DNA of 64,000 bases from Methanosarcina barkeri MS (GCF_000970025.1 NZ_CP009528.1:744001-808000), one strand, 5' to 3'. Positions 1 to 64,000 are shown, numbered from the stretch's first letter. Numbers and translations are program-made. Notes: generated from the sequence alone by a model not told the origin.

Positions 1-243
1 TCCACTGCCTCCCAGGGCTACTACTGTAGGCTGGACAGACTCATTCAAGTTTTTCCTTAGAATTTCCGGCAGATTACCAATGTCATCATTATGCATTACA
101 AGAATCCCGACACTTTTGTCTTCAAGCACAGATTTTACAACGGACTCAGTGGCTGCGGTATCTGTGGTTTCATAAACCTTCCTGACACCAGCCAGTCTGA
201 ATCCTGTAACAAATTCGCTCTTTCCGATCACCGCTAATTCCAT
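1..243 (-). CDS. ahaF: A-type ATP synthase subunit F (partial, C-terminus off the left edge)
   Basis: Subunit F belongs to the central stalk of the archaeal A1Ao ATP synthase and helps couple rotation to catalysis. The visible 81 residues begin [20 protein letters not shown] and continue through a GILVMHNDD stretch typical of subunit F. The family is about 100 residues long, so roughly 20 residues lie outside the window. Its ATG (241-243) shares one base with the ahaC stop codon, giving a TAATG junction that implies translational coupling. It is the last visible gene of the H-I-K-E-C-F series; the A and B subunits would be expected further left. Confidence 0.93.
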
Positions 244-1325
244 TATATAACCACCAACTGGTCTTTGATTAACTCATCACTGAGGCCAGTCTCCTTACCC
301 CTGAAAATGATCCGGAGATTAGTAGCCTCATTATGTTTATGAATGATATAATCCAGAATAGGTGCAACTGAGATCGGGGATACATGCGAGAGAACGGTTG
401 AAGATTCAAGATAATATCTTGTGAGCCTGCTTTCAAGAGTGGTCAAAGAAGTCATATCTGAACTCGTAACGCCTGAAATTACGTCCCAGTACTGAGTTCT
501 TTGAAGCTCATTGACAAACTCGTCATATGGGAGAGTCGCCAGTTTCTCCGGTTTTAACTCAAGACCGCCTTCAATCATGAGCGGCATGATTTCATCAAGC
601 TGCATAACTCCTGCTTTTTTCAGTCTGAAAAGATTTATTAAATTCTTGACGTCTACTTCCAATCTGACAACTTTAAGAAAGAGCTTGCGGTCTTTAGATC
701 TTGGTTTACCTATTACTCCAAACAAGCCTGTATAATACATTTTGTCAAGTTCGTTCTCTATGTATGCCAGGTTAGTTCCGTCAAACTTATGCAGCAGGGG
801 GTAGTATTCAGAGTATTTCAGGGCTTCAATTATTTCTTGATATGTAGCCTTGGCTGCAAGTTCTGACATCGACGTATAGGTAAACTCCCCAGCAGCAATC
901 AGTGATTCCATGATATCTTCAGCAGATGCATTGTAGATTTTACCACGGAGAAGTGTTTTTATGTTCCAGATGTCGTATCTTTTGAGATATGCGACAACTA
1001 GGTAATTCAATTCTCCTCCGGTGATTCTTACCAACTTATCATATGTGAGCGCAAGATTTCTGTTCAATGCGTGTTCTGCCAGATCGCCACCACTGTATTT
1101 CATTGCCAGTTCGTTAACGTCGTTTTTGTATTCAGACTCTTGGATAAAGCGGGTAATCCCATCAATCCCCATGTTAAGGAGCCGGGGATATGTTTCTTTA
1201 GGGAGCAGTTTGCTCTTCATAGCGCGGACGCGGGTTACGGCATAGGGATAGTTAGAAGTGCCATTTTTCTTTTTATCGGATTTTCGCGAGGGTTTTTGCC
1301 CCCAGAGTCTCTCCAAAAGCCGCAT
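243..1325 (-). CDS. ahaC: A-type ATP synthase subunit C
   Basis: Subunit C (360 aa) is the funnel-shaped protein that seats the central stalk on the membrane ring of the A1Ao ATP synthase. It is a helical protein of normal family length with no membrane segment. A basic N-terminus ([10 protein letters not shown]) precedes the conserved region that begins [16 protein letters not shown]. It starts 6 bp after the ahaE stop and ends overlapping the ahaF start by one base, so C and F are clearly co-translated. I see no internal promoter between E, C and F. Identification rests on gene order plus recognisable family sequence. Confidence 0.95.
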
Positions 1326-1331
1326 CGAACA

Positions 1332-1883
1332 TCACCCGTATAATATATCAGATATCTGCTTCAATGAACGCTCATACACGTTTTTCAGGATTGAATCATA
1401 TGTGAAATCTAACCTGACCGTTCCGTCCTCGTTTTCCAGAACAATTCCACCAATAGTATCAAGATTACCAGCGTAAGATAGAGAAGTTAACTTCTTGACA
1501 ATATCTTCAGAATCTTTAGAAGAGTAAACTCTAGCACCGCTAGCTTCGTACTTGTTGATAATATTTTTCAACAGCTCTTCTTTTTTGGATGCCGGCATTG
1601 ACTTAATTTTTTCAACTGTCTGGGCATAAACTTTATCTAGAAGATCCTTACGCTTATTAAGCGTAATTCTTTTCACTTCCAGATTTGCACTTGATATGAC
1701 CTGTTGGTGCAGATTTTGGAGGTCCTCTTCCGCCTTGGCAAGGCTGTCCCCGAGTGTTTTTTTCTGTACTTCCTTAGCTTCATTTATGATCTCGGAGGCC
1801 TTTGCATCGCCTTCGGCTTTTATACGGGAAACCTCAGCACTTGCACCCTCTTGGATGTCTTTTACAACAATCTCTAGTCCCAT
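1332..1883 (-). CDS. ahaE: A-type ATP synthase subunit E
   Basis: Subunit E (183 aa) forms the peripheral stalks with subunit H and attaches to the A1 head. The N-terminal half is a long charged helix rich in Ala, Glu and Lys (about residues 10-100, for example EGDAKASEIINEAKEVQKKT), as expected for a stalk coiled coil. The C-terminal half is a small globular domain. The start is supported by a GGAGGTG Shine-Dalgarno just upstream. The gene follows ahaK after a 194-bp spacer that can form several hairpins, the only sizeable spacer in the visible operon. Confidence 0.95.
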   Translation of the reverse strand: MGLEIVVKDIQEGASAEVSRIKAEGDAKASEIINEAKEVQKKTLGDSLAKAEEDLQNLHQQVISSANLEVKRITLNKRKDLLDKVYAQTVEKIKSMPASKKEELLKNIINKYEASGARVYSSKDSEDIVKKLTSLSYAGNLDTIGGIVLENEDGTVRLDFTYDSILKNVYERSLKQISDILYG

Positions 1884-1902
1884 GCTTACACCTCCAAATA
1901 AA

Positions 1903-1926
1903 TTTAGAGCAAAAAAGTGCTCTAAA
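1903..1926 (-). promoter_or_regulatory. Hairpin just upstream of the ahaE ribosome-binding site
   Basis: A perfect 9-bp inverted repeat (TTTAGAGCA / TGCTCTAAA, loop of 6) lies immediately upstream of the ahaE Shine-Dalgarno. Further copies of the AGAGC / GCTCT core and an imperfect CCTGG / CCAGG stem occur between here and the ahaK stop. The whole K-E spacer therefore looks structured in the mRNA. Inference: it could protect the transcript end or tune translation of ahaE relative to ahaK. Confidence 0.6.
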
Positions 1927-2051
1927 GCCTAGAGCAAAAACTCTAAGCTGCTTAGAGTGCAACGATACCTAGGAAAACTTAGAGCATTATAATAGCTCAG
2001 GCCTGCCTGGCAAGGAAAAAAGCCCAGGTAAGCCTAAAGCAATGCTCTAAG

Positions 2052-2079
2052 AAATTTAAGAGTGAAGGCTCTTAAATTT
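2052..2079 (-). promoter_or_regulatory. Hairpin overlapping the ahaK stop codon
   Basis: A perfect 11-bp inverted repeat (2052-2062 and 2069-2079, loop of 6) covers the end of ahaK including its TAA (2078-2080). There is no long U-tract after it, so it looks more like an mRNA-stabilising or attenuating hairpin than a strong terminator. Subunit K forms a multi-copy ring, so extra K message relative to the single-copy downstream subunits would be sensible. That role is an inference. Confidence 0.65.
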
Positions 2080-2323
2080 AAGCAGAATTGATAAGCAGTG
2101 CGACGACGAGACCGAATATAACAATGGTTTCTGGAATAACAGTAAGGATCAGGCCCTTACCGAATAATCCTTCGTTTTCTGCCATTGCGCCGATTGCTGC
2201 TGTACCGATATCTTTTTCAGCTATTGCGGACGCAATCCCAGTTAATGCGATTGCAATTGATGCACCGATTGCTTTTGCTCCTGCTGCGTCCAGAAATAAG
2301 TTTGCTGTTGCTCCATCTACCAT
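2078..2323 (-). CDS. ahaK: A-type ATP synthase subunit K (proteolipid c-ring)
   Basis: This 81-aa membrane proteolipid builds the ion-translocating ring of Ao. It forms a two-helix hairpin: helix 1 at about residues 18-35 and helix 2 at about 57-79. The ion-binding carboxylate is Glu65 in the PETIVIFG motif of helix 2. The length is that of a single-hairpin c subunit, not a duplicated form. It lies 4 bp downstream of ahaI and is followed by a structured spacer, see the hairpin overlapping its stop codon. Confidence 0.96.
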   Translation of the reverse strand: MVDGATANLFLDAAGAKAIGASIAIALTGIASAIAEKDIGTAAIGAMAENEGLFGKGLILTVIPETIVIFGLVVALLINSA

Positions 2324-2327
2324 GTTT

Positions 2328-4262
2328 TTATTCCTCCGTGTATTTTCTTATATATCCGAATGGGTTGAATTTTCTGCCCCCGCCTTCATAGAATTTTCCA
2401 AAGAATTCTACGTACTGCAACCTGAGTGCATGTAGTCCGGGAGCGATGATACTCAGAGCGACGTTAAGGGCGTGCCCGAGTATAAATACGATAATTGCAG
2501 CTATTGCCGCGAAACCGATCTTAGAATGATCAGCCCAGATCATGCTGAAGGATATGTCATTGACTGTACTTGCGATATAAATCGAAGATAAACCGACTGC
2601 GATAATACGGGCATATGAAAGAGCATTACCCATAAGAGATGGCAGTTCGACTATACCAGCGATACCCTCACCCATGGCGAGCATCACAATTCCAATAACA
2701 AAAACAGCAGCACCAACATACATCAATGCTGAAATACCAACATAACCAATAGCTGCAATAAGTACACCAAGCTCAATAATCATCCAACTGCCTTTTTCAA
2801 GAAGAGCATGTTTCATCCCGTGTTCTCTTGCAACGTTTGTAAATCCAAACACGTACCCGAGATTTAGATGAATCAGTCCGACGACGACGCTTAGTATAAT
2901 CATACTCATTACCATGTGAGCCCTGTGAATTGGGAAAGTAAAGGCCTCTCCTCCAATTGATTGGAACAGGGTTACTGTATGCCAGAATGGAAGTAAACCT
3001 TGTTCTTCATGCGTACTCGCCAGAGGGAATCCCAGAAACTCACCATAAATAAGTCCAAAGAAAATCGTCCAAATCTGACAATAAATAAGAATATTCATCA
3101 TGTCAGCTACTGCATCTGACTTTATTGCCTTTTTAATAGCCAGTGCCATTGCTCCCAATATCAGTGCATATCCGATGTCTCCGAGAATCATTCCGTAGAT
3201 CAGCGGGAAGGTAATGAAAATCGCTGAAGATGGATCTATTTCAAAATATTTAGGTCTTGCATACAGATCCATAATCTGCTGCATCGGTGCCACTGCTTTT
3301 GAGTTATTGTACTCAACGGGGGCATTTTCTTCTTCCTCCTCGCGAACTTCGAGGTTGGTGATGTATGCCCTTCCATTAGTGGCGTTGTTAACTACACTGA
3401 CAAGCCTGTCATAACTTTCGGTGGGGGTCCATCCATCAATTATGAATGCATTTTCAGATGTAGCTATCCTAAGAGGCAGCTCTGCTTTCTGACTCTCGAT
3501 ACTCAGGACTTCGTCGCTTGCAAGGATAAAATCGGCGTACTTTGTTTTCAAGGACTCGATCTCACCCTTTAAGGATTCGATCCTTCTGGTGACGTCGGCT
3601 TCTTTCTGTTCAATGGATCTTAAAAGTTCGCTTGGGACACCACCTCTTTCAGGAACTCTAAGCTCTTTGAATCCAAGACCCTGAAGTAATTCGTAAACTT
3701 TGTCGGCATCATTATTAGCTACAAACAGTACAACTGCTTTTGATTGAGGATCAAAGTACAGTTCGTAAGCTTGGGTGATACTCGAAATCTGACTTGCTTC
3801 TAGGTTACTTTTTAAAATGCCTGCGAAAACCTTGATGTTTTCGTAGCCACGGAAATAATCAAAGTCAAGATCGATGGGCAGATAAGGCAGGACTTCCTTT
3901 TTCTGGGTGTCCATATCTTTTAATTCATTTTCAAGCTGGGAAATTGATTCCGTTTTAGCTGAAATTGTTCTGTCCAGTTCATTTAACTTCGAGTCAAGTT
4001 CACGCAGAACAGCGTCAGATTTCTGAACTACCGGTTTTTTGCTTTCAATCCCCAAATAATTGGCGATAGATCGGATCTTCACAAGCTTTTTAGAGACTTC
4101 TTCTGCGTTTTTGAATGGCTTGCTGATCTTAAAACCAGACTCGTCTTCGACAAAGTCTTCGACGTGAAAAAGATTTGTATCATGTAGTGCATCGATGGTT
4201 TCTTTTAGAATGCTTTTGTGCCCGACAATAACGGCCCTTGTCATCTGTTTAGGTCTACTCAT
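2328..4262 (-). CDS. ahaI: A-type ATP synthase subunit I (subunit a, stator of Ao)
   Basis: Subunit I provides the stator half-channels of the Ao motor. The N-terminal half is soluble with coiled-coil stretches (around residues 85-125 and 220-250). The C-terminal half has about seven to eight membrane segments. The conserved channel arginine is visible in [16 protein letters not shown] chose the ATG at 4262 (644 aa, [11 protein letters not shown]) over an in-frame ATG 18 bp upstream because the family begins with this sequence. The start overlaps the end of ahaH by 8 bp, implying coupled translation. It is followed closely by ahaK. Confidence 0.95.
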
Positions 4263-4584
4263 TAAGGACCGCCCTCTCAAACTCCTGTACTAGGTAATTG
4301 ACGGATTTGTCGATGTTAGCTTGAGCTTTTTGGGACATGGCTAATGCGTTTTTTTCACCATCGGTTATGATCTTATCTCTTTCCTCCAGGATCTTTTTTT
4401 CACCCTCTTTAAAAGAGTCTTGTGCAGCTTTATGTGCATCGATTTCGGCCTGTTTCAGGATTTCCCTGGCTTCAGCCCGAGCTTCGGAGATACGCTTGTT
4501 TTTCGCTTCAATGGCTTCGTCAACCATTGACTTAGCGTTTTCCTCTGCTTTTTTTATTTCAGATAAGATTTCATTTTTAGCCAT
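4255..4584 (-). CDS. ahaH: A-type ATP synthase subunit H (peripheral stalk)
   Basis: Subunit H (109 aa) pairs with subunit E in the peripheral stalk. The whole protein reads as one long charged helix rich in Ala, Glu and Lys with heptad-like spacing, the usual appearance of this family. It is the first gene of the operon, preceded by a GGAG Shine-Dalgarno (ACGGAGATTCAC-ATG). Upstream is a long AT-rich region that must hold the operon promoter. Its end overlaps the ahaI start. Confidence 0.93.
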
Positions 4585-5341
4585 GTGAATCTCCGTCTCT
4601 CAAAATTTAATATATAAATTAATAATTAAAAATCCCTACTCCAATGGAGGTAGTTAACAAATCCTTCGCGAAAGAACTATATAACAGCTTCGGTTTTATC
4701 CAAGAAGAGTGGAAGATCTATAATGAAAAATCATTATATATCTAAAGTATAAGAAATTTTTAAGAAAATTAAAATTATAAATAGCAAAATATCTGGTTAA
4801 AATGATAAAGATTAAATATAACAGTAAAAAATAATTGAACCCTAACAGTGAAATATAATTAAGTACCGAAAAAATATCAAATAAAGTACCGAATATAAAA
4901 TGTGAAGCGTAACCTGCATATGTTAAGTAAAATCTGAAAAATATATTCAAAATTCTATTGAAGTCATATATAAAATTATAAATGAATTCATTCATATTAA
5001 GGAATTTTAGTCTCTTTTTTTCTAAATGAAAGCTTTTAAAGGTTTGTTTCAAGCACGAAATATAAGTTGCTTTATTTGGCCAAAACTTTTAAAATTTTTC
5101 TTTTGATATGTCAAGTTTCGAGAAAATCAAACCATTCAAAAGCTAATTTTCTAAAATAAACTCTTGTACGGGTTCCGAAGGTATATGAATCCGGTATGCA
5201 GGTATCAGTATTCAAAATTTTGATTAAAATATCAAATTATTATCCAGAAAAAAAGGGGTATTTCAAGAATAATGTCTTAATACCGGTTATTTTCCTCACC
5301 AACAGTTAAAAAAACAAAATTAAAAAATAACATAAAAAATG
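4585..5341. other. Non-coding AT-rich region, aha operon promoter and leader
   Basis: About 750 bp separate ahaH from the radical SAM gene. On the minus strand a TATA-like GATATATAATGA lies near 4737 and another near 4683, each allowing a leader of roughly 70-130 nt before ahaH. A short imperfect inverted repeat (CTACTCC / GGAGGTAG, 4636-4653) would fall in that leader. A 118-codon minus-strand reading frame at 4696-5052 is extremely Phe/Ile/Tyr/Asn-rich and looks like a by-product of AT content. Nothing else is recognisable. Confidence 0.5.
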
Positions 5342-6523
5342 TTATTTAACCCTGTAAGGGATCTTTGCGCCCTGAGGTATTGTATGAATATATTCTTTCC
5401 GAAAATCGGGGTTGCGCATCATGCAATATGCGGCATTATCTTTTTTGTAAGCTTTGTGCTTACCCATACGCTTCCAGATAACTTCCAGGGGTTCTTCACA
5501 GATATTTCCAAAGGATAGAGGAGTGTAAGCACAGGGCATTACTTCCCCATCCGAAGCAACATGCATCCATCGTCTTCCAGCAAAACACCCAAAAAGACTT
5601 GGGCCCAGAAAATACGGAAATGCGGTGACTCTGGGACCTTCAGGTTTAGAGTTCATTTTTTTCTGGAACTTCTCAAGCTTTGAGACATCTTTTTCCCCGA
5701 TTACTTCATCTTCGTGCTCAAGCCAGCGTCCGACGGCAATAATTTCATAGATGGAAAGTTCATGCATTCCAAGGTTAAATGCAAGGTTGTAAAATTCTTC
5801 AAGGTCATCGATATTGTGAGGGGAAACAACTACAAACATATCAGTAAGGATCCCGGCAGTGATTGAATTTTTGATTCCGGCGATTGAATCTTTGTATGCA
5901 CCTTCTCGGCCCCGAATGCGGTCGTGTTCGGCTTCAAATGGGCTGTCCAGACTAATTCTTGAGGCGTATAATCCTGCGGCTTTAAGCTCCTTAGCCCTTT
6001 CTTCGGAAAGCTTGAAACCTGAGGTGAGACAGGTAGCAATTGCTCTTGATTTATCGACTCTGGCTACCATCTCTACAAGATCGTCTCGAAGCATGGTCTC
6101 CCCTCCATCGAAAGCAATAAGATAAGACCCAAGATCCAGGCTCTGGTCTATAGCTCCGGAAATTTCATCCAGAGTAAGTTCCTTTTCTGGCTTGATACCA
6201 GCTGCTCCACAGTGGATACATCGGTTAGGACAGCGAGCCGTAATTCCTATTGAAAACTGATCCGGAACCCTTTTTTTCCGGATAGCTGCGATCTCAGCAC
6301 TTATCACCCGGCTGAAAACAGGCCCCGGAATTGGTGGGATCCATGTAGAGAAAATAATCTCATTTTCATCCACTGAAATGGGTTTTTCTTCCGCAAAAAT
6401 GTTGTTTATGCGTTTGAGGATAGGGTTTGCAAGATGGGAAAGAGGACCTTCTACATCAAGCACAATTTTTTCGTTTTCTGTACTGGCATTTACTTTAAGC
6501 ACCGGACTATCATATACTCGCAT
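5342..6523 (-). CDS. Radical SAM protein with SPASM-like C-terminus
   Basis: This enzyme (393 aa from the chosen start) should cleave S-adenosylmethionine at a [4Fe-4S] cluster. The cluster motif CPNRCIHC (CxxxCxxC) follows an N-terminal extension of about 90 residues. The usual GGE-type motif appears as FDGGETMLRDD. C-terminal cysteines in LFGCFAG, EVMPCAYTPL, GNICEE and AAYCMM suggest a SPASM or twitch auxiliary-cluster domain. I prefer the ATG at 6523, preceded by AGGTG, over a TTG 27 bp upstream. The substrate is unknown. Being next to a prenyl diphosphate synthase of the methanophenazine type makes a role in cofactor biosynthesis a fair but untested guess. Confidence 0.85.
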   Translation of the reverse strand: MRVYDSPVLKVNASTENEKIVLDVEGPLSHLANPILKRINNIFAEEKPISVDENEIIFSTWIPPIPGPVFSRVISAEIAAIRKKRVPDQFSIGITARCPNRCIHCGAAGIKPEKELTLDEISGAIDQSLDLGSYLIAFDGGETMLRDDLVEMVARVDKSRAIATCLTSGFKLSEERAKELKAAGLYASRISLDSPFEAEHDRIRGREGAYKDSIAGIKNSITAGILTDMFVVVSPHNIDDLEEFYNLAFNLGMHELSIYEIIAVGRWLEHEDEVIGEKDVSKLEKFQKKMNSKPEGPRVTAFPYFLGPSLFGCFAGRRWMHVASDGEVMPCAYTPLSFGNICEEPLEVIWKRMGKHKAYKKDNAAYCMMRNPDFRKEYIHTIPQGAKIPYRVK

Positions 6524-6676
6524 GGATACACCTGGTAAATTTGTTAGCAAAAGTTGGAAGACTTATTAAAAGTTAGAAAACTTATTGGATTAGATAAATT
6601 AAATAATGTTATTTTTCCATTTACATACCGGAAATTTGACAGTGTCGCAGTTCATTTTTCAGGAAAAGCTGAGCAA

Positions 6677-7534
6677 TTAAACAATCTCAAGCATATCAAT
6701 AGTTATGTAATCGGTAATCTGAAAGAGTTTGTTCCTTGCCGGACATTCGTTAAATGTCAACAGGGTCTCTTTTGCGGCATTAACACGCATCTTTACAGCA
6801 TTTATAGATTTTTCTATTGCTTCTTCCTTTGACATATTCTTCATGTAAACATGCGGCAGAGTTTCAGATGTGAATTTCGATTCCTTGCCTTCGACCACTT
6901 CAAGAAACTCAAGAATGTCGTCAACAATCTGGTATGCAGTTCCCAGGTAATTTCCAAAAACATTAAAACGCCTGGTCAGGACTTCATCAGCTCCTCCAGT
7001 GTATGCCCCTATGGAAGCGCTGATGGCAAATAAAGAAGCCGTTTTCTTGTAAATGCATTCGAAATAGTTATTTTCTCCAAAATTGTCCTTATCGAGTCTC
7101 AGATCAAGGACTTCTCCTTCAGCCATATCCATCCCGGCTTTTCCGAAGTCTCTGACTACTTTTTCCCCATACGGAGAAATAAACTCAAAACATTTTGCAA
7201 TCAGGTAATCGCCACAAAGAAGAGCCCTGGAAGGGCCAAATTTTTCAGGGGCTGATGGCAGGTTTCTTCTAACAAGTCCCTGATCCAGCAGGTCATCATG
7301 GATGAGGGAAGCCGAGTGCATCATTTCAATAGCAAGAGCTGCATTGAGGCTCTGTTGGTACGAACCTGAACAGATCTCACTGGAGAGAAGGAGGATGATT
7401 GGTCTAATTCGCTTTCCTCCGGTATTACAGACATGTTCTACCATTTTTTTCAAGCTGGAGTCGTTCATTTGATCAATGAAGCTATTTATTCCTGATTCGA
7501 CATATCTGTATTCTTCCCACTCTTCAATATTCAT
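6677..7534 (-). CDS. Polyprenyl diphosphate synthase, candidate geranylfarnesyl-PP synthase for methanophenazine
   Basis: An all-trans prenyl diphosphate synthase (285 aa) that condenses isopentenyl diphosphate units. The first Asp-rich motif is HDDLLDQGLVRR and the second is YQIVDDILEF, both binding Mg-diphosphate; GGKRIRP near the N-terminus is the IPP-binding signature. In Methanosarcina mazei an enzyme related to quinone-type synthases has been described as making the C25 side chain of methanophenazine, and this gene is the obvious candidate here. That assignment, and the chain length, are inferences. The start at 7534 has a CGGAG Shine-Dalgarno overlapping the stop of the upstream small gene, so the two are translationally coupled. 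Confidence 0.85.
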   Translation of the reverse strand: MNIEEWEEYRYVESGINSFIDQMNDSSLKKMVEHVCNTGGKRIRPIILLLSSEICSGSYQQSLNAALAIEMMHSASLIHDDLLDQGLVRRNLPSAPEKFGPSRALLCGDYLIAKCFEFISPYGEKVVRDFGKAGMDMAEGEVLDLRLDKDNFGENNYFECIYKKTASLFAISASIGAYTGGADEVLTRRFNVFGNYLGTAYQIVDDILEFLEVVEGKESKFTSETLPHVYMKNMSKEEAIEKSINAVKMRVNAAKETLLTFNECPARNKLFQITDYITIDMLEIV

Positions 7535-7539
7535 CAATA

Positions 7540-7731
7540 TTACTCCGTGTACTTGAACGGGCATCTGGTAACGATCTTATTCGCCTCAAACTTAAGTTCA
7601 GAAACACAGTTTTGTAAATACTTACTGTTTCCTTCGGCAAGGTTAGAAGGAGAGCTTGTATATTCTAGATGAACCTTCAAGTTCTCATTATTTTCGTCCC
7701 TTTGTTCAAAAACTGTCATTTTGGGGGCCAT
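7540..7731 (-). CDS. Small conserved-looking protein coupled to the prenyl synthase
   Basis: A 63-aa soluble, charged protein that I do not recognise. It begins MAPKMTVFEQRDENNENLKV and has two cysteines (QNCVSEL and TRCPFK). It ends 5 bp before the prenyl synthase ATG, and that gene's Shine-Dalgarno overlaps its stop codon. This arrangement argues that it is a real first gene of the operon. The composition is ordinary, unlike the low-complexity frames nearby. No membrane segment or signal peptide is seen. Confidence 0.6.
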   Translation of the reverse strand: MAPKMTVFEQRDENNENLKVHLEYTSSPSNLAEGNSKYLQNCVSELKFEANKIVTRCPFKYTE

Positions 7732-7901
7732 CTCAAGATTTCCATTTTAATAATCTTCTAGAATTTATCATTATTTCCTGGGATTTTATAATTATTTCTA
7801 GAATTTTACCTTTTGCTCGATATGAGCCAGAAGATCAGATAGAACCTTAGCTATTACAAAATAACTATCCAAAGACTCAATATCGTGCAGATGTATAAAG
7901 A

Positions 7902-7968
7902 ACACTCCAGAGTACACACTCCAGAGCACACACTCCAGTGCACACACGCCAGAGCACACACGCCAGGA
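7902..7968. repeat. Tandem 14-bp repeat, five imperfect units
   Basis: The unit ACACTCCAGAGCAC runs head to tail five times with one or two changes per copy; the last copy is incomplete. It lies in non-coding DNA upstream of the prenyl synthase operon. No spacers separate the units, so it is not a CRISPR array. Confidence 0.8.
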
Positions 7969-8943
7969 ACAGGCCAGCAGTACAAAAAAGTGCGAGCAGT
8001 ATTCTCTTTTGCGTTCGTTTAAACTCCGTATAACACGATCATTACATTAACTTTTTGTTAAGCTCTGAATATTTTATCAGTTATACAAAAGGATATGCAA
8101 TTTATAGGAACAGCTTGACCAAAAATCCTGAATAAATAAATTAGAGTTATTCTATATCATAGAGCTACTCCGCTAGAAAACAGGGAAATCATAAATTAAG
8201 AGGATAAGAGGCCAGGAAAATTATATATTCACTTATTACAGGATAAGTAAATAGCATTTGTGATCTAGTTATCAGGACAAAATTGTTATTACATTTAAAA
8301 TGTTACATCGCTTCGAATTTCAAATAATAATATTTTGAGGGATTAGCGCAGAAATAGGATATTTTTATTGAAAAATTAATAAAAAATAGGGAGTTTAACA
8401 AAAAAATCTGGTTTTAACATAGTAATAAAATATCATTATTGAGAGTATATTTTTTACAATATACTCTTAAATATATGTGTTATACAAATTCTTCCTTAGA
8501 AGATTGAAGGTTGACAATAAGATAAAACTGGCTATATAAAATTATAATATATAATTTATCGATGGTATAACTGGAACATTTTTGCACTCATTACTAGCAG
8601 ATTGTATATTCATATCCAGTTTTACCCCTACCGGACAATTTCAAACAAATATCTGTACTTAACTTGTCCAGCTGCTGTATCACAAAAAATATACGCGAAG
8701 AGAAGTTTATTAGAGTTTCTTCAACGCAGGTAACACTAAAAATGTAGTGAAATATAATTAAAGAAGATATGTCTTTTGAAGTAACTCCGCTGGAGTGGAT
8801 AGAAAGTCCGATGGTTTATCCAAAATCATCTCCTCCAGTAAAATAGAAAAAACAATTTCTTATAGAAAGAACAATTTCTTTTGCCCCAAAATCAGTCCAC
8901 TTAGCTCAGTATCTTAATTAAAGTTCAACCCCTTGAGCGCAAT

Positions 8944-8990
8944 CGTTGACCCGCAACCGTTGACCTGCAACCGTTGACCTGCAACCGTTG
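8944..8990. repeat. Tandem 14-bp repeat CGTTGACCTGCAAC
   Basis: Three units plus a 5-bp remainder, with one C/T difference in the first unit. It lies in non-coding DNA upstream of the tRNA pair. Confidence 0.8.
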
Positions 8991-9302
8991 TGCCGTTTGA
9001 TCAACCGATCACGTCGTTTTCATTCACAGTTTTTTAAACAGGTTCGCGCTCAAGTAGTTTCTTGAAAATGTTTACGCCGCGTGCCCCAATGTGAAATTTG
9101 GGTAAATAATCCATTCTATAAGAGTTGAAAGGTGATTTTACTTATTCATAATTCAACTCTCTTGAGATAAGCGAAGCTTAGCGAAAAGATTTCTGTTCTC
9201 TAAGACGGAGCTCAGGAGCAAAAAGGTCTTTGTCCTCCCAAGACGAAACTCGAACAGCGAAAAGATTATATATAACAAATACCTCTAGATGTGTTGCAGT
9301 TT

Positions 9303-9374
9303 GCGTTGATGGTCTAGCGGCTATGACTTGGGCCTTCCAAGCCCAAAACCCGGGTTCAAATCCCGGTCGGCGCA
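9303..9374 (+). tRNA. tRNA-Gly (anticodon TCC)
   Basis: A complete cloverleaf can be drawn. The acceptor GCGTTGA pairs with TCGGCGC through two G-T wobbles. The anticodon arm TGGGC-CTTCCAA-GCCCA carries TCC, and the T arm contains GGTTCAAAT. CCA is not encoded. A TATA-like TTATATATAAC lies about 35 bp upstream, consistent with its own promoter. Confidence 0.95.
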
Positions 9375-9469
9375 TTTAATAATTCTCTAATAAGAATATC
9401 TTAACTGCTCTTTTTCCCATTTTGTATTAATTAAACATATTAAATGAAATAATTAAATTAAACATTAGT

Positions 9470-9554
9470 GCGAGGGTTGCCCAGCTAGGTCAAAGGCGAT
9501 GGGCTTAGGACCCATTTTCGTAGGAATTCGTGCGTTCGAATCGCACCCCTCGCA
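9470..9554 (+). tRNA. tRNA-Leu (anticodon TAG)
   Basis: The acceptor stem GCGAGGG / CCCTCGC is perfect. The anticodon stem ATGGG / CCCAT encloses CTTAGGA with anticodon TAG. A long variable arm, as expected for class II tRNA-Leu, precedes the T arm with CGTTCGAATC. CCA is not encoded. It lies about 95 bp after tRNA-Gly and the two may share a transcript. Confidence 0.95.
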
Positions 9555-9862
9555 TCTCTTTTATCCAATGTTTTCCGAAACTCTTCATATCAGATTTTTA
9601 ACTCTTCATATCAGATTTTTAACTCTTCATATCAGATTTTTGTGACTGAGTTTATAAAGCTAGAAAAATTCAAATGACTTGGATAGAAAACAACGGAAAT
9701 GCGGATCTTAGGTCTGTGGATCATTGGTCTGTGGATCATGGTCTGTATGCCATTGGTCTGTATCTTTGGTTCTTTTGATTTTAACTGTTTGATTTTGATA
9801 TTCGGTTTTTTTGATTTTTCGGTTCCGTTTTGTTCAAGCTTCCATAAATAGTCTTGAGAGAC
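9555..9862. other. Non-coding gap after the tRNA pair
   Basis: About 310 bp that hold the triple 21-bp repeat and the GGTCTGTGGATC / GGTCTGTATGCC repeats (9710-9765). The right part is the 3' flank of the ACT-metallo-beta-lactamase gene. No gene is seen. Confidence 0.5.
9579..9641. repeat. Three exact 21-bp tandem repeats after tRNA-Leu
   Basis: The unit AACTCTTCATATCAGATTTTT occurs three times in direct succession, each ending in a T5 run. They begin 25 bp after the tRNA, so the T-runs could serve as repeated transcription stops on the plus strand; that function is an inference. Looser GGTCTGTGGATCATT-like repeats follow at about 9710-9765. Confidence 0.85.
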
Positions 9863-11389
9863 TCATTTTTGCCCTGCAACATATCTCTCCGAACTTTTGT
9901 ACTCGATAAGTTTTCCATTGTCCAGTAAGGACATTGAACCGTGACCGCAGCAGATAAGGCATTTTTTGTTTTTCCTGGCGAGTTGTTCATCTATCTCGAA
10001 AATGAGGGACATCAGAGCCTTTCTTTCTTCTCGTGCGAGCTTGCTGTCAACATTCACCGATGTCATAAGATAATCAGCCAGGACATTATATGCAGTTCTA
10101 TCAGGGCTCAGGCTTTTGAAATTGATCACTGCGTCCTCAGGAAAAAGCAGTCCCTCTTCAGGGCAGAGGTAGAAGACTTCTCCATGCATATGCCCGCCCA
10201 TTCCTGCAAGGGCTTCGAACTTCAGGTTACCGATCTGGAATCGAGCGATAACAGGAAATACACCCCGTTTTTCGATTGTTTTGTCTGAGAGGGAGACTTC
10301 GGGAAAGATAACCGTGTTTGAAGGTGGAGTAAATCTGGAGAAAAGGTTAATTATCTTCGTATAAACCTCTTCTAAAATACAATCCTGGTTGCTTGAACCA
10401 TAAGCTCTGCTGGTTTCCCGTGTAATAAGAAAAGTTTCGCGATTAAGATATGAGGGTGCGGGAAAAAAACCAGCAGCTCCACAATGGTCAGCATCAGCAT
10501 GAGTAATGTAAATCCTTTTAAGCCGGCTCAAATCTCCAAGCCCGTAGTACTGAAGCATGTTCACGATGTCCTGGTAATAAATACCATACCCTGTGTCGAT
10601 CATGACCCTTTCAGAAGAGGTATCAAAAAGATAGATATTTCCCCCGCAGGGAGGCTGAAAACAGAAAAGTTCGATATCGTCCTTTATCCTGACTCTCTGT
10701 ACATCGGCATAAAAATTGTTTCCTGATGTCCGGTTAAGGTAATCCCCAACTTTCAGGATTTTCTCAAAAACCTCTCTCGGATCTTTTTTAAGGTTTGAGA
10801 GTTCCTGAGTAATATGATTAATGTCCTGCAGGAATCTCATCAAAAAATCATCTTCAGTACTCCCGATGAACGACCTGAGCTTCTGGGCTAGCCTGAGATA
10901 AAATACCGTATCATCAAGTTTCTCCCCGGTTGTATCATACTCTAAAATATCTAGCCTGTATCTGGACTTGAGCTGATTCAGGAGGGCATCTATCATATAT
11001 GGGTCCTCAATGTGAAGACCTACGACAAGCCTTTCAGGATGCCTTCCACGATCATCAAAATCAAGAAAAGTAATGTTTGATTTCGATGAAGTGATATGGC
11101 TCAGAAGGTCAAATAAAGCACCAGGGCAGTTTGGGAGATAAACATGGAACTTCACGAAAGCTACAGGTTGAAAGGAAGTCTGAAGATAGCCTATTTTTTC
11201 CAGTTCTTCACGAATCTTTTCATAAGCCTGCGGAAGAGCAGTCACTTCAAAGAAAGCGGTATGTGTATCTATCCTGCGATCATACTGAATCCTGTTAATA
11301 TTTCCCTCGTGCCGTTTGATAATTTCGGCTGCCCTGTGCAATGCCCCTGGTATATCAGGCATGCAGGCAATAAAAGAGAATTGTTCCAT
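9863..11389 (-). CDS. Two ACT domains fused to a metallo-beta-lactamase-fold hydrolase
   Basis: A 508-aa protein of unusual architecture. Residues about 3-75 (FIACMPDIPGALHRAAEIIK) and 80-150 (FHVYLPNCPGALFDLLSHIT) read as two ACT ligand-binding domains, each with the PGAL turn. A helical linker follows. From about residue 220 onward is a metallo-beta-lactamase fold: the metal motif is THADADHCG, further histidines are in GGHMHGE, an aspartate in FPEDAV and a last histidine in CCGHGS. The second metal-ligand position is Asp where the common motif has His. ACT domains usually sense amino acids, so a ligand-controlled hydrolase is plausible, but the substrate is unknown. It appears to be transcribed alone. 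Confidence 0.8.
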   Translation of the reverse strand: MEQFSFIACMPDIPGALHRAAEIIKRHEGNINRIQYDRRIDTHTAFFEVTALPQAYEKIREELEKIGYLQTSFQPVAFVKFHVYLPNCPGALFDLLSHITSSKSNITFLDFDDRGRHPERLVVGLHIEDPYMIDALLNQLKSRYRLDILEYDTTGEKLDDTVFYLRLAQKLRSFIGSTEDDFLMRFLQDINHITQELSNLKKDPREVFEKILKVGDYLNRTSGNNFYADVQRVRIKDDIELFCFQPPCGGNIYLFDTSSERVMIDTGYGIYYQDIVNMLQYYGLGDLSRLKRIYITHADADHCGAAGFFPAPSYLNRETFLITRETSRAYGSSNQDCILEEVYTKIINLFSRFTPPSNTVIFPEVSLSDKTIEKRGVFPVIARFQIGNLKFEALAGMGGHMHGEVFYLCPEEGLLFPEDAVINFKSLSPDRTAYNVLADYLMTSVNVDSKLAREERKALMSLIFEIDEQLARKNKKCLICCGHGSMSLLDNGKLIEYKSSERYVAGQK

Positions 11390-11489
11390 TGGACATCCCT
11401 TGATTAAAACAACCCTATTTTTTTAATAATATAATAAATCCTGCTTTACTTTAAGCTTTCCTGCCAATACAGAGAAAAAGGGATAGAGG

Positions 11490-12014
11490 TTAAAATTCCA
11501 GCACAAGGGCAGAAAGTCCAAGGGCTTCAAAAGCTTCAGTAATCTCTGGAAGAGGATTTTTGTTTCTATAAAAAAGATGAGAATTGCACTTGCAGTCTGT
11601 ACATCCGAAACCAGATACTGAATTCCCTCCTATCCTGCTGGCAAGTGCACATTCAAACCGCTCAGAAGTAAAAGCATAAATCGCTGAAACTAACCTGAAA
11701 GCAGGATTCAGATGAAGATAATCCACATGCCATTTGGGATTTCGGTCACGATTTCTGGAAAGCTTGATGTGCCTCTGTAATCTTTTAAGGCCCCCTGGCC
11801 CCAGAGCCGATCCCACATAGATATGAAACCCTGGAGAAAAAGAGAACTCTCCCTTTTTACCTATCTCAATCTTGCAGGCCCGGTTTTCGAATATCAAACA
11901 GTAGATGCCTTTTCCGGAAAAAAGATTTTTTTCAGTAGAATCCTTTTCAGAACAGTCATTTTTTTCAGAGTAAACGTTTCTTCCTGGATAACCATTTTTT
12001 TCGGAAAAATCCAT
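11490..12014 (-). CDS. GIY-YIG-like protein (DUF123 family)
   Basis: A 174-aa protein whose core, from about residue 36, reads KGIYCLIFENRACKIEIG and then FHIYVGSALGPGGLKRLQRH, the split GIY...YVG motif of the DUF123 branch of GIY-YIG domains. Later CTDCKCNSHLFYR supplies Cys and His residues. The first 33 residues are an unusual SEKN/SEKD-rich low-complexity tail, possibly grown by repeat slippage. The start has a GAGGT Shine-Dalgarno belonging to the last unit of a tandem repeat array upstream. The biochemical role of DUF123 proteins is not established; a nuclease activity is suggested only by the fold. Confidence 0.75.
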   Translation of the reverse strand: MDFSEKNGYPGRNVYSEKNDCSEKDSTEKNLFSGKGIYCLIFENRACKIEIGKKGEFSFSPGFHIYVGSALGPGGLKRLQRHIKLSRNRDRNPKWHVDYLHLNPAFRLVSAIYAFTSERFECALASRIGGNSVSGFGCTDCKCNSHLFYRNKNPLPEITEAFEALGLSALVLEF

Positions 12015-12017
12015 TTC

Positions 12018-12183
12018 AAGACCTCAATTTAACTTCAAGACCTCAATTTAACTTCAAGACCTCAATTTAACTTCAGAACCTCAAATTTAACTTCATGAAC
12101 CTCAAATTTAACTTCAGAACCTCAAATTTAACTTCAAAGCCTCAAATTTAACTCAATAGTTTTATCGAATTTCAAGATCTCAA
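12018..12183 (-). repeat. Tandem 19-21-bp repeats carrying Shine-Dalgarno-like cores
   Basis: Seven to eight units of the type AACTTCAAGACCTCAATTT (plus strand) fill the gap between the ADP-ribosylglycohydrolase and the GIY-YIG gene, drifting from 19 to 21 bp. On the minus strand every unit contains TTGAGGT or TTGAGAT. The unit at the left edge supplies the ribosome-binding site of the GIY-YIG gene, and a degenerate unit on the right includes the stop codon of the preceding gene. Confidence 0.85.
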
Positions 12184-13139
12184 TTTATTCCTGAAAGCTG
12201 AAGATATTTTTCAAGTAGAGGCTCCACGATTTCCTCTATTTTTTCGTTCTCTTTAAGTGCCTCAATCCAGGAAATTGGTATGGCTTCAATTCCTAGCCTG
12301 GCTCCAAGAATACCTCCTGCCACGCTCGCAACCGAATCCGAATCTCCTGTGATATTCACTGCGGTCTGTACTGCTTTTTTGAAATCATTAGGATAACGTA
12401 ATATGCAGAAGTATGCCAGGGCAAAAGTTTCGTCTGCATACCAGCCCTGCCCGAGTTTCTTCAAACCTTCTTCGTCTCCGATATCACTATAAGCCGTTTT
12501 ATAGGAATTTTCCAGGGCCTGAGTGAATTCCGGAGAGATTCCCTGAGTTATCTCAAGAAGTGGTTCAAACATTTTCCTGGGTTTCACCCAATCAAGAGCC
12601 AATTTTACGGCGTATGCTCCTGCAACCGAGGCAGCATCTGCAGCTGGATGGGTGTGAGTAATTCTGCCGGAAATTGAAGCTGCTTTAATCAGTTTTTCAG
12701 GGTCGTTCCGGAAGACAAAACCAAGGATTCCAACCCGCATGAGGCTTCCGCATGTTTTTGAATTTAGTCCCGAATTGCTCCAGTGAATTCCTTCCTTCAG
12801 GCTCAGAGCTGCATTTTTTGTGGTTGCTCCTGCCCCGAGGTCAGGTTCGTCCAACCATAGGACAAGCTCTTTTGCAATCTTATCCATAAGTTTGGGAAGT
12901 TCAAGTTCTGCTCCTCTAAACAGACCTCTGGCGAGTACGAGCATTAACTGAGTATCATCAGTCCAGGGTGACTCTGGAGAAAGCTCGAGGATTCCTTTGT
13001 CGCCGTACTTCTGTTTTATTTGCTCAAGGGTAAGATGTTCTACCGGGCGGCCGAGGGCGTCTGCACATGCTGTGCCGTAGAGGTAGCCTCGGAGTTTTTT
13101 TTCGATATCTGAAGTATCTTGCGTGTTTCCTGAATTCAT
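12180..13139 (-). CDS. ADP-ribosylglycohydrolase family protein
   Basis: A soluble helical hydrolase of the DraG/ARH family that removes ADP-ribose from proteins or small molecules using two Mg ions. Family motifs are present: GYLYGTACADALGRPVE near the N-terminus, WTDDTQLMLVLA (metal-binding Thr-Asp-Asp), and GDSDSVASVAGGILGA (the second metal site) near the C-terminus. The length of 319 aa is normal. I prefer the ATG at 13139 over a TTG seven codons upstream. No partner ADP-ribosyltransferase gene is seen in the window. Confidence 0.9.
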   Translation of the reverse strand: MNSGNTQDTSDIEKKLRGYLYGTACADALGRPVEHLTLEQIKQKYGDKGILELSPESPWTDDTQLMLVLARGLFRGAELELPKLMDKIAKELVLWLDEPDLGAGATTKNAALSLKEGIHWSNSGLNSKTCGSLMRVGILGFVFRNDPEKLIKAASISGRITHTHPAADAASVAGAYAVKLALDWVKPRKMFEPLLEITQGISPEFTQALENSYKTAYSDIGDEEGLKKLGQGWYADETFALAYFCILRYPNDFKKAVQTAVNITGDSDSVASVAGGILGARLGIEAIPISWIEALKENEKIEEIVEPLLEKYLQLSGIN

Positions 13140-13570
13140 GGTTTCAATTCCATAATTCAAACGAGAAATGAAACTATCATGTGTATAAAGATTTTATCTA
13201 TATAGGATTGAATTAATACATTATGTTGAACTGTTGTTTTATTGGAGGTGTAAATTCCAAATTTTGAATGTATAAGTAGATTCTATTATTTCTAGGAGCT
13301 TTATAGAAAACCTGCCTTTAACTTAAGGTGCTTTAATTGCGTATTATTTATTAGAAACTAAATTCAGCAGAATGATCTAGTGTAGTGTCAATTACAAAAT
13401 GTCGTATTAAATCGATTGCAATTATTCGGGGTCATTAAATCCTTGATGGTTGACTCGACACTAGTATTTCGATTCCAAAGTGAATTCCTTATTTATTGAG
13501 AAAATCCATGATTATTGAACAGATCAAAAACCCAAGTTTTATAAGCCAACTCGGAACCATAGTCATAGCA
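13140..13570. other. Intergenic region with one MITE-like element
   Basis: An AT-rich gap between two minus-strand genes. Apart from the short inverted-repeat element at 13377-13464 and a presumed promoter for the ADP-ribosylglycohydrolase gene, nothing is recognisable. Confidence 0.5.
13377..13464. mobile_element. 88-bp MITE-like element with terminal inverted repeats
   Basis: The left end CTAGTGTAGTGTCAA and the reverse complement of the right end CTAGTGTCGAGTCAA match at 12 of 15 positions and bound an 88-bp stretch. It has no coding capacity. The terminal repeats suggest a non-autonomous transposon remnant, but no parent element is visible here. Confidence 0.4.
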
Positions 13571-15220
13571 TTATTTAAGAGGAATTTTCTCCAATAAAGG
13601 TTCGTGTGTATGACCCATTACATAAATTCTCTTGTTTTTCTGTAGACACAGGCGAGCAGCATACTGAGTGCAGATATGTCTCCGGGAAGGAAGTCCAAAT
13701 ATCAAACATTCTAAATCTCGGAGAGGCTCTTCCAAATTTCTTGACTCGGGATGATGGAATCCAAATAGAGCAGCTGCCCAACCGATTATAGCATTTGGAT
13801 CTTCATTAAATACATCACTTTGATGACCATGTTCCGCCCAAACTCCTGTTGATTCAAAGTGATCTGAAACTTTTTCATGCTTCCATAAAGGTGTCATCCT
13901 GTAACTATCATGGTTTCCATAGATGAATCGGGTGTTAAGGTCTTCTGTTTCATTGACGAGCAAATTGATTGCCTTACTTGTGTATTCTGATGTTTCAGTC
14001 AGGGTCTCGTTTCTCCAGAACTCCAAAAAACTCTGAGCTGCAGGATCTGAATACATTTTTTGTGGGTCTATAGTATTGAACGCTCTTTTTAAACCAAGCC
14101 AGAAGTCGTAGAGATCTCCTAACTGAACAAGCGTTGCTAATATTGATCCTTGCTTCTGATAATCCTTTAGCAAATTTATAAATTCATATAAATCTCTCCC
14201 AGCGTTCTGGAAAATATCTGCACCTTTCTTATTTCCATCTCCATGATATAGATTGAACCAATAATATGCATTATTTCCTGTGATTTCCTTATTTTCATCC
14301 CATTCATTGAGATTCTGAGGGTCCAGTAGTACTTCCAATATCATTTTCAACATTACTATGATATGCACGTTATTCAATTTGATATTCTGACTGTTGTCCA
14401 AACTATTAAGCTGCTGGGGTTCGAAGGAGTTTTCGATGCTTTTATCCATTAATTGCATTATTTTTCTTCCCTCTAACGATTCTCCAAAGATTTTTTTCAC
14501 AATATCTTTTATTTTTTTAATATCTGTTACCGATCTAAGCTCTTTGACTTCAGTGAGAAATGAAACCACATTTTTCTCGTTCTCTCCATTTTTCGTAATA
14601 ATCTCATCATTGATATCAAGTCTCCCACGAGGCCATGCCCATGTAATGTCAATTGGGTTCGTATCTTGAAGGTATGTTCTATTACAACAGTTCATAATTG
14701 GGGCATGAATATCACCCAAAAAAACGAGAATCTCGTCAGAACACGGCGCTTCAGTTATTCCATCAGCACAAACCAAAGCATTTACAACAGTCACAGGTCC
14801 TAAACTAGTAGATTCTGAAAGTTTGTCAAGCAATGGTATCAGTACCTTAGCTTCTGGAGAATTTAGCACTTCTTCGCTTATCTTCCCCAGATAACGGTTT
14901 ATTGAGGAGTTAGGATTTTCATAGTTACAGAGAATTGCAACGGAGCCACATACAAGTCCAAAATTACGTCTTCTAGTCCATGCGTCCCCGGTGTCTTTAT
15001 CCCCTCCCCACCTTCCTACATCCATGTAAAGGAATTGATTAGTCTCTTTGTTTCTAGTTACTACACATTCTTTCTGATCTGTGGAATCAAACAATTCTGC
15101 AGTCATCTTTCCGGGTTGTAAATCCGAATTATGCTTGATAATCTTCACATTATCATTATGCCTTATAGTTTTACAGTTAGTTCCTAATGGAAATGTGTAG
15201 TTTGCTTCACCTGCGCTCAT
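13571..15220 (-). CDS. Calcineurin-like metallophosphoesterase next to the peptide locus
   Basis: A 549-aa predicted metallophosphoesterase. All signature blocks are present in order: LGDIHAP, LGDLYDFW, YGNHDSY, EHGHQSD and MGHTHEP, the last only eight residues from the C-terminus. The first 170 residues before GDIHAP are of unknown type, and a long charged insertion separates the first two motifs. The ATG at 15220 follows AAGGAGG with a 10-bp spacing; an upstream TTG is less likely. It is downstream of, and on the same strand as, the protease and precursor-like peptides, so it may belong to the same transcription unit. Its substrate is unknown. Confidence 0.75.
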   Translation of the reverse strand: MSAGEANYTFPLGTNCKTIRHNDNVKIIKHNSDLQPGKMTAELFDSTDQKECVVTRNKETNQFLYMDVGRWGGDKDTGDAWTRRRNFGLVCGSVAILCNYENPNSSINRYLGKISEEVLNSPEAKVLIPLLDKLSESTSLGPVTVVNALVCADGITEAPCSDEILVFLGDIHAPIMNCCNRTYLQDTNPIDITWAWPRGRLDINDEIITKNGENEKNVVSFLTEVKELRSVTDIKKIKDIVKKIFGESLEGRKIMQLMDKSIENSFEPQQLNSLDNSQNIKLNNVHIIVMLKMILEVLLDPQNLNEWDENKEITGNNAYYWFNLYHGDGNKKGADIFQNAGRDLYEFINLLKDYQKQGSILATLVQLGDLYDFWLGLKRAFNTIDPQKMYSDPAAQSFLEFWRNETLTETSEYTSKAINLLVNETEDLNTRFIYGNHDSYRMTPLWKHEKVSDHFESTGVWAEHGHQSDVFNEDPNAIIGWAAALFGFHHPESRNLEEPLRDLECLIFGLPSRRHICTQYAARLCLQKNKRIYVMGHTHEPLLEKIPLK

Positions 15221-15598
15221 ATACAGTGTTCCTCCTTGATTGATTAAGTCTAGCAAAAAGTAAATTCAGTCGGTTAAACATTTAGGATCCTTATTCAATG
15301 ACTTTGAAACAGGGACAATTTTTGTTAAGTCAAACTTACTCTGTTCAACAATTTAACATTGGCCCTTTTTATTAACTGGCACGTCCATAATTCACGAAAA
15401 AAGATAGGTTTTCAAGCTAAAATTCGAATTAAAGAGCTTCCGTTATCTAGTTCTAATTTTTGGCTGCCGTAAAGTAGCCACATTTTGGGCTGCTAAAAAG
15501 TGAGGGTTTGGAAAACTTGTAACCAGAAAGGTTGCAACTATCCATTACCTTTAAGCGGTTTATTTTATATCTCTTAAAATAGAATCGGCTATCTGAAG
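15221..15598. other. Spacer with a degenerate copy of the peptide-gene flank
   Basis: The part from about 15437 to 15598 (TTTGGCTGCCGTAAAGTAGCC ... CTATCCATTACCTTTAAGCGG) is a weathered copy of the sequences found upstream of peptides 1 and 2 (TTCTGGCAGCCATGAGGAGCC ... CTATCCATCACCT). A further unit of the duplication may therefore have been lost here. No gene is seen. Confidence 0.5.
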
Positions 15599-15789
15599 TT
15601 AAATACATTGTGGGCAGTTGCTTACAGCACATAAAATAGCACCAGGGATATTACCTGTAGCTAGATTTACTGCACATGTGCACATTTAGTGAGTAAACAT
15701 CCAATGTTAACAGAGGAGTTTACTCCTGCCTCGATTCTTGCGGTACTAATATTTCTCATAACAGGTTTTGCCTGAATTGGTATTCTCAT
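15599..15789 (-). pseudogene. Precursor-like peptide 1 (frameshifted copy of peptide 2)
   Basis: The start MRIPIQAKPVMRNISTARIE follows AAGGAGG. As it stands the frame ends after 40 residues (LLTKCAHVQ). Restoring one base near 15676, by comparison with peptide 2 (CACATGTGCAC here, CACATGGTGCAC there), restores a 63-residue peptide ending CAVSNCPQCI. The region before the first core cysteine is virtually identical to peptide 2, while the core differs. It may be a recent loss of function, a different short product, or a sequencing error. Confidence 0.65.
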
Positions 15790-16190
15790 AACAATTTCCT
15801 CCTTAGTTCTAACTTCTGGCAGCCATGAGGAGCCCATATTTGGGATGTCCAAAAAAAGGGTATTTGGATAGATTGCAATCGGAAAGGTCGAAACTATCCA
15901 TCACCTCAAAGCAGTCTATTTCATTCGATTTTAGGATGAAATCATCCATCTTAAAATTAAAAACACTGTGGGCAGTTGCTTATAGCACAGGTAGCAGCAC
16001 CAGCGAAGTCACCTGAAATTACTTTTGCTGCACATGGTGCACATTTAGTGAGTAAACATCCAATGTTAACAGAGGAGTTTACTCCTGCCTCGATTCTTGC
16101 GGTACTAATATTTCTCATAACAGGTTTTGCCTGAATTGGTATTCTCATAACAATTTCCTCCTTAGTTCTAACTTCTGGCAGCCATGAGGA
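15672..16190 (-). repeat. Direct duplication of the peptide leader and upstream flank
   Basis: About 160 bp at 15672-15832 and 16028-16190 are almost base-for-base identical, covering the ribosome-binding site, leader codons and upstream flank. The sequences encoding the cores and the outer flanks are only loosely similar. This marks a recent tandem duplication in which leader and core have diverged at different rates, or gene conversion limited to the leader. Confidence 0.85.
15957..16148 (-). CDS. Precursor-like peptide 2 (63 aa, Cys-rich core)
   Basis: A 63-residue peptide with a strong Shine-Dalgarno (AAGGAGG, 8 bp before ATG). The N-terminal half MRIPIQAKPVMRNISTARIE, then AGVNSS, is a leader-like segment shared with the two neighbouring peptides. 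The C-terminal half holds six cysteines in the order C31, C36, C39, C54, C59, C62 (GCLLTKCAPCAA ... TCAISNCPQCF). It lies downstream of a cyanobactin-type protease on the same strand. Inference: a ribosomal precursor whose leader is removed by that protease. No known bacteriocin class is recognised. Confidence 0.7.
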   Translation of the reverse strand: MRIPIQAKPVMRNISTARIEAGVNSSVNIGCLLTKCAPCAAKVISGDFAGAATCAISNCPQCF

Positions 16191-16418
16191 GCCCATACTT
16201 TTGGTTACCCAAAATGAGTATTTGGATAGATTCAACGAGACAGCCAAAGCTATCCATCACCTCTAAACAGCCTTTTCCACATATTTTTCCAATAACCAGT
16301 GGCGGGGATTCATGCTAAAAAGTACGAACATCTACCGCTCACTTCGATTGCATTAGGACTATCCACAAGTACAGATCATTATTCTGTAAATCTTATGGCT
16401 GACCTATCATGCAAGTCA

Positions 16419-16589
16419 TTAAGTTGTGACTGCACTTTCCTTAATATTACACATATTCATGCAGAGCTTCCACGCAAGCCCTTGTTTTTTGGAGCATAGA
16501 GCAGAGCAATCAGATTGACTTATTCCTGCCTTGATCTTCACAGTACTGATCTTTCTCATAACAGGTTTAGCTAGTACTGGTAGTTTCAT
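16419..16589 (-). CDS. Precursor-like peptide 3 (56 aa, diverged core)
   Basis: The ATG at 16589 follows GGAGG with 7-bp spacing and gives MKLPVLAKPVMRKISTVKIK, the same leader pattern as peptides 1 and 2 (M-R/K-I/L-P-I/V-x-A-K-P-V-M-R-N/K-I-S-T). The core is different: SQSDCSALCSKKQGLAWKLC and then MNMCNIKESAVTT, with four cysteines. A longer reading frame upstream overlaps the protease end and lacks a ribosome-binding site, so it is not used here. It is the peptide gene closest to the protease stop (190 bp). Confidence 0.65.
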   Translation of the reverse strand: MKLPVLAKPVMRKISTVKIKAGISQSDCSALCSKKQGLAWKLCMNMCNIKESAVTT

Positions 16590-16779
16590 CGTAGTTTCCT
16601 CCATATTCTTTTCGTTGATTTTTCCATAAATTGAGCTGTTTTGTCGCCATATCTGTGAATATTTAAAATAATCTGTTCCTAAATTATCACTCTCCTCGTC
16701 ATTTACAACTATTGTAATATAATGGGTGCCATCCAAGGTGACGAAATTCTTGGATGGCACATAAACAAATAGTTTCGAT

Positions 16780-18921
16780 TTAGTATATCGACCAAGAACG
16801 TAAATCCCCAATTGAAACCGGTACCACGTCACTAACATCGATAGTAAAGCGGTACACCATTCTTGCGACTTCTTCACGATGGAGAGGATCAAAAAATGTC
16901 AGCTTAACATCCCAGCAATCCGAATCTGGTCTGCAAATAGGGCTTTTTTCTGTTTGAATGGTATCCAGCACCATTCCTTTTTCAATCGCATTCTTAAAAA
17001 CATCCGCAATCTGATACGCATTTGTTGCAGCAAAGTTAAGTGCTCTCTCCGATGAAGCCCTGCCCATATTCATCAACTCATAATACACACGCTCCATGAA
17101 GTTACGAATATCAGTTCCCTCCTTATCGGAAAGGTTGAGCACGGCTCTTAAATCTTCAATCAGAACTTTTGTAGACCAGCTAAATATCCCCCTCAATTGC
17201 GGTATAATAACCGGAACTATCTGACCTGAAAGGAGTGTTACATTACCTGCAATAACTCCTGGAATCGAAATCCTTTCAATCGATCCTTCCTGGTAGTCTT
17301 TCAGAAATTCCAGTAACTGCCGGTAAGCTTCGGAGGCAAAACTGCCCGTCGGATGGATTGCATAAACGGGAGTACCCTCAATGTTAAGGGTCCATATGAG
17401 TGACTCAGCATATTCGGGTTTTTTCTCTAAAAGTTCAAACAGCTTCCCTTCAAATGTGGGCGGTTCATCTTTAGGGTTCTTGTGGTGCACAAATCCTTGG
17501 ATAAAAGCATCTCGTCTCGCTTCACTTCCAAAGTCGTAGCCTGGTACACCAAGAGCATATACTAGAGACCGTCTACTCACAGCCTGTGGCGAAGGAGTCT
17601 GCGCAGGCGTGACAGAAGGTTTAGCTACCTCCTGGTTTGTTATTGTTGGTTCTGCCACTTGTACTTCAGATGCAAGAACCTGAGACACAGTTATATCATT
17701 TTTCTGCTCATCAAGTTCGTTCGTTTCTTCTATCTTCTTCTTTCTTGGACAACCACATGGTCCTTCTATATTTTCAGTCATTTTATCCTCCTGTATCTGG
17801 TTTTTCGCTTGATTGTTTTCTATTGATAGTTCAATAGAATCAGGATTTTCCAGCGCCTTCATCGCGTCCAGGGTAGAAATCTGAGTAGAAGACGCTACTA
17901 TCTCTGGATTTAATATTGTAAATTCCGAATTCTGCACGCCAAGAAAAGGCAGATTTTTTGAAGATTCCACCAGTCCTATGCCCTCACTCTCCTGAATTTG
18001 TGGTATTGAATTAGTACTATCAGTTGCCGCCTTTTGTTGTTTTTTCGTTACAAGGTTATATGCACCTTCAATGTTGAGACGACCTCTTAAGCAACGAGAA
18101 CGATCTAAAACTTCAGAAGGTAAACAAGGGTGAGCACTCTGGAGAATCGCTTCCTTCACAGCATGCGGATCAGGTTTTTCTCCTCTTTGCTTCTGGATGC
18201 TCAACAGCAAAGCAGCAATACCAGTAACTATAGGAGTGGCAAAGCTGGTTCCACTTTTAGTGTCAACTCCACAAGTTTTGGTGACAACTTCGCAAGGGAC
18301 GGCACCCGGTAATTTATCACCAAGTGCGAGAACACCATTATTTTGATACATCTGTCCCCAATTGCTAAAGTTAAGTGGCAGTCCCTGAACATCCATTGCC
18401 CCTACTGCAAGAGTAGAAGAAACGGATGCTGGCACATGGAGGCACGAGCAGCCGTCATTTCCCACAGCCGCAACGATTAAAACATTGCTTTTGTCGCAGA
18501 GACGAATAGCCTTAGCAAGTAGAGGGTGAGGTTCACCAGAAGAAACCAGTTCACCGCCACTAATGTTTATAACATGAGCTCCGTGGTCAACGGCTTGTGT
18601 GATGGCGTGAGCGAGATCGATCTGAGAGCAGGGTGTAATTGAATCACCAGGTCCATCCGCAAAAACAGGAATGATGAGTCCACGACAGCCGGGTGAAATC
18701 CCACGGACAGGACTGTCAGGTTGGCCAAAGATTAAGCTGGCAACATGAGTTCCGTGTTGTGCACTTGGTCCATTCTCGGCAATGCCTGAAACTAAAGTTT
18801 CTAATTTAGTTATTTTGGCTTTGTTGAAACATGGATGTGTTAGGTCGACTGGCCCATCAAGGACTGCAATGCAAATATTGGCATTTCCTTTAATTTGCTC
18901 TATAATCTCTATTGCCTTCAC
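16780..18921 (-). CDS. Cyanobactin-type (PatA/PatG-like) subtilisin maturation protease
   Basis: A 713-aa subtilase with the look of cyanobactin maturation proteases. The S8 domain spans residues 15-290: catalytic Asp22 (IAVLDGPVDLTHPCF), His57 (QHGTHVAS), oxyanion Asn155 (AAVGNDGCSC) and Ser226 (SGTSFATP). A low-complexity linker (about 295-450) contains GPCGCPRKKK. The C-terminal part (452-713; ALGVPGYDFGSEARRDAF, DSDCWDVKLTFFDP, IDVSDVVPVSIGDLRSW) matches the domain that follows the protease in PatA/PatG-type proteins as I know them. There is no signal peptide, so it acts in the cytosol. The GTG start follows AGGCGG. Precursor-like peptides lie directly downstream. No YcaO or ThiF enzyme is seen. 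Confidence 0.8.
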   Translation of the reverse strand: MKAIEIIEQIKGNANICIAVLDGPVDLTHPCFNKAKITKLETLVSGIAENGPSAQHGTHVASLIFGQPDSPVRGISPGCRGLIIPVFADGPGDSITPCSQIDLAHAITQAVDHGAHVINISGGELVSSGEPHPLLAKAIRLCDKSNVLIVAAVGNDGCSCLHVPASVSSTLAVGAMDVQGLPLNFSNWGQMYQNNGVLALGDKLPGAVPCEVVTKTCGVDTKSGTSFATPIVTGIAALLLSIQKQRGEKPDPHAVKEAILQSAHPCLPSEVLDRSRCLRGRLNIEGAYNLVTKKQQKAATDSTNSIPQIQESEGIGLVESSKNLPFLGVQNSEFTILNPEIVASSTQISTLDAMKALENPDSIELSIENNQAKNQIQEDKMTENIEGPCGCPRKKKIEETNELDEQKNDITVSQVLASEVQVAEPTITNQEVAKPSVTPAQTPSPQAVSRRSLVYALGVPGYDFGSEARRDAFIQGFVHHKNPKDEPPTFEGKLFELLEKKPEYAESLIWTLNIEGTPVYAIHPTGSFASEAYRQLLEFLKDYQEGSIERISIPGVIAGNVTLLSGQIVPVIIPQLRGIFSWSTKVLIEDLRAVLNLSDKEGTDIRNFMERVYYELMNMGRASSERALNFAATNAYQIADVFKNAIEKGMVLDTIQTEKSPICRPDSDCWDVKLTFFDPLHREEVARMVYRFTIDVSDVVPVSIGDLRSWSIY

Positions 18922-19249
18922 AATAACCGCCTACAATTTTTACATTGACTGTGAAAGTCTCATAGCAATTTTTTGCTGTGAATTAAGCTAGAATAGAATA
19001 CGCAGGCAAAAATAGGTAATCCAGATAACATATGTGCATAGTGCGCATAATTCATTAGATATAGGATGGAAAAATGTACAAAATTTGGTTCCACAGTAAG
19101 CATTTGCGGGAAACTGATCTAAAATAGAATACTCACAAAAAAATAAATTACCCAGATAACATATGCATAATATGTGCATAACTCATATTATATCTGTATT
19201 GAAATATTAATAAATTATATAAGATGTTTGAAGTCCGGGGTGAAATATT
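18922..19249. other. Divergent promoter region with duplicated segment
   Basis: The protease gene and the plus-strand gene at 19250 diverge from this 328-bp gap. Two related segments (CCAGATAACATATGTGCATA near 19020 and CCCAGATAACATATGCATAA near 19150), about 130 bp apart, contain similar AT-rich motifs and GCATAACTCAT-like blocks. They could be a duplicated operator or promoter; nothing more can be said. Confidence 0.5.
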
Positions 19250-19816
19250 TTGAAAACACACCGAATTTCAACCACAATCTCGCAGAGACACTGGGAATTA
19301 CTAAAAAAATACTCAGAAAAATTTGAAACGCAGCAAAAAACCTTAGAACTTGCACTGGATAATCTGGAAAATAGCTCAAAAAAGGGTCCAGCGTTAACCT
19401 TGGAAGAGAAGTACTGGATGCTCATTAAACGGGCAAAATCAGCAGTTATCATCGAAAAAAATGCCTTTAAATTCCTAATAGAAACCACTGATGTTGAGCT
19501 TTTAAGTGAGCTTTTCAGCCGAGATAAAATCATAGAATATACAATAGAGCTCTACTTTCAGAAGTCTCTTGAGGAGTGTAGTCTTAAAGAAGTCATAGAT
19601 GGGTTAGTTATCAATCTCAAGATAACTAACTGGTTTGATACTGTAGATTACATAAATAACGGTGACGATTATAAGCTGATAATGACCCATACATTTGGTT
19701 TTATTTTTTCCAAGCTAATTAGGACATCGATAGAAAACATGTTTGAAACTTATGGGGTGAAGGCAGATAGCATAGTTTCTGTAAAGACGATTTTTATGAG
19801 AATATCTAAAAATTGA
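19250..19816 (+). CDS. Unknown protein with a possible ribbon-helix-helix N-terminus
   Basis: A 188-aa soluble protein that I cannot assign. The first 40 residues (HRISTTISQRHWELLKKYSE ... LELALDNLE) follow the pattern of a short strand and two helices seen in ribbon-helix-helix DNA-binding proteins. The remainder is helical with no recognised motif (FKFLIETTDVELLSELFSRD, IMTHTFGFIFSKL). The TTG start is preceded by GGGGTG. It is divergently oriented from the cyanobactin-type protease, so a regulatory link is possible but unproven. Confidence 0.6.
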   Translation: MKTHRISTTISQRHWELLKKYSEKFETQQKTLELALDNLENSSKKGPALTLEEKYWMLIKRAKSAVIIEKNAFKFLIETTDVELLSELFSRDKIIEYTIELYFQKSLEECSLKEVIDGLVINLKITNWFDTVDYINNGDDYKLIMTHTFGFIFSKLIRTSIENMFETYGVKADSIVSVKTIFMRISKN

Positions 19817-20018
19817 CACTTTGCAACCTTAACTTTATTATCTTAGGACAATCCGTTCATTGATTCAAGCTTTAAACGTCGTTTTCTATTACAGTTAAAG
19901 ATTTCTGCATTTATATTGGAATTAGACTCAAGTATTAAACATAAATGCAATAGATCGGTCTCTTAGTCCTAAAATCTAAAGTTAAAAAAGCTATAGAAAG
20001 GTCGTAAAAAAGGAAAAG

Positions 20019-20093
20019 TGCTCCGATGGGGATTTGAACCCCAGTCGCAGGAGTGAGAGTCCTGAATGATTGGCCGAGCTACACTATCGGAGC
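20019..20093 (-). tRNA. tRNA-Glu (anticodon CTC)
   Basis: On the minus strand the acceptor GCTCCGA pairs with TCGGAGC. The anticodon arm CAGGA-CTCTCAC-TCCTG carries CTC, and the T arm is GGGGTTCAAATCCCC. CCA is not encoded. It stands alone between two AT-rich spacers. Confidence 0.95.
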
Positions 20094-20338
20094 AGTTTGT
20101 TATTTTATTATACTTTGCCTTTCAGGCAGCATATCTTCAAGTAATTTATAAAATATAAATCTTTCGTCTGAGTTCTTAAAAAATAGAGAAACTGCCGTGA
20201 TGGTTTTATTCCATCTGGCAAGTTTATATAAATATTCATAAATATTTTCATTTCTCTTTTAACTTATTTTTAAACTTGAAGAGTAATCCGGTTCCCGTTT
20301 CTCAGGCTTTGGTTGTCTGTTTGACTATCAGAACAGCT

Positions 20339-21580
20339 TTATACGAACATAGCCTGAGGAATTGCAGGTTCTTCAGTGCTTACGACTTTTTCATGTGCTT
20401 TCAGGAAGTCGGCCATGGTGATCTGTTTACCGCGCCTGCGGAGCACAAAAATTCCTGCCTCTTTGACGATAACGCTGATTTCCGCCCCGCTCATACCGGT
20501 CATGACTCTTGCCAGTTTTTCGAAATCCACGTCGTCTGCAAGGTTCATCTTGCGGGTGTGAATTTTAAGGATTTCAGCCCTTCCTTTCTCGTCAGGGAGT
20601 GGGACTTCGATAGACCGATCAAACCTGCCAGGCCTGAGGAGAGCAGGATCAAGTAGGTCAATCCTGTTGGTTGCAGCAACAACCTTTACATTGCCTTTAG
20701 GATCAAAACCGTCCATCTCTGCAAGTAGCTGAAGCATTGTCCTGTTGACCTCGGCCGAACCACTGGTTCCGTCATAGGTCCTCATGCTGCCAACAGCATC
20801 GATTTCATCTATAAAGAGAATGCTTGGGGACTTATCTCTAGCAAGCTGGAAAATGTCTTTGACAAGCCTTGAGCCTTCACCTACAAATTTCTGGACCAGG
20901 TCAGATCCCGACATTCGGATGAAGGTTGCTTTTGCATGAGAAGCTATAGCCTTTGCAATAAGGGTCTTGCCCGTGCCTGGAGCCCCGTGGAGCAGGACAC
21001 CTGAAGGGGGTTCGATTCCGATTTCCTCGAAAAGTTGGGGCTCGGTGAGTGGCAGTTCAACGCTTTCCCTGACTTCCTGAAGTACGTCATCCAGCCCGCC
21101 AATCATGCTGTAGTCCACCCCAGGAGAGTTAATGAGCTCCATTACCTGAGCCCGCACATCGGCAGCCCTGCTGACTACGGAAATAATTGAATATGCACCG
21201 TTTACTGCAACTCTCATGCCGGGCTCAATCTTTCCAATACATTCTTCAGGGATTTGGGTAAGAACCTCCTGATTATTCCCATGCTGCCTTATAAGTGCGA
21301 TTTCTCCGTTTACCTCGAGAATAGTTGCAATAAAGAGAGGAGGCTCTGTAAGCTGTTCCAGATGAGCTTTCAATTTGTTGATTTCCTGAAGGTGCCTGCC
21401 TGTAGCTACACTTGCTTCAAGGAGTCGGGCCTTCATGGTCTCATTCTGGACTCTCATGATTTCTATTTCGGTTAAGAGAGATTTCACATCTTCAGCATTG
21501 ATCTTCCCGCTCTCAAGCTGGAGCTCTATCCTTGTTTTGATATCTTCTAGAGAAGATCTTATTGCACTGTCGTCTGGCAC
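20339..21580 (-). CDS. pan: Proteasome-activating nucleotidase (PAN)
   Basis: An AAA ATPase (413 aa) that unfolds substrates and feeds them into the archaeal 20S proteasome. An N-terminal coiled coil (about residues 10-75) is followed by an OB-like domain (80-140) and the AAA domain: Walker A GAPGTGKT, Walker [12 protein letters not shown], sensor VVAATNR and Arg fingers in LRPGRFDR. The last three residues are Met-Phe-Val, so the usual hydrophobic-Tyr-any (HbYX) tail that opens the proteasome gate has Phe in place of Tyr. Methanosarcina genomes generally carry more than one PAN-like gene, and this could be the divergent one. It is transcribed alone. Confidence 0.95.
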
Positions 21581-22734
21581 TTGAAACCACCTTTTTTATC
21601 GCGTGAAATTGAGTTTATACTGTTTATATGATCTAAAGATTAGTTCACTCGGAAATTATTGATTTATAATAAGTTGATTTGAAGAGCAACTGGTCTGTGG
21701 GATCTATAATACAGGTCCATGACCAGTAACCAGGCATGACCAGTTACTCAGTCCAGTTACTCATTTAAGCTTTAAGCGTTATTTCCCGGAGGGATTATTC
21801 GTCTATATCTTTTATCTATTCGCCTATATCGTTTATCTCAGGATGATCACATTTTGTCTTGGCTTTTACAAGAAGTAAAGCCTGAGAAACGGGAAATCAA
21901 GAATTCTATTCATAAAATCCCCGTTGTAGTATGACTCGCAAAGATCAAAGGGTAAAATGACATTTAAAAGGTACTCTTACTTTTCACAGTGAATGTTAAC
22001 ATGTTCAGATTAAATATATACATAAATATAAAAAGGGTATATATAAGTTCCTGCCACGCCTGTAATCATTTTTATATCCCGACTGCCTGTATAATATCCC
22101 AGTTAAGAATCTATTCGGTTCTTTGATTAAATTGCTTTCGGGCACTCGTGTCGAATTTATCAACATTTGTATTCCATTCAGTCATCATATTTCTTTTTTC
22201 TATATTATACGTGCTGTTGCATTCTCCAGATTCCGGCAAATTATTCAGGAAAGAAGCCAGACCAAAAATTTATAAAAAACTGAGCTTTTAACTTAACTTT
22301 TCAGTCAAACCCTTTAACTTAACTCTTCAATTACTTTATTTATATAATTATCTTAGCTCATTATCTTAGCTCATTATCTTAGCTCATTATCTTAGCTCAT
22401 TAAATTAGATTTTTAAAAGATCAGGCAGTGTCTCGAATTTACTGTAAATTTGAATTCAAGTTTTTACGTACTATGTAGATAATTGATCTTCCGATATGGA
22501 ATTTTCTACTCCACAACTTTTTGATATTTATTATTTTACAGAAAAATTGGCACACTATCATTAGATTTAAATTAGATTTTTAAGCTAGATCTTTTACTAG
22601 TTCTAATCCTGACTGAAAAGAACAACGAATATAACCATTTCCCGACTTGAGCGAAAAAACGTGTAGGAAAATGGCGCCATTTTTTGTAAGCCTTTAAGAC
22701 AGAACAAACTACGGATGCAAAAAGTTAGAAAGAT
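21581..22734. other. Long non-coding region between pan and the DUF131 pair
   Basis: About 1.15 kb without a supportable gene. It holds short duplications (GACCAGTTACTCAGTCCAGTTACTC near 21730; CTATATCTTTTATCTATTCGC near 21810), a TATA-rich patch near 22020-22050 (GTATATATAAG), and four 13-bp tandem repeats at 22348-22399. Confidence 0.5.
22348..22399. repeat. Four exact 13-bp tandem repeats TTATCTTAGCTCA
   Basis: Four head-to-tail copies without any mismatch, in non-coding DNA about 340 bp upstream of the DUF131 genes. Exactness suggests recent expansion by slippage. Confidence 0.9.
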
Positions 22735-23013
22735 ATGTTTAATAATAAAAGCATTATATTATTCGACATGCGTACATCTCAGGATTTTCTAAGAGTAGGC
22801 ACAGCAGTTATATTTGTTGGTATTATTATATTATTACTAGGTACAGTTCTTACTATTATACATCATCCAGCAAACAGCCAGATGGGTGGACTGATAATGA
22901 TCGGTCCAATCCCGATAGTTTTTGGCTCGTCTCCTGAAATAACAACAAATATGCTGGCACTTGGATTAATAATCTCAGTATTCTATCTATTCCTATGGAA
23001 AACTAAACGTTGA
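22735..23013 (+). CDS. DUF131 family small membrane protein, first of a pair
   Basis: A 92-aa protein with two membrane helices (about residues 20-42 and 70-88). Between them is the family signature GGLIMIGPIPIVFGS (TIGR00304/DUF131). These are archaeal proteins of unknown function. An in-frame ATG at residue 12 is an alternative start; neither start has a strong Shine-Dalgarno. The stop overlaps the TTG start of the next gene, so the pair is translationally coupled. Confidence 0.75.
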   Translation: MFNNKSIILFDMRTSQDFLRVGTAVIFVGIIILLLGTVLTIIHHPANSQMGGLIMIGPIPIVFGSSPEITTNMLALGLIISVFYLFLWKTKR

Positions 23014-23375
23014 CTGATGAAAGCATGTTTTTTTCGATTGGAATTCTCACAATACTCATCGGATTTCTGCTAATTATGATCGGCGTAGCTTTAAGCATGT
23101 ACCAGGAATCCAGATCGACGCAAAGCTATTCAAGCAGAACAGACACATCTGGAAAAGGCTCAAGATTTGAGAGCACTTCAAACTTTGAGAGCTCTCTACA
23201 TGAGAAGCCCTCTGAAAGAAAGGTCGAATCCGAAATCAAAACTGGAGGAGTAATCATGCTCGGCCCGATTCCAATCATCTTCGGAAGCGACAAAGAAAGT
23301 GCAAAAACTGTCGCAATCCTTTCAATAATACTCATGCTTCTCAGCCTGCTGATCCTCAGTTTCTCCTTTATCTAA
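23010..23375 (+). CDS. DUF131 family small membrane protein, second of a pair
   Basis: A 121-aa paralogue of the preceding gene with the same core (GGVIMLGPIPIIFGS) and two membrane helices (about 8-30 and 100-120). A Ser/Glu-rich hydrophilic insert (about residues 34-78) separates them and is absent from the first protein. The proposed TTG start (23010-23012) overlaps the upstream TGA as TTGA; an ATG at 23025 is the alternative. Function is unknown. Confidence 0.75.
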   Translation: MTDESMFFSIGILTILIGFLLIMIGVALSMYQESRSTQSYSSRTDTSGKGSRFESTSNFESSLHEKPSERKVESEIKTGGVIMLGPIPIIFGSDKESAKTVAILSIILMLLSLLILSFSFI

Positions 23376-23789
23376 ATCTCATTGCCGTCTTTTCTGTCAG
23401 GTTAAAATCAAGCACTTTTAAAAAATTTGTATTATGCCTTTTGATCACGCCGGATGAGGTTTTTGGTCAAGATTCCCGCCCGAAAAGTTGCGATCAAAAT
23501 ATTTCAAAAAAATTTGCGGTCGGGCCTTTATTTAAAAGGCCTGCACCACCTGATCCAAAACAAAACTTGGGTAAATCAACTTCCTGAAGCGCGTTGATAA
23601 TATATAGTCTCTCAGTCTCTCTTGTCATAAGTCGATCATATTGGTTCAGCTCAGTATCTTCATTATCGTTTAGCCTTCTTGAGCGAAACGTAGCGGAGCG
23701 AAAAGGGCACCTTCCTCCCAAGACGGGAATCGGGTGACGGGGCTTGGGTAGCAAAAAGTTATTAATAGTTAAGCCCAAATCAGAACTTT
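23376..23789. other. Spacer upstream of purA
   Basis: About 410 bp. Near 23680-23750 it carries a degenerate segment (GAGCGAAACGTAGCGGAGCGAAAAG ... CCTCCCAAGACGG, about 20 bp each side) that also occurs upstream of tRNA-Gly (9175-9265). A 94-codon minus-strand frame here has no family resemblance and is discounted. The purA promoter should lie at its right end. Confidence 0.5.
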
Positions 23790-25064
23790 ATGTTTACGAT
23801 AATCACGGGCTCGCAGTTCGGTGACGAGGGAAAAGGCAAAATTGTAGATCTTCTTGCAAAAGATTTCGACATTGTTGCCCGCTTCCAGGGAGGGAACAAT
23901 GCAGGCCATACGGTTAAAGTAGGAGATGAGGTTTACAAATTGCACCTGATCCCTTCAGGTATTCTGCTTGATGCAAGAGTTCTGATCGGGCCTGGGGTTG
24001 TCCTGAATCCTGAGGTTCTTGCCGAAGAAATCATAATGTTTGAAAAACACGGCATACAGGTAAATGCCGAAAAGCTTGGAGTCGATGCGAAGACAAGCAT
24101 AATCATGCCTTACCACATTGAGATGGATGGGCTAAGGGAAGCATCAAGGGAAACGAAAATCGGGACTACAAAACGCGGAATAGGCTATGCGTATATTGAT
24201 AAAGTGGCAAGAGACGAATTCCGCATGGCTGAACTTGTGAACCGTGAGCGTTTTCTTGCAAGACTTGAGGAACTTGCTCCCCAGAAAGAAAAGGAAATAG
24301 CAGCATTGGGAGGAGATCCTAAAATCGTTAGAGACCCTGCACTAATTGAAAGATATCTTGAGCTGGGAAAACAGTTTGCCACTTATGTAACAGATGTTTC
24401 CAAAGAAATTAACAAAGCTCTTGATGAAGGAAAACATGTAATGGCTGAAGCTGCCCAGGGTACGCATCTTGATGTTATACATGGGACACAGAAATTCGTA
24501 ACTTCTTCTTCTACAATTGCAGGTTCGGCTTGTGCTAACCTCGGAGTTGGACCTACAAGAGTAAATAACGTAATTGCTATAGTAAAAGCTTATATCACAA
24601 GAGTCGGTGAAGGCCCACTTCCAACGGAACTAACAGGAGAACTCGGAGAAAGACTACAGAAAGCCGGAGGAGAATTTGGGACTACTACCGGTAGGGGTAG
24701 AAGATGTGGATGGTTTGATTTGCCTCTGCTGAAGAAAGCCATTGCGCTTAATGGATATACCGAGATTTCCCTGACCAAACTGGATGTACTCTCAGGCCTT
24801 AATCCCATCAGGATTTGCACTGGCTACACCTTCAAGGGAGAAAACATTGATTATCCTCCGGAACTTACTGAGGATCTTGCTGAGTGTATGCCTGTTTACG
24901 AAGACCTTCCTGGATGGGAAACTGATCTTGCCGAAGTAAAAGCCTTCGATGAACTTCCGGAAAATGCCAGAAATTATGTCAAGAGACTGGAAGAACTGAT
25001 GAAAGTCCCGATTAACTACATTTCAGTAGGTCCGGGCAGGGCACAGACCTTTAAAAAAGAGTAA
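23790..25064 (+). CDS. purA: Adenylosuccinate synthetase
   Basis: PurA (424 aa) converts IMP and aspartate to adenylosuccinate using GTP, the first committed step to AMP. The N-terminal nucleotide-binding and catalytic segment FTIITGSQFGDEGKGKIVD carries the catalytic Asp, and GGNNAGHTV carries the catalytic His. Further family blocks are GTTKRGIGYAY, AAQGTHLDVIHGT (IMP loop) and TTTGRGRRCGW. The length is typical. It is the only gene on this strand here; the neighbours give no pathway clue. Confidence 0.97.
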   Translation: MFTIITGSQFGDEGKGKIVDLLAKDFDIVARFQGGNNAGHTVKVGDEVYKLHLIPSGILLDARVLIGPGVVLNPEVLAEEIIMFEKHGIQVNAEKLGVDAKTSIIMPYHIEMDGLREASRETKIGTTKRGIGYAYIDKVARDEFRMAELVNRERFLARLEELAPQKEKEIAALGGDPKIVRDPALIERYLELGKQFATYVTDVSKEINKALDEGKHVMAEAAQGTHLDVIHGTQKFVTSSSTIAGSACANLGVGPTRVNNVIAIVKAYITRVGEGPLPTELTGELGERLQKAGGEFGTTTGRGRRCGWFDLPLLKKAIALNGYTEISLTKLDVLSGLNPIRICTGYTFKGENIDYPPELTEDLAECMPVYEDLPGWETDLAEVKAFDELPENARNYVKRLEELMKVPINYISVGPGRAQTFKKE

Positions 25065-25346
25065 TGCAATTATTAGGCTTGTAAAGGTCAATTTCCGAAT
25101 AAATGTGTATAGCAACTGCGGTGGATATGTAACAACACACATATCCTATTCTATTTATATTCCTAACTATTACTCAATTAAAATATATATTATCAAATTA
25201 TACTATATATTATCAAATTATACTATATATCATCAAATTATACTATATATTACCAAATTATAATCATATATATTACCAAATTATAACCTTATCTATTAAC
25301 AAATTTTTATCTATTTTTCTTGTGATTTTAAACCTACTTGAGCTGA
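25065..25346. repeat. AT-rich 20-bp tandem repeats between convergent genes
   Basis: The core array at about 25184-25287 consists of units like ATATATTATCAAATTATACT, four close copies then two drifting ones. It lies between the 3' ends of purA and the histidine kinase, so it is not a promoter of either. It may act as a bidirectional end region, although no clean hairpin is seen. Confidence 0.8.
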
Positions 25347-28300
25347 TTATCTTTTATCTATTACTGTAAATCTCATAGTGAACTCTGTGCCATTGTTCCT
25401 TTTTAATTCAAACTCCCCATCTAACTGATCTGCGAGAGTAGTTATCAGTTGTATGCCAAGACTATCAACATTTTTAATATCAAGATTTTCAGGAATGCCT
25501 ACACCATTATCTGAAACAACTAAAATAAAACTGTTAGCCCTATTTGCTTCCTTTTCCTTTTTATATTTACTGTTTTTTTCTCTATGTAATTTAATTTGGA
25601 TTTCTCCCCTATCTTTGCCGAGAAATGCATGTTTGAGAGAATTAGAAACGAGCTCATTGATAACTATTCCTAAAGGAATACCGGTATCCATATTAAGAAA
25701 CACATTTTCTTCCAGATCCATTGAGAGGTGGATATTTTTACTTTTAAGGCTGTAAGTCTGGAAAAGATTTTCCGTTAACTCTCTAATATACGTTGAAAAA
25801 TCTAATGCATCGGTTCCTTCTCCTTTATAAAGTTCTTCGTGGATGAGAGCCATAGATATAACTCGGTTCTGGCTTTCTCTAAAAGCTTCGATAACTCTCG
25901 GGTTATCAAACTTATCAGCCTGAAGGTCAAGAAGGGAAGAGATTACTTGTAAATTATTCTTAATCCTATGGTGAATCTCCTTTTTACGTACAATCTCAAC
26001 ATTTGCTAAGGCTTTTTCTGCTTCTTTACGTTCTGTAATATCCTGAATAATTCCTTTAGCTCTAAGAGGGTTGTTTTTTTCATCAAAAATAACTTCAGAT
26101 TGCATGTGGACTATACGTTCTTCCCCATTAGCCAGGATAATCCTATATTCAATACTGTTAGTTTGTCCTTTTACAGCTTTCTTAATGGCAAGGGCAGCAT
26201 CCACATAGTCTCGATCATCTGGATGGATGCAATTTAAAAACTCGTTATAAGGTGGTGCTGATTCTTGAGATTCGCGTCTAAATATACGATACATTTCCTC
26301 AGACCAGTATACTTTGCTCGTTGCCATATCCCACTCCCAATTTCCAATATGAGACATTTTTTGAGCTTCAGCAAGACCTTTTTCACTTTCTTTCAGCGAG
26401 TTGTAAGCTTTTTCAAGTTCTGCGGTACGCTCTTCAACCATTTTTTCTAAATTTTCATGTGCTTTTTTTAACTTAACTTCTGCTTCTTTGCGCTTCGTGA
26501 TATCACTGGCAGCTCCAAACCATTCAACGATTTCGCCATTTTCGTCTAGCATCGGAACCGCACGCGAGAAAATCCATCCCAGGTTACCATCTGCTAAACG
26601 GACTCTATGTTCCAGTTCGTAAGTAGTCTTCGTCCGTATAGCTTCATTGATGACTGCCATTACATGCTGCTGATCTTCTGGAGGAACATATTCATGAATC
26701 CATGTGTTGCTTGGGCTTTCCGTATTGGCAAGAAAACCTCGACCATAGAAATATCGCATCTCGCTCCAATCAGGGTTTACGCGATATACCATTTCTGAAC
26801 TGGCAGTCACCAGAGCACGGAAGCGCTCTTCACTATCCCGCAGCGCCTCTTCGACCCGTTTGCGCTCAGTAATGTCAATGCAAATACCGGACATACGCTG
26901 AGGCTTACCATTGTTGTCGTAGGTCGTATTACCAAGGGCATTGATCCACCGCACTTCTCCCGATGGGAGCACGATCCGGTATTCGCTCGTGAGGGATATG
27001 TGGTTGTTGATTGCTGTTTCAATCCGTTTTTCCGCAACCAGCCTGTCGTCAGGATAGATCACACTTCTCCATAAGTCAAAGCTAGCATCAGATTTCTTGG
27101 GATCTAAACCAAAGAGGCAGAATAGGTCTTTGGACCATTCAATCTTGTCGGCAGACATATTCCAGTCCCATATGCCTGCGCCTGCAGAGACCTGGGCCAG
27201 TCTCAAACGTGATTCGCTTTCCAGTAGTGCTTCCTCTGCTCGCTTGAGCTCGGTAATATCACGTGCAGCAGCAAAGACGCCAGTAACCTCATCATTCTCA
27301 TTTCTATAAACTGAAGCATTGTACAAAACTGGAGTTATATGTCCATCCTTATGCCGAATCTCCAGAGGATAATCCCGAACTTCACTATCTTTGAATACCT
27401 GCTGATAGCCTGCACGGGCTTTCTCAGGCTCAGTAAAGTAATCTGAAAAATCAGTTCCAATTAAATTATTTCTGGAATATCCAGTGACCTGTTCTGTAGC
27501 ATCATTTAAATCCATAATTTTGCCATCAAGCCCGATGGTTATCATAGGGTCAAGGCTGGCTTCAATTAGACTGCGATTATAAAGATTTGACAACTTAATA
27601 GCTTCTTCTGCTTTTTTACGTTCGGTGATATCTATGAATGCAGAAATAGATCCGCGTATATTTCCCTGTTCATCAAGCAAGGGTCTTGCATTGCCCAGTA
27701 CATGTCGTATCTTACCTTCAGCAGATACGATATCCAGTTCGCAGTCGTTTATCTCTATGCCCGTAGCCGACAATTGCGACGGCATATCTTCAGGTTGGAG
27801 CTCAACTCCATCCTTGAGTAATTTAAACATCTCGGGCTTCTCTCCTTCAGGCGCAGATTTGGAAAAGTTTGTACCTGCAGGAATTCGTAGCCATTCATAG
27901 GAGAGTCGGTTACCAGTTATCTGAAACACTTGAGGGTCATGTGCTATATACACGGCAACAGGCACGGCATCTAACAATACTGTCAATTCCTCTGAACGAG
28001 CATGCTCACGTTTCTCGCTTTCTCGTAGTGCATCTACAACTGCATCACGTTCGGCCAGTGATTTAGATAGCTTGATATTGCTGTAGCTTAGTTGTGAAAT
28101 CATATTAGCAAAAGTCATGAAGAAAGCCATGCTTGTATCCACAGCTTCCCTGCTAAGCCGGGGAACTTTTTTAAGCTTCTTTAGATATTCTTCTTCATTG
28201 AAGCCATATTGTCTAGCTTGAGACCGAAAAAGCTCATAGTTCAGAGGCTCGTCATCAAAAAAGAACTGTCCTGAAAATATATTGCCGACGTGCTGTCCTT

Positions 28301-28925
28301 CTACCATAACTGGAGTTACTACGTCCCACATATTGTTTTTACATTTATACAGCTTATATCCTCCCGGAACAACGCCAGCAGTTAGATTTATGTCACTTTC
28401 TACGCAATGCTTGCAGGCTTCAGGACTAACTCTATGGAATTTTATGCAGATATCCTGCCATCCAACACTTACCAGAATATTACCTTCAAGATCAAGTAAA
28501 GCCATAGGGATATGAGCAAGCGTATAAAAATCACTCATAAGGGACTGGACTGCTTTCGTATCAATAATCCTGGAAAGCTCCAGTTTTTCCTTTTCTTGAG
28601 TTTCGCTTTCCGGACATTTTCTCTCAAGTTTTTTACGGTCACTTATGTCAAATCCGTAAATGTTTACGCATTCTTGTTCAGGCGAGAGGTGAAAAACAAT
28701 AAAGTATACTTTTTTGCCCATAGTGACTTCTATTTTTTCAATACTTTTCCGGGAAATTGCCCTCTGAACAAAAATTTCGAGACGTAGAGGCAATTTTTCT
28801 CCGACCCTTATGCCCCAATCACGCAATAAGGGCTCCCCTGCCTTGTTGGAGTAAAGAATAACTCCATCCTTTGCCACACTGAGCACAGGATTTGAGTCTA
28901 TTGCTTGAGACTGCTCATTTTTCAC
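25347..28925 (-). CDS. Multi-PAS sensor histidine kinase with PocR domain
   Basis: A 1192-aa soluble sensor kinase. Domains in order: an N-terminal PAS-like segment (10-95), a PocR ligand-binding domain (about 118-290, with CIKFHRVSPEACKHCVESD), then five more PAS/PAC units ending in DITERK-type linkers. The transmitter is HisKA_2 (HHRIKNNLQVISSLLDLQAD, from about residue 985; the first His-His pair includes the likely phosphorylation site). It is followed by an ATPase domain with N-box NELVSNSLKHAF and DNGVGIP. There are no membrane segments, so it senses cytosolic signals. PocR domains are thought to bind small hydrocarbon-derived ligands. No response regulator is adjacent. The start codon is GTG. 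Confidence 0.9.
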   Translation of the reverse strand: MKNEQSQAIDSNPVLSVAKDGVILYSNKAGEPLLRDWGIRVGEKLPLRLEIFVQRAISRKSIEKIEVTMGKKVYFIVFHLSPEQECVNIYGFDISDRKKLERKCPESETQEKEKLELSRIIDTKAVQSLMSDFYTLAHIPMALLDLEGNILVSVGWQDICIKFHRVSPEACKHCVESDINLTAGVVPGGYKLYKCKNNMWDVVTPVMVEGQHVGNIFSGQFFFDDEPLNYELFRSQARQYGFNEEEYLKKLKKVPRLSREAVDTSMAFFMTFANMISQLSYSNIKLSKSLAERDAVVDALRESEKREHARSEELTVLLDAVPVAVYIAHDPQVFQITGNRLSYEWLRIPAGTNFSKSAPEGEKPEMFKLLKDGVELQPEDMPSQLSATGIEINDCELDIVSAEGKIRHVLGNARPLLDEQGNIRGSISAFIDITERKKAEEAIKLSNLYNRSLIEASLDPMITIGLDGKIMDLNDATEQVTGYSRNNLIGTDFSDYFTEPEKARAGYQQVFKDSEVRDYPLEIRHKDGHITPVLYNASVYRNENDEVTGVFAAARDITELKRAEEALLESESRLRLAQVSAGAGIWDWNMSADKIEWSKDLFCLFGLDPKKSDASFDLWRSVIYPDDRLVAEKRIETAINNHISLTSEYRIVLPSGEVRWINALGNTTYDNNGKPQRMSGICIDITERKRVEEALRDSEERFRALVTASSEMVYRVNPDWSEMRYFYGRGFLANTESPSNTWIHEYVPPEDQQHVMAVINEAIRTKTTYELEHRVRLADGNLGWIFSRAVPMLDENGEIVEWFGAASDITKRKEAEVKLKKAHENLEKMVEERTAELEKAYNSLKESEKGLAEAQKMSHIGNWEWDMATSKVYWSEEMYRIFRRESQESAPPYNEFLNCIHPDDRDYVDAALAIKKAVKGQTNSIEYRIILANGEERIVHMQSEVIFDEKNNPLRAKGIIQDITERKEAEKALANVEIVRKKEIHHRIKNNLQVISSLLDLQADKFDNPRVIEAFRESQNRVISMALIHEELYKGEGTDALDFSTYIRELTENLFQTYSLKSKNIHLSMDLEENVFLNMDTGIPLGIVINELVSNSLKHAFLGKDRGEIQIKLHREKNSKYKKEKEANRANSFILVVSDNGVGIPENLDIKNVDSLGIQLITTLADQLDGEFELKRNNGTEFTMRFTVIDKR

Positions 28926-29475
28926 TTTCAGTTTCCCCTTAAGTCTCCTTTCTTAGGCAACAAAACAGTCAACTTTCTATAATTATTTACAAATTATATG
29001 TAACTATCGCACTATTTTTTATCACTTTAGATATATATAAATTATCTAGTAATCTATGAAAATAATTGTTAACTTTAAAATAATTCAATAGTGTCATCCC
29101 TTGATCTATATTATTATGTTAAACCTTCCTTCTTTTATGTTCCATAACAATTTATAACCTAATGATAATACTTTTAAACTTATAAAAGATGCTATTTTCA
29201 TGTACTTAATTTTGCCTAAAATTGTATAATTAAATATTGAAACTTAAATAATTCTGAAAAGTAAATTAAAGTTTTTAAACAGTGAAGCTTTTACCAAAAT
29301 TGGAAAGTTGTTAGTTACGGGTTTGGAAGTTTAAGGGTTTGAAAATATAATGATTCACCACTGAACAGTATTTTTTCCATTTTTCCTTCTTTGATAATGT
29401 CTTTTAGTGTTTTCTGTCCCTGTTTCTGCAGATAAATATTTTCCATTAAACTTTATTGTTGAATAGTAAACAACT
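28926..29475. other. AT-rich spacer before the 18-bp repeat array
   Basis: About 550 bp holding the kinase promoter region at the left end and nothing recognisable elsewhere. Reading frames that run into the repeat array are repeat artefacts. Confidence 0.5.
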
Positions 29476-29655
29476 ATCAATAACCCATGCAATATCAATA
29501 ACCCATGCAATATCAATAATCCATGCAATATCAATAACCCATGCAATATCAATAATCCATGCAATATCAATAATCCATGCAATATCAATAACCCATGCAA
29601 TATCAATAATCCATGCAATATCAATAATCCATGCAATATCAATAACCCATGCAAT
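29476..29655. repeat. Ten exact-length 18-bp tandem repeats
   Basis: Ten contiguous copies of ATCAATAAYCCATGCAAT with a single variable position. In order, Y is C,C,T,C,T,T,C,T,T,C, so units 4-9 form a two-fold 54-bp higher-order repeat. There are no spacers, so it is not CRISPR. It ends 20 bp from the 3' end of the MFS gene. Confidence 0.97.
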
Positions 29656-29675
29656 TCTAAAATTCTGAGACTTTT

Positions 29676-30899
29676 TCATGAATGGTTATTTTGGAGCAAA
29701 AGCGGCGCCAGGAAAGCTGTAAGGAAAGCTGTAAGTGCTACAGCAATAGCAGAGCCGGCAACTCCCTGCCAATCTGCTACTTTCCAGGCCAGCATTGCAC
29801 CTCCAGATCCGAGGCTACCGCCAATAAACATCCCTACCATGAACAAACTATTCACCCGGTTGCGTGCTTGCGGCTTAAGCCCGTAGATTATCTGCTGATT
29901 GGCAACCATGGCACTCTGCATCCCAAAATCAAGAAACATAACCCCGAAGACAAGGCCAGCAAGAGAATTCCAGCCTGCAAGAATCAGCCAGGCTAGCAGA
30001 GCGGCAAACGCACCTGTAGAAACGACCTTGCCCGGTCCCCGACGGTCAGCTAGACGTCCAGCTATAGGAGCAGCCAACACTCCCACCATCCCAATGATTC
30101 CAAAAAGTCCTGCAACATCGGCGCCTAGGTGGAAAGGAGGCTGTTCGAGATGTAGTGCGAGGATCGTCCAGAAGGCACTGAACACGGCAAAGATTAATCC
30201 CTGTATCACGGTGGCGCGACGTAGCCTGGATTCCTCGCGCCAAAGTTGTAGGAGTGAACGAAGCAGCAGACCATATTTCATCGAAGCTGATGGCCGACTG
30301 AGCGGCAATAACAGTGCCATTGCTGCCGCGCCAGCCAGAACCAGAGGAATTCCAAGCCAGAACATTGCTCTCCAGCCGTAGTGAGTAGCGATAAAACCGG
30401 CGAGAATCCGGCTTAAAAGCATACCGCTCAGCAATCCGCTCATAACGCTGCCGATAATTGCACCTCGACGGTTATCAGAGGCCAGAGATGCGGCAGCCGG
30501 TATTATCTGCTGCGTGACAGAGGCAGTAAAGCCAATGCAAAGTGAGGCGCCCAGCAGGGCCCAACCAGTAGATGAAGTGGCGGCAAAAAGCAGTGATAAG
30601 GCCAAAACAAGGAACTGCCACACGATGAGCCGGCGGCGTTCTATCAGATCTCCCAGGGGTACCAGAAGCAGTAATCCGAGTGCGTAACCGAGTTGGGTAG
30701 CAGTCGGAATAAGGCTGGGAGCCAATTCACCTGGAAAGGAACGAGTGATAACCCCAAGCATTGGCTGGTTATAGTATATGTTTGCCACTGCGATTCCACA
30801 TGCACAGGCCATCGCGAAGACAAGCCCTTTACTTGGCTCAGAGACACTTCCAGTCTGGAATATGTCTTTTTTCGAATAACAGTTTTTTTCTTCCGACAT
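29676..30899 (-). CDS. MFS transporter, bacterial-looking
   Basis: A 407-aa major facilitator with about 12 membrane helices. The loop 2-3 signature appears as GDLIERRRLIVWQ. Sequence such as ANIYYNQPMLGVI resembles the sugar-efflux/drug-efflux branch of the family found in many bacteria. The gene is visibly richer in G and C than its surroundings and has no clear Shine-Dalgarno, consistent with acquisition from bacteria; that origin is inferred. The substrate cannot be predicted. A winged-helix regulator gene lies upstream on the same strand and may control it. Confidence 0.85.
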   Translation of the reverse strand: MSEEKNCYSKKDIFQTGSVSEPSKGLVFAMACACGIAVANIYYNQPMLGVITRSFPGELAPSLIPTATQLGYALGLLLLVPLGDLIERRRLIVWQFLVLALSLLFAATSSTGWALLGASLCIGFTASVTQQIIPAAASLASDNRRGAIIGSVMSGLLSGMLLSRILAGFIATHYGWRAMFWLGIPLVLAGAAAMALLLPLSRPSASMKYGLLLRSLLQLWREESRLRRATVIQGLIFAVFSAFWTILALHLEQPPFHLGADVAGLFGIIGMVGVLAAPIAGRLADRRGPGKVVSTGAFAALLAWLILAGWNSLAGLVFGVMFLDFGMQSAMVANQQIIYGLKPQARNRVNSLFMVGMFIGGSLGSGGAMLAWKVADWQGVAGSAIAVALTAFLTAFLAPLLLQNNHS

Positions 30900-31185
30900 G
30901 TAGTGCGATTTACAATGATCAAGTCCCTTATTTATTTCCCTCAGTCACACGTTGCACAACGTAACTCGTTGAACCATATATCTCGATGATAAAAATCACA
31001 TCGACTTCTGTCATTTCAGACCTAATTTCATGAAGCTAAGAAAATGCCAGTTGTGGAGGGTTAATGTGTTCGGAATATAAACGATATAATCTAATAAAAC
31101 AATAATAACCGGATAAATAATAGTTTAAAAAATAAAAAAGAAGTTAAAGCATCCTATGCCAAAGGCATGTCATGCTTATTGTTGT

Positions 31186-31473
31186 TTAGGCTTCAATTTC
31201 TGTCTGGTTAATTTTTTTGTAAAAATCAACTATCAACTTTGCAGCTTCGCTTTCCATGTTCAACTGGAAAATTCTAGTTTGCTTTCCGAAGGGTTTTTCT
31301 GTGACAACTCCTGATCCAACCAAAGGTGTGATAACCCGTGATACGCTTGCATGTGACAATCCAGTTTCCTCAGCTATTCCTGAAAGATAAGTTGGTTCGT
31401 TTTGTCTTTCAATAAGGTTCTTGAGGACTGTCATCTGTGCAGTTTTCCCGAATATTTTTTCTAATTTATCCAT
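31186..31473 (-). CDS. Small winged-helix transcriptional regulator
   Basis: A 95-aa protein with a winged helix-turn-helix: GIAEETGLSHASVSRVITPL is the recognition region and VVTEKPFGKQTRIFQL forms the wing. It resembles ArsR/MarR-type archaeal regulators. A final helix (SEAAKLIVDFYKKI) could dimerise. It precedes the MFS gene on the same strand by about 290 bp, so local regulation is plausible. Confidence 0.8.
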   Translation of the reverse strand: MDKLEKIFGKTAQMTVLKNLIERQNEPTYLSGIAEETGLSHASVSRVITPLVGSGVVTEKPFGKQTRIFQLNMESEAAKLIVDFYKKINQTEIEA

Positions 31474-32576
31474 TGTTTTTCATCTCAGAGGTGGCTTTTT
31501 TCTAATTAAATAATTCTTATTTCTAATACTAGATGTGATCATCTATTTATTTCTTTTCTTTAATATAAAATGACTGATATTTTTAAGGTGTAAATGAAAG
31601 AGATTAGAAGCAGTCATTATACATATAGAGTCCATCCTAAAACCAATGTTTTTTCAAGTCAATTTTTCATGATCAGAAGCTATATTGAGTCTCCTATCTT
31701 CGAAATTCAATGAGGCGTTATTGGTTTTTGAGATTAGCTCATACAAATAATAATGGAAACTCTAGAAAGACATGTATTTTTTCTATCTTTTACGTTAAAT
31801 CCAAGACTGGAAATTATGCAATCCAGGACTGAAAAAGAGATTTCTTTTTTCAGACCCTTTTGAATAAGTCACAGTTTTAATTTAGAACCTATCAGAAAAG
31901 TGTTGTAACCTATATCTACTAAGAGAAGTAAGAGAATAGACAAGCAGGCTAAGACCTAACTATCTCCATGTTGCAGGCTAAGACCTAACTATCTCCATAT
32001 TATTCTATTGCTGTTTTCTGATAGCCAATTGATCAGACAGATATCTCTTAGATGTCTCCAAAGTTTCAATATCTTTATTTATATTACGTAGATCATTTAA
32101 AATGGTTTCCATGTACGGAGAAGTTAATTTATTTACTTCCTCTTGCTAACTGGCAATAAAGAAGCAAAAATAGAATCGATAGTTGCCATAAAAAGCGTTT
32201 TATAAATTACACATTGTTTGCATCATATATTGAATTTTTGGACTGACTCTAAGTAGAGAGCTCTTTTGTACGGAAATCAGGACCTGTAATTACTGAGTGT
32301 ATTATGATAGTATTATGATAGTATATTATGATAGTCACTGCTGCAGTATAATATTTGCTGCAGACCGGGTATATAGCTGTTCAATCATACAGTATTCCAT
32401 AAAATTATTATGTTAAATCGAGGTCAGGAAATATTAAGAGCCTGTCTTAATACTAAATTTGCTTTTACAATGAGAACAGGACTTACACATTTGAACTAAA
32501 AGATAAATTCCAATAAAAATCTATTCCAATAAAAATTGGTTATAAATTATAAAAGCAAAACGAGGAGCAAAACGCT
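31474..32576. other. Non-coding region upstream of the MtrA homologue
   Basis: About 1.1 kb. It contains an exact-start 29-bp tandem duplication (31944-32001), short TATTATGATAGT repeats near 32300-32335, and a 45-bp segment at 32181-32225 with a TATA-like GTTTTATAAAT that recurs at 33258-33303. That segment could be the distal promoter of the MtrA-like gene, leaving a leader of about 350 nt. Confidence 0.5.
31944..32001. repeat. Tandem duplication of a 29-bp unit
   Basis: GCAGGCTAAGACCTAACTAT and the following 9 bp occur twice in direct succession with one or two changes at the end. It is in non-coding DNA. Confidence 0.85.
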
Positions 32577-33143
32577 ATGGAATGGCCTATAACTTCCGGT
32601 AACTACGTAGTAGGAGACACAAATTCGAGTGTAGCTGTGGTAACTCTTGCCTCTGACTACAAGGAATGGGGACTTAAGAACTATGCAATCTGCGGAACCT
32701 GTTTTACTGCAAACTTTGGGATTGAAAAGATAATAACCAATGTGCTTGCAAATCCAAACATAAACTACTTGGTCGTCTGCGGAAAAGAAAGCGCCCACTG
32801 GGCAGGTCAGTCCCTGGTCTCACTTGCCGAAAATGGAGTTTCTACAATGGCAGGCTCAAGAAAAATAATCGGTTCAAAATCCCCTCTGTCCTACTTAAAT
32901 GAAATTCCCATGACTGCAATTTCCCGTTTTATCAAGGAAATAAAAATCATAGACCTGATCGGAAATAAAGACCCTGCCGCCATCCAGAAAGCAATCGATT
33001 CCTGCACCGATCAGAAAAGAAGCGAAGCTCTCATCGTCTCAATGCCCGAAATAGATGCTCAAAGCTGGAGAAAATACGAGCATATAGTAAAAAATAATGT
33101 GATGTCAAAAATGAAGAAAGGGCGAACAGAGGGTTGCTTTTAA
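32577..33143 (+). CDS. Soluble MtrA-like corrinoid protein
   Basis: A 188-aa homologue of MtrA, the corrinoid-carrying subunit of the membrane methyltransferase that moves methyl groups between tetrahydromethanopterin and coenzyme M. It aligns from WPITSGNYVVGD through the corrinoid region. His74 in GKESAHWAGQS matches the histidine that ligates cobalt in MtrA. The C-terminal membrane anchor of true MtrA is missing, so the protein should be cytosolic. Cytosolic MtrA homologues that take part in methyl transfer have been reported in Methanosarcina; equivalence is inferred. A GGAG Shine-Dalgarno precedes the ATG. No other mtr gene is nearby. Confidence 0.85.
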   Translation: MEWPITSGNYVVGDTNSSVAVVTLASDYKEWGLKNYAICGTCFTANFGIEKIITNVLANPNINYLVVCGKESAHWAGQSLVSLAENGVSTMAGSRKIIGSKSPLSYLNEIPMTAISRFIKEIKIIDLIGNKDPAAIQKAIDSCTDQKRSEALIVSMPEIDAQSWRKYEHIVKNNVMSKMKKGRTEGCF

Positions 33144-33165
33144 TTTTTCAATTTCTTTTTTAAAT

Positions 33166-33237
33166 TCATCTAAAAACTTCCTTCCACGCCCGAATGTTCA
33201 CTTTGTGAGCAGATATCGGGCGGTTACTGACGAAAAA
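33166..33237 (+). repeat. 72-bp foldback repeat, left copy
   Basis: This segment is repeated in inverted orientation at 38635-38706 with about one mismatch. Its centre folds into a strong hairpin (33187-33222): CGCCCGA pairs with TCGGGCG, and inside it TGTTCAC pairs with GTGAGCA around a TTT loop. It lies just after the MtrA-like gene and begins the defence-like cassette. Confidence 0.9.
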
Positions 33238-33387
33238 AAAGCAAAAGGAGAATTGGAAGTTGCCATAAAAAGCGTGTTATAAATGACACACTGTTAGCAG
33301 CATCTATGCTTGTAATTAAGTTAGTAAGTCCTTGTAAGTTAGTTATAAATAAAGCTGACTACTAAATAATGAAATGAGGTAAAATTA

Positions 33388-33570
33388 ATGGCAAAACCAG
33401 TTGAGTTAGGGTTAGTCCTTGAGGGAGAGGATGCAAAACGATTCATCGAATATGATGACAACCCAAAAGCATCACCTTTAGTCTTAGCTATGATTGCCGA
33501 AGGCAGGGAATTATATGAGAAAAACGAGCGAAAAGTCAGAGAACTTAAAGCACGAGAATCTCGACAATGA
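33388..33570 (+). CDS. Antitoxin-like small protein paired with a GNAT
   Basis: A 60-aa acidic-then-basic protein (MAKPVELGLVLEGEDAKRFI) with a helical charged C-terminus. Its 3' end overlaps the start of a GNAT acetyltransferase gene in another frame, the layout of GNAT toxin-antitoxin modules. A TATA-like element about 105 bp upstream (in the direct repeat at 33258) fits as promoter. I cannot name the antitoxin family with certainty. Confidence 0.6.
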   Translation: MAKPVELGLVLEGEDAKRFIEYDDNPKASPLVLAMIAEGRELYEKNERKVRELKARESRQ

Positions 33571-33937
33571 ACTTATTATACTGCCTCTCTATGAAGCTGA
33601 CGATCTTTCTTCTTTTAACTGCGAAAGTGAAGAGTTAAATGATTTTTTAAAGACTAATGCCTTTTTAGATCAAAATAATTTAGTCAACCGAACACGATTA
33701 TGTTTTTGCAATGGTTCTCTGGCCGGATTCTATTCTCTAGCAGCCGACACAATTGAAACCAAAAATGTAATTGATGGAATAGAATCTTACCCCTATCGAA
33801 AATATCCAGCGGTTAAAATTGCAAGACTGGCGGTTGATTCCAGGTTCGAAAGATGTGGGATAGGAACTTTTTTAATGAAAATTATTCTGGCTCAAGTGGT
33901 ATCGATTTGTGATAATATAGGTTGTAGAAATGGATGA
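33515..33937 (+). pseudogene. GNAT toxin-like acetyltransferase, C-terminally shortened
   Basis: A 140-aa protein from the ATG at 33515, which follows GGCAGGGA. It shows the start of the TacT/AtaT-like GNAT fold: LPLYEADDLSSFNCESEELN and FLKTNAFLDQNN, then VKIARLAVDSRFERCGIGTFL with the acetyl-CoA loop written R-x-x-C-G-I-G instead of R/Q-x-x-G-x-G/A. The frame stops soon after ICDNIGCRNG, where family members continue for about 30-40 residues including the Tyr-x-x-x-G-F motif. It is therefore probably inactive or altered. In known pairs such toxins acetylate aminoacyl-tRNA. Confidence 0.65.
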
Positions 33938-33998
33938 ATTACGACGGTATTTAGTAAAAAATTAATTTACAAATAAATTGTGAAAAAATTTATATGCT

Positions 33999-36900
33999 TC
34001 AATCAATTTCTTTTTCATGAATCTTACTAAATTTCCCATTCGAATATAAATAGTGGGAAATCTTTTGGACAAGATTGGAATGCGTCTTATTCATAGAATA
34101 TATCAATTTTTCTTGGAGAACTACGAAAATAATATCCATTTCTATTTTGTTTAATAAATGTACTAATTTATCTTCCCTTATTATTAAGCCTCTACACGTT
34201 TTATTTTTTATGTTAATTATTATTTCCTCATTTGAACTGTCCACCCAACTGCTGTCTCCATCCCATTTGAGGTTTAGTTTACTTATGAACATTGGCAAAG
34301 GAAATTCTATTGTCTCAGAACGTTCGTCATTTGAAAAGTCATATTCAAAGCTTTGTTCTCTAAGCATACTTATCTCATTTGAGTATGCAGTTGTCGTATT
34401 AGGTAAAATCTCAGTAAGTTCTAAGTACAGATCTCCATATAATAAATCTTGTTGGACAGCTTCACTATAAGGATACTCTGCTAAATAAATAGAGTGACTA
34501 TGTTGATTGAAAGATGAAGTGTATATTTCGAATTGATCCTTCATTTCCTTAATGCCTTTCCGATAATGTTTTGTTTCTTTTTTAGGAACTAATATCGATC
34601 TTATGACAGTAGTAACCTTTCTATTGAAACCGGTGAGTTTTTCAGATTGAGTTGGGTTCTTTTCTTTATTTTCCTTAGAAAGTGATAAATTAATCCACTG
34701 TCTGTTTTCGTTATCAAATGCTTTTATTGCTTTATATACACTTGGTAGGTCAAGAGTTTTTATCCACTCCTCTGGAGAAATGTCTTTTACGGTTGAAAAA
34801 TTATAATCAACAGGATTCCACCAATCATGCGAACCTACTTTTTTGAAAATACTATATCTTAAATCAGTTGGATCCATTGTGTAGTGCCTTATGCCAAGAC
34901 TCTGCAATCTGTTGGATTTTTTGCTTACGGGATCACTGTAGTATTTAATGTAATCTAAATTATCTGACAGAATACCAATTAATCTGTAGAATAAAATCCA
35001 ATAATACTTTTTTCCTAATCTCTCCGCCCAACTGGGTTTACTCCGCCCTCCTCCATATTTGGATCTCAGATACATATCATACATATAACATTTTGAATTA
35101 TACCCAGGATAACCCATTTCTTTAACGGAGTACAAAAACCAATTATAAATATCATTTTTAGTAATATTAAGTGATTTTAAATCAAAATTATAAAATACTC
35201 TTTCTACAATGTAATGAGCAAAATCTGTTCCAAATCCATAGCTTCCCAAATACATTTCTGGAATATTGGAGAACTCTTCACAAGAAATTATTTCATCAAC
35301 TATTTCCTGTTTAGGGATTTCTAAAGGCCAAATACTTTCATAAGGTGGCCTAAATACATTTATATCTGCGTTATCAGGTAATTTTTCCATGTTATTTGCA
35401 AATTCAAGTATCAATCTTAGATTGTCTCTGATAAGTGCGTTGCAGGGAATCTTCTTATAAAGAAATAAATTGTATACTGTTTGTGCAATCTCTTTTAAGG
35501 AATCGAAAAACCCTAATTTCAAGATAGCTCCGTACGCTGCTAACGTAACTCTCTCTAAGATGTATTCATCATCAACCGAATTGAATTTGCTTATTATGGG
35601 AGTAATTATCTGTGGATTAGTTATAAAAAGTCGAGTCAATCCTAAAGTAGACTGATCTCTAATTCTTCTGTCAGAAGATGCACAAAACCATGAGAGAATT
35701 ATTGCCCATAGCGTTAAAGACTCAATATTAATGTGTTCTAAATTAGCGTTTTTAGCCCAGTATATAAGACGATAAACATTTTGCTTAAGCTCATAGTTTT
35801 CGTGAATATTAAAATTCCAGAATGGGTCTCTTGTCGTTAAATTAAGCCTTTCCAAAAAATTGTGTAGGAATTCTCCATTTAATAAGCAGTCGCTTCTGGT
35901 AGATGTGGCTAATAATGAGTCAATTAAAACTGCATTATTAAAATTTTTACGTAATTGACTTAAAACAAGATATCTGGTCTTATCAAAAAATGCTTTGGAA
36001 CTTCTCCACTCAAAACTTCTAAATATTGCATTGTAAATGTCATCTTCAAAACTTGAATTATTTATATCGATGAGCTCTGTTAGTTCTACATTATAGTTCT
36101 CAGGAATAATGATTGAACAAGCCTCTAGCAAACCCAATCTAATATTTTCCGTGCAATTACTATTAAGTATAAAATATAATGGATTTCCTTCATTAAATGA
36201 ATCTCGAACTAATGATTTATCTAAATCTTTTATTGCTTCTCTTACAATAAGGAAATCCTGAATCCTTTCAAATGTGAATCTAACGTTATATTCAGGTAAA
36301 CCATCCTCATTAAGCATTGATGGTATTACAGATACTAAATTCTCCTTTTCTAATTGAATAAATAATGAGTCAGTATAACCAGATCTTGGTAGTATATTAT
36401 TTACAATTCTCTTTGCTTCATCTAGTTTGATATAATTTGAAGAGCTTTGACCAATTGATTTTGCTAAAGCAAATAATGCTTTATTTATTATGTTGTCACG
36501 AGGATCACAGTCAATTGCAGATGAAATTACTTTATTTTTCTTTTTAAGGAACGAGTTCATTATAGTTAAAAAACCCTGTTGACCCAATGGTAATGAAGAT
36601 GGTTCTTTGTCTTTTAAAGTACTACAAACCAAGTGTAAAAATAGAGGATTTGTAAACTCTTTCTGCAACAAAGGTGATGTAGGATGTTCAATTTTGTAGT
36701 AATTAAAAAACTCAGTAATCGCCTCAAATTCGCACTCAGAAAAACCATTATGGTCAATCTGTGGAATTGAATTTATATCGTTAAAAATCTCAGTTATATA
36801 AGTGTCACGACAAGAAACACAAAGAAGTATCTTTGGATATGGTTTTAATTGTTCACATATTAATGGGAACCATCTTTTCCATTTTTTGTGATCCTTAGAT

Positions 36901-38225
36901 TCATTTAGTGCATCTATATAAATTAGTATTGGCTCTTGCGTTTCTGCGGATGCTATAGATAGACATTCCAAGAACTCATCTCTAGAGAGGTTGCCGGATA
37001 ATCCCAATTTTTTACTTATCGTGGTCCATGGATCGTCATGATCGAAGTCTTCCCCATAAAAAACTAGACTAATTGCCCCACGATCTTTTCGACTTAAAGC
37101 GTGATCAATAATTAGATGTGTCTTTCCAATTCCTGCAGGACCTTTTAAAAGGACAGTTTTTGAAAATGATAGTTTTATTTTATTTGATGTCAAAAGTGAC
37201 AGAAGTTCTTTAAGACAAAGAATCATATCACGAGTTGAATCTAGATGTTCAGCAGGAAAAGTGGCCATATATTCTGTCATGTATTGGCGGTAACTAGGAG
37301 TATCTACCCCGCCTTTCGTCTTAAACTCTTCGAAGACTAACGATTCATAATTTTGAAATCTATCGAGTAAATTTAGTAGTTTTTCAGATATATCTGTATT
37401 TATTTCTTGATTCCAATCATCTGTATAAATCTTGGTTAGTGTTTCAATAACTTCATCTAGACCGCTTTTTATTTCGTCATAAGGTGTTGATATTTTTTCT
37501 TTTGTGGTTTCCTTTAGATTATATGAACGATTCCAATTATCCACTTTTTCATTTATTGTTAAATTGATTTGCTTATTTTTATCTACCATTACTTTAGGAT
37601 TTGAGAATATTTCTAGTTCCTCAAAAGAAGGGACACTTATTGACAGCTGTGGAGTGTACCGGTCTCCAGCTTGTGCTTTTGCCTCATTAATTCTTTGCTC
37701 AAACCACCCATTTGGGAATATTTCTTTATTAAACCAGTAATTTTTTAATCCATTGTTAGTATCGAGTTCTATTATATAATCTAGAAGTTTACTTTTATTC
37801 CATAAATACACTTTAAAACTAAACTTCAATTCTACTTTCTTTGTTTCCAACCAACTTTCAAATTTTTCTAGTTCTCCTATCCCTTTACTTGTGTTAGTAG
37901 TTAAATTAAATGGAATGCATACAACATAGCAGGTTAAATTAGGATGTATTGTAGTAGCAGATCCTAGAGATTTCGTGAGTTGTTTAATTAATGCTGCATA
38001 TGTAAAAATATACTTACATTGTATACCTATTTCTTTCTCATCAGTTAATTTCCAATATGCTTCAACTCCCCCATCACCCCCAGCACCTCTATTACGATTA
38101 TATGTAATTAAGTCAGATCTAAGAGCTTTAATTTTCCTATAAAATATCTCGCAACATAACTCTTCAAATGAATCCTCTTTATTTCCCATTCGAGGACAAA
38201 TGTCTTTAAACTCGATTTCTAGCAT
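33999..38225 (-). CDS. Nuclease-STAND NTPase, Avs-like candidate antiviral protein
   Basis: A 1408-aa multidomain protein. Residues 15-150 look like a PD-(D/E)xK nuclease of the Mrr/Cap4 sort, with GGDGGVEAYW (Asp51, Glu55) and IGIQCKY (Gln69, Lys71). A STAND-type NTPase follows: Walker A LLKGPAGIGKTH at about 359-370 and Walker B PILIYIDALNES at about 432-443. The remaining 900 residues are helical without a repeat I can name, where Avs proteins carry their target-sensing region. Avs (AVAST) proteins recognise phage proteins and activate an N-terminal nuclease; the resemblance is architectural, judged by eye. The gene is AT-rich like its surroundings and lies between two inverted 72-bp repeats. 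Confidence 0.75.
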   Translation of the reverse strand: MLEIEFKDICPRMGNKEDSFEELCCEIFYRKIKALRSDLITYNRNRGAGGDGGVEAYWKLTDEKEIGIQCKYIFTYAALIKQLTKSLGSATTIHPNLTCYVVCIPFNLTTNTSKGIGELEKFESWLETKKVELKFSFKVYLWNKSKLLDYIIELDTNNGLKNYWFNKEIFPNGWFEQRINEAKAQAGDRYTPQLSISVPSFEELEIFSNPKVMVDKNKQINLTINEKVDNWNRSYNLKETTKEKISTPYDEIKSGLDEVIETLTKIYTDDWNQEINTDISEKLLNLLDRFQNYESLVFEEFKTKGGVDTPSYRQYMTEYMATFPAEHLDSTRDMILCLKELLSLLTSNKIKLSFSKTVLLKGPAGIGKTHLIIDHALSRKDRGAISLVFYGEDFDHDDPWTTISKKLGLSGNLSRDEFLECLSIASAETQEPILIYIDALNESKDHKKWKRWFPLICEQLKPYPKILLCVSCRDTYITEIFNDINSIPQIDHNGFSECEFEAITEFFNYYKIEHPTSPLLQKEFTNPLFLHLVCSTLKDKEPSSLPLGQQGFLTIMNSFLKKKNKVISSAIDCDPRDNIINKALFALAKSIGQSSSNYIKLDEAKRIVNNILPRSGYTDSLFIQLEKENLVSVIPSMLNEDGLPEYNVRFTFERIQDFLIVREAIKDLDKSLVRDSFNEGNPLYFILNSNCTENIRLGLLEACSIIIPENYNVELTELIDINNSSFEDDIYNAIFRSFEWRSSKAFFDKTRYLVLSQLRKNFNNAVLIDSLLATSTRSDCLLNGEFLHNFLERLNLTTRDPFWNFNIHENYELKQNVYRLIYWAKNANLEHINIESLTLWAIILSWFCASSDRRIRDQSTLGLTRLFITNPQIITPIISKFNSVDDEYILERVTLAAYGAILKLGFFDSLKEIAQTVYNLFLYKKIPCNALIRDNLRLILEFANNMEKLPDNADINVFRPPYESIWPLEIPKQEIVDEIISCEEFSNIPEMYLGSYGFGTDFAHYIVERVFYNFDLKSLNITKNDIYNWFLYSVKEMGYPGYNSKCYMYDMYLRSKYGGGRSKPSWAERLGKKYYWILFYRLIGILSDNLDYIKYYSDPVSKKSNRLQSLGIRHYTMDPTDLRYSIFKKVGSHDWWNPVDYNFSTVKDISPEEWIKTLDLPSVYKAIKAFDNENRQWINLSLSKENKEKNPTQSEKLTGFNRKVTTVIRSILVPKKETKHYRKGIKEMKDQFEIYTSSFNQHSHSIYLAEYPYSEAVQQDLLYGDLYLELTEILPNTTTAYSNEISMLREQSFEYDFSNDERSETIEFPLPMFISKLNLKWDGDSSWVDSSNEEIIINIKNKTCRGLIIREDKLVHLLNKIEMDIIFVVLQEKLIYSMNKTHSNLVQKISHYLYSNGKFSKIHEKEID

Positions 38226-38326
38226 GATACGGTCACATATAAAAATTTAATTTTCAATACTCACATTAGATATCAATGAAAAAGCATTTCAAATCTAAAA
38301 AAGTATGCTTTTTGATAATGTGTACT

Positions 38327-38531
38327 ATGAACTGGCGAGAACGATTAGTATTGACCCCCAGTCCTTACAGGCGAACCAGTTATCAAAGGTACACACCTTG
38401 CAGTAGAGTTCATTATCGACTGGCAGGCTCATGATTGAACTGAAACTGAGATTCTTCAGAACTACCCCGGATTAACCCATGAAGATATTCAAGCGTGTCT
38501 GATGTATGCAATCGATTTGCTCAGGACATAA
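38327..38531 (+). pseudogene. DUF433 antitoxin-like gene, broken
   Basis: The start reads MNWRERLVLTP; after a one-base frame change near 38358 it continues GEPVIKGTHLAVEFIIDW, an in-frame TGA, then ILQNYPGLTHEDIQACLMYA and IDLLRT. This is the full length of a DUF433 protein, usually the antitoxin-like partner of a PIN-like DUF5615 protein. No intact partner follows. It lies inside the foldback-bounded cassette. Confidence 0.75.
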
Positions 38532-38634
38532 AGAGTTTATTCTGTTGAGATTTCTCAGGACGTAGACTTATGCGCCTACTGGCAAGTGAAAAACTTCTTG
38601 ATATTCAGAACTTTTGTTCTCTGCTTTTTCTGTC

Positions 38635-38706
38635 TTTTTCGTCAGTGACCGCCCGATATCTGCTCACAAAGTGAACATTCGGGCGTGGAAGGAAGTTTTT
38701 AGATGA
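38635..38706 (-). repeat. 72-bp foldback repeat, right copy (inverted)
   Basis: The reverse complement of 33166-33237 with about one change in 72 bp, including the full hairpin. With the left copy it bounds about 5.5 kb holding the GNAT pair, the nuclease-STAND gene and the DUF433 pseudogene. Confidence 0.9.
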
Positions 38707-38830
38707 CTTGATTAAAGTATTTTCTCCTTAGCGATCTTTGTGACGAGCTTTAGGCCGGCCTTGATCTCTTCGATAGGCCCTGTCGAATATGCCCTCCCTG
38801 GATATCTTCAGGATCGGAGCAGGTCCTTCT

Positions 38831-40405
38831 TTACTTATTTTCATCCTTCATAGTATCCTTAATTGTTTCAATCATCTCTTCAAACTCACCATCATCAGGC
38901 ATATGTTTTGCAAATTCGACGAGGCTGGACAATTGTAAGCATCTGTCGAATTTCTCATATTCTACGCCTTTGTTTTTCAGGTAATTTATCAGTTCGGCGT
39001 TTGTGACTTCTTTCTTCAATCCATATTTATAGCTTAGATATAAGCGCAGAGCCTGTGCAGCAGTTCCATAAGCTTCTTTGAACTGCTTTTCTTCATAGAG
39101 CGATATTGCTTTTTCCACAAGTTTTTCTGCTTCTTCCCTGAAGTCAAAGTTTTCTTCCTGGAGTGGTATCTTCTCTTCAACTAATGTATTCTGTTCCTTT
39201 TTACCTGAATATTTGTTGTACACCAGATAAGCAAGAACAAGCAATATCAGAATTCCTATGAGATATATGGGGTAAAGGTTCCTTTCCTGCTCTCTTACAA
39301 GTTCGACATCCTCAACACTGCCGTTTTCAAATTTTGCATTGATCTGAGCTGTTTCATTTTTGGCATTTTCATATTGTATCTGAAGAGCCGTAGTGTTGTT
39401 CTCCTGGGAAAACGTTGAATCGACTTCGTTAAAACCATCATCTTGCAGTTGCTTCAGATACTTCTGGAAGTCCTTGTTCTGAGAAAGCAAGTCCCTCATT
39501 TTTTGCTTGTCTTCTGCTGTATCCGTCTGTAAACTCTTCATTGTACCATTATTCATTTCTCCCTGAATGCTTGCCTTATCACCGTTTTGTTTCTCATAGC
39601 TTGCCGTGAAGGTTCCTGTATTATTTGATGAAGGGTTAGCACTCATAGATGTCAAATTGTATCCAAGGTCCGATAATTTCTGGTTTGCCTTCTGGAAGTT
39701 CTGGTTAGTTACAACTTGTTTCTGGAATTGCTGCTGTGTTTCTTGCTGTTTTTGCACCTGTTTTTGCATCTGCTCTTTTAGTGCTGAGGTATTCTGATCC
39801 GGTTGATTGTTTTGCGCAGCCTGCTGGGGAGTTTGCGAAGATTGCTGATTGGTCATCTGTTGCATTATTTGTTGCATTTGCTGTTCTTGCTGTGCAATTT
39901 GCTGTTCTTGTTGTGCAAATGGATCTGTTGTTTGCTGTGTGGTGGATGCTTCCTGTGAAGAGCTCTGAATCGGATTGGCCTGATTTTGCTTATCGGATTC
40001 TTTTTCAACAAAATGTATGGCAATGTTGCCAAGATTGACAACTTTGCTTCCATTGTCATCGTAATTGAAATTGAGCGATACATTTAAAGTTTCAGGCTTA
40101 TCGCTGGTCCCGAACCCAAGGTTAACTGTGGAGTTACCTTTGCTTACCTGGAGGTTCGTTGATTTGGAATTGGAACTTGAAAAGTGAACCGATCCACTAT
40201 TAATTTCCTGTGTAAGCGTGTATCCCAGGATGCCGTTTATATCATTATTACCTGAATTAGTGATATTAAGAGGAATATAGGCTTGTTCTCCGACCAGGAA
40301 ATAGTAATCCTTTTGAGGAATTGAAAATATTATGTTCCCTTCGGCATAAGCTACAGGTGTTAGTAGCAAGAAAAGTGAAAAAATGGCAATGTATTTTCTT
40401 ATCAT
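38831..40405 (-). CDS. Membrane-anchored Gln-rich protein of the moxR-VWA operon
   Basis: A 524-aa protein with a signal peptide (MIRKYIAIFSLFLLLTPVAY), an outside beta-type domain (about 22-135), a Gln-rich stretch (145-240), a further outside region, one membrane helix (about 375-395, YPIYLIGILILLVLAYL), and a cytosolic helical domain (about 425-524) resembling a TPR-like bundle (KAISLYEEKQFKEAYGTAAQ). It overlaps the VWA gene by 4 bp, so it is the last member of the operon. The layout recalls BatD-like proteins in bacterial Bat operons, but sequence identity is not evident. The function is unknown. Confidence 0.7.
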   Translation of the reverse strand: MIRKYIAIFSLFLLLTPVAYAEGNIIFSIPQKDYYFLVGEQAYIPLNITNSGNNDINGILGYTLTQEINSGSVHFSSSNSKSTNLQVSKGNSTVNLGFGTSDKPETLNVSLNFNYDDNGSKVVNLGNIAIHFVEKESDKQNQANPIQSSSQEASTTQQTTDPFAQQEQQIAQQEQQMQQIMQQMTNQQSSQTPQQAAQNNQPDQNTSALKEQMQKQVQKQQETQQQFQKQVVTNQNFQKANQKLSDLGYNLTSMSANPSSNNTGTFTASYEKQNGDKASIQGEMNNGTMKSLQTDTAEDKQKMRDLLSQNKDFQKYLKQLQDDGFNEVDSTFSQENNTTALQIQYENAKNETAQINAKFENGSVEDVELVREQERNLYPIYLIGILILLVLAYLVYNKYSGKKEQNTLVEEKIPLQEENFDFREEAEKLVEKAISLYEEKQFKEAYGTAAQALRLYLSYKYGLKKEVTNAELINYLKNKGVEYEKFDRCLQLSSLVEFAKHMPDDGEFEEMIETIKDTMKDENK

Positions 40406-41352
40406 TGCAGTATCCTTCCCTTTCCGTATCTATAATATATCTGGATAAGTAATGTCAGAAGCGCTGCAAAGAAGAACCAGTCTTTGATGTTTGTTTCTTC
40501 TTTTTCTCTTTTTATGTTCTCGCTGATGTTCTTGTAAATTTCATCCAGTGTTTTGTCATCGACGGATTTGAAATACTTTCCTCCGGTATCATTTGCAATG
40601 GCCTGCAGTGTAGCTTCATCAAGTTCTGCATACTGAGGGTTCCCAAACCAGTCATATCCAAGTAACACATTACTGTTTGAGCCCATACCGATAGTATAGA
40701 CCTGAATGTTGTTAGCTTTCGCATACTTGATCGCTTCATCAGGGCTAATATAACCTGCATTATTCACCCCGTCACTTAACAATATAATTACTTTTTTCTT
40801 GTTTGGAATGGACGAAGCCATGTCAATCCCAAGGCTAAGTCCATCTCCAATAGCAGTGCTGCCTTCTTTTGGTGCAATATTGCGAAGTTTTCCAATTACG
40901 TTTTCTTTGTCGGGACTTAAATAAGCTGCAGTAGTAGCTCCGGATTCAAAAGTGACAATTCCCGCATAATCCTTACTTTTAAGAGAATCGATCAGTATTT
41001 CAGCCGATGATTTTGCTGCTTCCAGCCTTGAGGGAGTGTAATCCTGGGCCTGCATACTTCCTGAAACATCCATTACCAGTACAACATTTACTCCTTCTTT
41101 GGTCTGTTCCAGAGGGATATGCGGATTTGCAAAACCTATTATCATCAAGCTGATGGCCACTAGCGACAGATAAAACAGATGTACATCTCTTTTTGACTTT
41201 TTAGTGTCACCCAATGCGGATTTAATAAAAGCGAGGTTGCTGAATTTTATCGCTTCGTTTTTCTTCTGTATTCTGGCTTTTTTATGCAGATAATATATAA
41301 GCGGAATTATCAGCAAGAATATAAGAATATAAGGAGAATCAAAACCTGTCAT
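40402..41352 (-). CDS. VWA-domain membrane protein (BatA-like)
   Basis: A 316-aa protein with two N-terminal membrane helices (about 5-22 and 58-76), a von Willebrand A domain (about 88-280) and a C-terminal helix (290-308). The metal-ion-dependent adhesion site is intact: DVSGSMQ, a Thr in GSTAIGDGL, and Asp in LLSDGVNNAG. This is the BatA/Aerotolerance layout that accompanies MoxR ATPases. It overlaps the gene that follows it by 4 bp and lies 4 bp after the DUF58 gene. It probably forms a complex with MoxR and DUF58 proteins. Confidence 0.87.
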   Translation of the reverse strand: MTGFDSPYILIFLLIIPLIYYLHKKARIQKKNEAIKFSNLAFIKSALGDTKKSKRDVHLFYLSLVAISLMIIGFANPHIPLEQTKEGVNVVLVMDVSGSMQAQDYTPSRLEAAKSSAEILIDSLKSKDYAGIVTFESGATTAAYLSPDKENVIGKLRNIAPKEGSTAIGDGLSLGIDMASSIPNKKKVIILLSDGVNNAGYISPDEAIKYAKANNIQVYTIGMGSNSNVLLGYDWFGNPQYAELDEATLQAIANDTGGKYFKSVDDKTLDEIYKNISENIKREKEETNIKDWFFFAALLTLLIQIYYRYGKGRILQ

Positions 41353-41356
41353 TATC

Positions 41357-42232
41357 TTATCTCCTTATTTTTCTGGTTCTAAAGAATTTCTTAAGTGCGG
41401 TTTCATATGGTTCATCTGTAACGAGGTCAACCATGTCGATCTTCATTTTCCTGAAGAATCTTTGTAAAGATTCATTATGTTCCATGACAAGTTCTGCATA
41501 GCGTATTCTGAACTCTTCATTGGAAGTGTCAACAAGAAGTTGCTCACCGGTTTCCTCATCTTCCAGTTCGATAAGACCAACATCAGGAAGTTCTTGTTCA
41601 CGTTTGTCAGTTACTCTTAATGCTACGATATCATGTCTGTTTTTCATCACTTTGAGAGGCTTTGAAAAGTCATCAGAACAAAAATCTGAGATTACAAAGA
41701 CGATACTCCTTCGTTTGAGCAGCATGGCAATGGACTGCATACTGTTCATGATGTCTGTATTTTTTGCAACGGGCTCATAGGAAATCAATGTGCTGAGCAA
41801 TTTTAGAACGTGTTTCCTGCCTTTTCTGGCTGGAATGTACTTTTCAATTCCTTCCGTAAAAATGAAAAGCCCAACATTATCGTTGTTTTCCATGGCTGCA
41901 AACATTAAGCTTGCTGCGATATCTATTGCTTTTTGCTTCTTTGTGATATTACTTCCGAAGCTTCCGGAAGCCGACATATCTATAGCAAAATAAACACGTA
42001 GGTCTCTTTCTTCAACAAATTCTTTAATGAAAGGACGATTGAACCTTGCAGTAACCTTCCAGTCAATTGCACGGACATCATCACCTGCCCTATATTCTCT
42101 GATTTCAGAAAAATCGATACCTTGACCCTTGAATACAGAGTGATAGTTCCCAGTGATCAGTCCTTCTACTTGTTGTTTTGTACTGATCTCTATACGTTTT
42201 ACTTGCTTAATGACTTCTTTTGCACTCTGCAT
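41357..42232 (-). CDS. DUF58 domain protein of the moxR operon
   Basis: A 291-aa soluble protein. The DUF58 signature EYRAGDDVRAIDWKVTARFN is clear, followed by a VWA-like fold beginning VYFAIDMSASGSFGS. I chose the ATG at 42232 (MQSAKEVIKQVKRIEI) over one ten codons upstream by family length. DUF58 proteins are regular partners of MoxR AAA ATPases and VWA proteins, and are thought to help a chaperone-like complex that matures or inserts metal in target proteins. Confidence 0.88.
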   Translation of the reverse strand: MQSAKEVIKQVKRIEISTKQQVEGLITGNYHSVFKGQGIDFSEIREYRAGDDVRAIDWKVTARFNRPFIKEFVEERDLRVYFAIDMSASGSFGSNITKKQKAIDIAASLMFAAMENNDNVGLFIFTEGIEKYIPARKGRKHVLKLLSTLISYEPVAKNTDIMNSMQSIAMLLKRRSIVFVISDFCSDDFSKPLKVMKNRHDIVALRVTDKREQELPDVGLIELEDEETGEQLLVDTSNEEFRIRYAELVMEHNESLQRFFRKMKIDMVDLVTDEPYETALKKFFRTRKIRR

Positions 42233-42282
42233 ATAGCACACAACCCTATGTGATTTGTACACTTCTTCACTAGCGAAAATCT

Positions 42283-42355
42283 CCTGGCGAAAATTTCCGA
42301 GTGAAAATTTCCTGGCGAAAATTTCCGAGTGAAAATTTCCTGGCGAAAATCTCGA
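42283..42355. repeat. 28-bp tandem repeat between moxR and the DUF58 gene
   Basis: Two exact copies of a 28-bp unit (CCTGGCGAAAATTTCCGAGT plus GAAAATTT) and a third partial copy fill nearly the whole gap between the two genes. Each unit contains GAAAATTTCC inverted motifs. Confidence 0.9.
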
Positions 42356-42364
42356 TCTGGGCGC

Positions 42365-43351
42365 TCATGGCACTTTTACTTTATTCAGTATCTGTGCAAT
42401 TATCTGATCACTGGTGACTTCTTCAACTTCTGCCTCGTAGTTAAGAAGTATACGATGCCGAAGCACGTTGTATGCAACAGCTTTTATGTCTTCAGGGATC
42501 ACATATCCTCTTCCGCCAAGCATTGCATGTGCTTTTGCAGCAAGTATAAGCCATAAAGATGCACGTGGAGATGCTCCGTATTCTATGTATCCTTCGGCGT
42601 CAACATCATAAGCCTGTGGGTGTCTCGTTGCATCTACGACCTGTGCCACATAGTCCTTGATCTTTCTATCAGCGTATATCTGGGAATTGAAATCCTGAAT
42701 CTCAATAATTTGTTCAGATGTGAGTATCTTCGATATCTGAGGCTGTATACCCTGCGTAAACCTCTCAATGATCTCAATTTCATCATCCTTAGTGGGATAA
42801 TCAATAAGAAGTTTGAACATGAACCTGTCCACCTGTGCTTCAGGAAGCTTATAGGTACCTTCTGACTCTATTGGGTTCTGTGTTGCCATTACAAGGAAAG
42901 GACGCTCGAGTTTGAAAGTTTCTCCCTGTATACTTACCTGTCTTTCCTGCATCGCTTCTAAAAGTGCTGACTGGACCTTTGGAGGAGCACGATTTATCTC
43001 GTCGGCAAGGATAAAGTTAGAAAAGATTGGGCCTTTAAGTGTGAAAAAAGAAGCTTCATTGTGGTTGTATATTTTGGTACCGGTTATATCTGCCGGCAAT
43101 AGGTCCGGTGTGAATTGAAGTCTCACAAAATCACAATCAAGGCATTCTGCCATTGTTCTGGCCATGAGGGTCTTTGCGAGGCCGGGGACACCTTCAAGTA
43201 GAATATGACCCTGGGATATCAATGCTATAAGCATATTGTCAATAATGTCGTCCTGCCCAATTATCTTGTTTTTAATCTCAGTTCGTAGTTTTAAGATCTG
43301 TTCAGAATAGTAGCTCGCTCTTTCATTGAGCTTCTGAATATTTTCGTCCAT
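42365..43351 (-). CDS. moxR: MoxR family AAA ATPase
   Basis: A 328-aa AAA+ ATPase of the MoxR group. Walker A is GVPGLAKT, Walker B FILADEINRAPPKVQSALLE, sensor 1 MATQNPIE. A winged C-terminal lid domain ends the protein. The ATG at 43351 follows GGTGA and fits family length; an upstream in-frame start is rejected. MoxR ATPases act with DUF58 and VWA proteins to activate other proteins, and all three are here in the usual order. Upstream lies a 10-bp tandem repeat block. Confidence 0.93.
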   Translation of the reverse strand: MDENIQKLNERASYYSEQILKLRTEIKNKIIGQDDIIDNMLIALISQGHILLEGVPGLAKTLMARTMAECLDCDFVRLQFTPDLLPADITGTKIYNHNEASFFTLKGPIFSNFILADEINRAPPKVQSALLEAMQERQVSIQGETFKLERPFLVMATQNPIESEGTYKLPEAQVDRFMFKLLIDYPTKDDEIEIIERFTQGIQPQISKILTSEQIIEIQDFNSQIYADRKIKDYVAQVVDATRHPQAYDVDAEGYIEYGASPRASLWLILAAKAHAMLGGRGYVIPEDIKAVAYNVLRHRILLNYEAEVEEVTSDQIIAQILNKVKVP

Positions 43352-43400
43352 ATACTCACCTGCGGTGAAGAATAGCTGATAACAAAGCATACAGTTCAGA

Positions 43401-43490
43401 AAGTTAGTGAAAGTTAGTGAAAGTTAGTGAAAGTTAGTGAAAGTTGGTGAATCTTAGTGAATCTTAGTGAATCTTAGTGAATCTTAGTGA
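43401..43490. repeat. Nine 10-bp tandem repeats upstream of moxR
   Basis: Five units of AAGTTAGTGA (the last with one change) run straight into four units of ATCTTAGTGA. All share TTAGTGA and stay exactly 10 bp apart. They lie 50-140 bp upstream of the moxR start, where promoter elements would be expected. Confidence 0.95.
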
Positions 43491-47042
<3,552 letters not shown>

Positions 47043-47070
47043 TCGTAGCATAAACGTCTTCAATAGCTTG

Positions 47071-47259
47071 AAGATCTTCAAAACAAACGACTTTGCTCAG
47101 ATTAAAGAACGGTATCGGTCGCTTGACAAGATCAGGCAGGAACATATGATTGGCAACCTTATGGCCGACCTAAGCCATGTCACCATTCAAGGTGCAATCG
47201 AAAACTTGCAGCAGGCTGATGAGACTTTGGCAGCATCTGTAGCAAAAGGAGTTCGAGGA
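47071..47259 (+). pseudogene. Remnant of a monofunctional haem catalase (C-terminal tail)
   Basis: Starting 28 bp after katG, about 63 residues (KTNDFAQIKERYRSLDKIRQ ... ENLQQADETLAASVAKGVRG) match the C-terminal catalase-related segment that ends monofunctional catalases. The haem-binding body is missing. The frame runs on to 47520 only by chance, crossing an opposite-strand CDGSH gene. M. barkeri is known to have a monofunctional catalase, so this may be the old gene displaced by katG; that is an inference. Confidence 0.7.
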
Positions 47260-47433
47260 TATATTAAAATAAAGAAGCGAGGATATTTTGAATACAGAGG
47301 CTACCCTCGAATTCTCTATTTTTTATCGCGGAATCACCCATTGATTGCTTTCACTTTGGCTTTTGGATTGCCTGATTGTTATGCGAGATTATATTTCCGC
47401 AAGTTAAAAATCTCTATAAGTCAAAGAACTCAC

Positions 47434-47663
47434 TCATTCCAGGCCCCACTTCTTCCTGAACTCGAGCTTCTGCTGGCTGGTCATCCAGTGGCTGCCGTCA
47501 CAGTAGGGCTTGTTCTCTGACTTCCCGCAGCGGCAGATGGTTACTCTGTTCCGGGATTCGTACATGCTGCCATCTGCAGATTCAATGGGAACACCGCCTA
47601 GAATATCCGATACGGTCCATCTTTGATTATCTTAATCCTCATTTCTTTCTCATTGACTGCCAT
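47434..47663 (-). pseudogene. CDGSH iron-sulfur domain protein, frameshifted
   Basis: On the minus strand an ATG after GAGGGAT gives MAVNEKEMRIKIIKDGPYRI and then hits TAG at 47598-47600. One base out of frame the protein continues GGVPIESADGSMYESRNRVT and ICRCGKSENKPYCDGSH, the full 2Fe-2S binding motif (C-x-C-x2-S-x3-P-x-C-D-G-S-H), ending WGLE and stop. A single missing base restores a 76-residue protein. Either it is a recent pseudogene or there is a sequence error. Confidence 0.8.
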
Positions 47664-47937
47664 AATCATAATCCCTCATTACCTCTTATAATATGCAGTA
47701 CTGGATGTTTAGTCTGACTATTCTTTCTTCGTTTTTGCCTGTCCCGTACCAGCTACTAGAACCTGGAAGATCGCTATCCAGGATACAATATCCGAGGGAA
47801 TAGAATATATTTTTAGTTCTTTATCTCATCTATTCAACAACAGATTGTTTATTCCAGCAAGACCAGGTCCAGTTAAATAAAATCCTTTCATGTTTTTTCA
47901 AGCTCAATGTGAATAAATTAAATTAATCTGAAACTTC

Positions 47938-47998
47938 CCTCCACGCCCGCATGCTGCGGAGCAGTAGATATCGGGTAGTCACTGGTAAAAAAGAAGCA
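47938..47998 (+). repeat. Third, diverged copy of the foldback repeat
   Basis: ACTTCCCTCCACGCCCGCAT and the following bases match the 33166 repeat outside the hairpin. The inner arms differ but still pair: TGCT with AGCA in place of TGTTCAC with GTGAGCA, and CCCG with CGGG outside. It sits about 40 bp upstream of the deacetylase start. Confidence 0.7.
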
Positions 47999-48031
47999 AA
48001 GGTCAAACAAAAACTTTCACAGGTATCTATA

Positions 48032-48751
48032 ATGTCAAACGAAATAATTGTAAAAGGTAATCCTAACATCCGTAATATTGCTCTGACCTTTGATGATGGC
48101 CCAGGCAGAATAACCCCATATATTCTTGACGTGCTTCGAAAGTATGGAGCCAAAGCTACATTTTTTTTCCTTGGTTACTGTATTGACAAAAGTATTGTTG
48201 CTCAGGATTATACGGGCAGATATGTAACAGGTAGCGAAATTGTCAAACGTGCAAATGATGACGGCCATCTCATATCCGTTCATTCTTATGATCATCTAGC
48301 TCTTCCCAGACTTACTGATGAAGAAATTCTTAATAATGAATTGTCCAGAACCAAAAATATAATTACTAATTTGATAGGAAAAACTCCTGTATACTTTCGT
48401 CCTCCCTATGGCAGTATTGACGATAGAGTAAATAACATTGCAAAAGCACTTGACCTCAAAATCGTTTTATGGAGCTGTCGCTCAGCAGATAGTTCAACTG
48501 AACCTGCTGTTATTCTTGACGGACCTCTTATTTACACGTATGGACCAGTAGATCTTTACAACAACATAATGAGAACTACTGAAAACGGATCAATTATTTT
48601 ATGTCATGATGGGCACAGTGGAACTCGTGAAGCAAACTTTGGGATTGTATCGGCTTTAGACAGAGCGATCCCTGAATTACAGCAAAAAAGATTCAATTTT
48701 GTAACGGTAGAAGACTTATTGGTAACTGGAAATTACGTAATTCAAACTTGA
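48032..48751 (+). CDS. Polysaccharide deacetylase (NodB-type)
   Basis: A 239-aa carbohydrate esterase family 4 enzyme. Family motifs are LTFDDGPG (catalytic base and metal Asp), SVHSYDHLALP (metal His residues), FRPPYGSIDD and, near the end, ILCHDGHSG. It should remove acetyl groups from N-acetylated sugars. No signal peptide is visible, so a cytosolic place is likely. I chose the ATG at 48032, after AGGT, because the longer frame translates a dispersed repeat. The neighbours are unrelated. Confidence 0.88.
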   Translation: MSNEIIVKGNPNIRNIALTFDDGPGRITPYILDVLRKYGAKATFFFLGYCIDKSIVAQDYTGRYVTGSEIVKRANDDGHLISVHSYDHLALPRLTDEEILNNELSRTKNIITNLIGKTPVYFRPPYGSIDDRVNNIAKALDLKIVLWSCRSADSSTEPAVILDGPLIYTYGPVDLYNNIMRTTENGSIILCHDGHSGTREANFGIVSALDRAIPELQQKRFNFVTVEDLLVTGNYVIQT

Positions 48752-48923
48752 CTCTTGTAGAAGGCATCAATGTCTAAAAAAGGATTTACATCTTCAGACT
48801 TTCAGTAAATTACCATGTATGCATACCCATTTCTTTCTTCATAACCAGAAAGGATTTTCTGTATTTTGTTCTACAATGTATTTTGTTCTACAATATTACT
48901 GATCTTTGTGCTTGCTTAACTTT

Positions 48924-49148
48924 TCAGTCCACAGGAAACAGTGATGAGCCTTCTACATCATTCGGGTCCCCATGATATTCCCGATAAACCACATACTTGC
49001 CATTTGCCTTTTTTATGCACCTGGCTCCAAGCCCATTCTTCTTCCACATAGCTTTGCGCTTTTCTGCATCTGATTTACAAACACTTGAATAGCTGAATTC
49101 GTCAAGCATGAAGGTTTTGCCATTAAATTTTCTAAAGGTCTTTTGCAT
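48924..49148 (-). CDS. Small unknown protein
   Basis: A 74-aa basic protein (MQKTFRKFNGKTFMLDEFSY ... RCIKKANGKYVVYREYHGD). It looks like a compact domain with a charged helix (SDAEKRKAMWKKNG) followed by a beta strand. I cannot name a family. The composition and balanced length argue for a real gene. Confidence 0.5.
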   Translation of the reverse strand: MQKTFRKFNGKTFMLDEFSYSSVCKSDAEKRKAMWKKNGLGARCIKKANGKYVVYREYHGDPNDVEGSSLFPVD

Positions 49149-49199
49149 TGTAATCAGTCCTGAAAAATTATCCCAAACTTGCAGACTACACAGAACCGT

Positions 49200-49442
49200 T
49201 TAAGAGATATGTTTATACATTGTCAGAATTGGCTCCCAAAGCAATAAATACTGCATTGCAGCTTCTTTCTTACGTCCTAATTCTTCGAGGAGAACTCTAT
49301 AATTCCAATGTATATCTGTATCTTCGGGGTCAGTTTCTAGAGCAAGTTTATACTGTACTTCAGCTTCCTCCATGCGATTCATTTTGCTCAGCAGAAGTCC
49401 GTAATTATAATGTGTTACTGGATTTTTTTGGTACTCTATTTT
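49200..49442 (-). pseudogene. TPR protein remnant
   Basis: About 80 codons without a proper start contain two to three tetratricopeptide repeats (YNYGLLLSKMNRMEEAEVQY, then NYRVLLEELGRKKEAAMQYL). The frame is closed upstream near 49450, so only a fragment of a larger TPR protein is left. Confidence 0.7.
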
Positions 49443-49821
49443 ATAGACATATTATACTTTTACAAAACACAGTTTTTGACTTTCAGAATGGGATTTGATA
49501 GTTTAAATACCCGGTAACATCCGGCAAGCTACCAATATTTATATAAAAATCTCATAATAATTGTCTTATAAGTCATTTTTCCCAGAGCTCGTATTTAGTG
49601 ATTCAAGGTTAAATTGCAAGCGTAGCAAAATGGTTGGGTGCTAAACGCTGAGACAATAACCAGAACCAGTTCAATGATTGCGGGAGCATTGAAAATATCA
49701 ATGAGATTCTAAGAATCCAGCTAAAAAGATAGCTACTACTAAAAAGATAGCTGCTGATTTTGCAGGCTTAAAGGAGACGATCATCATAGCAGGAGACACA
49801 GACTTATTTTCACAGTATCAG
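49443..49821. other. Spacer upstream of the Old Yellow Enzyme homologue
   Basis: About 380 bp with no clear gene. The last 100 bp are open in the frame of the next gene and encode TDLFSQYQ, the expected N-terminus of that enzyme, but without any ATG, GTG or TTG in frame. Confidence 0.5.
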
Positions 49822-50877
49822 ATGGGCGATCTCACGCTGCCAAACCGCATAGTGATGGCGCCAATGACCCGAAACCGCGCAGGTGATGCCGACGTTCCTG
49901 TCTCACTGACGGTCACTTATTATGTACAGCGAGCCTCAGCCAGCATGATTATCACCGAGGGCTCGCAGGTTAGTCCGCAGGGGGTAGGCTATGTGCATAC
50001 ACCGGGCATATACTCTGCGGCACAGGTCGCCGGCTGGAAGAAGGTAACGGATGCTGTCCACCAGGCTGGCGGCAGGATTTTCATCCAGCTTTGGCACGTA
50101 GGAAGGATTTCCCATCCTGAATTACTGGGTGGCGCTTTACCAGTCGCACCATCCGCGCTACCAGTCGAAGGTTTTACCCATACACCCGGTGGAAAAAAGC
50201 CAATTCCTGTTCCCAGGGTCCTGAATACCGACGAGGTTCCGGACATCGTCAAGCAGTTCCGGCAGGCAGCAGAGAACGCAAAAACCGCAGGTTTCGATGG
50301 TGTAGAAATCCATGGAGCCAATGGCTATCTGCTGGATCAATTTCTGCGGAGTGGGTCCAACAAGCGAACCGATAAATACGGAGGCAGTCTTGAGAACCGA
50401 GCCCGTCTGCCGCTTGAGGTCACGAAAGCCGTCATCGAGGTATGGGGCGGCGACCGTGTCGGTTACCGAATCTCTCCGCATAATACTGAGCATTCTATGT
50501 CAGATGCCAACCCCAGGGAGACCTTTTCTTATTTCACCAGAGAGCTAAACACAACGGGTCTGAGCTACCTTCATTTAATCGAACCAATCGGAGGTCGGTC
50601 TGGGTTCGTGCCACCCAAGGCACGGTTTGGGCCGATCCTGCGCAAAATATTCGAAAGGACGTTTATACTGAACGGTGGCTATGGCCTCCACAGCGGGAAT
50701 GAAGCCATTGCCAGGGGCGAGGCCGACCTGATCGCCTTCGGAGTGCCATTCCTGGCCAATCCTGACCTGCCAGAGCGCTTCAGGCAGAATGCCCCGCTGA
50801 ACGAGCCGGACGTGGCCACCTTCTATGTGGGCAGTGCGAAAGGCTACACGGACTATCCGACTCTGGCCCATAGATGA
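49822..50877 (+). CDS. Old Yellow Enzyme family flavin oxidoreductase (NemA-like), start uncertain
   Basis: A 351-aa NAD(P)H:flavin oxidoreductase that reduces activated alkenes. FMN and substrate residues are recognisable: NRIVMAPMTRNRAG, QLWHVGRISHP, EIHGANGYLLDQFLRSGSNK, DKYGGSLENRARL and GGYG near the end. One usual motif residue in the Tyr-194 region is present as ANGYLLDQF. Homologues start about eight residues earlier (DLFSPYQ); here TDLFSQYQ is encoded upstream but has no start codon, so either translation begins at this internal ATG or the gene has lost its start. The gene is GC-richer than its surroundings and looks bacterial. Confidence 0.85.
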   Translation: MGDLTLPNRIVMAPMTRNRAGDADVPVSLTVTYYVQRASASMIITEGSQVSPQGVGYVHTPGIYSAAQVAGWKKVTDAVHQAGGRIFIQLWHVGRISHPELLGGALPVAPSALPVEGFTHTPGGKKPIPVPRVLNTDEVPDIVKQFRQAAENAKTAGFDGVEIHGANGYLLDQFLRSGSNKRTDKYGGSLENRARLPLEVTKAVIEVWGGDRVGYRISPHNTEHSMSDANPRETFSYFTRELNTTGLSYLHLIEPIGGRSGFVPPKARFGPILRKIFERTFILNGGYGLHSGNEAIARGEADLIAFGVPFLANPDLPERFRQNAPLNEPDVATFYVGSAKGYTDYPTLAHR

Positions 50878-51099
50878 TGTGATTCAGAATCTTTGCACAT
50901 ATTTTTTAAATATACAATTAATTATACAGAAAAATGAGTATATTATGGTGAGCATATAAATGGGGTGTGAAATGAAAGGCAACAGGGATCATAAGAAAAA
51001 CTACCAATCGAGGTGCACTCATTATAGCCGGAGGACACAGTGCACCCGCTCACGTCACGAAGCGGATAATGTAGTTAGAGAGTATAGGGAGGATAAGCG
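50878..51099. other. Gap between the oxidoreductase and acetolactate synthase genes
   Basis: Contains a TATA-like stretch near 50910 and a short coding-looking frame (RGALIIAGGHSAPAHVTKRI, ending at 51078) whose phrase ATTATAGCCGGAGGACACAG resembles ATCATAGCAGGAGACACAG just upstream of the oxidoreductase. The two genes may have landed behind copies of the same short sequence. Confidence 0.35.
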
Positions 51100-52851
51100 A
51101 TGGAAATTCTTAGACATCAGCATGAAGCTAAGTCCGTTCATAGGGACACCAACTTGGAGAACAAAAGTCAGATCATAAAGGAGAAGATCGTGGCAGAAGA
51201 TATAACCCTCACCGCAGCTCAGCTAATTGTCCAGTGCCTCGAGAACGAGGGCGTAGAGTATATTTTTGGGCTACCAGGCGAGGAGAACATCAGGCTTATC
51301 GATGCCATGAAGGACTCGACTATTCGCTTCATCGTGGTGCGTCATGAACAGGGCGCGTCTTTCATGGCCGATATCTATGGCCGCGTCACGGGCAAAGCGG
51401 GAGTTTGTATATCCACGTTGGGACCGGGTGCGATTAATCTGCTTTTAGGAACCGCCGATGCCTTCACAGACAGCACTCCCTTAGTGGCAATCAGCGCCCA
51501 AGTCGGTCTCAACCGCATCCATAAGGAGACACATCAGGTTATAGATCTGCTGAACATGTTCAAACCGGTTACTAAATGGGCCGGAATGATTGTCAGTTCC
51601 GCTGCCATACCCGAGATGGTGCGGGAAGCGTTCGAAAAAGCCAAAACTGAAAGGCCGGGTGCCGTTTATCTTTGCGTTCCTGAGGATGTAGAGGCGATTT
51701 CGGGCCTCACCGGCTTGCGTCCGCTTTCTCAGTCCTACGAAGCAGACAGTATGCCAGGTTCCTCACAGATTGCGCACGCTGCGCACGTCCTGCAAGCAGC
51801 GACCAAACCGATCATTCTTGCAGGTCACGGAGCAGTGCGAGACCATGCTGGAGATGCGCTTGTCCGATTTTCCGAACGCCTTCGGATCCCAGTCGCAACT
51901 ACGTTTATGGGCAAGGGTATTTTTCCTGATGATCATCCTAACTCCCTGGGTACCATGGGGTTCATGAAACACGACTATGTAAACTTTGGATTCGACGAAG
52001 CGGACGTGATAGTTTGTGTCGGCTACGACCTTCAGGAGTTTGATCCCGTCCGCATGAATCCCAATGCTGACAAGAAAATTCTGCACCTGCATCGATATCC
52101 GGCTGAGATCGACACTCACTATCCTGTCACCGTCAGCGTTGAGGGGAACATCTCAGCTGCGCTTGATGAGCTGGCCGCAATAGTAACTCCAAAAGAGGGT
52201 TTGGATGCCGCGGACCGGAAAATCCGAAATTTGCTCAAGGAAGAGCTCGAGTATGGAGCACATACTGATGCATATCCCGTCAAACCGCAGCGACTTGTAT
52301 CCGATATCCGTGCGGTCATGGGGGAGTCGGACATAGCGCTGGTTGATACAGGCTCCCTGAAAATGTGGATGGCCCGCCTCTACCCGACGAATCAGCCGAA
52401 TACTTGCGTGATCTCGAATGGTTTATCAACAATGGCATTTGCTGTGCCCGGTGCAATCGGCGCGAAGCTAGCTTATCCTGACCGGAAGGTGCTAGCCGTA
52501 ACAGGTGATGGCAGTTTTCTGATGAATTCCCAAGAGTTGGAGACTGCGATACGTGAGCATATTCCATTCGTTGTACTTATCTGGGTTGACGGTGCCTATG
52601 GCCTGATCAAATGGAAAATGGACTTGGAACTGGGGCACCACTCCTTTGTCGATTTCGGTAACCCGGACTTTGTCAACTACGCTGAGAGCTTTGGGGCTAG
52701 GGGCTATTTCATTGAGGCTGCGGCTGACCTCTTACCAACGCTCAAGAAAGCCCTTTCCGAAGATGTGGTCTCAGTGGTCGTCTGTCCGGTCGACTATTCA
52801 GAGAATATAAAGCTCACCAACAAGCTGGGTCAGCTGATGCAGCCTATTTAA
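51100..52851 (+). CDS. Acetolactate synthase, catabolic (AlsS-like)
   Basis: A 583-aa thiamine-diphosphate enzyme that joins two pyruvates to acetolactate. The catalytic Glu is in VVRHEQGASFMADIYGR. The cofactor motif is GDGSFLMNSQELE ... IWVDGAYGLIKWK. It ends IKLTNKLGQLM as in single-subunit AlsS-type enzymes, and no regulatory-subunit gene follows. Two starts are credible: this ATG, after GGGAGGATAAGCG, or a GTG at 51190 after AAGGAGAAGATC, which fits homologue length better. The gene is GC-richer than its flanks and was probably acquired together with the neighbouring oxidoreductase. A catabolic role (acetoin) is suggested by similarity only. Confidence 0.88.
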   Translation: MEILRHQHEAKSVHRDTNLENKSQIIKEKIVAEDITLTAAQLIVQCLENEGVEYIFGLPGEENIRLIDAMKDSTIRFIVVRHEQGASFMADIYGRVTGKAGVCISTLGPGAINLLLGTADAFTDSTPLVAISAQVGLNRIHKETHQVIDLLNMFKPVTKWAGMIVSSAAIPEMVREAFEKAKTERPGAVYLCVPEDVEAISGLTGLRPLSQSYEADSMPGSSQIAHAAHVLQAATKPIILAGHGAVRDHAGDALVRFSERLRIPVATTFMGKGIFPDDHPNSLGTMGFMKHDYVNFGFDEADVIVCVGYDLQEFDPVRMNPNADKKILHLHRYPAEIDTHYPVTVSVEGNISAALDELAAIVTPKEGLDAADRKIRNLLKEELEYGAHTDAYPVKPQRLVSDIRAVMGESDIALVDTGSLKMWMARLYPTNQPNTCVISNGLSTMAFAVPGAIGAKLAYPDRKVLAVTGDGSFLMNSQELETAIREHIPFVVLIWVDGAYGLIKWKMDLELGHHSFVDFGNPDFVNYAESFGARGYFIEAAADLLPTLKKALSEDVVSVVVCPVDYSENIKLTNKLGQLMQPI

Positions 52852-53285
52852 TTTCGATCACAAAACGTGTGTAGTGTTCGTAGCATCTCGTTTCCGAACA
52901 TCCTCCGAAGTCTCCATGAAGTTTTGAAGGAGAAAACACAGCCATGCTTTCAGAGGTACCAAGTAATTTGCAGGGTCTAACTTTGGAATGGCTTTCGCGA
53001 TTATTGAACATTTATCCCAGTCCCAACAGACTACACCGAGCCACCGATAGGAGAGTTTATTTAGACGAGACTTTTATGCTCTGTTTTCTCCACGCTTTTA
53101 ACAGGAAATGGTATCAGCTCATCGATGTCTAACTTAAACCCAGGGCAGCAATGAAGATTACATATCTAAATTAAAAATGGAGCTTCACCAAGGAAAATTA
53201 AAACAGAAAATGTATAAGATTTCTTGTGATTTAGTCTATCTGGAAAGTAAACAATTGCGTTTTGTAAAAGTTTCAATAAACTTTA
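52852..53285. other. Spacer with a small frame of uncertain status
   Basis: A 62-codon frame at 52944-53132 follows GAAGGAGAAAACACAGCC and begins MLSEVPSNLQGLTLEWLSRL, which faintly recalls the N-terminus of phosphotransferase-type proteins. It may be the stub of a third gene that came with the acetolactate synthase. The rest is featureless until the cdh terminator. Confidence 0.35.
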
Positions 53286-53329
53286 TTCCGTGTCAAAAAA
53301 AGAAATTTCCGTGTCTTTATGACACGGAA
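53286..53329 (-). terminator. Terminator of the cdh operon
   Basis: On the minus strand, 27 bp after cdhE, TTCCGTGTC and GACACGGAA form a perfect 9-bp stem with a 5-nt loop (53307-53329), followed by ATTTCTTTTTTTG. The stem-plus-U-run is the textbook form of an intrinsic terminator. An additional half arm (TTCCGTGTC on the plus strand, 53286-53294) could give an alternative pairing. Confidence 0.9.
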
Positions 53330-53355
53330 TATTAATATTCAAATTTATTTTCTAC

Positions 53356-54765
53356 TTATTTCTTTGGAGGCCAGTTCTTTTCCATAAATCCAGGCAGTCT
53401 TCCTGAATCCATTGGTCCCACAAGAATATTTGCACCGAGTTTGTCCTCAAGGTCGCCCTGTAGACGTGCAGCCAGACCCGGAATGATTACAGTATTGTGT
53501 GTAACATCCTTTTTGAGGTCAAATCCTGATTTATCAAATGCATCCTTTACTTTGTCCGCATTCAGCTGGCCACCGGCAACAGATGCTTCGACACCAATCC
53601 CATCGGTGTTAACCGCAAGCAGATAGCAGTCGATGTCGTTTGAGGAAAGGTCGCTCTCTACTGTGTAGTAAGTCAGAGCGAAGTTTGTGGTAAAGAGTAC
53701 AGGTGAATCCGCTGTTGGGCTTCCTACCTTGTACATCTTTGAGTCCACAGCTACAGGAGTTCTCGGGTCAGTGTAGATTGTCTCGGCCAGGTGTACCTCA
53801 GGCAGTGTGGCATATGGCTCCATACTGTGGAGAATCATAATATCGCCATACCTGATTGTAAACACTGCAGCCATTGCAGTTTCCCAGTACGAGGCGCTGA
53901 CAGGGTCCGAAATTCCAGCCATCCAGGCAGTAAACGGCAGAGCCATGATCGGGTATGCAATCTCTGTATCTCCCGTAATGCCTGCTCTCCTGATCTTCAG
54001 GAAGTTGGTAAAGGACTCCTTCATGCTTTTACCGGTTGGATATGTTCCTGGGTCAAGAACAATGTTCTTAATACCTGCCTCTGCAAATGTTTTTGCCAGA
54101 GTCTTGAGGGCATCAAGGTCATTAATTGCTGAAACCACCACAGGGACATTGTATTCAAGTGCTAGTTCTCCTACTTCCTTCCAGTTGTCCTTGTTTGCAG
54201 CGTATATCAGTGGGTTTTTATCCTTTGCCGCTTCAAGTCCTGCTTTCAGAACCGCAGGGTTAAATGAACAGAATATCATTGGCAATCCAACTTCTGCCAC
54301 TTTCTTAACCGCTGCTGCGAACTTTTCTGGATCGTTTGATACTGACCTTATTGCGACACCGTCAAGGAGCAGGTGGTGCCCTACATAGAACTTCTTGAAG
54401 TTAGCAATATTATTAACTCTTTCAACAAGTGCGGCTTCTTCCATTGTGTCCGTCACATCGAAGAACATCTTCGTCTTGTTGAAGAAAGTCAACTTGTGAC
54501 GGTAAAGTACATCGTCGCCCCCGATCTTGACTGCTCTTTCACCCACTCCGATTTCAACTTCTTGAATCTCAGGTGCAAGTAATCTGTCAAGTTCTGCAAG
54601 CTTCTTTGCAAACTTTTTCTCTTTAATCAACGGTGCGCAGTCTGTTGTTTTTCCTGACCTGTCTATGAGCTTTGAAGCAAATGCCATACATGTTGCTTCT
54701 CCACATTCTCCACAGTTGGTCTGGGGGAGGTATTTGTACGCTTCTAATGGGCTGTTTATCTTCAT
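53356..54765 (-). CDS. cdhE: ACDS complex gamma subunit (corrinoid/iron-sulfur protein, large)
   Basis: CdhE (469 aa) carries methyl groups on its corrinoid between tetrahydrosarcinapterin and the acetyl-CoA-forming site. An N-terminal [4Fe-4S] site is formed by Cys18, Cys21, Cys26 and Cys43 (NCGECGEATCMAF ... TDCAPL). A TIM-barrel follows, and a C-terminal corrinoid-binding domain (about 330-469) ends in GPMDSGRLPGFMEKNWP. It starts 3 bp after cdhD, as expected for subunits made one-to-one. It is the last gene of the operon, followed by a strong terminator. Confidence 0.97.
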   Translation of the reverse strand: MKINSPLEAYKYLPQTNCGECGEATCMAFASKLIDRSGKTTDCAPLIKEKKFAKKLAELDRLLAPEIQEVEIGVGERAVKIGGDDVLYRHKLTFFNKTKMFFDVTDTMEEAALVERVNNIANFKKFYVGHHLLLDGVAIRSVSNDPEKFAAAVKKVAEVGLPMIFCSFNPAVLKAGLEAAKDKNPLIYAANKDNWKEVGELALEYNVPVVVSAINDLDALKTLAKTFAEAGIKNIVLDPGTYPTGKSMKESFTNFLKIRRAGITGDTEIAYPIMALPFTAWMAGISDPVSASYWETAMAAVFTIRYGDIMILHSMEPYATLPEVHLAETIYTDPRTPVAVDSKMYKVGSPTADSPVLFTTNFALTYYTVESDLSSNDIDCYLLAVNTDGIGVEASVAGGQLNADKVKDAFDKSGFDLKKDVTHNTVIIPGLAARLQGDLEDKLGANILVGPMDSGRLPGFMEKNWPPKK

Positions 54766-54768
54766 TTT

Positions 54769-56094
54769 TTACACCTCCGTTCCGATCCAGTTAGCAATAT
54801 CAACCGGCTCTGCCTCAATTGAACCGAATAATGTCTGGGTAATCTGCTTCAGTACAGCAACTGATGTTGGGTGCATCATCATGAAGAGATCGTTTCCTGC
54901 AATTGCAAGTGACAGTCCTGTAATGATTTCCCATATAGGTCCTCTGTATTCTCTTGGTCCCCAGTCCGAATCTTCCTTCAGTGGTGAGCTCACCATCCAT
55001 GACTCACGGGCACCCCATGCGTTTGTAGTACCAGAAGACATTGGGAAGGTCAGTTCATCGTCACCCATAAGTGCTGCAAGTCTTATACGCTCCATGTTGG
55101 TGTATGCGTAGTCTAGACCATAACCAAGTGCTGCAGTTGTTGGGTCCATGATGATCCTGTCTCTTGGGACATTGCACTGCTTCATGAGCTTCCTGTTAAG
55201 TTCCTTCTGTGAGTTCATATCAAGCTGAGTCCATGACAGAACATCGTGGTCATACTTTAATGCAGCTTCTGCAATCTTTGCGTAGTCAAGGTTCAGGCTA
55301 GCAGATGCAATAAGGCAGCGTTCTCCTTCTGCCACTTCTGCTGCCTTTGCAAGAACCTCCGGGTCTTTCTGTGGGTTCCCTGAACCGCCGATTGCGATTG
55401 GTACATCAACAGCCTGTAGTACTTCTTCCACCGTCTTTGCTGCTTCCTTTGCCGGTGTGTCCTTAATCAATGGGTCTGTTGAGATCAGGTGGATTGTGAT
55501 CATATCTGCGTTGAACTTCTCCACGTTCTTCTTTGCCCATTCTCCAGGGCTGTCCATTACTTCATCATAGTTTACCTTGACGGCTTTTGCAAGCCCGATT
55601 CTCATGTCAAACACATCAATTGTAACCTGATTCCTGTTTGGCATTACGGCATCCGGGAAGAACGGCAGAGCTTTCTCTCCACCAAGCATGACCCTCTTTC
55701 CACGGCTTCCACCATCTGCAGATGTGTTGCCTATTGGTACTTCCTGAATCTGATTTGCCCATTCTGCAATGTTTTCAAAATCGAACTTGGCAGGAATGAG
55801 GTCCTTAAGTTTCGGTGCTGCCAGAGCAGGGGACACTGCAGGAGCAGCTGCTGGAACACCAGCTGGGGCACCAATGCCTACAGGTACTCCAAACATGCTA
55901 GCAAGTCTTGCGAAGTGCTGTGCGAGTACTGCATTCTCCTGTCCTAGAAGAGCAGCAAGCATCGGGTCAAAGCCGCCTCCGAGTCCACCGAGATCAAGCT
56001 CAATATCCCCTTCAATGGTTACACCTTCAAGGGCCAATATCTCCATGTCCTTGAACATGTTTGTCATTTCTGATAATTTAACTTTCTTTGCCAT
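54769..56094 (-). CDS. cdhD: ACDS complex delta subunit (corrinoid protein, small)
   Basis: CdhD (441 aa) pairs with CdhE to form the corrinoid methyl carrier. It is a TIM-barrel protein with the family blocks [47 protein letters not shown] and [17 protein letters not shown]. An N-terminal extension of about 100 residues includes an Ala/Pro-rich linker ([20 protein letters not shown]). The gene is separated from cooC by 239 bp with a hairpin at the cooC stop, so the D-E pair might also be expressed separately. Confidence 0.97.
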
Positions 56095-56329
56095 GTAAAC
56101 CTCACCTTTTCCGTAAATTTTCCGTTTTGATGAGTTACTTAAATAAAGAAATAATACAGATTTTACTTCCAGATTCTTCTCTTATGGAAAGAAGAATTAG
56201 GGGCAGAAGTAAACTCTGCTCCATATTTCACATGATTTTGAATGTCATTTCAAGCCCTTAAAACGGGCAAAGAATCTATATCTTATTTCCTGAACGGTTT
56301 TTGCAATATCACAGGTTTAATAAGAAAAC

Positions 56330-56343
56330 GGGATTATAATCCC
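56330..56343 (-). promoter_or_regulatory. Palindrome at the cooC stop codon
   Basis: The perfect palindrome GGGATTATAATCCC contains the TAA of cooC and is followed on the minus strand by GTTTTCTTATT. It could form a small hairpin in the mRNA, or two RNAs could pair, between cooC and cdhD. A weak attenuator or 3'-end stabiliser is an inference. Confidence 0.5.
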
Positions 56344-57107
56344 AGTTTTTTTATAATATTTTCGATTTCTACTGCAGCAACCGAGTCGTCCGAAATTTGG
56401 AAGAGAGGTATGCCTTTTATATCCATTTCCTCTATTTTTGGGTCTAGTGGGATCATACCTATCATACTAAGTTTCAGATCCTCTGCCAGTTTGACAAGCT
56501 TTTCTCGGTTAGTATCTGTAACCTTATTTGCAATAACGTGAATTCTACCAATGTTTGAGTCCAGTTCATCCACAAGTTCATGAATTCTCTCAGCAGTTCT
56601 AAATCCCCTTCGAGAGGCGTCTGTTACGACAATCAGTTCATCTATATCCCGGATAATTTTCCTGCTGAAATGCTCAAGCCCTGCTTCTGCATCAATGATA
56701 ACGATATCATAATTCGCTATCAGTTTATCCATGATGCCCCTGAGAAGGTTGTTTACATAACAGTAACATCCTGACCCTTCGGGCCTTCCCATTACCAGGA
56801 GGTCATAACCCGGCATTTCTTCGATGATCTCATAAATCTTGCTTTTAAGTACCGCCTCTTTATTCATGTCGGGATGTTCAGGCTTTGGTTTTGTGATTTC
56901 GGCCTGTAAATACTCCTTTGCATCTCCGATTGTTTTTACGTTCTCACAGCCAAGAGTCTCAGGAAGGTTAGTATCTGCATCTGCATCAACTGCCAATAAG
57001 AACTTCCCTTTTTTGGAAAGGGAGCGGATCAGAAGAGCCGCTACCGCTGTTTTACCAGTCCCACCTTTTCCCGTTATTGCAATTACTTTTGTCACAGAAT
57101 ACCCCAT
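56334..57107 (-). CDS. cooC: CO dehydrogenase maturation ATPase CooC
   Basis: CooC (257 aa) is a MinD/ParA-type ATPase that helps insert nickel into CO dehydrogenase. The deviant Walker A is ITGKGGTGKTAVAALL near residue 11, and Walker B-like sequence is VDADADTNL. The nickel site C-x-C is in GSGCYCYVNNLL. The ATPase switch region IIDAEAGLEHFSRK and the base-binding VIANKVTDTN are also present. It lies inside the cdh operon between cdhC and cdhD, the usual place in Methanosarcina. Confidence 0.95.
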   Translation of the reverse strand: MGYSVTKVIAITGKGGTGKTAVAALLIRSLSKKGKFLLAVDADADTNLPETLGCENVKTIGDAKEYLQAEITKPKPEHPDMNKEAVLKSKIYEIIEEMPGYDLLVMGRPEGSGCYCYVNNLLRGIMDKLIANYDIVIIDAEAGLEHFSRKIIRDIDELIVVTDASRRGFRTAERIHELVDELDSNIGRIHVIANKVTDTNREKLVKLAEDLKLSMIGMIPLDPKIEEMDIKGIPLFQISDDSVAAVEIENIIKKLGL

Positions 57108-57154
57108 GGATTGTTTTTCGTTGTAGGCGATTACCTGTCGTCACCCAACTACGT

Positions 57155-58573
57155 TTATTCCTTCTTCTCGCTGACGATCATTTTGTCAATGGAGATCTTT
57201 GCATTCTTGAAAGTGATCTTTATTCCACCAGCTTTACCGGCAGGCATCATTGGCATTGAAGCCATTGCAGGCATCTGGAAACCTGCTGCAGGCATCATCA
57301 TTGGAGCTGCTGCAACAGCTGTTTCCTCTTCTTCTTCCTCTTCTTCTTCCTCTTCCTCTTCTTCTGCAGCTGCCCAGTTAGCAACGACCGGGTGGTTCTT
57401 CTCCTGCAGGAAAGTCTTCAAGGACTCGATGTCAGTTGCATCGTTCTCAGTTGCGATCTTGTCTTTGATGTCTTCAGGAATGGTTTCTGCAATCTTTTCC
57501 TTGAGCATAGCAGGGAGCCAGACAACTCTGTTCCAGCCTCCATCCGCCTGGATGAACTTGGGTGAATAGAAGTAGTTGACCCCAATACCGAGGAAACCTA
57601 CTATCTGCTTTCCGCCTCCTGTCTGACCGGCCATAGTTGAGAAACCAAGTCCATTTGGTGCCATTCCCTGGTATTCTCTGTTAACCCATCCGATACCGTC
57701 AACTTCAGGGATATAGAACCCGACTACTTCGAAGCAGCCACAAGAGGTGTGTGGTGAGTCGAAGAATGAGTGGAGTTTAATCTTGTCGAATTCACCACTT
57801 GAAAGTTTCTTTGCAATCTCATTTACACCTGAGTATTCACCTGTATTGTCATCGAGAACTTCACCCTTTTCAATTGCGAACTGTGGGCCTTCTGGGTCTA
57901 CTTTTGCGGCTGCACGGCCGTCAAACCAGTTGATTGCACCACATAGTGAGATTCTGTCTGGAGAAACCACACATACGTTGGTTGGAGCAAAAGCCTGACA
58001 TAGAGTACATCCATAGAAGACATCGACATCTTCATCGTGTAGGTCCTTTGTCCTTGCATCTCTTGCCTTGAAGATCTCCTTTGCCTCTACCATTTGCTTT
58101 TCGACTTCGGCCTCGTCGGTGTAGAAGGTCACCTGCATCTTCTCAATAAAAGGAAGCTCTGTCTTGAAGAGCATCATGACAGCTTTTCCGAAAGGTTCGA
58201 AGGAGTCCATCTTTGCAGCTGTGTCCTTTGACATTCTCATCCATACATCGTATCTCTGGTTCAGGTGCATAATGCCCTGGCAGTAGTTTACGAAGTCGTG
58301 GACACGCCTTTCGACGACAGACTCAAGGTCAGGCTCTACCAGTTCTCCGCCGATGTGGAAAATCATTGCCCAGGGATATGTTTTGCCCTCTTCCATTTCC
58401 TTTAGATCAGGACCGACGATCGTAACTTTGTCATCTTCGATCTCGTCCATGTCCTTTGCACGGACAAGTTCCAGACCCATGGATTTCGGGCCGCCGAGTT
58501 CAACAAACATTCCATCCTTTCTTACTCTTTCTCCTTCAAACATTGGAGAAATCTCAAATGGGAATTCTGCCAT
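57155..58573 (-). CDS. cdhC: ACDS complex beta subunit (acetyl-CoA synthase)
   Basis: CdhC (472 aa) assembles or cleaves acetyl-CoA at the Ni-Ni-[4Fe-4S] A-cluster. The cluster residues are Cys189 in VFYGCTLCQAFA, with Cys192, Cys201 and Cys211 nearby, and Cys278/Cys280 in the SCGCF motif. A run of about 15 Glu (near residue 400) and a Met/Pro/Ala-rich linker (TAVAAAPMMMPAAGFQ) precede a small C-terminal domain ending IVSEKKE; this low-complexity tail is characteristic of archaeal CdhC. AGGAGGC precedes the ATG. It lies 24 bp after cdhB. Confidence 0.98.
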   Translation of the reverse strand: MAEFPFEISPMFEGERVRKDGMFVELGGPKSMGLELVRAKDMDEIEDDKVTIVGPDLKEMEEGKTYPWAMIFHIGGELVEPDLESVVERRVHDFVNYCQGIMHLNQRYDVWMRMSKDTAAKMDSFEPFGKAVMMLFKTELPFIEKMQVTFYTDEAEVEKQMVEAKEIFKARDARTKDLHDEDVDVFYGCTLCQAFAPTNVCVVSPDRISLCGAINWFDGRAAAKVDPEGPQFAIEKGEVLDDNTGEYSGVNEIAKKLSSGEFDKIKLHSFFDSPHTSCGCFEVVGFYIPEVDGIGWVNREYQGMAPNGLGFSTMAGQTGGGKQIVGFLGIGVNYFYSPKFIQADGGWNRVVWLPAMLKEKIAETIPEDIKDKIATENDATDIESLKTFLQEKNHPVVANWAAAEEEEEEEEEEEEEETAVAAAPMMMPAAGFQMPAMASMPMMPAGKAGGIKITFKNAKISIDKMIVSEKKE

Positions 58574-58597
58574 TATATTTTGCCTCCTAAATCAAAG

Positions 58598-59110
58598 TTA
58601 TAATGCGTTAATAAGTTCATCCAGGGCAGCATAGTGGTCTGCCTTACTCAGGTTCCCGAAGGACATAGTTGCGTTCTGGATATAGCCTCTTTCAATCGCA
58701 ATTGTTTTCAAGTTACTGAAGTTCTTTGCTGCGGACAGCACTTGGTTGATGTAGAATTTCTTGAATCCTATGGTTATGATCATGTCGTAATTTCCATTTC
58801 CGTCAAGACCGGGCCATTTTGGGTCGGTCAGGTAAAAACCGAGCATGTGAGCGTTGATGTATTTTGCATCTACATCTTTATCAGCAAGGACTGCCAAGGA
58901 ACTCCCTGTTGCAGCAATAGGGATGTTTGCAGCCTTCGAAATTTTTACCACGCGGTCAAGGAGTTCGGGGTCGAGGGCCAGGGTTCCTACCATAAGGAGC
59001 GGTCTCTTTGCTTTTGAGATTATCTTTGCAGCCATTTCAGGAGATACGGCTTTTGAGGTATTCACCCCGTAGCTGGTAAAGAGCTTTGTGTTCTTGGTAG
59101 TGTCAACCAT
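58598..59110 (-). CDS. cdhB: ACDS complex epsilon subunit
   Basis: CdhB (170 aa) is the small subunit that binds CdhA in the CO dehydrogenase part of the ACDS complex. It has a Rossmann-like fold ([20 protein letters not shown], then [20 protein letters not shown]). It may shape an electron-transfer or FAD-binding site. It begins 5 bp after the cdhA stop, so A and B are coupled. Confidence 0.96.
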
Positions 59111-59115
59111 TTAAT

Positions 59116-61539
59116 TCAGGCCTCCTTGCAGAGTCTTTTGAGGTTAGTGGGCTGTGCCGAGACGTCGAACTTGATCTTTGGACCGGAGATGATTTTCTTC
59201 CTCTTCCAATCAATTTCCCAGCCATGTTCTTTTTCTAGCTCCTTGAGGAGTGCCTCACGGGTAGCCAGCGGGAGGTCAGCTTCGGTTCTGACGAATTTCC
59301 ACCAGTCTTCAGGTTCTTTTCCGCCAAGGTACTTCTTATGCAGTTCCATCCAGTGGGTCAGTTTAATAGCTCTACCCATGCTGTTGTCAGACGGACGGAT
59401 GCAGGCTTTTGCCATCATCGGGATTGCTTCCTGCCAGGTCTCTGCCGTGGTCAGGAGGAACTCAGGTGCTGGCGGAATTGGCATTTCCTGACCATTTCTC
59501 GCATCGTAGACCTTCCACTTGTCTTCTTCATAGGTCTTGGCAATCAGGGCTCTCCTGTACTTAGAGGAGTGAGGACCAAGGACTGCAGGGATACCAAAAA
59601 TATTACAGCCGGTACCTATTGAGGATGCTTTCTGGGAGAAGGCACCCCATGCGAGTCCACAGGCACCTACACGGTTCAGTATGTAATCTCCAATTTCGGC
59701 GAGGTTGCCTTCAAGAGTTCTCTGGGCAAAGATAGCTGCGACTTTCTCGGCTGCTCCAGTGATGTGGGCATTTGAGACACAGGATCCTATGTTGGCAAGC
59801 CCTCCACACTGGAATCCACCTGGGAACCTCTCATAGAGAGTCTTGCCATCGGCATCCTTGAACATACCAATGTCCATTGCTCCACAGCCTGTCGTAACTA
59901 CGATGAAGTTCCTTTTCAGGAATTCTTCTGCGATGTAGTAAACGTCCTTGGTGCCTCCTGCATAATTCGGGCATCCGATGATTGCGATAATACCCGGTGT
60001 GGTACCCATGACAAGGTTAAGACCTTCTGCGCGTATTTCGGCATCAGATACCTGTCCTCTGCCGGCTCTCATCAAACCTTTTTCTTCAGCAATCTGCTTC
60101 TGGGCTATCTTCTCTATTACGTTAAGGATTGGAATTTCCTTCTTACAGACCTGTTCACAGCGGCGGCAACCAATGCATGTGTCATGGATCTCTTCAAAGT
60201 ATGAGAAGTCTCCTTTCTTTGCAAATCCCATTGCTTCCGGAATATCGATCTCTTCAGGGCAGGCAAGCAGGCAGGCTCCACAGTCTGCGCATTTTGCAAC
60301 CATATTTACGAGTTCTTCATCGGTTGGAAGTGCAGTGATACCGGCGGCATCACGGATTGGGGCCATTTCCATCGTAAGCCTGACGCAGAGTTCTCCTAGC
60401 TTGTCGTAGTCCAGCATTACACAGCCTGGAATCTTTCCGGACTTGAGTTCCTCCATGGTCTCGTCAACGTCGGCATCTGTCCTGTTCGGAAGTCCGTACA
60501 TGATCTTGGGATTTGATGCAATGACCGGAATCTTGAGTTTCTGCGCTTCAGGTACAATATCACCGCGGACGCACTGTTCATCTACAACAATGACATCTGG
60601 CATTCCTGAACGGATTACCTTGAGTTCCTTGGACATGGAACCTATAACTTTTGCATATGGGGGCCTCCGATCGGCTTCCTTGTACCTTGTAAGGTCGATT
60701 GCAGTACAGCAGAGTCCAGCAATTTCCATCTTGTCGGTCAGGTTGTTGTCTTCCATGTAGTCCATCATGTAGGTGACACCGGCGACATTGTGTCCTATAA
60801 CACATAGGAAAGGTTTGGACTTGTCAATGGTTCCCATTCCGATTTCAACTAAGGGAGCCTCTGGGTCAGCTTTCGGGAAATCATAGGCTGCGACCTGTAC
60901 AATATCAGAAATTTCCATGCCTACGTGATCCAGGCTACCACTGAATAGGGCTTTTGAGTCGTAATCAATTTCTGCGGACTCCTGACCTGCATGGACAGTT
61001 GCAAGCAGCTGGGTCAGCTGTTCTTCAACATACTCCATTGCCGGCTTGACTTCCCCAAGGGTTTTGGGGCTAAGCCCAGTACTGATTGTAATGTTTGGGG
61101 TAAGCACATTGGATTGCCCAAGGGTGAGAGGTAAGTCTTCTCCATATTTTTCGATCAAGTGATCAAGCAGGTGGCGGCCATGAGCTGCATGGCAGGCAGT
61201 ACCTGTAATTACACGGAGGAAGAATTCTCTCCCATTGTGGCCCTTCATGTCAATACCACAAGCACCTCTCTTGTTCCCTGAAAGATCACAGGGTCCATAG
61301 GTACAGTAGCAGCACTGATCACACATGGGGGTGATTACAGGCTCGTAACGGTCAAGTAGTTTGAAGTTCCAGTCATCCCTATAACCCTCAAGTCCTGGAA
61401 AAAGTGTGGGACCTGCGTTAACGAGCTCCTTTTCTTTTTCTTCAGCAGCCTCCTTTGCTGCCCCTACAATATTATTGATAGTGATCTGAACGGATTCTAG
61501 ATCTTCTATAGAAAAACTCCCGGTAGTTAATTTACTCAT
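59116..61539 (-). CDS. cdhA: ACDS complex alpha subunit (Ni-Fe-S CO dehydrogenase)
   Basis: CdhA (807 aa) oxidises CO or reduces CO2 at the Ni-Fe-S C-cluster. Cysteines for the D- and B-clusters lie in [20 protein letters not shown] and [25 protein letters not shown] holds the active-site histidines. Two extra ferredoxin-type [4Fe-4S] motifs, [18 protein letters not shown] and [16 protein letters not shown] (about residues 410-475), are particular to the archaeal subunit. C-cluster cysteines follow in [18 protein letters not shown] and ACGLAWG. The start has a strong GGAGGT. It heads the operon behind a long structured leader. Confidence 0.98.
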
Positions 61540-62026
61540 TTTAGCTTTACCTCCTAAATACGCTTAAAGTCGCTTCATCAGACGATTGTATTTACGATAT
61601 GTGGCATACCGATAATGATTGTCCAATTTATATTGACGTCTGCTTGAAAGTTCCAGCTATTTAAATGACATTTTTAGTAGGTCGTTTTTACTTTTTTATA
61701 GAAGTCACTCACTTATAATACAAAATAAAGTACAGTAAATTAAGCAGTTAAATCTTGAATTTTTAGAAAGTTTGAAGTTCACTGCTTTTGTTTTAAACAT
61801 CAAGTGGGTAAGTTCTATAATGGTAAACCTTGTGATCTCAGAATAAAAGAGATCCTGGAGACTATCCGAAAAGTTCTATGAATGTTGTAAAATTTACAAT
61901 TAGACAACTGTGTTTATTATCCGGAATCCGTTCATTTATGATCTGCTGATTGTAGAAGTTACAGTAGGTCACAGCACTTTTCAGATAAACTCTTAAATTA
62001 CACATAAGCGACGTGTTATAAATAAC
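61540..62026 (-). promoter_or_regulatory. cdh promoter and structured 5' leader, module 1
   Basis: A TATA-like GTTATTTATAAC (62015-62026) would place the RNA start near 61995, leaving a leader of about 455 nt. The leader starts with a 17-bp arm (61976-61992) that can pair with 61858-61874 (one mismatch, two wobbles), enclosing about 100 nt. A GATCTC / GAGATC hairpin (61834-61854) and an AGCAGT / ACTGCT stem (61743-61786) before a U-rich stretch follow. A long cdhA leader that controls expression has been reported in other Methanosarcina species; equivalence is inferred. Confidence 0.75.
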
Positions 62027-62040
62027 TTCCATTTTTGTTT

Positions 62041-62267
62041 GGTATAAATATAAAAATAAAAATTAAGCAGTTAAAAGGTAAATTTGTAGAGAGTTAATAG
62101 TTTACCTTTTTTGTTTTAGATATCAAGCGGAAGCTATAAAACTGGGCAATTAGTGCTTATTATCCGGAATCTGTTCATTTGTGATCTGCCGATTATAAAA
62201 GTTATAGTAGGTCACAGAGCTTTTCAGACAAACTCTTACATTACACATAAGCGCGTAGTATATATAG
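62041..62267 (-). promoter_or_regulatory. Upstream copy of the cdh promoter/leader, module 2
   Basis: A second TATA-like GCTATATATAC (62257-62267) is followed on the minus strand by the same opening (CTTATGTGTAAT, then GTCTGAAAAGCTCTGTGACC) and the conserved ATTCCGGATAATAA core. The middle is shorter than in modules 1 and 3 and lacks the far arm of the long stem. It ends in a perfect 10-bp hairpin (AAAAGGTAAA / TTTACCTTTT, 62073-62110) and a U-rich run, so it may make a short separate RNA. Confidence 0.6.
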
Positions 62268-62300
62268 CTTCTATTTTTGTTCGGCTAATATATATAATAG

Positions 62301-62582
62301 AAAAGTAAGCAGTTAAATTTTTGATTATTAAAGAGTTGGGGGAACACTGCTTTATTTAGACTTCAGGGTGAGTGTACTATAAGTAAATCTTGTGATTTCA
62401 GATAAAAGAGGTCTTAGAGGCTATCCAAAAAGTTTTACGCATGTTGTATAATTACAACTGGACAATTAGTGTTTATTATCCGGAATCCGTTCATTTGTGA
62501 TCACTGATTGTAGAAGTTACAGCAGGTCACAGCACTTTTCGGATAGTCTCTAAATTACACATAAGCGACGTAGTATAAATAG
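62301..62582 (-). promoter_or_regulatory. Upstream copy of the cdh promoter/leader, module 3
   Basis: The third TATA-like element (CTATTTATAC, 62573-62582) precedes the same leader sequence. The arms 62534-62550 and 62417-62433 form the long stem with 15 Watson-Crick pairs, one wobble and one mismatch. The AGCAGT / ACTGCT stem is at 62308-62351. It is the best-preserved second copy of module 1, about 560 bp further upstream. Confidence 0.6.
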
Positions 62583-63509
62583 TTTTCATTTCTATTAGGT
62601 TTTACTATACTAATAAAAGAATTCCTTTGTATAAATCCTGTGAACTCTTACGAATCGTTGGCCCGTGATGACGCATGGAAAACGGCAGCGTATACTCATT
62701 TTTGATATGAAAAGAACATAAAATTATTCGACTAAGAAGTAATACGAAAGTACAGTGATTAGCAGAACTTTTACGTTAAATCAAATATATAAGGCAGAAG
62801 ATATCCGCAGGGTTGACTAATGTATAATGTATAAATTATAAAGTAAACGCCATACTTATAATCGCATTTTATATAATTACAAGTTTATTGCTTATGGTTT
62901 TGTAATTAAAATGCAGAATCCTAATTATTAATTCTGAACTTTTTAATTTATCAATATTTAAATTAATGTAGCGTTAGTTATTTATATAACATCTCATTTG
63001 CGTATTTTGACGGTAGATTGAGTTAAGTGGGTTTTCAATAATCTAAAAAGCTACTTCTTAAAAACTCAGATAAAGCCCGCTAAGTATTCTCGTAATTATT
63101 AACTTGTTCTTGGAAGAGCTTGAAGAATTCGTCTTTGCGACCGTCCTCATGTAGGGCAGAATGAGACTGCTGACAGAATAAAGTATCAGAAAACCTTCTG
63201 GAATGAGCTTCAATAGGCACGACAGAAGATTGTTGTTTTATTCCAATTATTTCGCTTTTAATTTCTTTTATTACAATGATCTATCGTACGGGTGACCACC
63301 ATTTCACTTCAACTTCGAAATTGTTTCATTTTACAGAATCATTCTACATTATCACAATGAAGCTTAAATTTACTCAACATTTTCTCTTTTGCGTTGTCTG
63401 TTACTGTATCGCTTATTGAACATTCAAATGGTTTTCATGCGCCATCGGTTAAGCATTAAATCACATCTCCTGTATCTGCTTTTATACTCATATTCAAATT
63501 TTTGAATCT
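62583..63509. other. Non-coding region beyond the cdh leader modules
   Basis: About 930 bp of AT-rich DNA. I found no gene, tRNA or clear repeat. Presumably part of it is the 5' flank of the transposase remnant. Confidence 0.5.
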
Positions 63510-63963
63510 ATGTCTACTCGTTTCCCACCTACTCTTGAATACTCTCTTCGGGAAATGTTTCCAGAAGAGTGGTTAAGGCAAACTGCCAAAGAATAATGAC
63601 AAAAATGGGAAGCATCATATTTATATTACAAATATTCAGAAAGACATTTTGAATGTAAAAGACATTGAAAACTTATATAGAGCCAGATGAAATATAGAAC
63701 TGCTTTTCAAAGAATTGAAAAGCAAATACTCGCTAGACGTTCTTGAAACAAAGAATGTGCAGGTAATTGAAGCTCTAATCTGGACAGTAATATTTACACT
63801 AATCGTTAGTAGAAGAATTTATTCTTTTGTAAAAAACTCAATAACTCATACTGAAAAAATGGCTAGATATACGCAGTTATGTTGGAGTACAATATTTGCA
63901 GAGAATGCATCAGATCTGTTGACAGTAATTCTATATGTATGTGGAATTCAAAGAACTTTTTAA
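63510..63963 (+). mobile_element. IS4-type transposase remnant with internal deletion
   Basis: The N-terminus MSTRFPPTLEYSLREMFPEE and WLRQTAKE ends in two stops at 63594-63599. The frame resumes as DIENLYRAR, a TGA where a Trp is usual, then NIELLFKELKSKYSLDVLET and onward to 63963. The Y-x2-R-x3-E-x6-K signature of IS4 transposases is readable around the stop. Most of the catalytic core between the two ends has been deleted, so the element cannot move by itself. Confidence 0.85.
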
Positions 63964-64000
63964 ACGATAATGAGTGTATCTGAAAGTCAAGCATTAGATC

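What the first reader, a model, noticed from the sequence alone, without database searches (positions are those of the whole stretch)
15599..18921. Cyanobactin-like protease with three leader-sharing precursor peptides in a methanogen
A subtilase with the full Asp-His-Ser set plus the C-terminal domain typical of cyanobactin PatA/PatG proteins is followed on the same strand by three short genes with strong Shine-Dalgarno sites. All share a leader of the form M-R/K-I/L-P-x-x-A-K-P-V-M-R-x-I-S-T, and all have cysteine-bearing C-termini that differ. This is the organisation of a ribosomal-peptide locus (one processing enzyme, several precursors with constant leader and variable core). I know of no described archaeal cyanobactin-type pathway, and the leader matches no class I recognise. 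No YcaO, ThiF or prenyltransferase gene is visible, so the modification chemistry, if any, would be new or encoded elsewhere.
Basis: partly seen in the sequence, partly recalled or inferred. Interest (0 to 1): 0.9.

Follow-up and report, generated by a model that had tools for sequence, protein, structure and literature searches.

The report
Cyanobactin-type peptide processing in a methanogen
A methane-producing archaeon carries the leader-cutting protease of a cyanobacterial peptide-antibiotic pathway next to small peptide genes with that pathway's leader and cut site, but none of its chemistry enzymes; similar stripped-down pairs occur across many bacterial phyla.

Summary
16780-18921(-) is a genuine PatA-type protease (TIGR03895, 679 bits against a cut-off of 421; Pfam S8 + PatG_D + PatG_C). 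It is followed by three tandem precursor units, but the third is frameshifted and gives only 40 aa. LPxQxxPVxR is the N-terminal motif of cyanobactin precursors, and the next conserved element, G[VIL]xxS, matches the PatA cleavage site G(L/V)E(A/P)S, just before the variable Cys-bearing core. A leader model built from bacterial peptides alone picks out all six methanogen peptides (this genome and one congener). The same protease-plus-leader pair occurs in cyanobacteria, actinobacteria, proteobacteria and Bacteroidota (20/33 PatA-type loci against 0/80 ordinary subtilase loci). Among 112 Methanosarcinaceae genomes only two have the protease, and only those two have the peptides. No macrocyclase, macrocyclisation tail, YcaO or prenyltransferase belongs to the locus. 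Best reading: PatA removes a cyanobactin-type leader from small Cys-rich peptides, releasing linear, probably disulfide-bonded products. It is a PatA-only variant, not a full cyanobactin pathway, and it bears on two open questions: what the leader motif and the PatA/PatG C-terminal domain do.

The parts
16780..18921 (-). PatA-type protease, 713 aa: S8 subtilase domain (residues ~10-290), long disordered linker (~296-450), PatG_D + PatG_C domain (~452-712). Catalytic D22/H56/S226. Asp-His spacing 34; matches PatA rather than PatG.
   Evidence: TIGR03895 679 bits, cut-off 421; Pfam S8/PatG_D/PatG_C; PatA/PagA chains 302-330 bits vs PatG macrocyclase chains 167-171 bits; fold match PagA TMt 0.93-0.95, PatA 0.91-0.92, PatG-DUF 4uvq 0.85; dN/dS 0.28 vs G077 copy
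16419..16589 (-). Precursor peptide 1, 56 aa: leader MKLPVLAKPVMRKISTVKIKAGISQS, then core DCSALCSKKQGLAWKLCMNMCNIKESAVTT with a twin CX3C motif
   Evidence: ORF and RBS; leader HMM; core motif shared with bacterial peptides; AF2 gives two helices 25-32 and 38-54, modest pLDDT
15957..16148 (-). Precursor peptide 2, 63 aa: leader MRIPIQAKPVMRNISTARIEAGVNSS, then a 37-aa core rich in Cys
15667..15789 (-). Precursor peptide 3, leader identical to pep2 but one base short relative to it; as read, 40 aa ending CLLTKCAHVQ. The shifted remainder runs to 15599.
15448..16163 (-). Two tandem ~357-bp cassettes (pep3, pep2); part of the unit recurs at 16247-16279 beside pep1 (start-to-start spacings 356, 358, 359)
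19250..19816 (+). 188-aa protein, divergent from the protease; a flank, not part of the system (present in 18 of 112 family genomes, most without the protease)
12180..13160 (-). ADP-ribosylglycohydrolase, the conserved flank on the other side of the variable site

Best explanation
The locus is a minimal, PatA-only peptide maturation unit of the cyanobactin family, kept at a variable chromosomal site in two Methanosarcina species. The cytosolic protease recognises the leader through LPxQxxPVxR and cuts after the G[VIL]xxS motif, as PatA does after G(L/V)E(A/P)S. It thereby frees 30-37 residue cores rich in cysteine. With no PatG macrocyclase or follower sequence, the product should be linear. 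With no tailoring enzyme at the locus, the likeliest maturation is disulfide (or metal) bonding through the cysteines; the CX3C...CX3C cores would form a two-helix hairpin. The probable use is as a released antimicrobial or signalling peptide whose core diversifies by tandem duplication. Shown by computation: protease family, leader family, cleavage motif, co-occurrence, absence of partner enzymes. Inferred: cleavage itself, linear product, disulfides, export, biological role.
For: Protease. Leader: a model from bacterial peptides only finds all six methanogen peptides and nothing else below E 0.05. Leave-one-locus-out models hit 20/33 PatA-type loci and 0/80 control loci, Fisher p 7e-14, and also recover real cyanobactin precursors (L051; sequences over the TIGR04446 cut-off show LPKQAAPVAR...GIVAS). 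Cleavage site: PatA-like enzymes cut after G(L/V)E(A/P)S (PMC10885120); the same position is G[VILA]xxS in nearly all rows of A2. Co-occurrence in 112 family genomes: 2 with both, 110 with neither. No cyanobactin tailoring at the locus: the only YcaO lies 0.58 Mb away and no LynF/TruF prenyltransferase is found. Purifying selection, with dS like the flanking genes, argues for a working, vertically kept gene. Core motif shared with Hyphomicrobiales, Mesorhizobium, Flavilitoribacter, Oscillatoria and Streptomyces.
Against: No cleavage, product or expression data. One precursor is frameshifted here and one is start-less with an in-frame TAG in G077, so the system may be decaying. No exporter or immunity gene is visible. 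Seed peptides for the leader model were first picked near such proteases, so leave-one-out is not fully blind (the methanogen and control tests are). The protease has no signal peptide by eye, so disulfides need export or another oxidant. AF2 confidence for the core is modest (mean pLDDT 66). PatG's C-terminal domain did not bind PatE' in published NMR (PMC4259220), against that domain reading the leader.
Confidence: 0.7

Rival explanations
1. A true modified RiPP whose tailoring enzyme is encoded elsewhere in the genome and acts in trans; the protease only finishes the job.
For: Cores are Cys/Ser/Thr rich; G000 encodes one YcaO and radical SAM/SPASM proteins (e.g. 5342-6550, although its best models are heme-type enzymes).
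Against: A YcaO is found in the Methanosarcina acetivorans control and in G077 too, fitting the MCR thioamidation enzyme of PMC5589413; YcaO is absent from several whole genomes that have the pair (G450, G451, G452, G456, G458, G459, G467). No recurrent enzyme flanks the pair in bacteria.
Confidence: 0.14
2. The peptides are not secreted products but partners of the protease: substrate-like regulators or pro-regions, the whole being an intracellular stress or conflict system.
For: Sporadic distribution, variable genomic site, no exporter; NB-ARC/STAND genes near some bacterial copies; in other archaea the PatG_D/PatG_C domain alone is paired with a Cys-rich peptide.
Against: Constant leader, specific cut motif and diversifying core are the marks of precursors; related precursors over the NCBIfam cut-off are known cyanobactin substrates.
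Confidence: 0.09
3. A non-functional, horizontally acquired remnant.
For: One decayed precursor in each genome; absent from 110 of 112 relatives.
Against: The protease is intact in both species after dS about 0.67, dN/dS 0.28; two intact precursors each; leader under constraint (dN/dS 0.15-0.21, few sites).
Confidence: 0.05
4. A canonical cyanobactin pathway making a macrocycle.
For: Protease and leader belong to that family.
Against: No PatG-type protease in the genome (the only other hit is an ordinary subtilase at 55 bits), no AYDG/FAGDDAE-like tail on any peptide, no YcaO at the locus, no prenyltransferase. The macrocycle type outside cyanobacteria looks different: Nonomuraea L063 has repeated GVEQS-core-FAG cassettes plus a second protease.
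Confidence: 0.02

Closest known systems
PatA / PagA N-terminal proteases of cyanobactin pathways
   Same: Domain order S8 + PatG_D + PatG_C, catalytic triad, no macrocyclisation insert by score and spacing, about 53% identity over the protease domain to the solved PatA/PagA structures
   Different: Host is an archaeon; stands alone, without PatD, PatF or PatG
Cyanobactin precursors (TIGR03678, TIGR04446, NF042906; PatE/PirE type)
   Same: LPxQxxPVxR near the N-terminus and a G[VIL]xxS site before the core
   Different: Methanogen peptides score below every cut-off (window peptides: no hit at E<=1); no AYDG/FAGDDAE follower; longer Cys-rich cores
PatB/AcyB/McaB (TIGR04220), cyanobactin cluster proteins of unknown role
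   Same: Begin MRLPKLAPPVKR, the same motif; a PatB-like peptide occurs in a stand-alone locus (L048, E 4.7e-4)
   Different: PatB has a conserved body and no clear G[VIL]xxS site
Twin-CX3C disulfide helical hairpins such as plant alpha-hairpinins
   Same: CX3C-Xn-CX3C spacing and predicted helix-turn-helix; resemblance from memory
   Different: No PDB sequence match; homology not claimed

Membership tests
PatA/PatG cyanobactin maturation protease (TIGR03895) | Score above curated cut-off over full length | tested here: met
   679 vs 421 bits, model 1-605/606
PatA/PatG cyanobactin maturation protease (TIGR03895) | PatA rather than PatG subtype (no macrocyclisation insert) | tested here: met
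   PatA/PagA chains 302-330 bits vs PatG 167-171; Asp22-His56 spacing 34, one residue more in the PatA alignments; PatG fold match lower and with more gaps
Cyanobactin biosynthetic pathway | Precursor with LPxQxxPVxR-type leader | tested here: met
Cyanobactin biosynthetic pathway | N-terminal protease site G(L/V)E(A/P)S | tested here: met
   Relaxed form G[VIL]xxS in all methanogen peptides; consensus from PMC10885120. Cleavage itself not tested
Cyanobactin biosynthetic pathway | C-terminal AYDG/FAGDDAE recognition sequence | tested here: not met
   Absent from all peptides
Cyanobactin biosynthetic pathway | PatG-type macrocyclase | tested here: not met
   One TIGR03895 hit above cut-off in the genome
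Cyanobactin biosynthetic pathway | YcaO heterocyclase and/or TruF/LynF prenyltransferase in the cluster | tested here: not met
RiPP (leader-removed, modified peptide) | Processed and modified peptide product | not testable with these tools
   Needs mass spectrometry
Curated cyanobactin precursor families (TIGR03678, TIGR04446, NF042906) | Score above cut-off | tested here: not met
   Window peptides no hit at E<=1; a G077 peptide (entered with its second residue as R instead of K) 17 bits vs 75 for NF042906

The most novel reading that the evidence does not exclude
The LPxQxxPVxR leader and the PatG_D/PatG_C domain are two halves of an old, cross-domain peptide-handling system of which cyanobactins are one specialised branch. 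The PatA-only form (Methanosarcina and many bacteria) releases unmodified Cys-stapled mini-proteins, and in another archaeal family the domain alone is paired one-to-one with hypervariable Cys-rich peptides. The 'domain of unknown function' would then be a peptide-binding or folding module.
Probability: 0.35. Interest if true: 0.85.

Novelty: new variant of a known kind. Interest (0 to 1): 0.72.

Why it matters
If true, archaea have cyanobactin-type leader processing, and the core of that pathway (PatA plus leader motif plus cut site) exists free of heterocyclase, prenyltransferase and macrocyclase. That isolates what LPxQxxPVxR and the C-terminal PatA/PatG domain do, a question left open since the domain's structure was solved (PMC4259220), in a two-component system small enough to test in a tube. 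It also suggests that PatB, of unknown role, belongs to the same leader family, and it defines a searchable class of small Cys-rich peptides across several phyla and in methanogens.

Tried and rejected
Single-protein scan of genome contigs found nothing because the patterns were taken from variable stretches; an alignment query worked. NCBIfam and Pfam do not recognise the window peptides. Divergent 188-aa gene as a dedicated regulator: rejected, it occurs in 18 genomes, most without the protease. Downstream metallophosphoesterase 13571-15256 as a partner: not at the G077 locus, so not supported. Recurrent tailoring enzyme or exporter beside bacterial copies: none found. Leader motif on large neighbouring proteins: none. 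A model built from four canonical cyanobactin leaders alone is too weak to find the window peptides; the link runs through the bacterial stand-alone peptides and the motif itself. PDB sequence search with the core alignment: no real match. Pyrrolysine reading of the TAG in the third G077 peptide: not pursued, the start codon is lost too. No prior description found in six of the paper searches, which cover only open-licence papers.

Full report
What is there. On the minus strand of the window lie a 713-aa protease (16780-18921) and, downstream, three short peptide genes. The protease is not merely PatG-like: it passes the curated cut-off for PatA/PatG proteases (679 vs 421 bits), has Pfam S8, PatG_D and PatG_C domains, and is nearest to the N-terminal protease subtype among solved structures (PagA/PatA chains 302-330 bits, PatG macrocyclases 167-171 bits). 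A predicted structure built from an alignment of relatives (mean pLDDT 73, both folded parts mostly above 70, linker 296-450 disordered) superposes on PagA (TMt 0.93-0.95), PatA and the PatG domain of unknown function (0.85), and less well on the PatG macrocyclase.

The peptides. pep1 (16419-16589) and pep2 (15957-16148) are intact with strong ribosome-binding sites. pep2 and pep3 lie in tandem ~357-bp units, and part of the unit recurs beside pep1. Between paralogues leaders are more alike than cores (pep1/pep2 58% vs 30%; pep2/pep3 100% vs 65% with the pep3 core taken across its two frames).

Relatives in archaea. Of 112 genomes of the family only two carry a protease above the cut-off: this one (G000) and G077 of the same genus. 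A peptide profile search of the same 112 genomes finds real matches only in those two (next best E 0.027). At the G077 locus the protease (70% identical) is followed by two intact precursors and one decayed copy. The cassette sits between an ADP-ribosylglycohydrolase and a 188-aa gene; in G078 and G094 the same flanks enclose other genes, so the site is variable. The synonymous distance of the protease is like that of the flanks and dN/dS is 0.28: it was inherited, and kept, since the two species split.

Relatives in bacteria. tblastn against plasmids and an alignment-based scan of 84,980 species genomes brought in cyanobacterial, actinobacterial, proteobacterial, planctomycete and Bacteroidota proteases with the same architecture. 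Many stand alone and are followed at once by short genes with the same leader. The alignment of 17 such peptides shows invariant P4, P9, R12, near-invariant Q6, V10 and G22, and a G[VILA]xxS motif just before the core. Precursors above the cyanobactin cut-off show the same two elements (LPKQAAPVAR...GIVAS...FAGDDAE). PatA-like enzymes are reported to cut after G(L/V)E(A/P)S (PMC10885120).

Tests against chance. A leader model from 14 bacterial peptides, no archaeal sequence included, ranks the six methanogen peptides first among all six-frame ORFs of the window and the G077 locus (E 1e-8 to 0.03; next 0.71). Leave-one-locus-out models find the leader in 20 of 33 PatA-type loci, all within about 6.3 kb of the protease and most within 2.5 kb, and in 0 of 80 loci around ordinary subtilases (Fisher p 7e-14). 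The seeds were first chosen near such proteases, so this is not fully blind for bacteria; the methanogen and control results are.

What is missing. The genome has no second PatG-type protease. Its only YcaO is 0.58 Mb away, and YcaO also rings in the M. acetivorans control; it is most likely the MCR thioamidation enzyme of PMC5589413. No TruF/LynF prenyltransferase is found. No peptide has an AYDG-like tail. Several whole bacterial genomes with the pair have no YcaO at all, and no enzyme or exporter recurs beside it. So the pathway is not a cyanobactin pathway in full; the protease step and the leader are.

Cores. Some cores are related across phyla: pep1 and the G077 peptides share CX3C...CX3C with Hyphomicrobiales, Mesorhizobium and Flavilitoribacter peptides and half of it with Oscillatoria and Streptomyces. 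AF2 gives a disordered leader and two helices bearing the cysteine pairs, at modest confidence. Other stand-alone cores are Cys-free and look amphipathic (L048, L055, L061). Linear, disulfide-bonded products are the simplest reading for the methanogen; this is inference.

Evolution. In a tree of 31 proteases the six canonical PatA sequences are separated from the archaeal pair, five of them form one clade, and all lie inside a wider set of stand-alone proteins; the methanogen pair (100/100) is nearest by path to Gloeocapsa and Oscillatoria stand-alone proteins. The root is a midpoint and several branches are long, so 'stand-alone first' is only suggested.

The C-terminal domain. Its role in PatA/PatG is unknown; PatG's own domain did not bind PatE' in NMR (PMC4259220). 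Two observations bear on it. The minimal system keeps this domain, the LPxQxxPVxR motif and the cut site, and drops the rest. And in another archaeal family, twelve PatG_D/PatG_C-type genes (seven in G430, one each in G502, G473, G472, G479, G392; the G392 copy is cut by the contig end) without a protease domain are each followed within about 30 bp by a small Cys-rich hypervariable peptide (both domains confirmed for two by Pfam). A peptide-binding or folding role is a testable guess, not a result.

Limits. Nothing here shows transcription, cleavage or a product. The library of papers is open-licence only, so absence of a description is weak evidence.

Noticed in passing
L136 3963-4958, 10330-11250, 13078-14010, 15762-16682 (+); L137 5217-6128, 8708-9619, 12322-13233 (-); also L186, L187, L188, L189, L128: In a different archaeal family (G430 and five relatives) ~305-aa PatG_D/PatG_C-type proteins without a protease domain are each followed within ~30 bp by an RBS-bearing, hypervariable Cys/aromatic-rich 39-71 aa peptide (12 of 12 examined). 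[quoted passage not shown]
   Followed up: partly
L063 7634 onward and L072 7708 onward: Nonomuraea and Microtetraspora carry precursors with the same leader plus GVEQS/GAEQS sites (in Nonomuraea repeated GVEQS-core-FAG cassettes) and a second protease: a cyanobactin-like macrocycle arrangement in actinobacteria.
   Followed up: partly
L038 12541-12756; L048 11882 onward: PatB/AcyB/McaB proteins begin with the same MRLPxLxPPVKR motif, and a PatB-like peptide sits in a stand-alone locus, suggesting PatB belongs to the same leader family.
   Followed up: partly
L139 162-437 and 730-1605: G190 contig start: a PatG_C fragment, then a Cys-rich peptide beginning MKKEIKMPGFTAEAS, then a short PatA-like subtilase; a different leader type.
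   Followed up: no
window 33999-38225: 1408-aa protein with a partial but strong match to the anti-phage protein Avs2 (661.7 bits, below the 1000-bit cut-off).
   Followed up: no
window 18990-19190: Two similar AT-rich direct repeats upstream of the 188-aa gene, partly conserved upstream of the same gene in G078 and G094; possibly its operator.
   Followed up: no
L041 5316-6965, L048 5966-6535, L043 6659-8089: M35-type metallo-endopeptidases (the L043 one by motif only) recur near PatA-type proteases in Streptomyces plasmids and Oscillatoria.
   Followed up: no
L034 8912-9093: Third peptide copy in G077 has lost its start codon, carries an in-frame TAG at the conserved Gln position and a small duplication in the leader.
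   Followed up: partly
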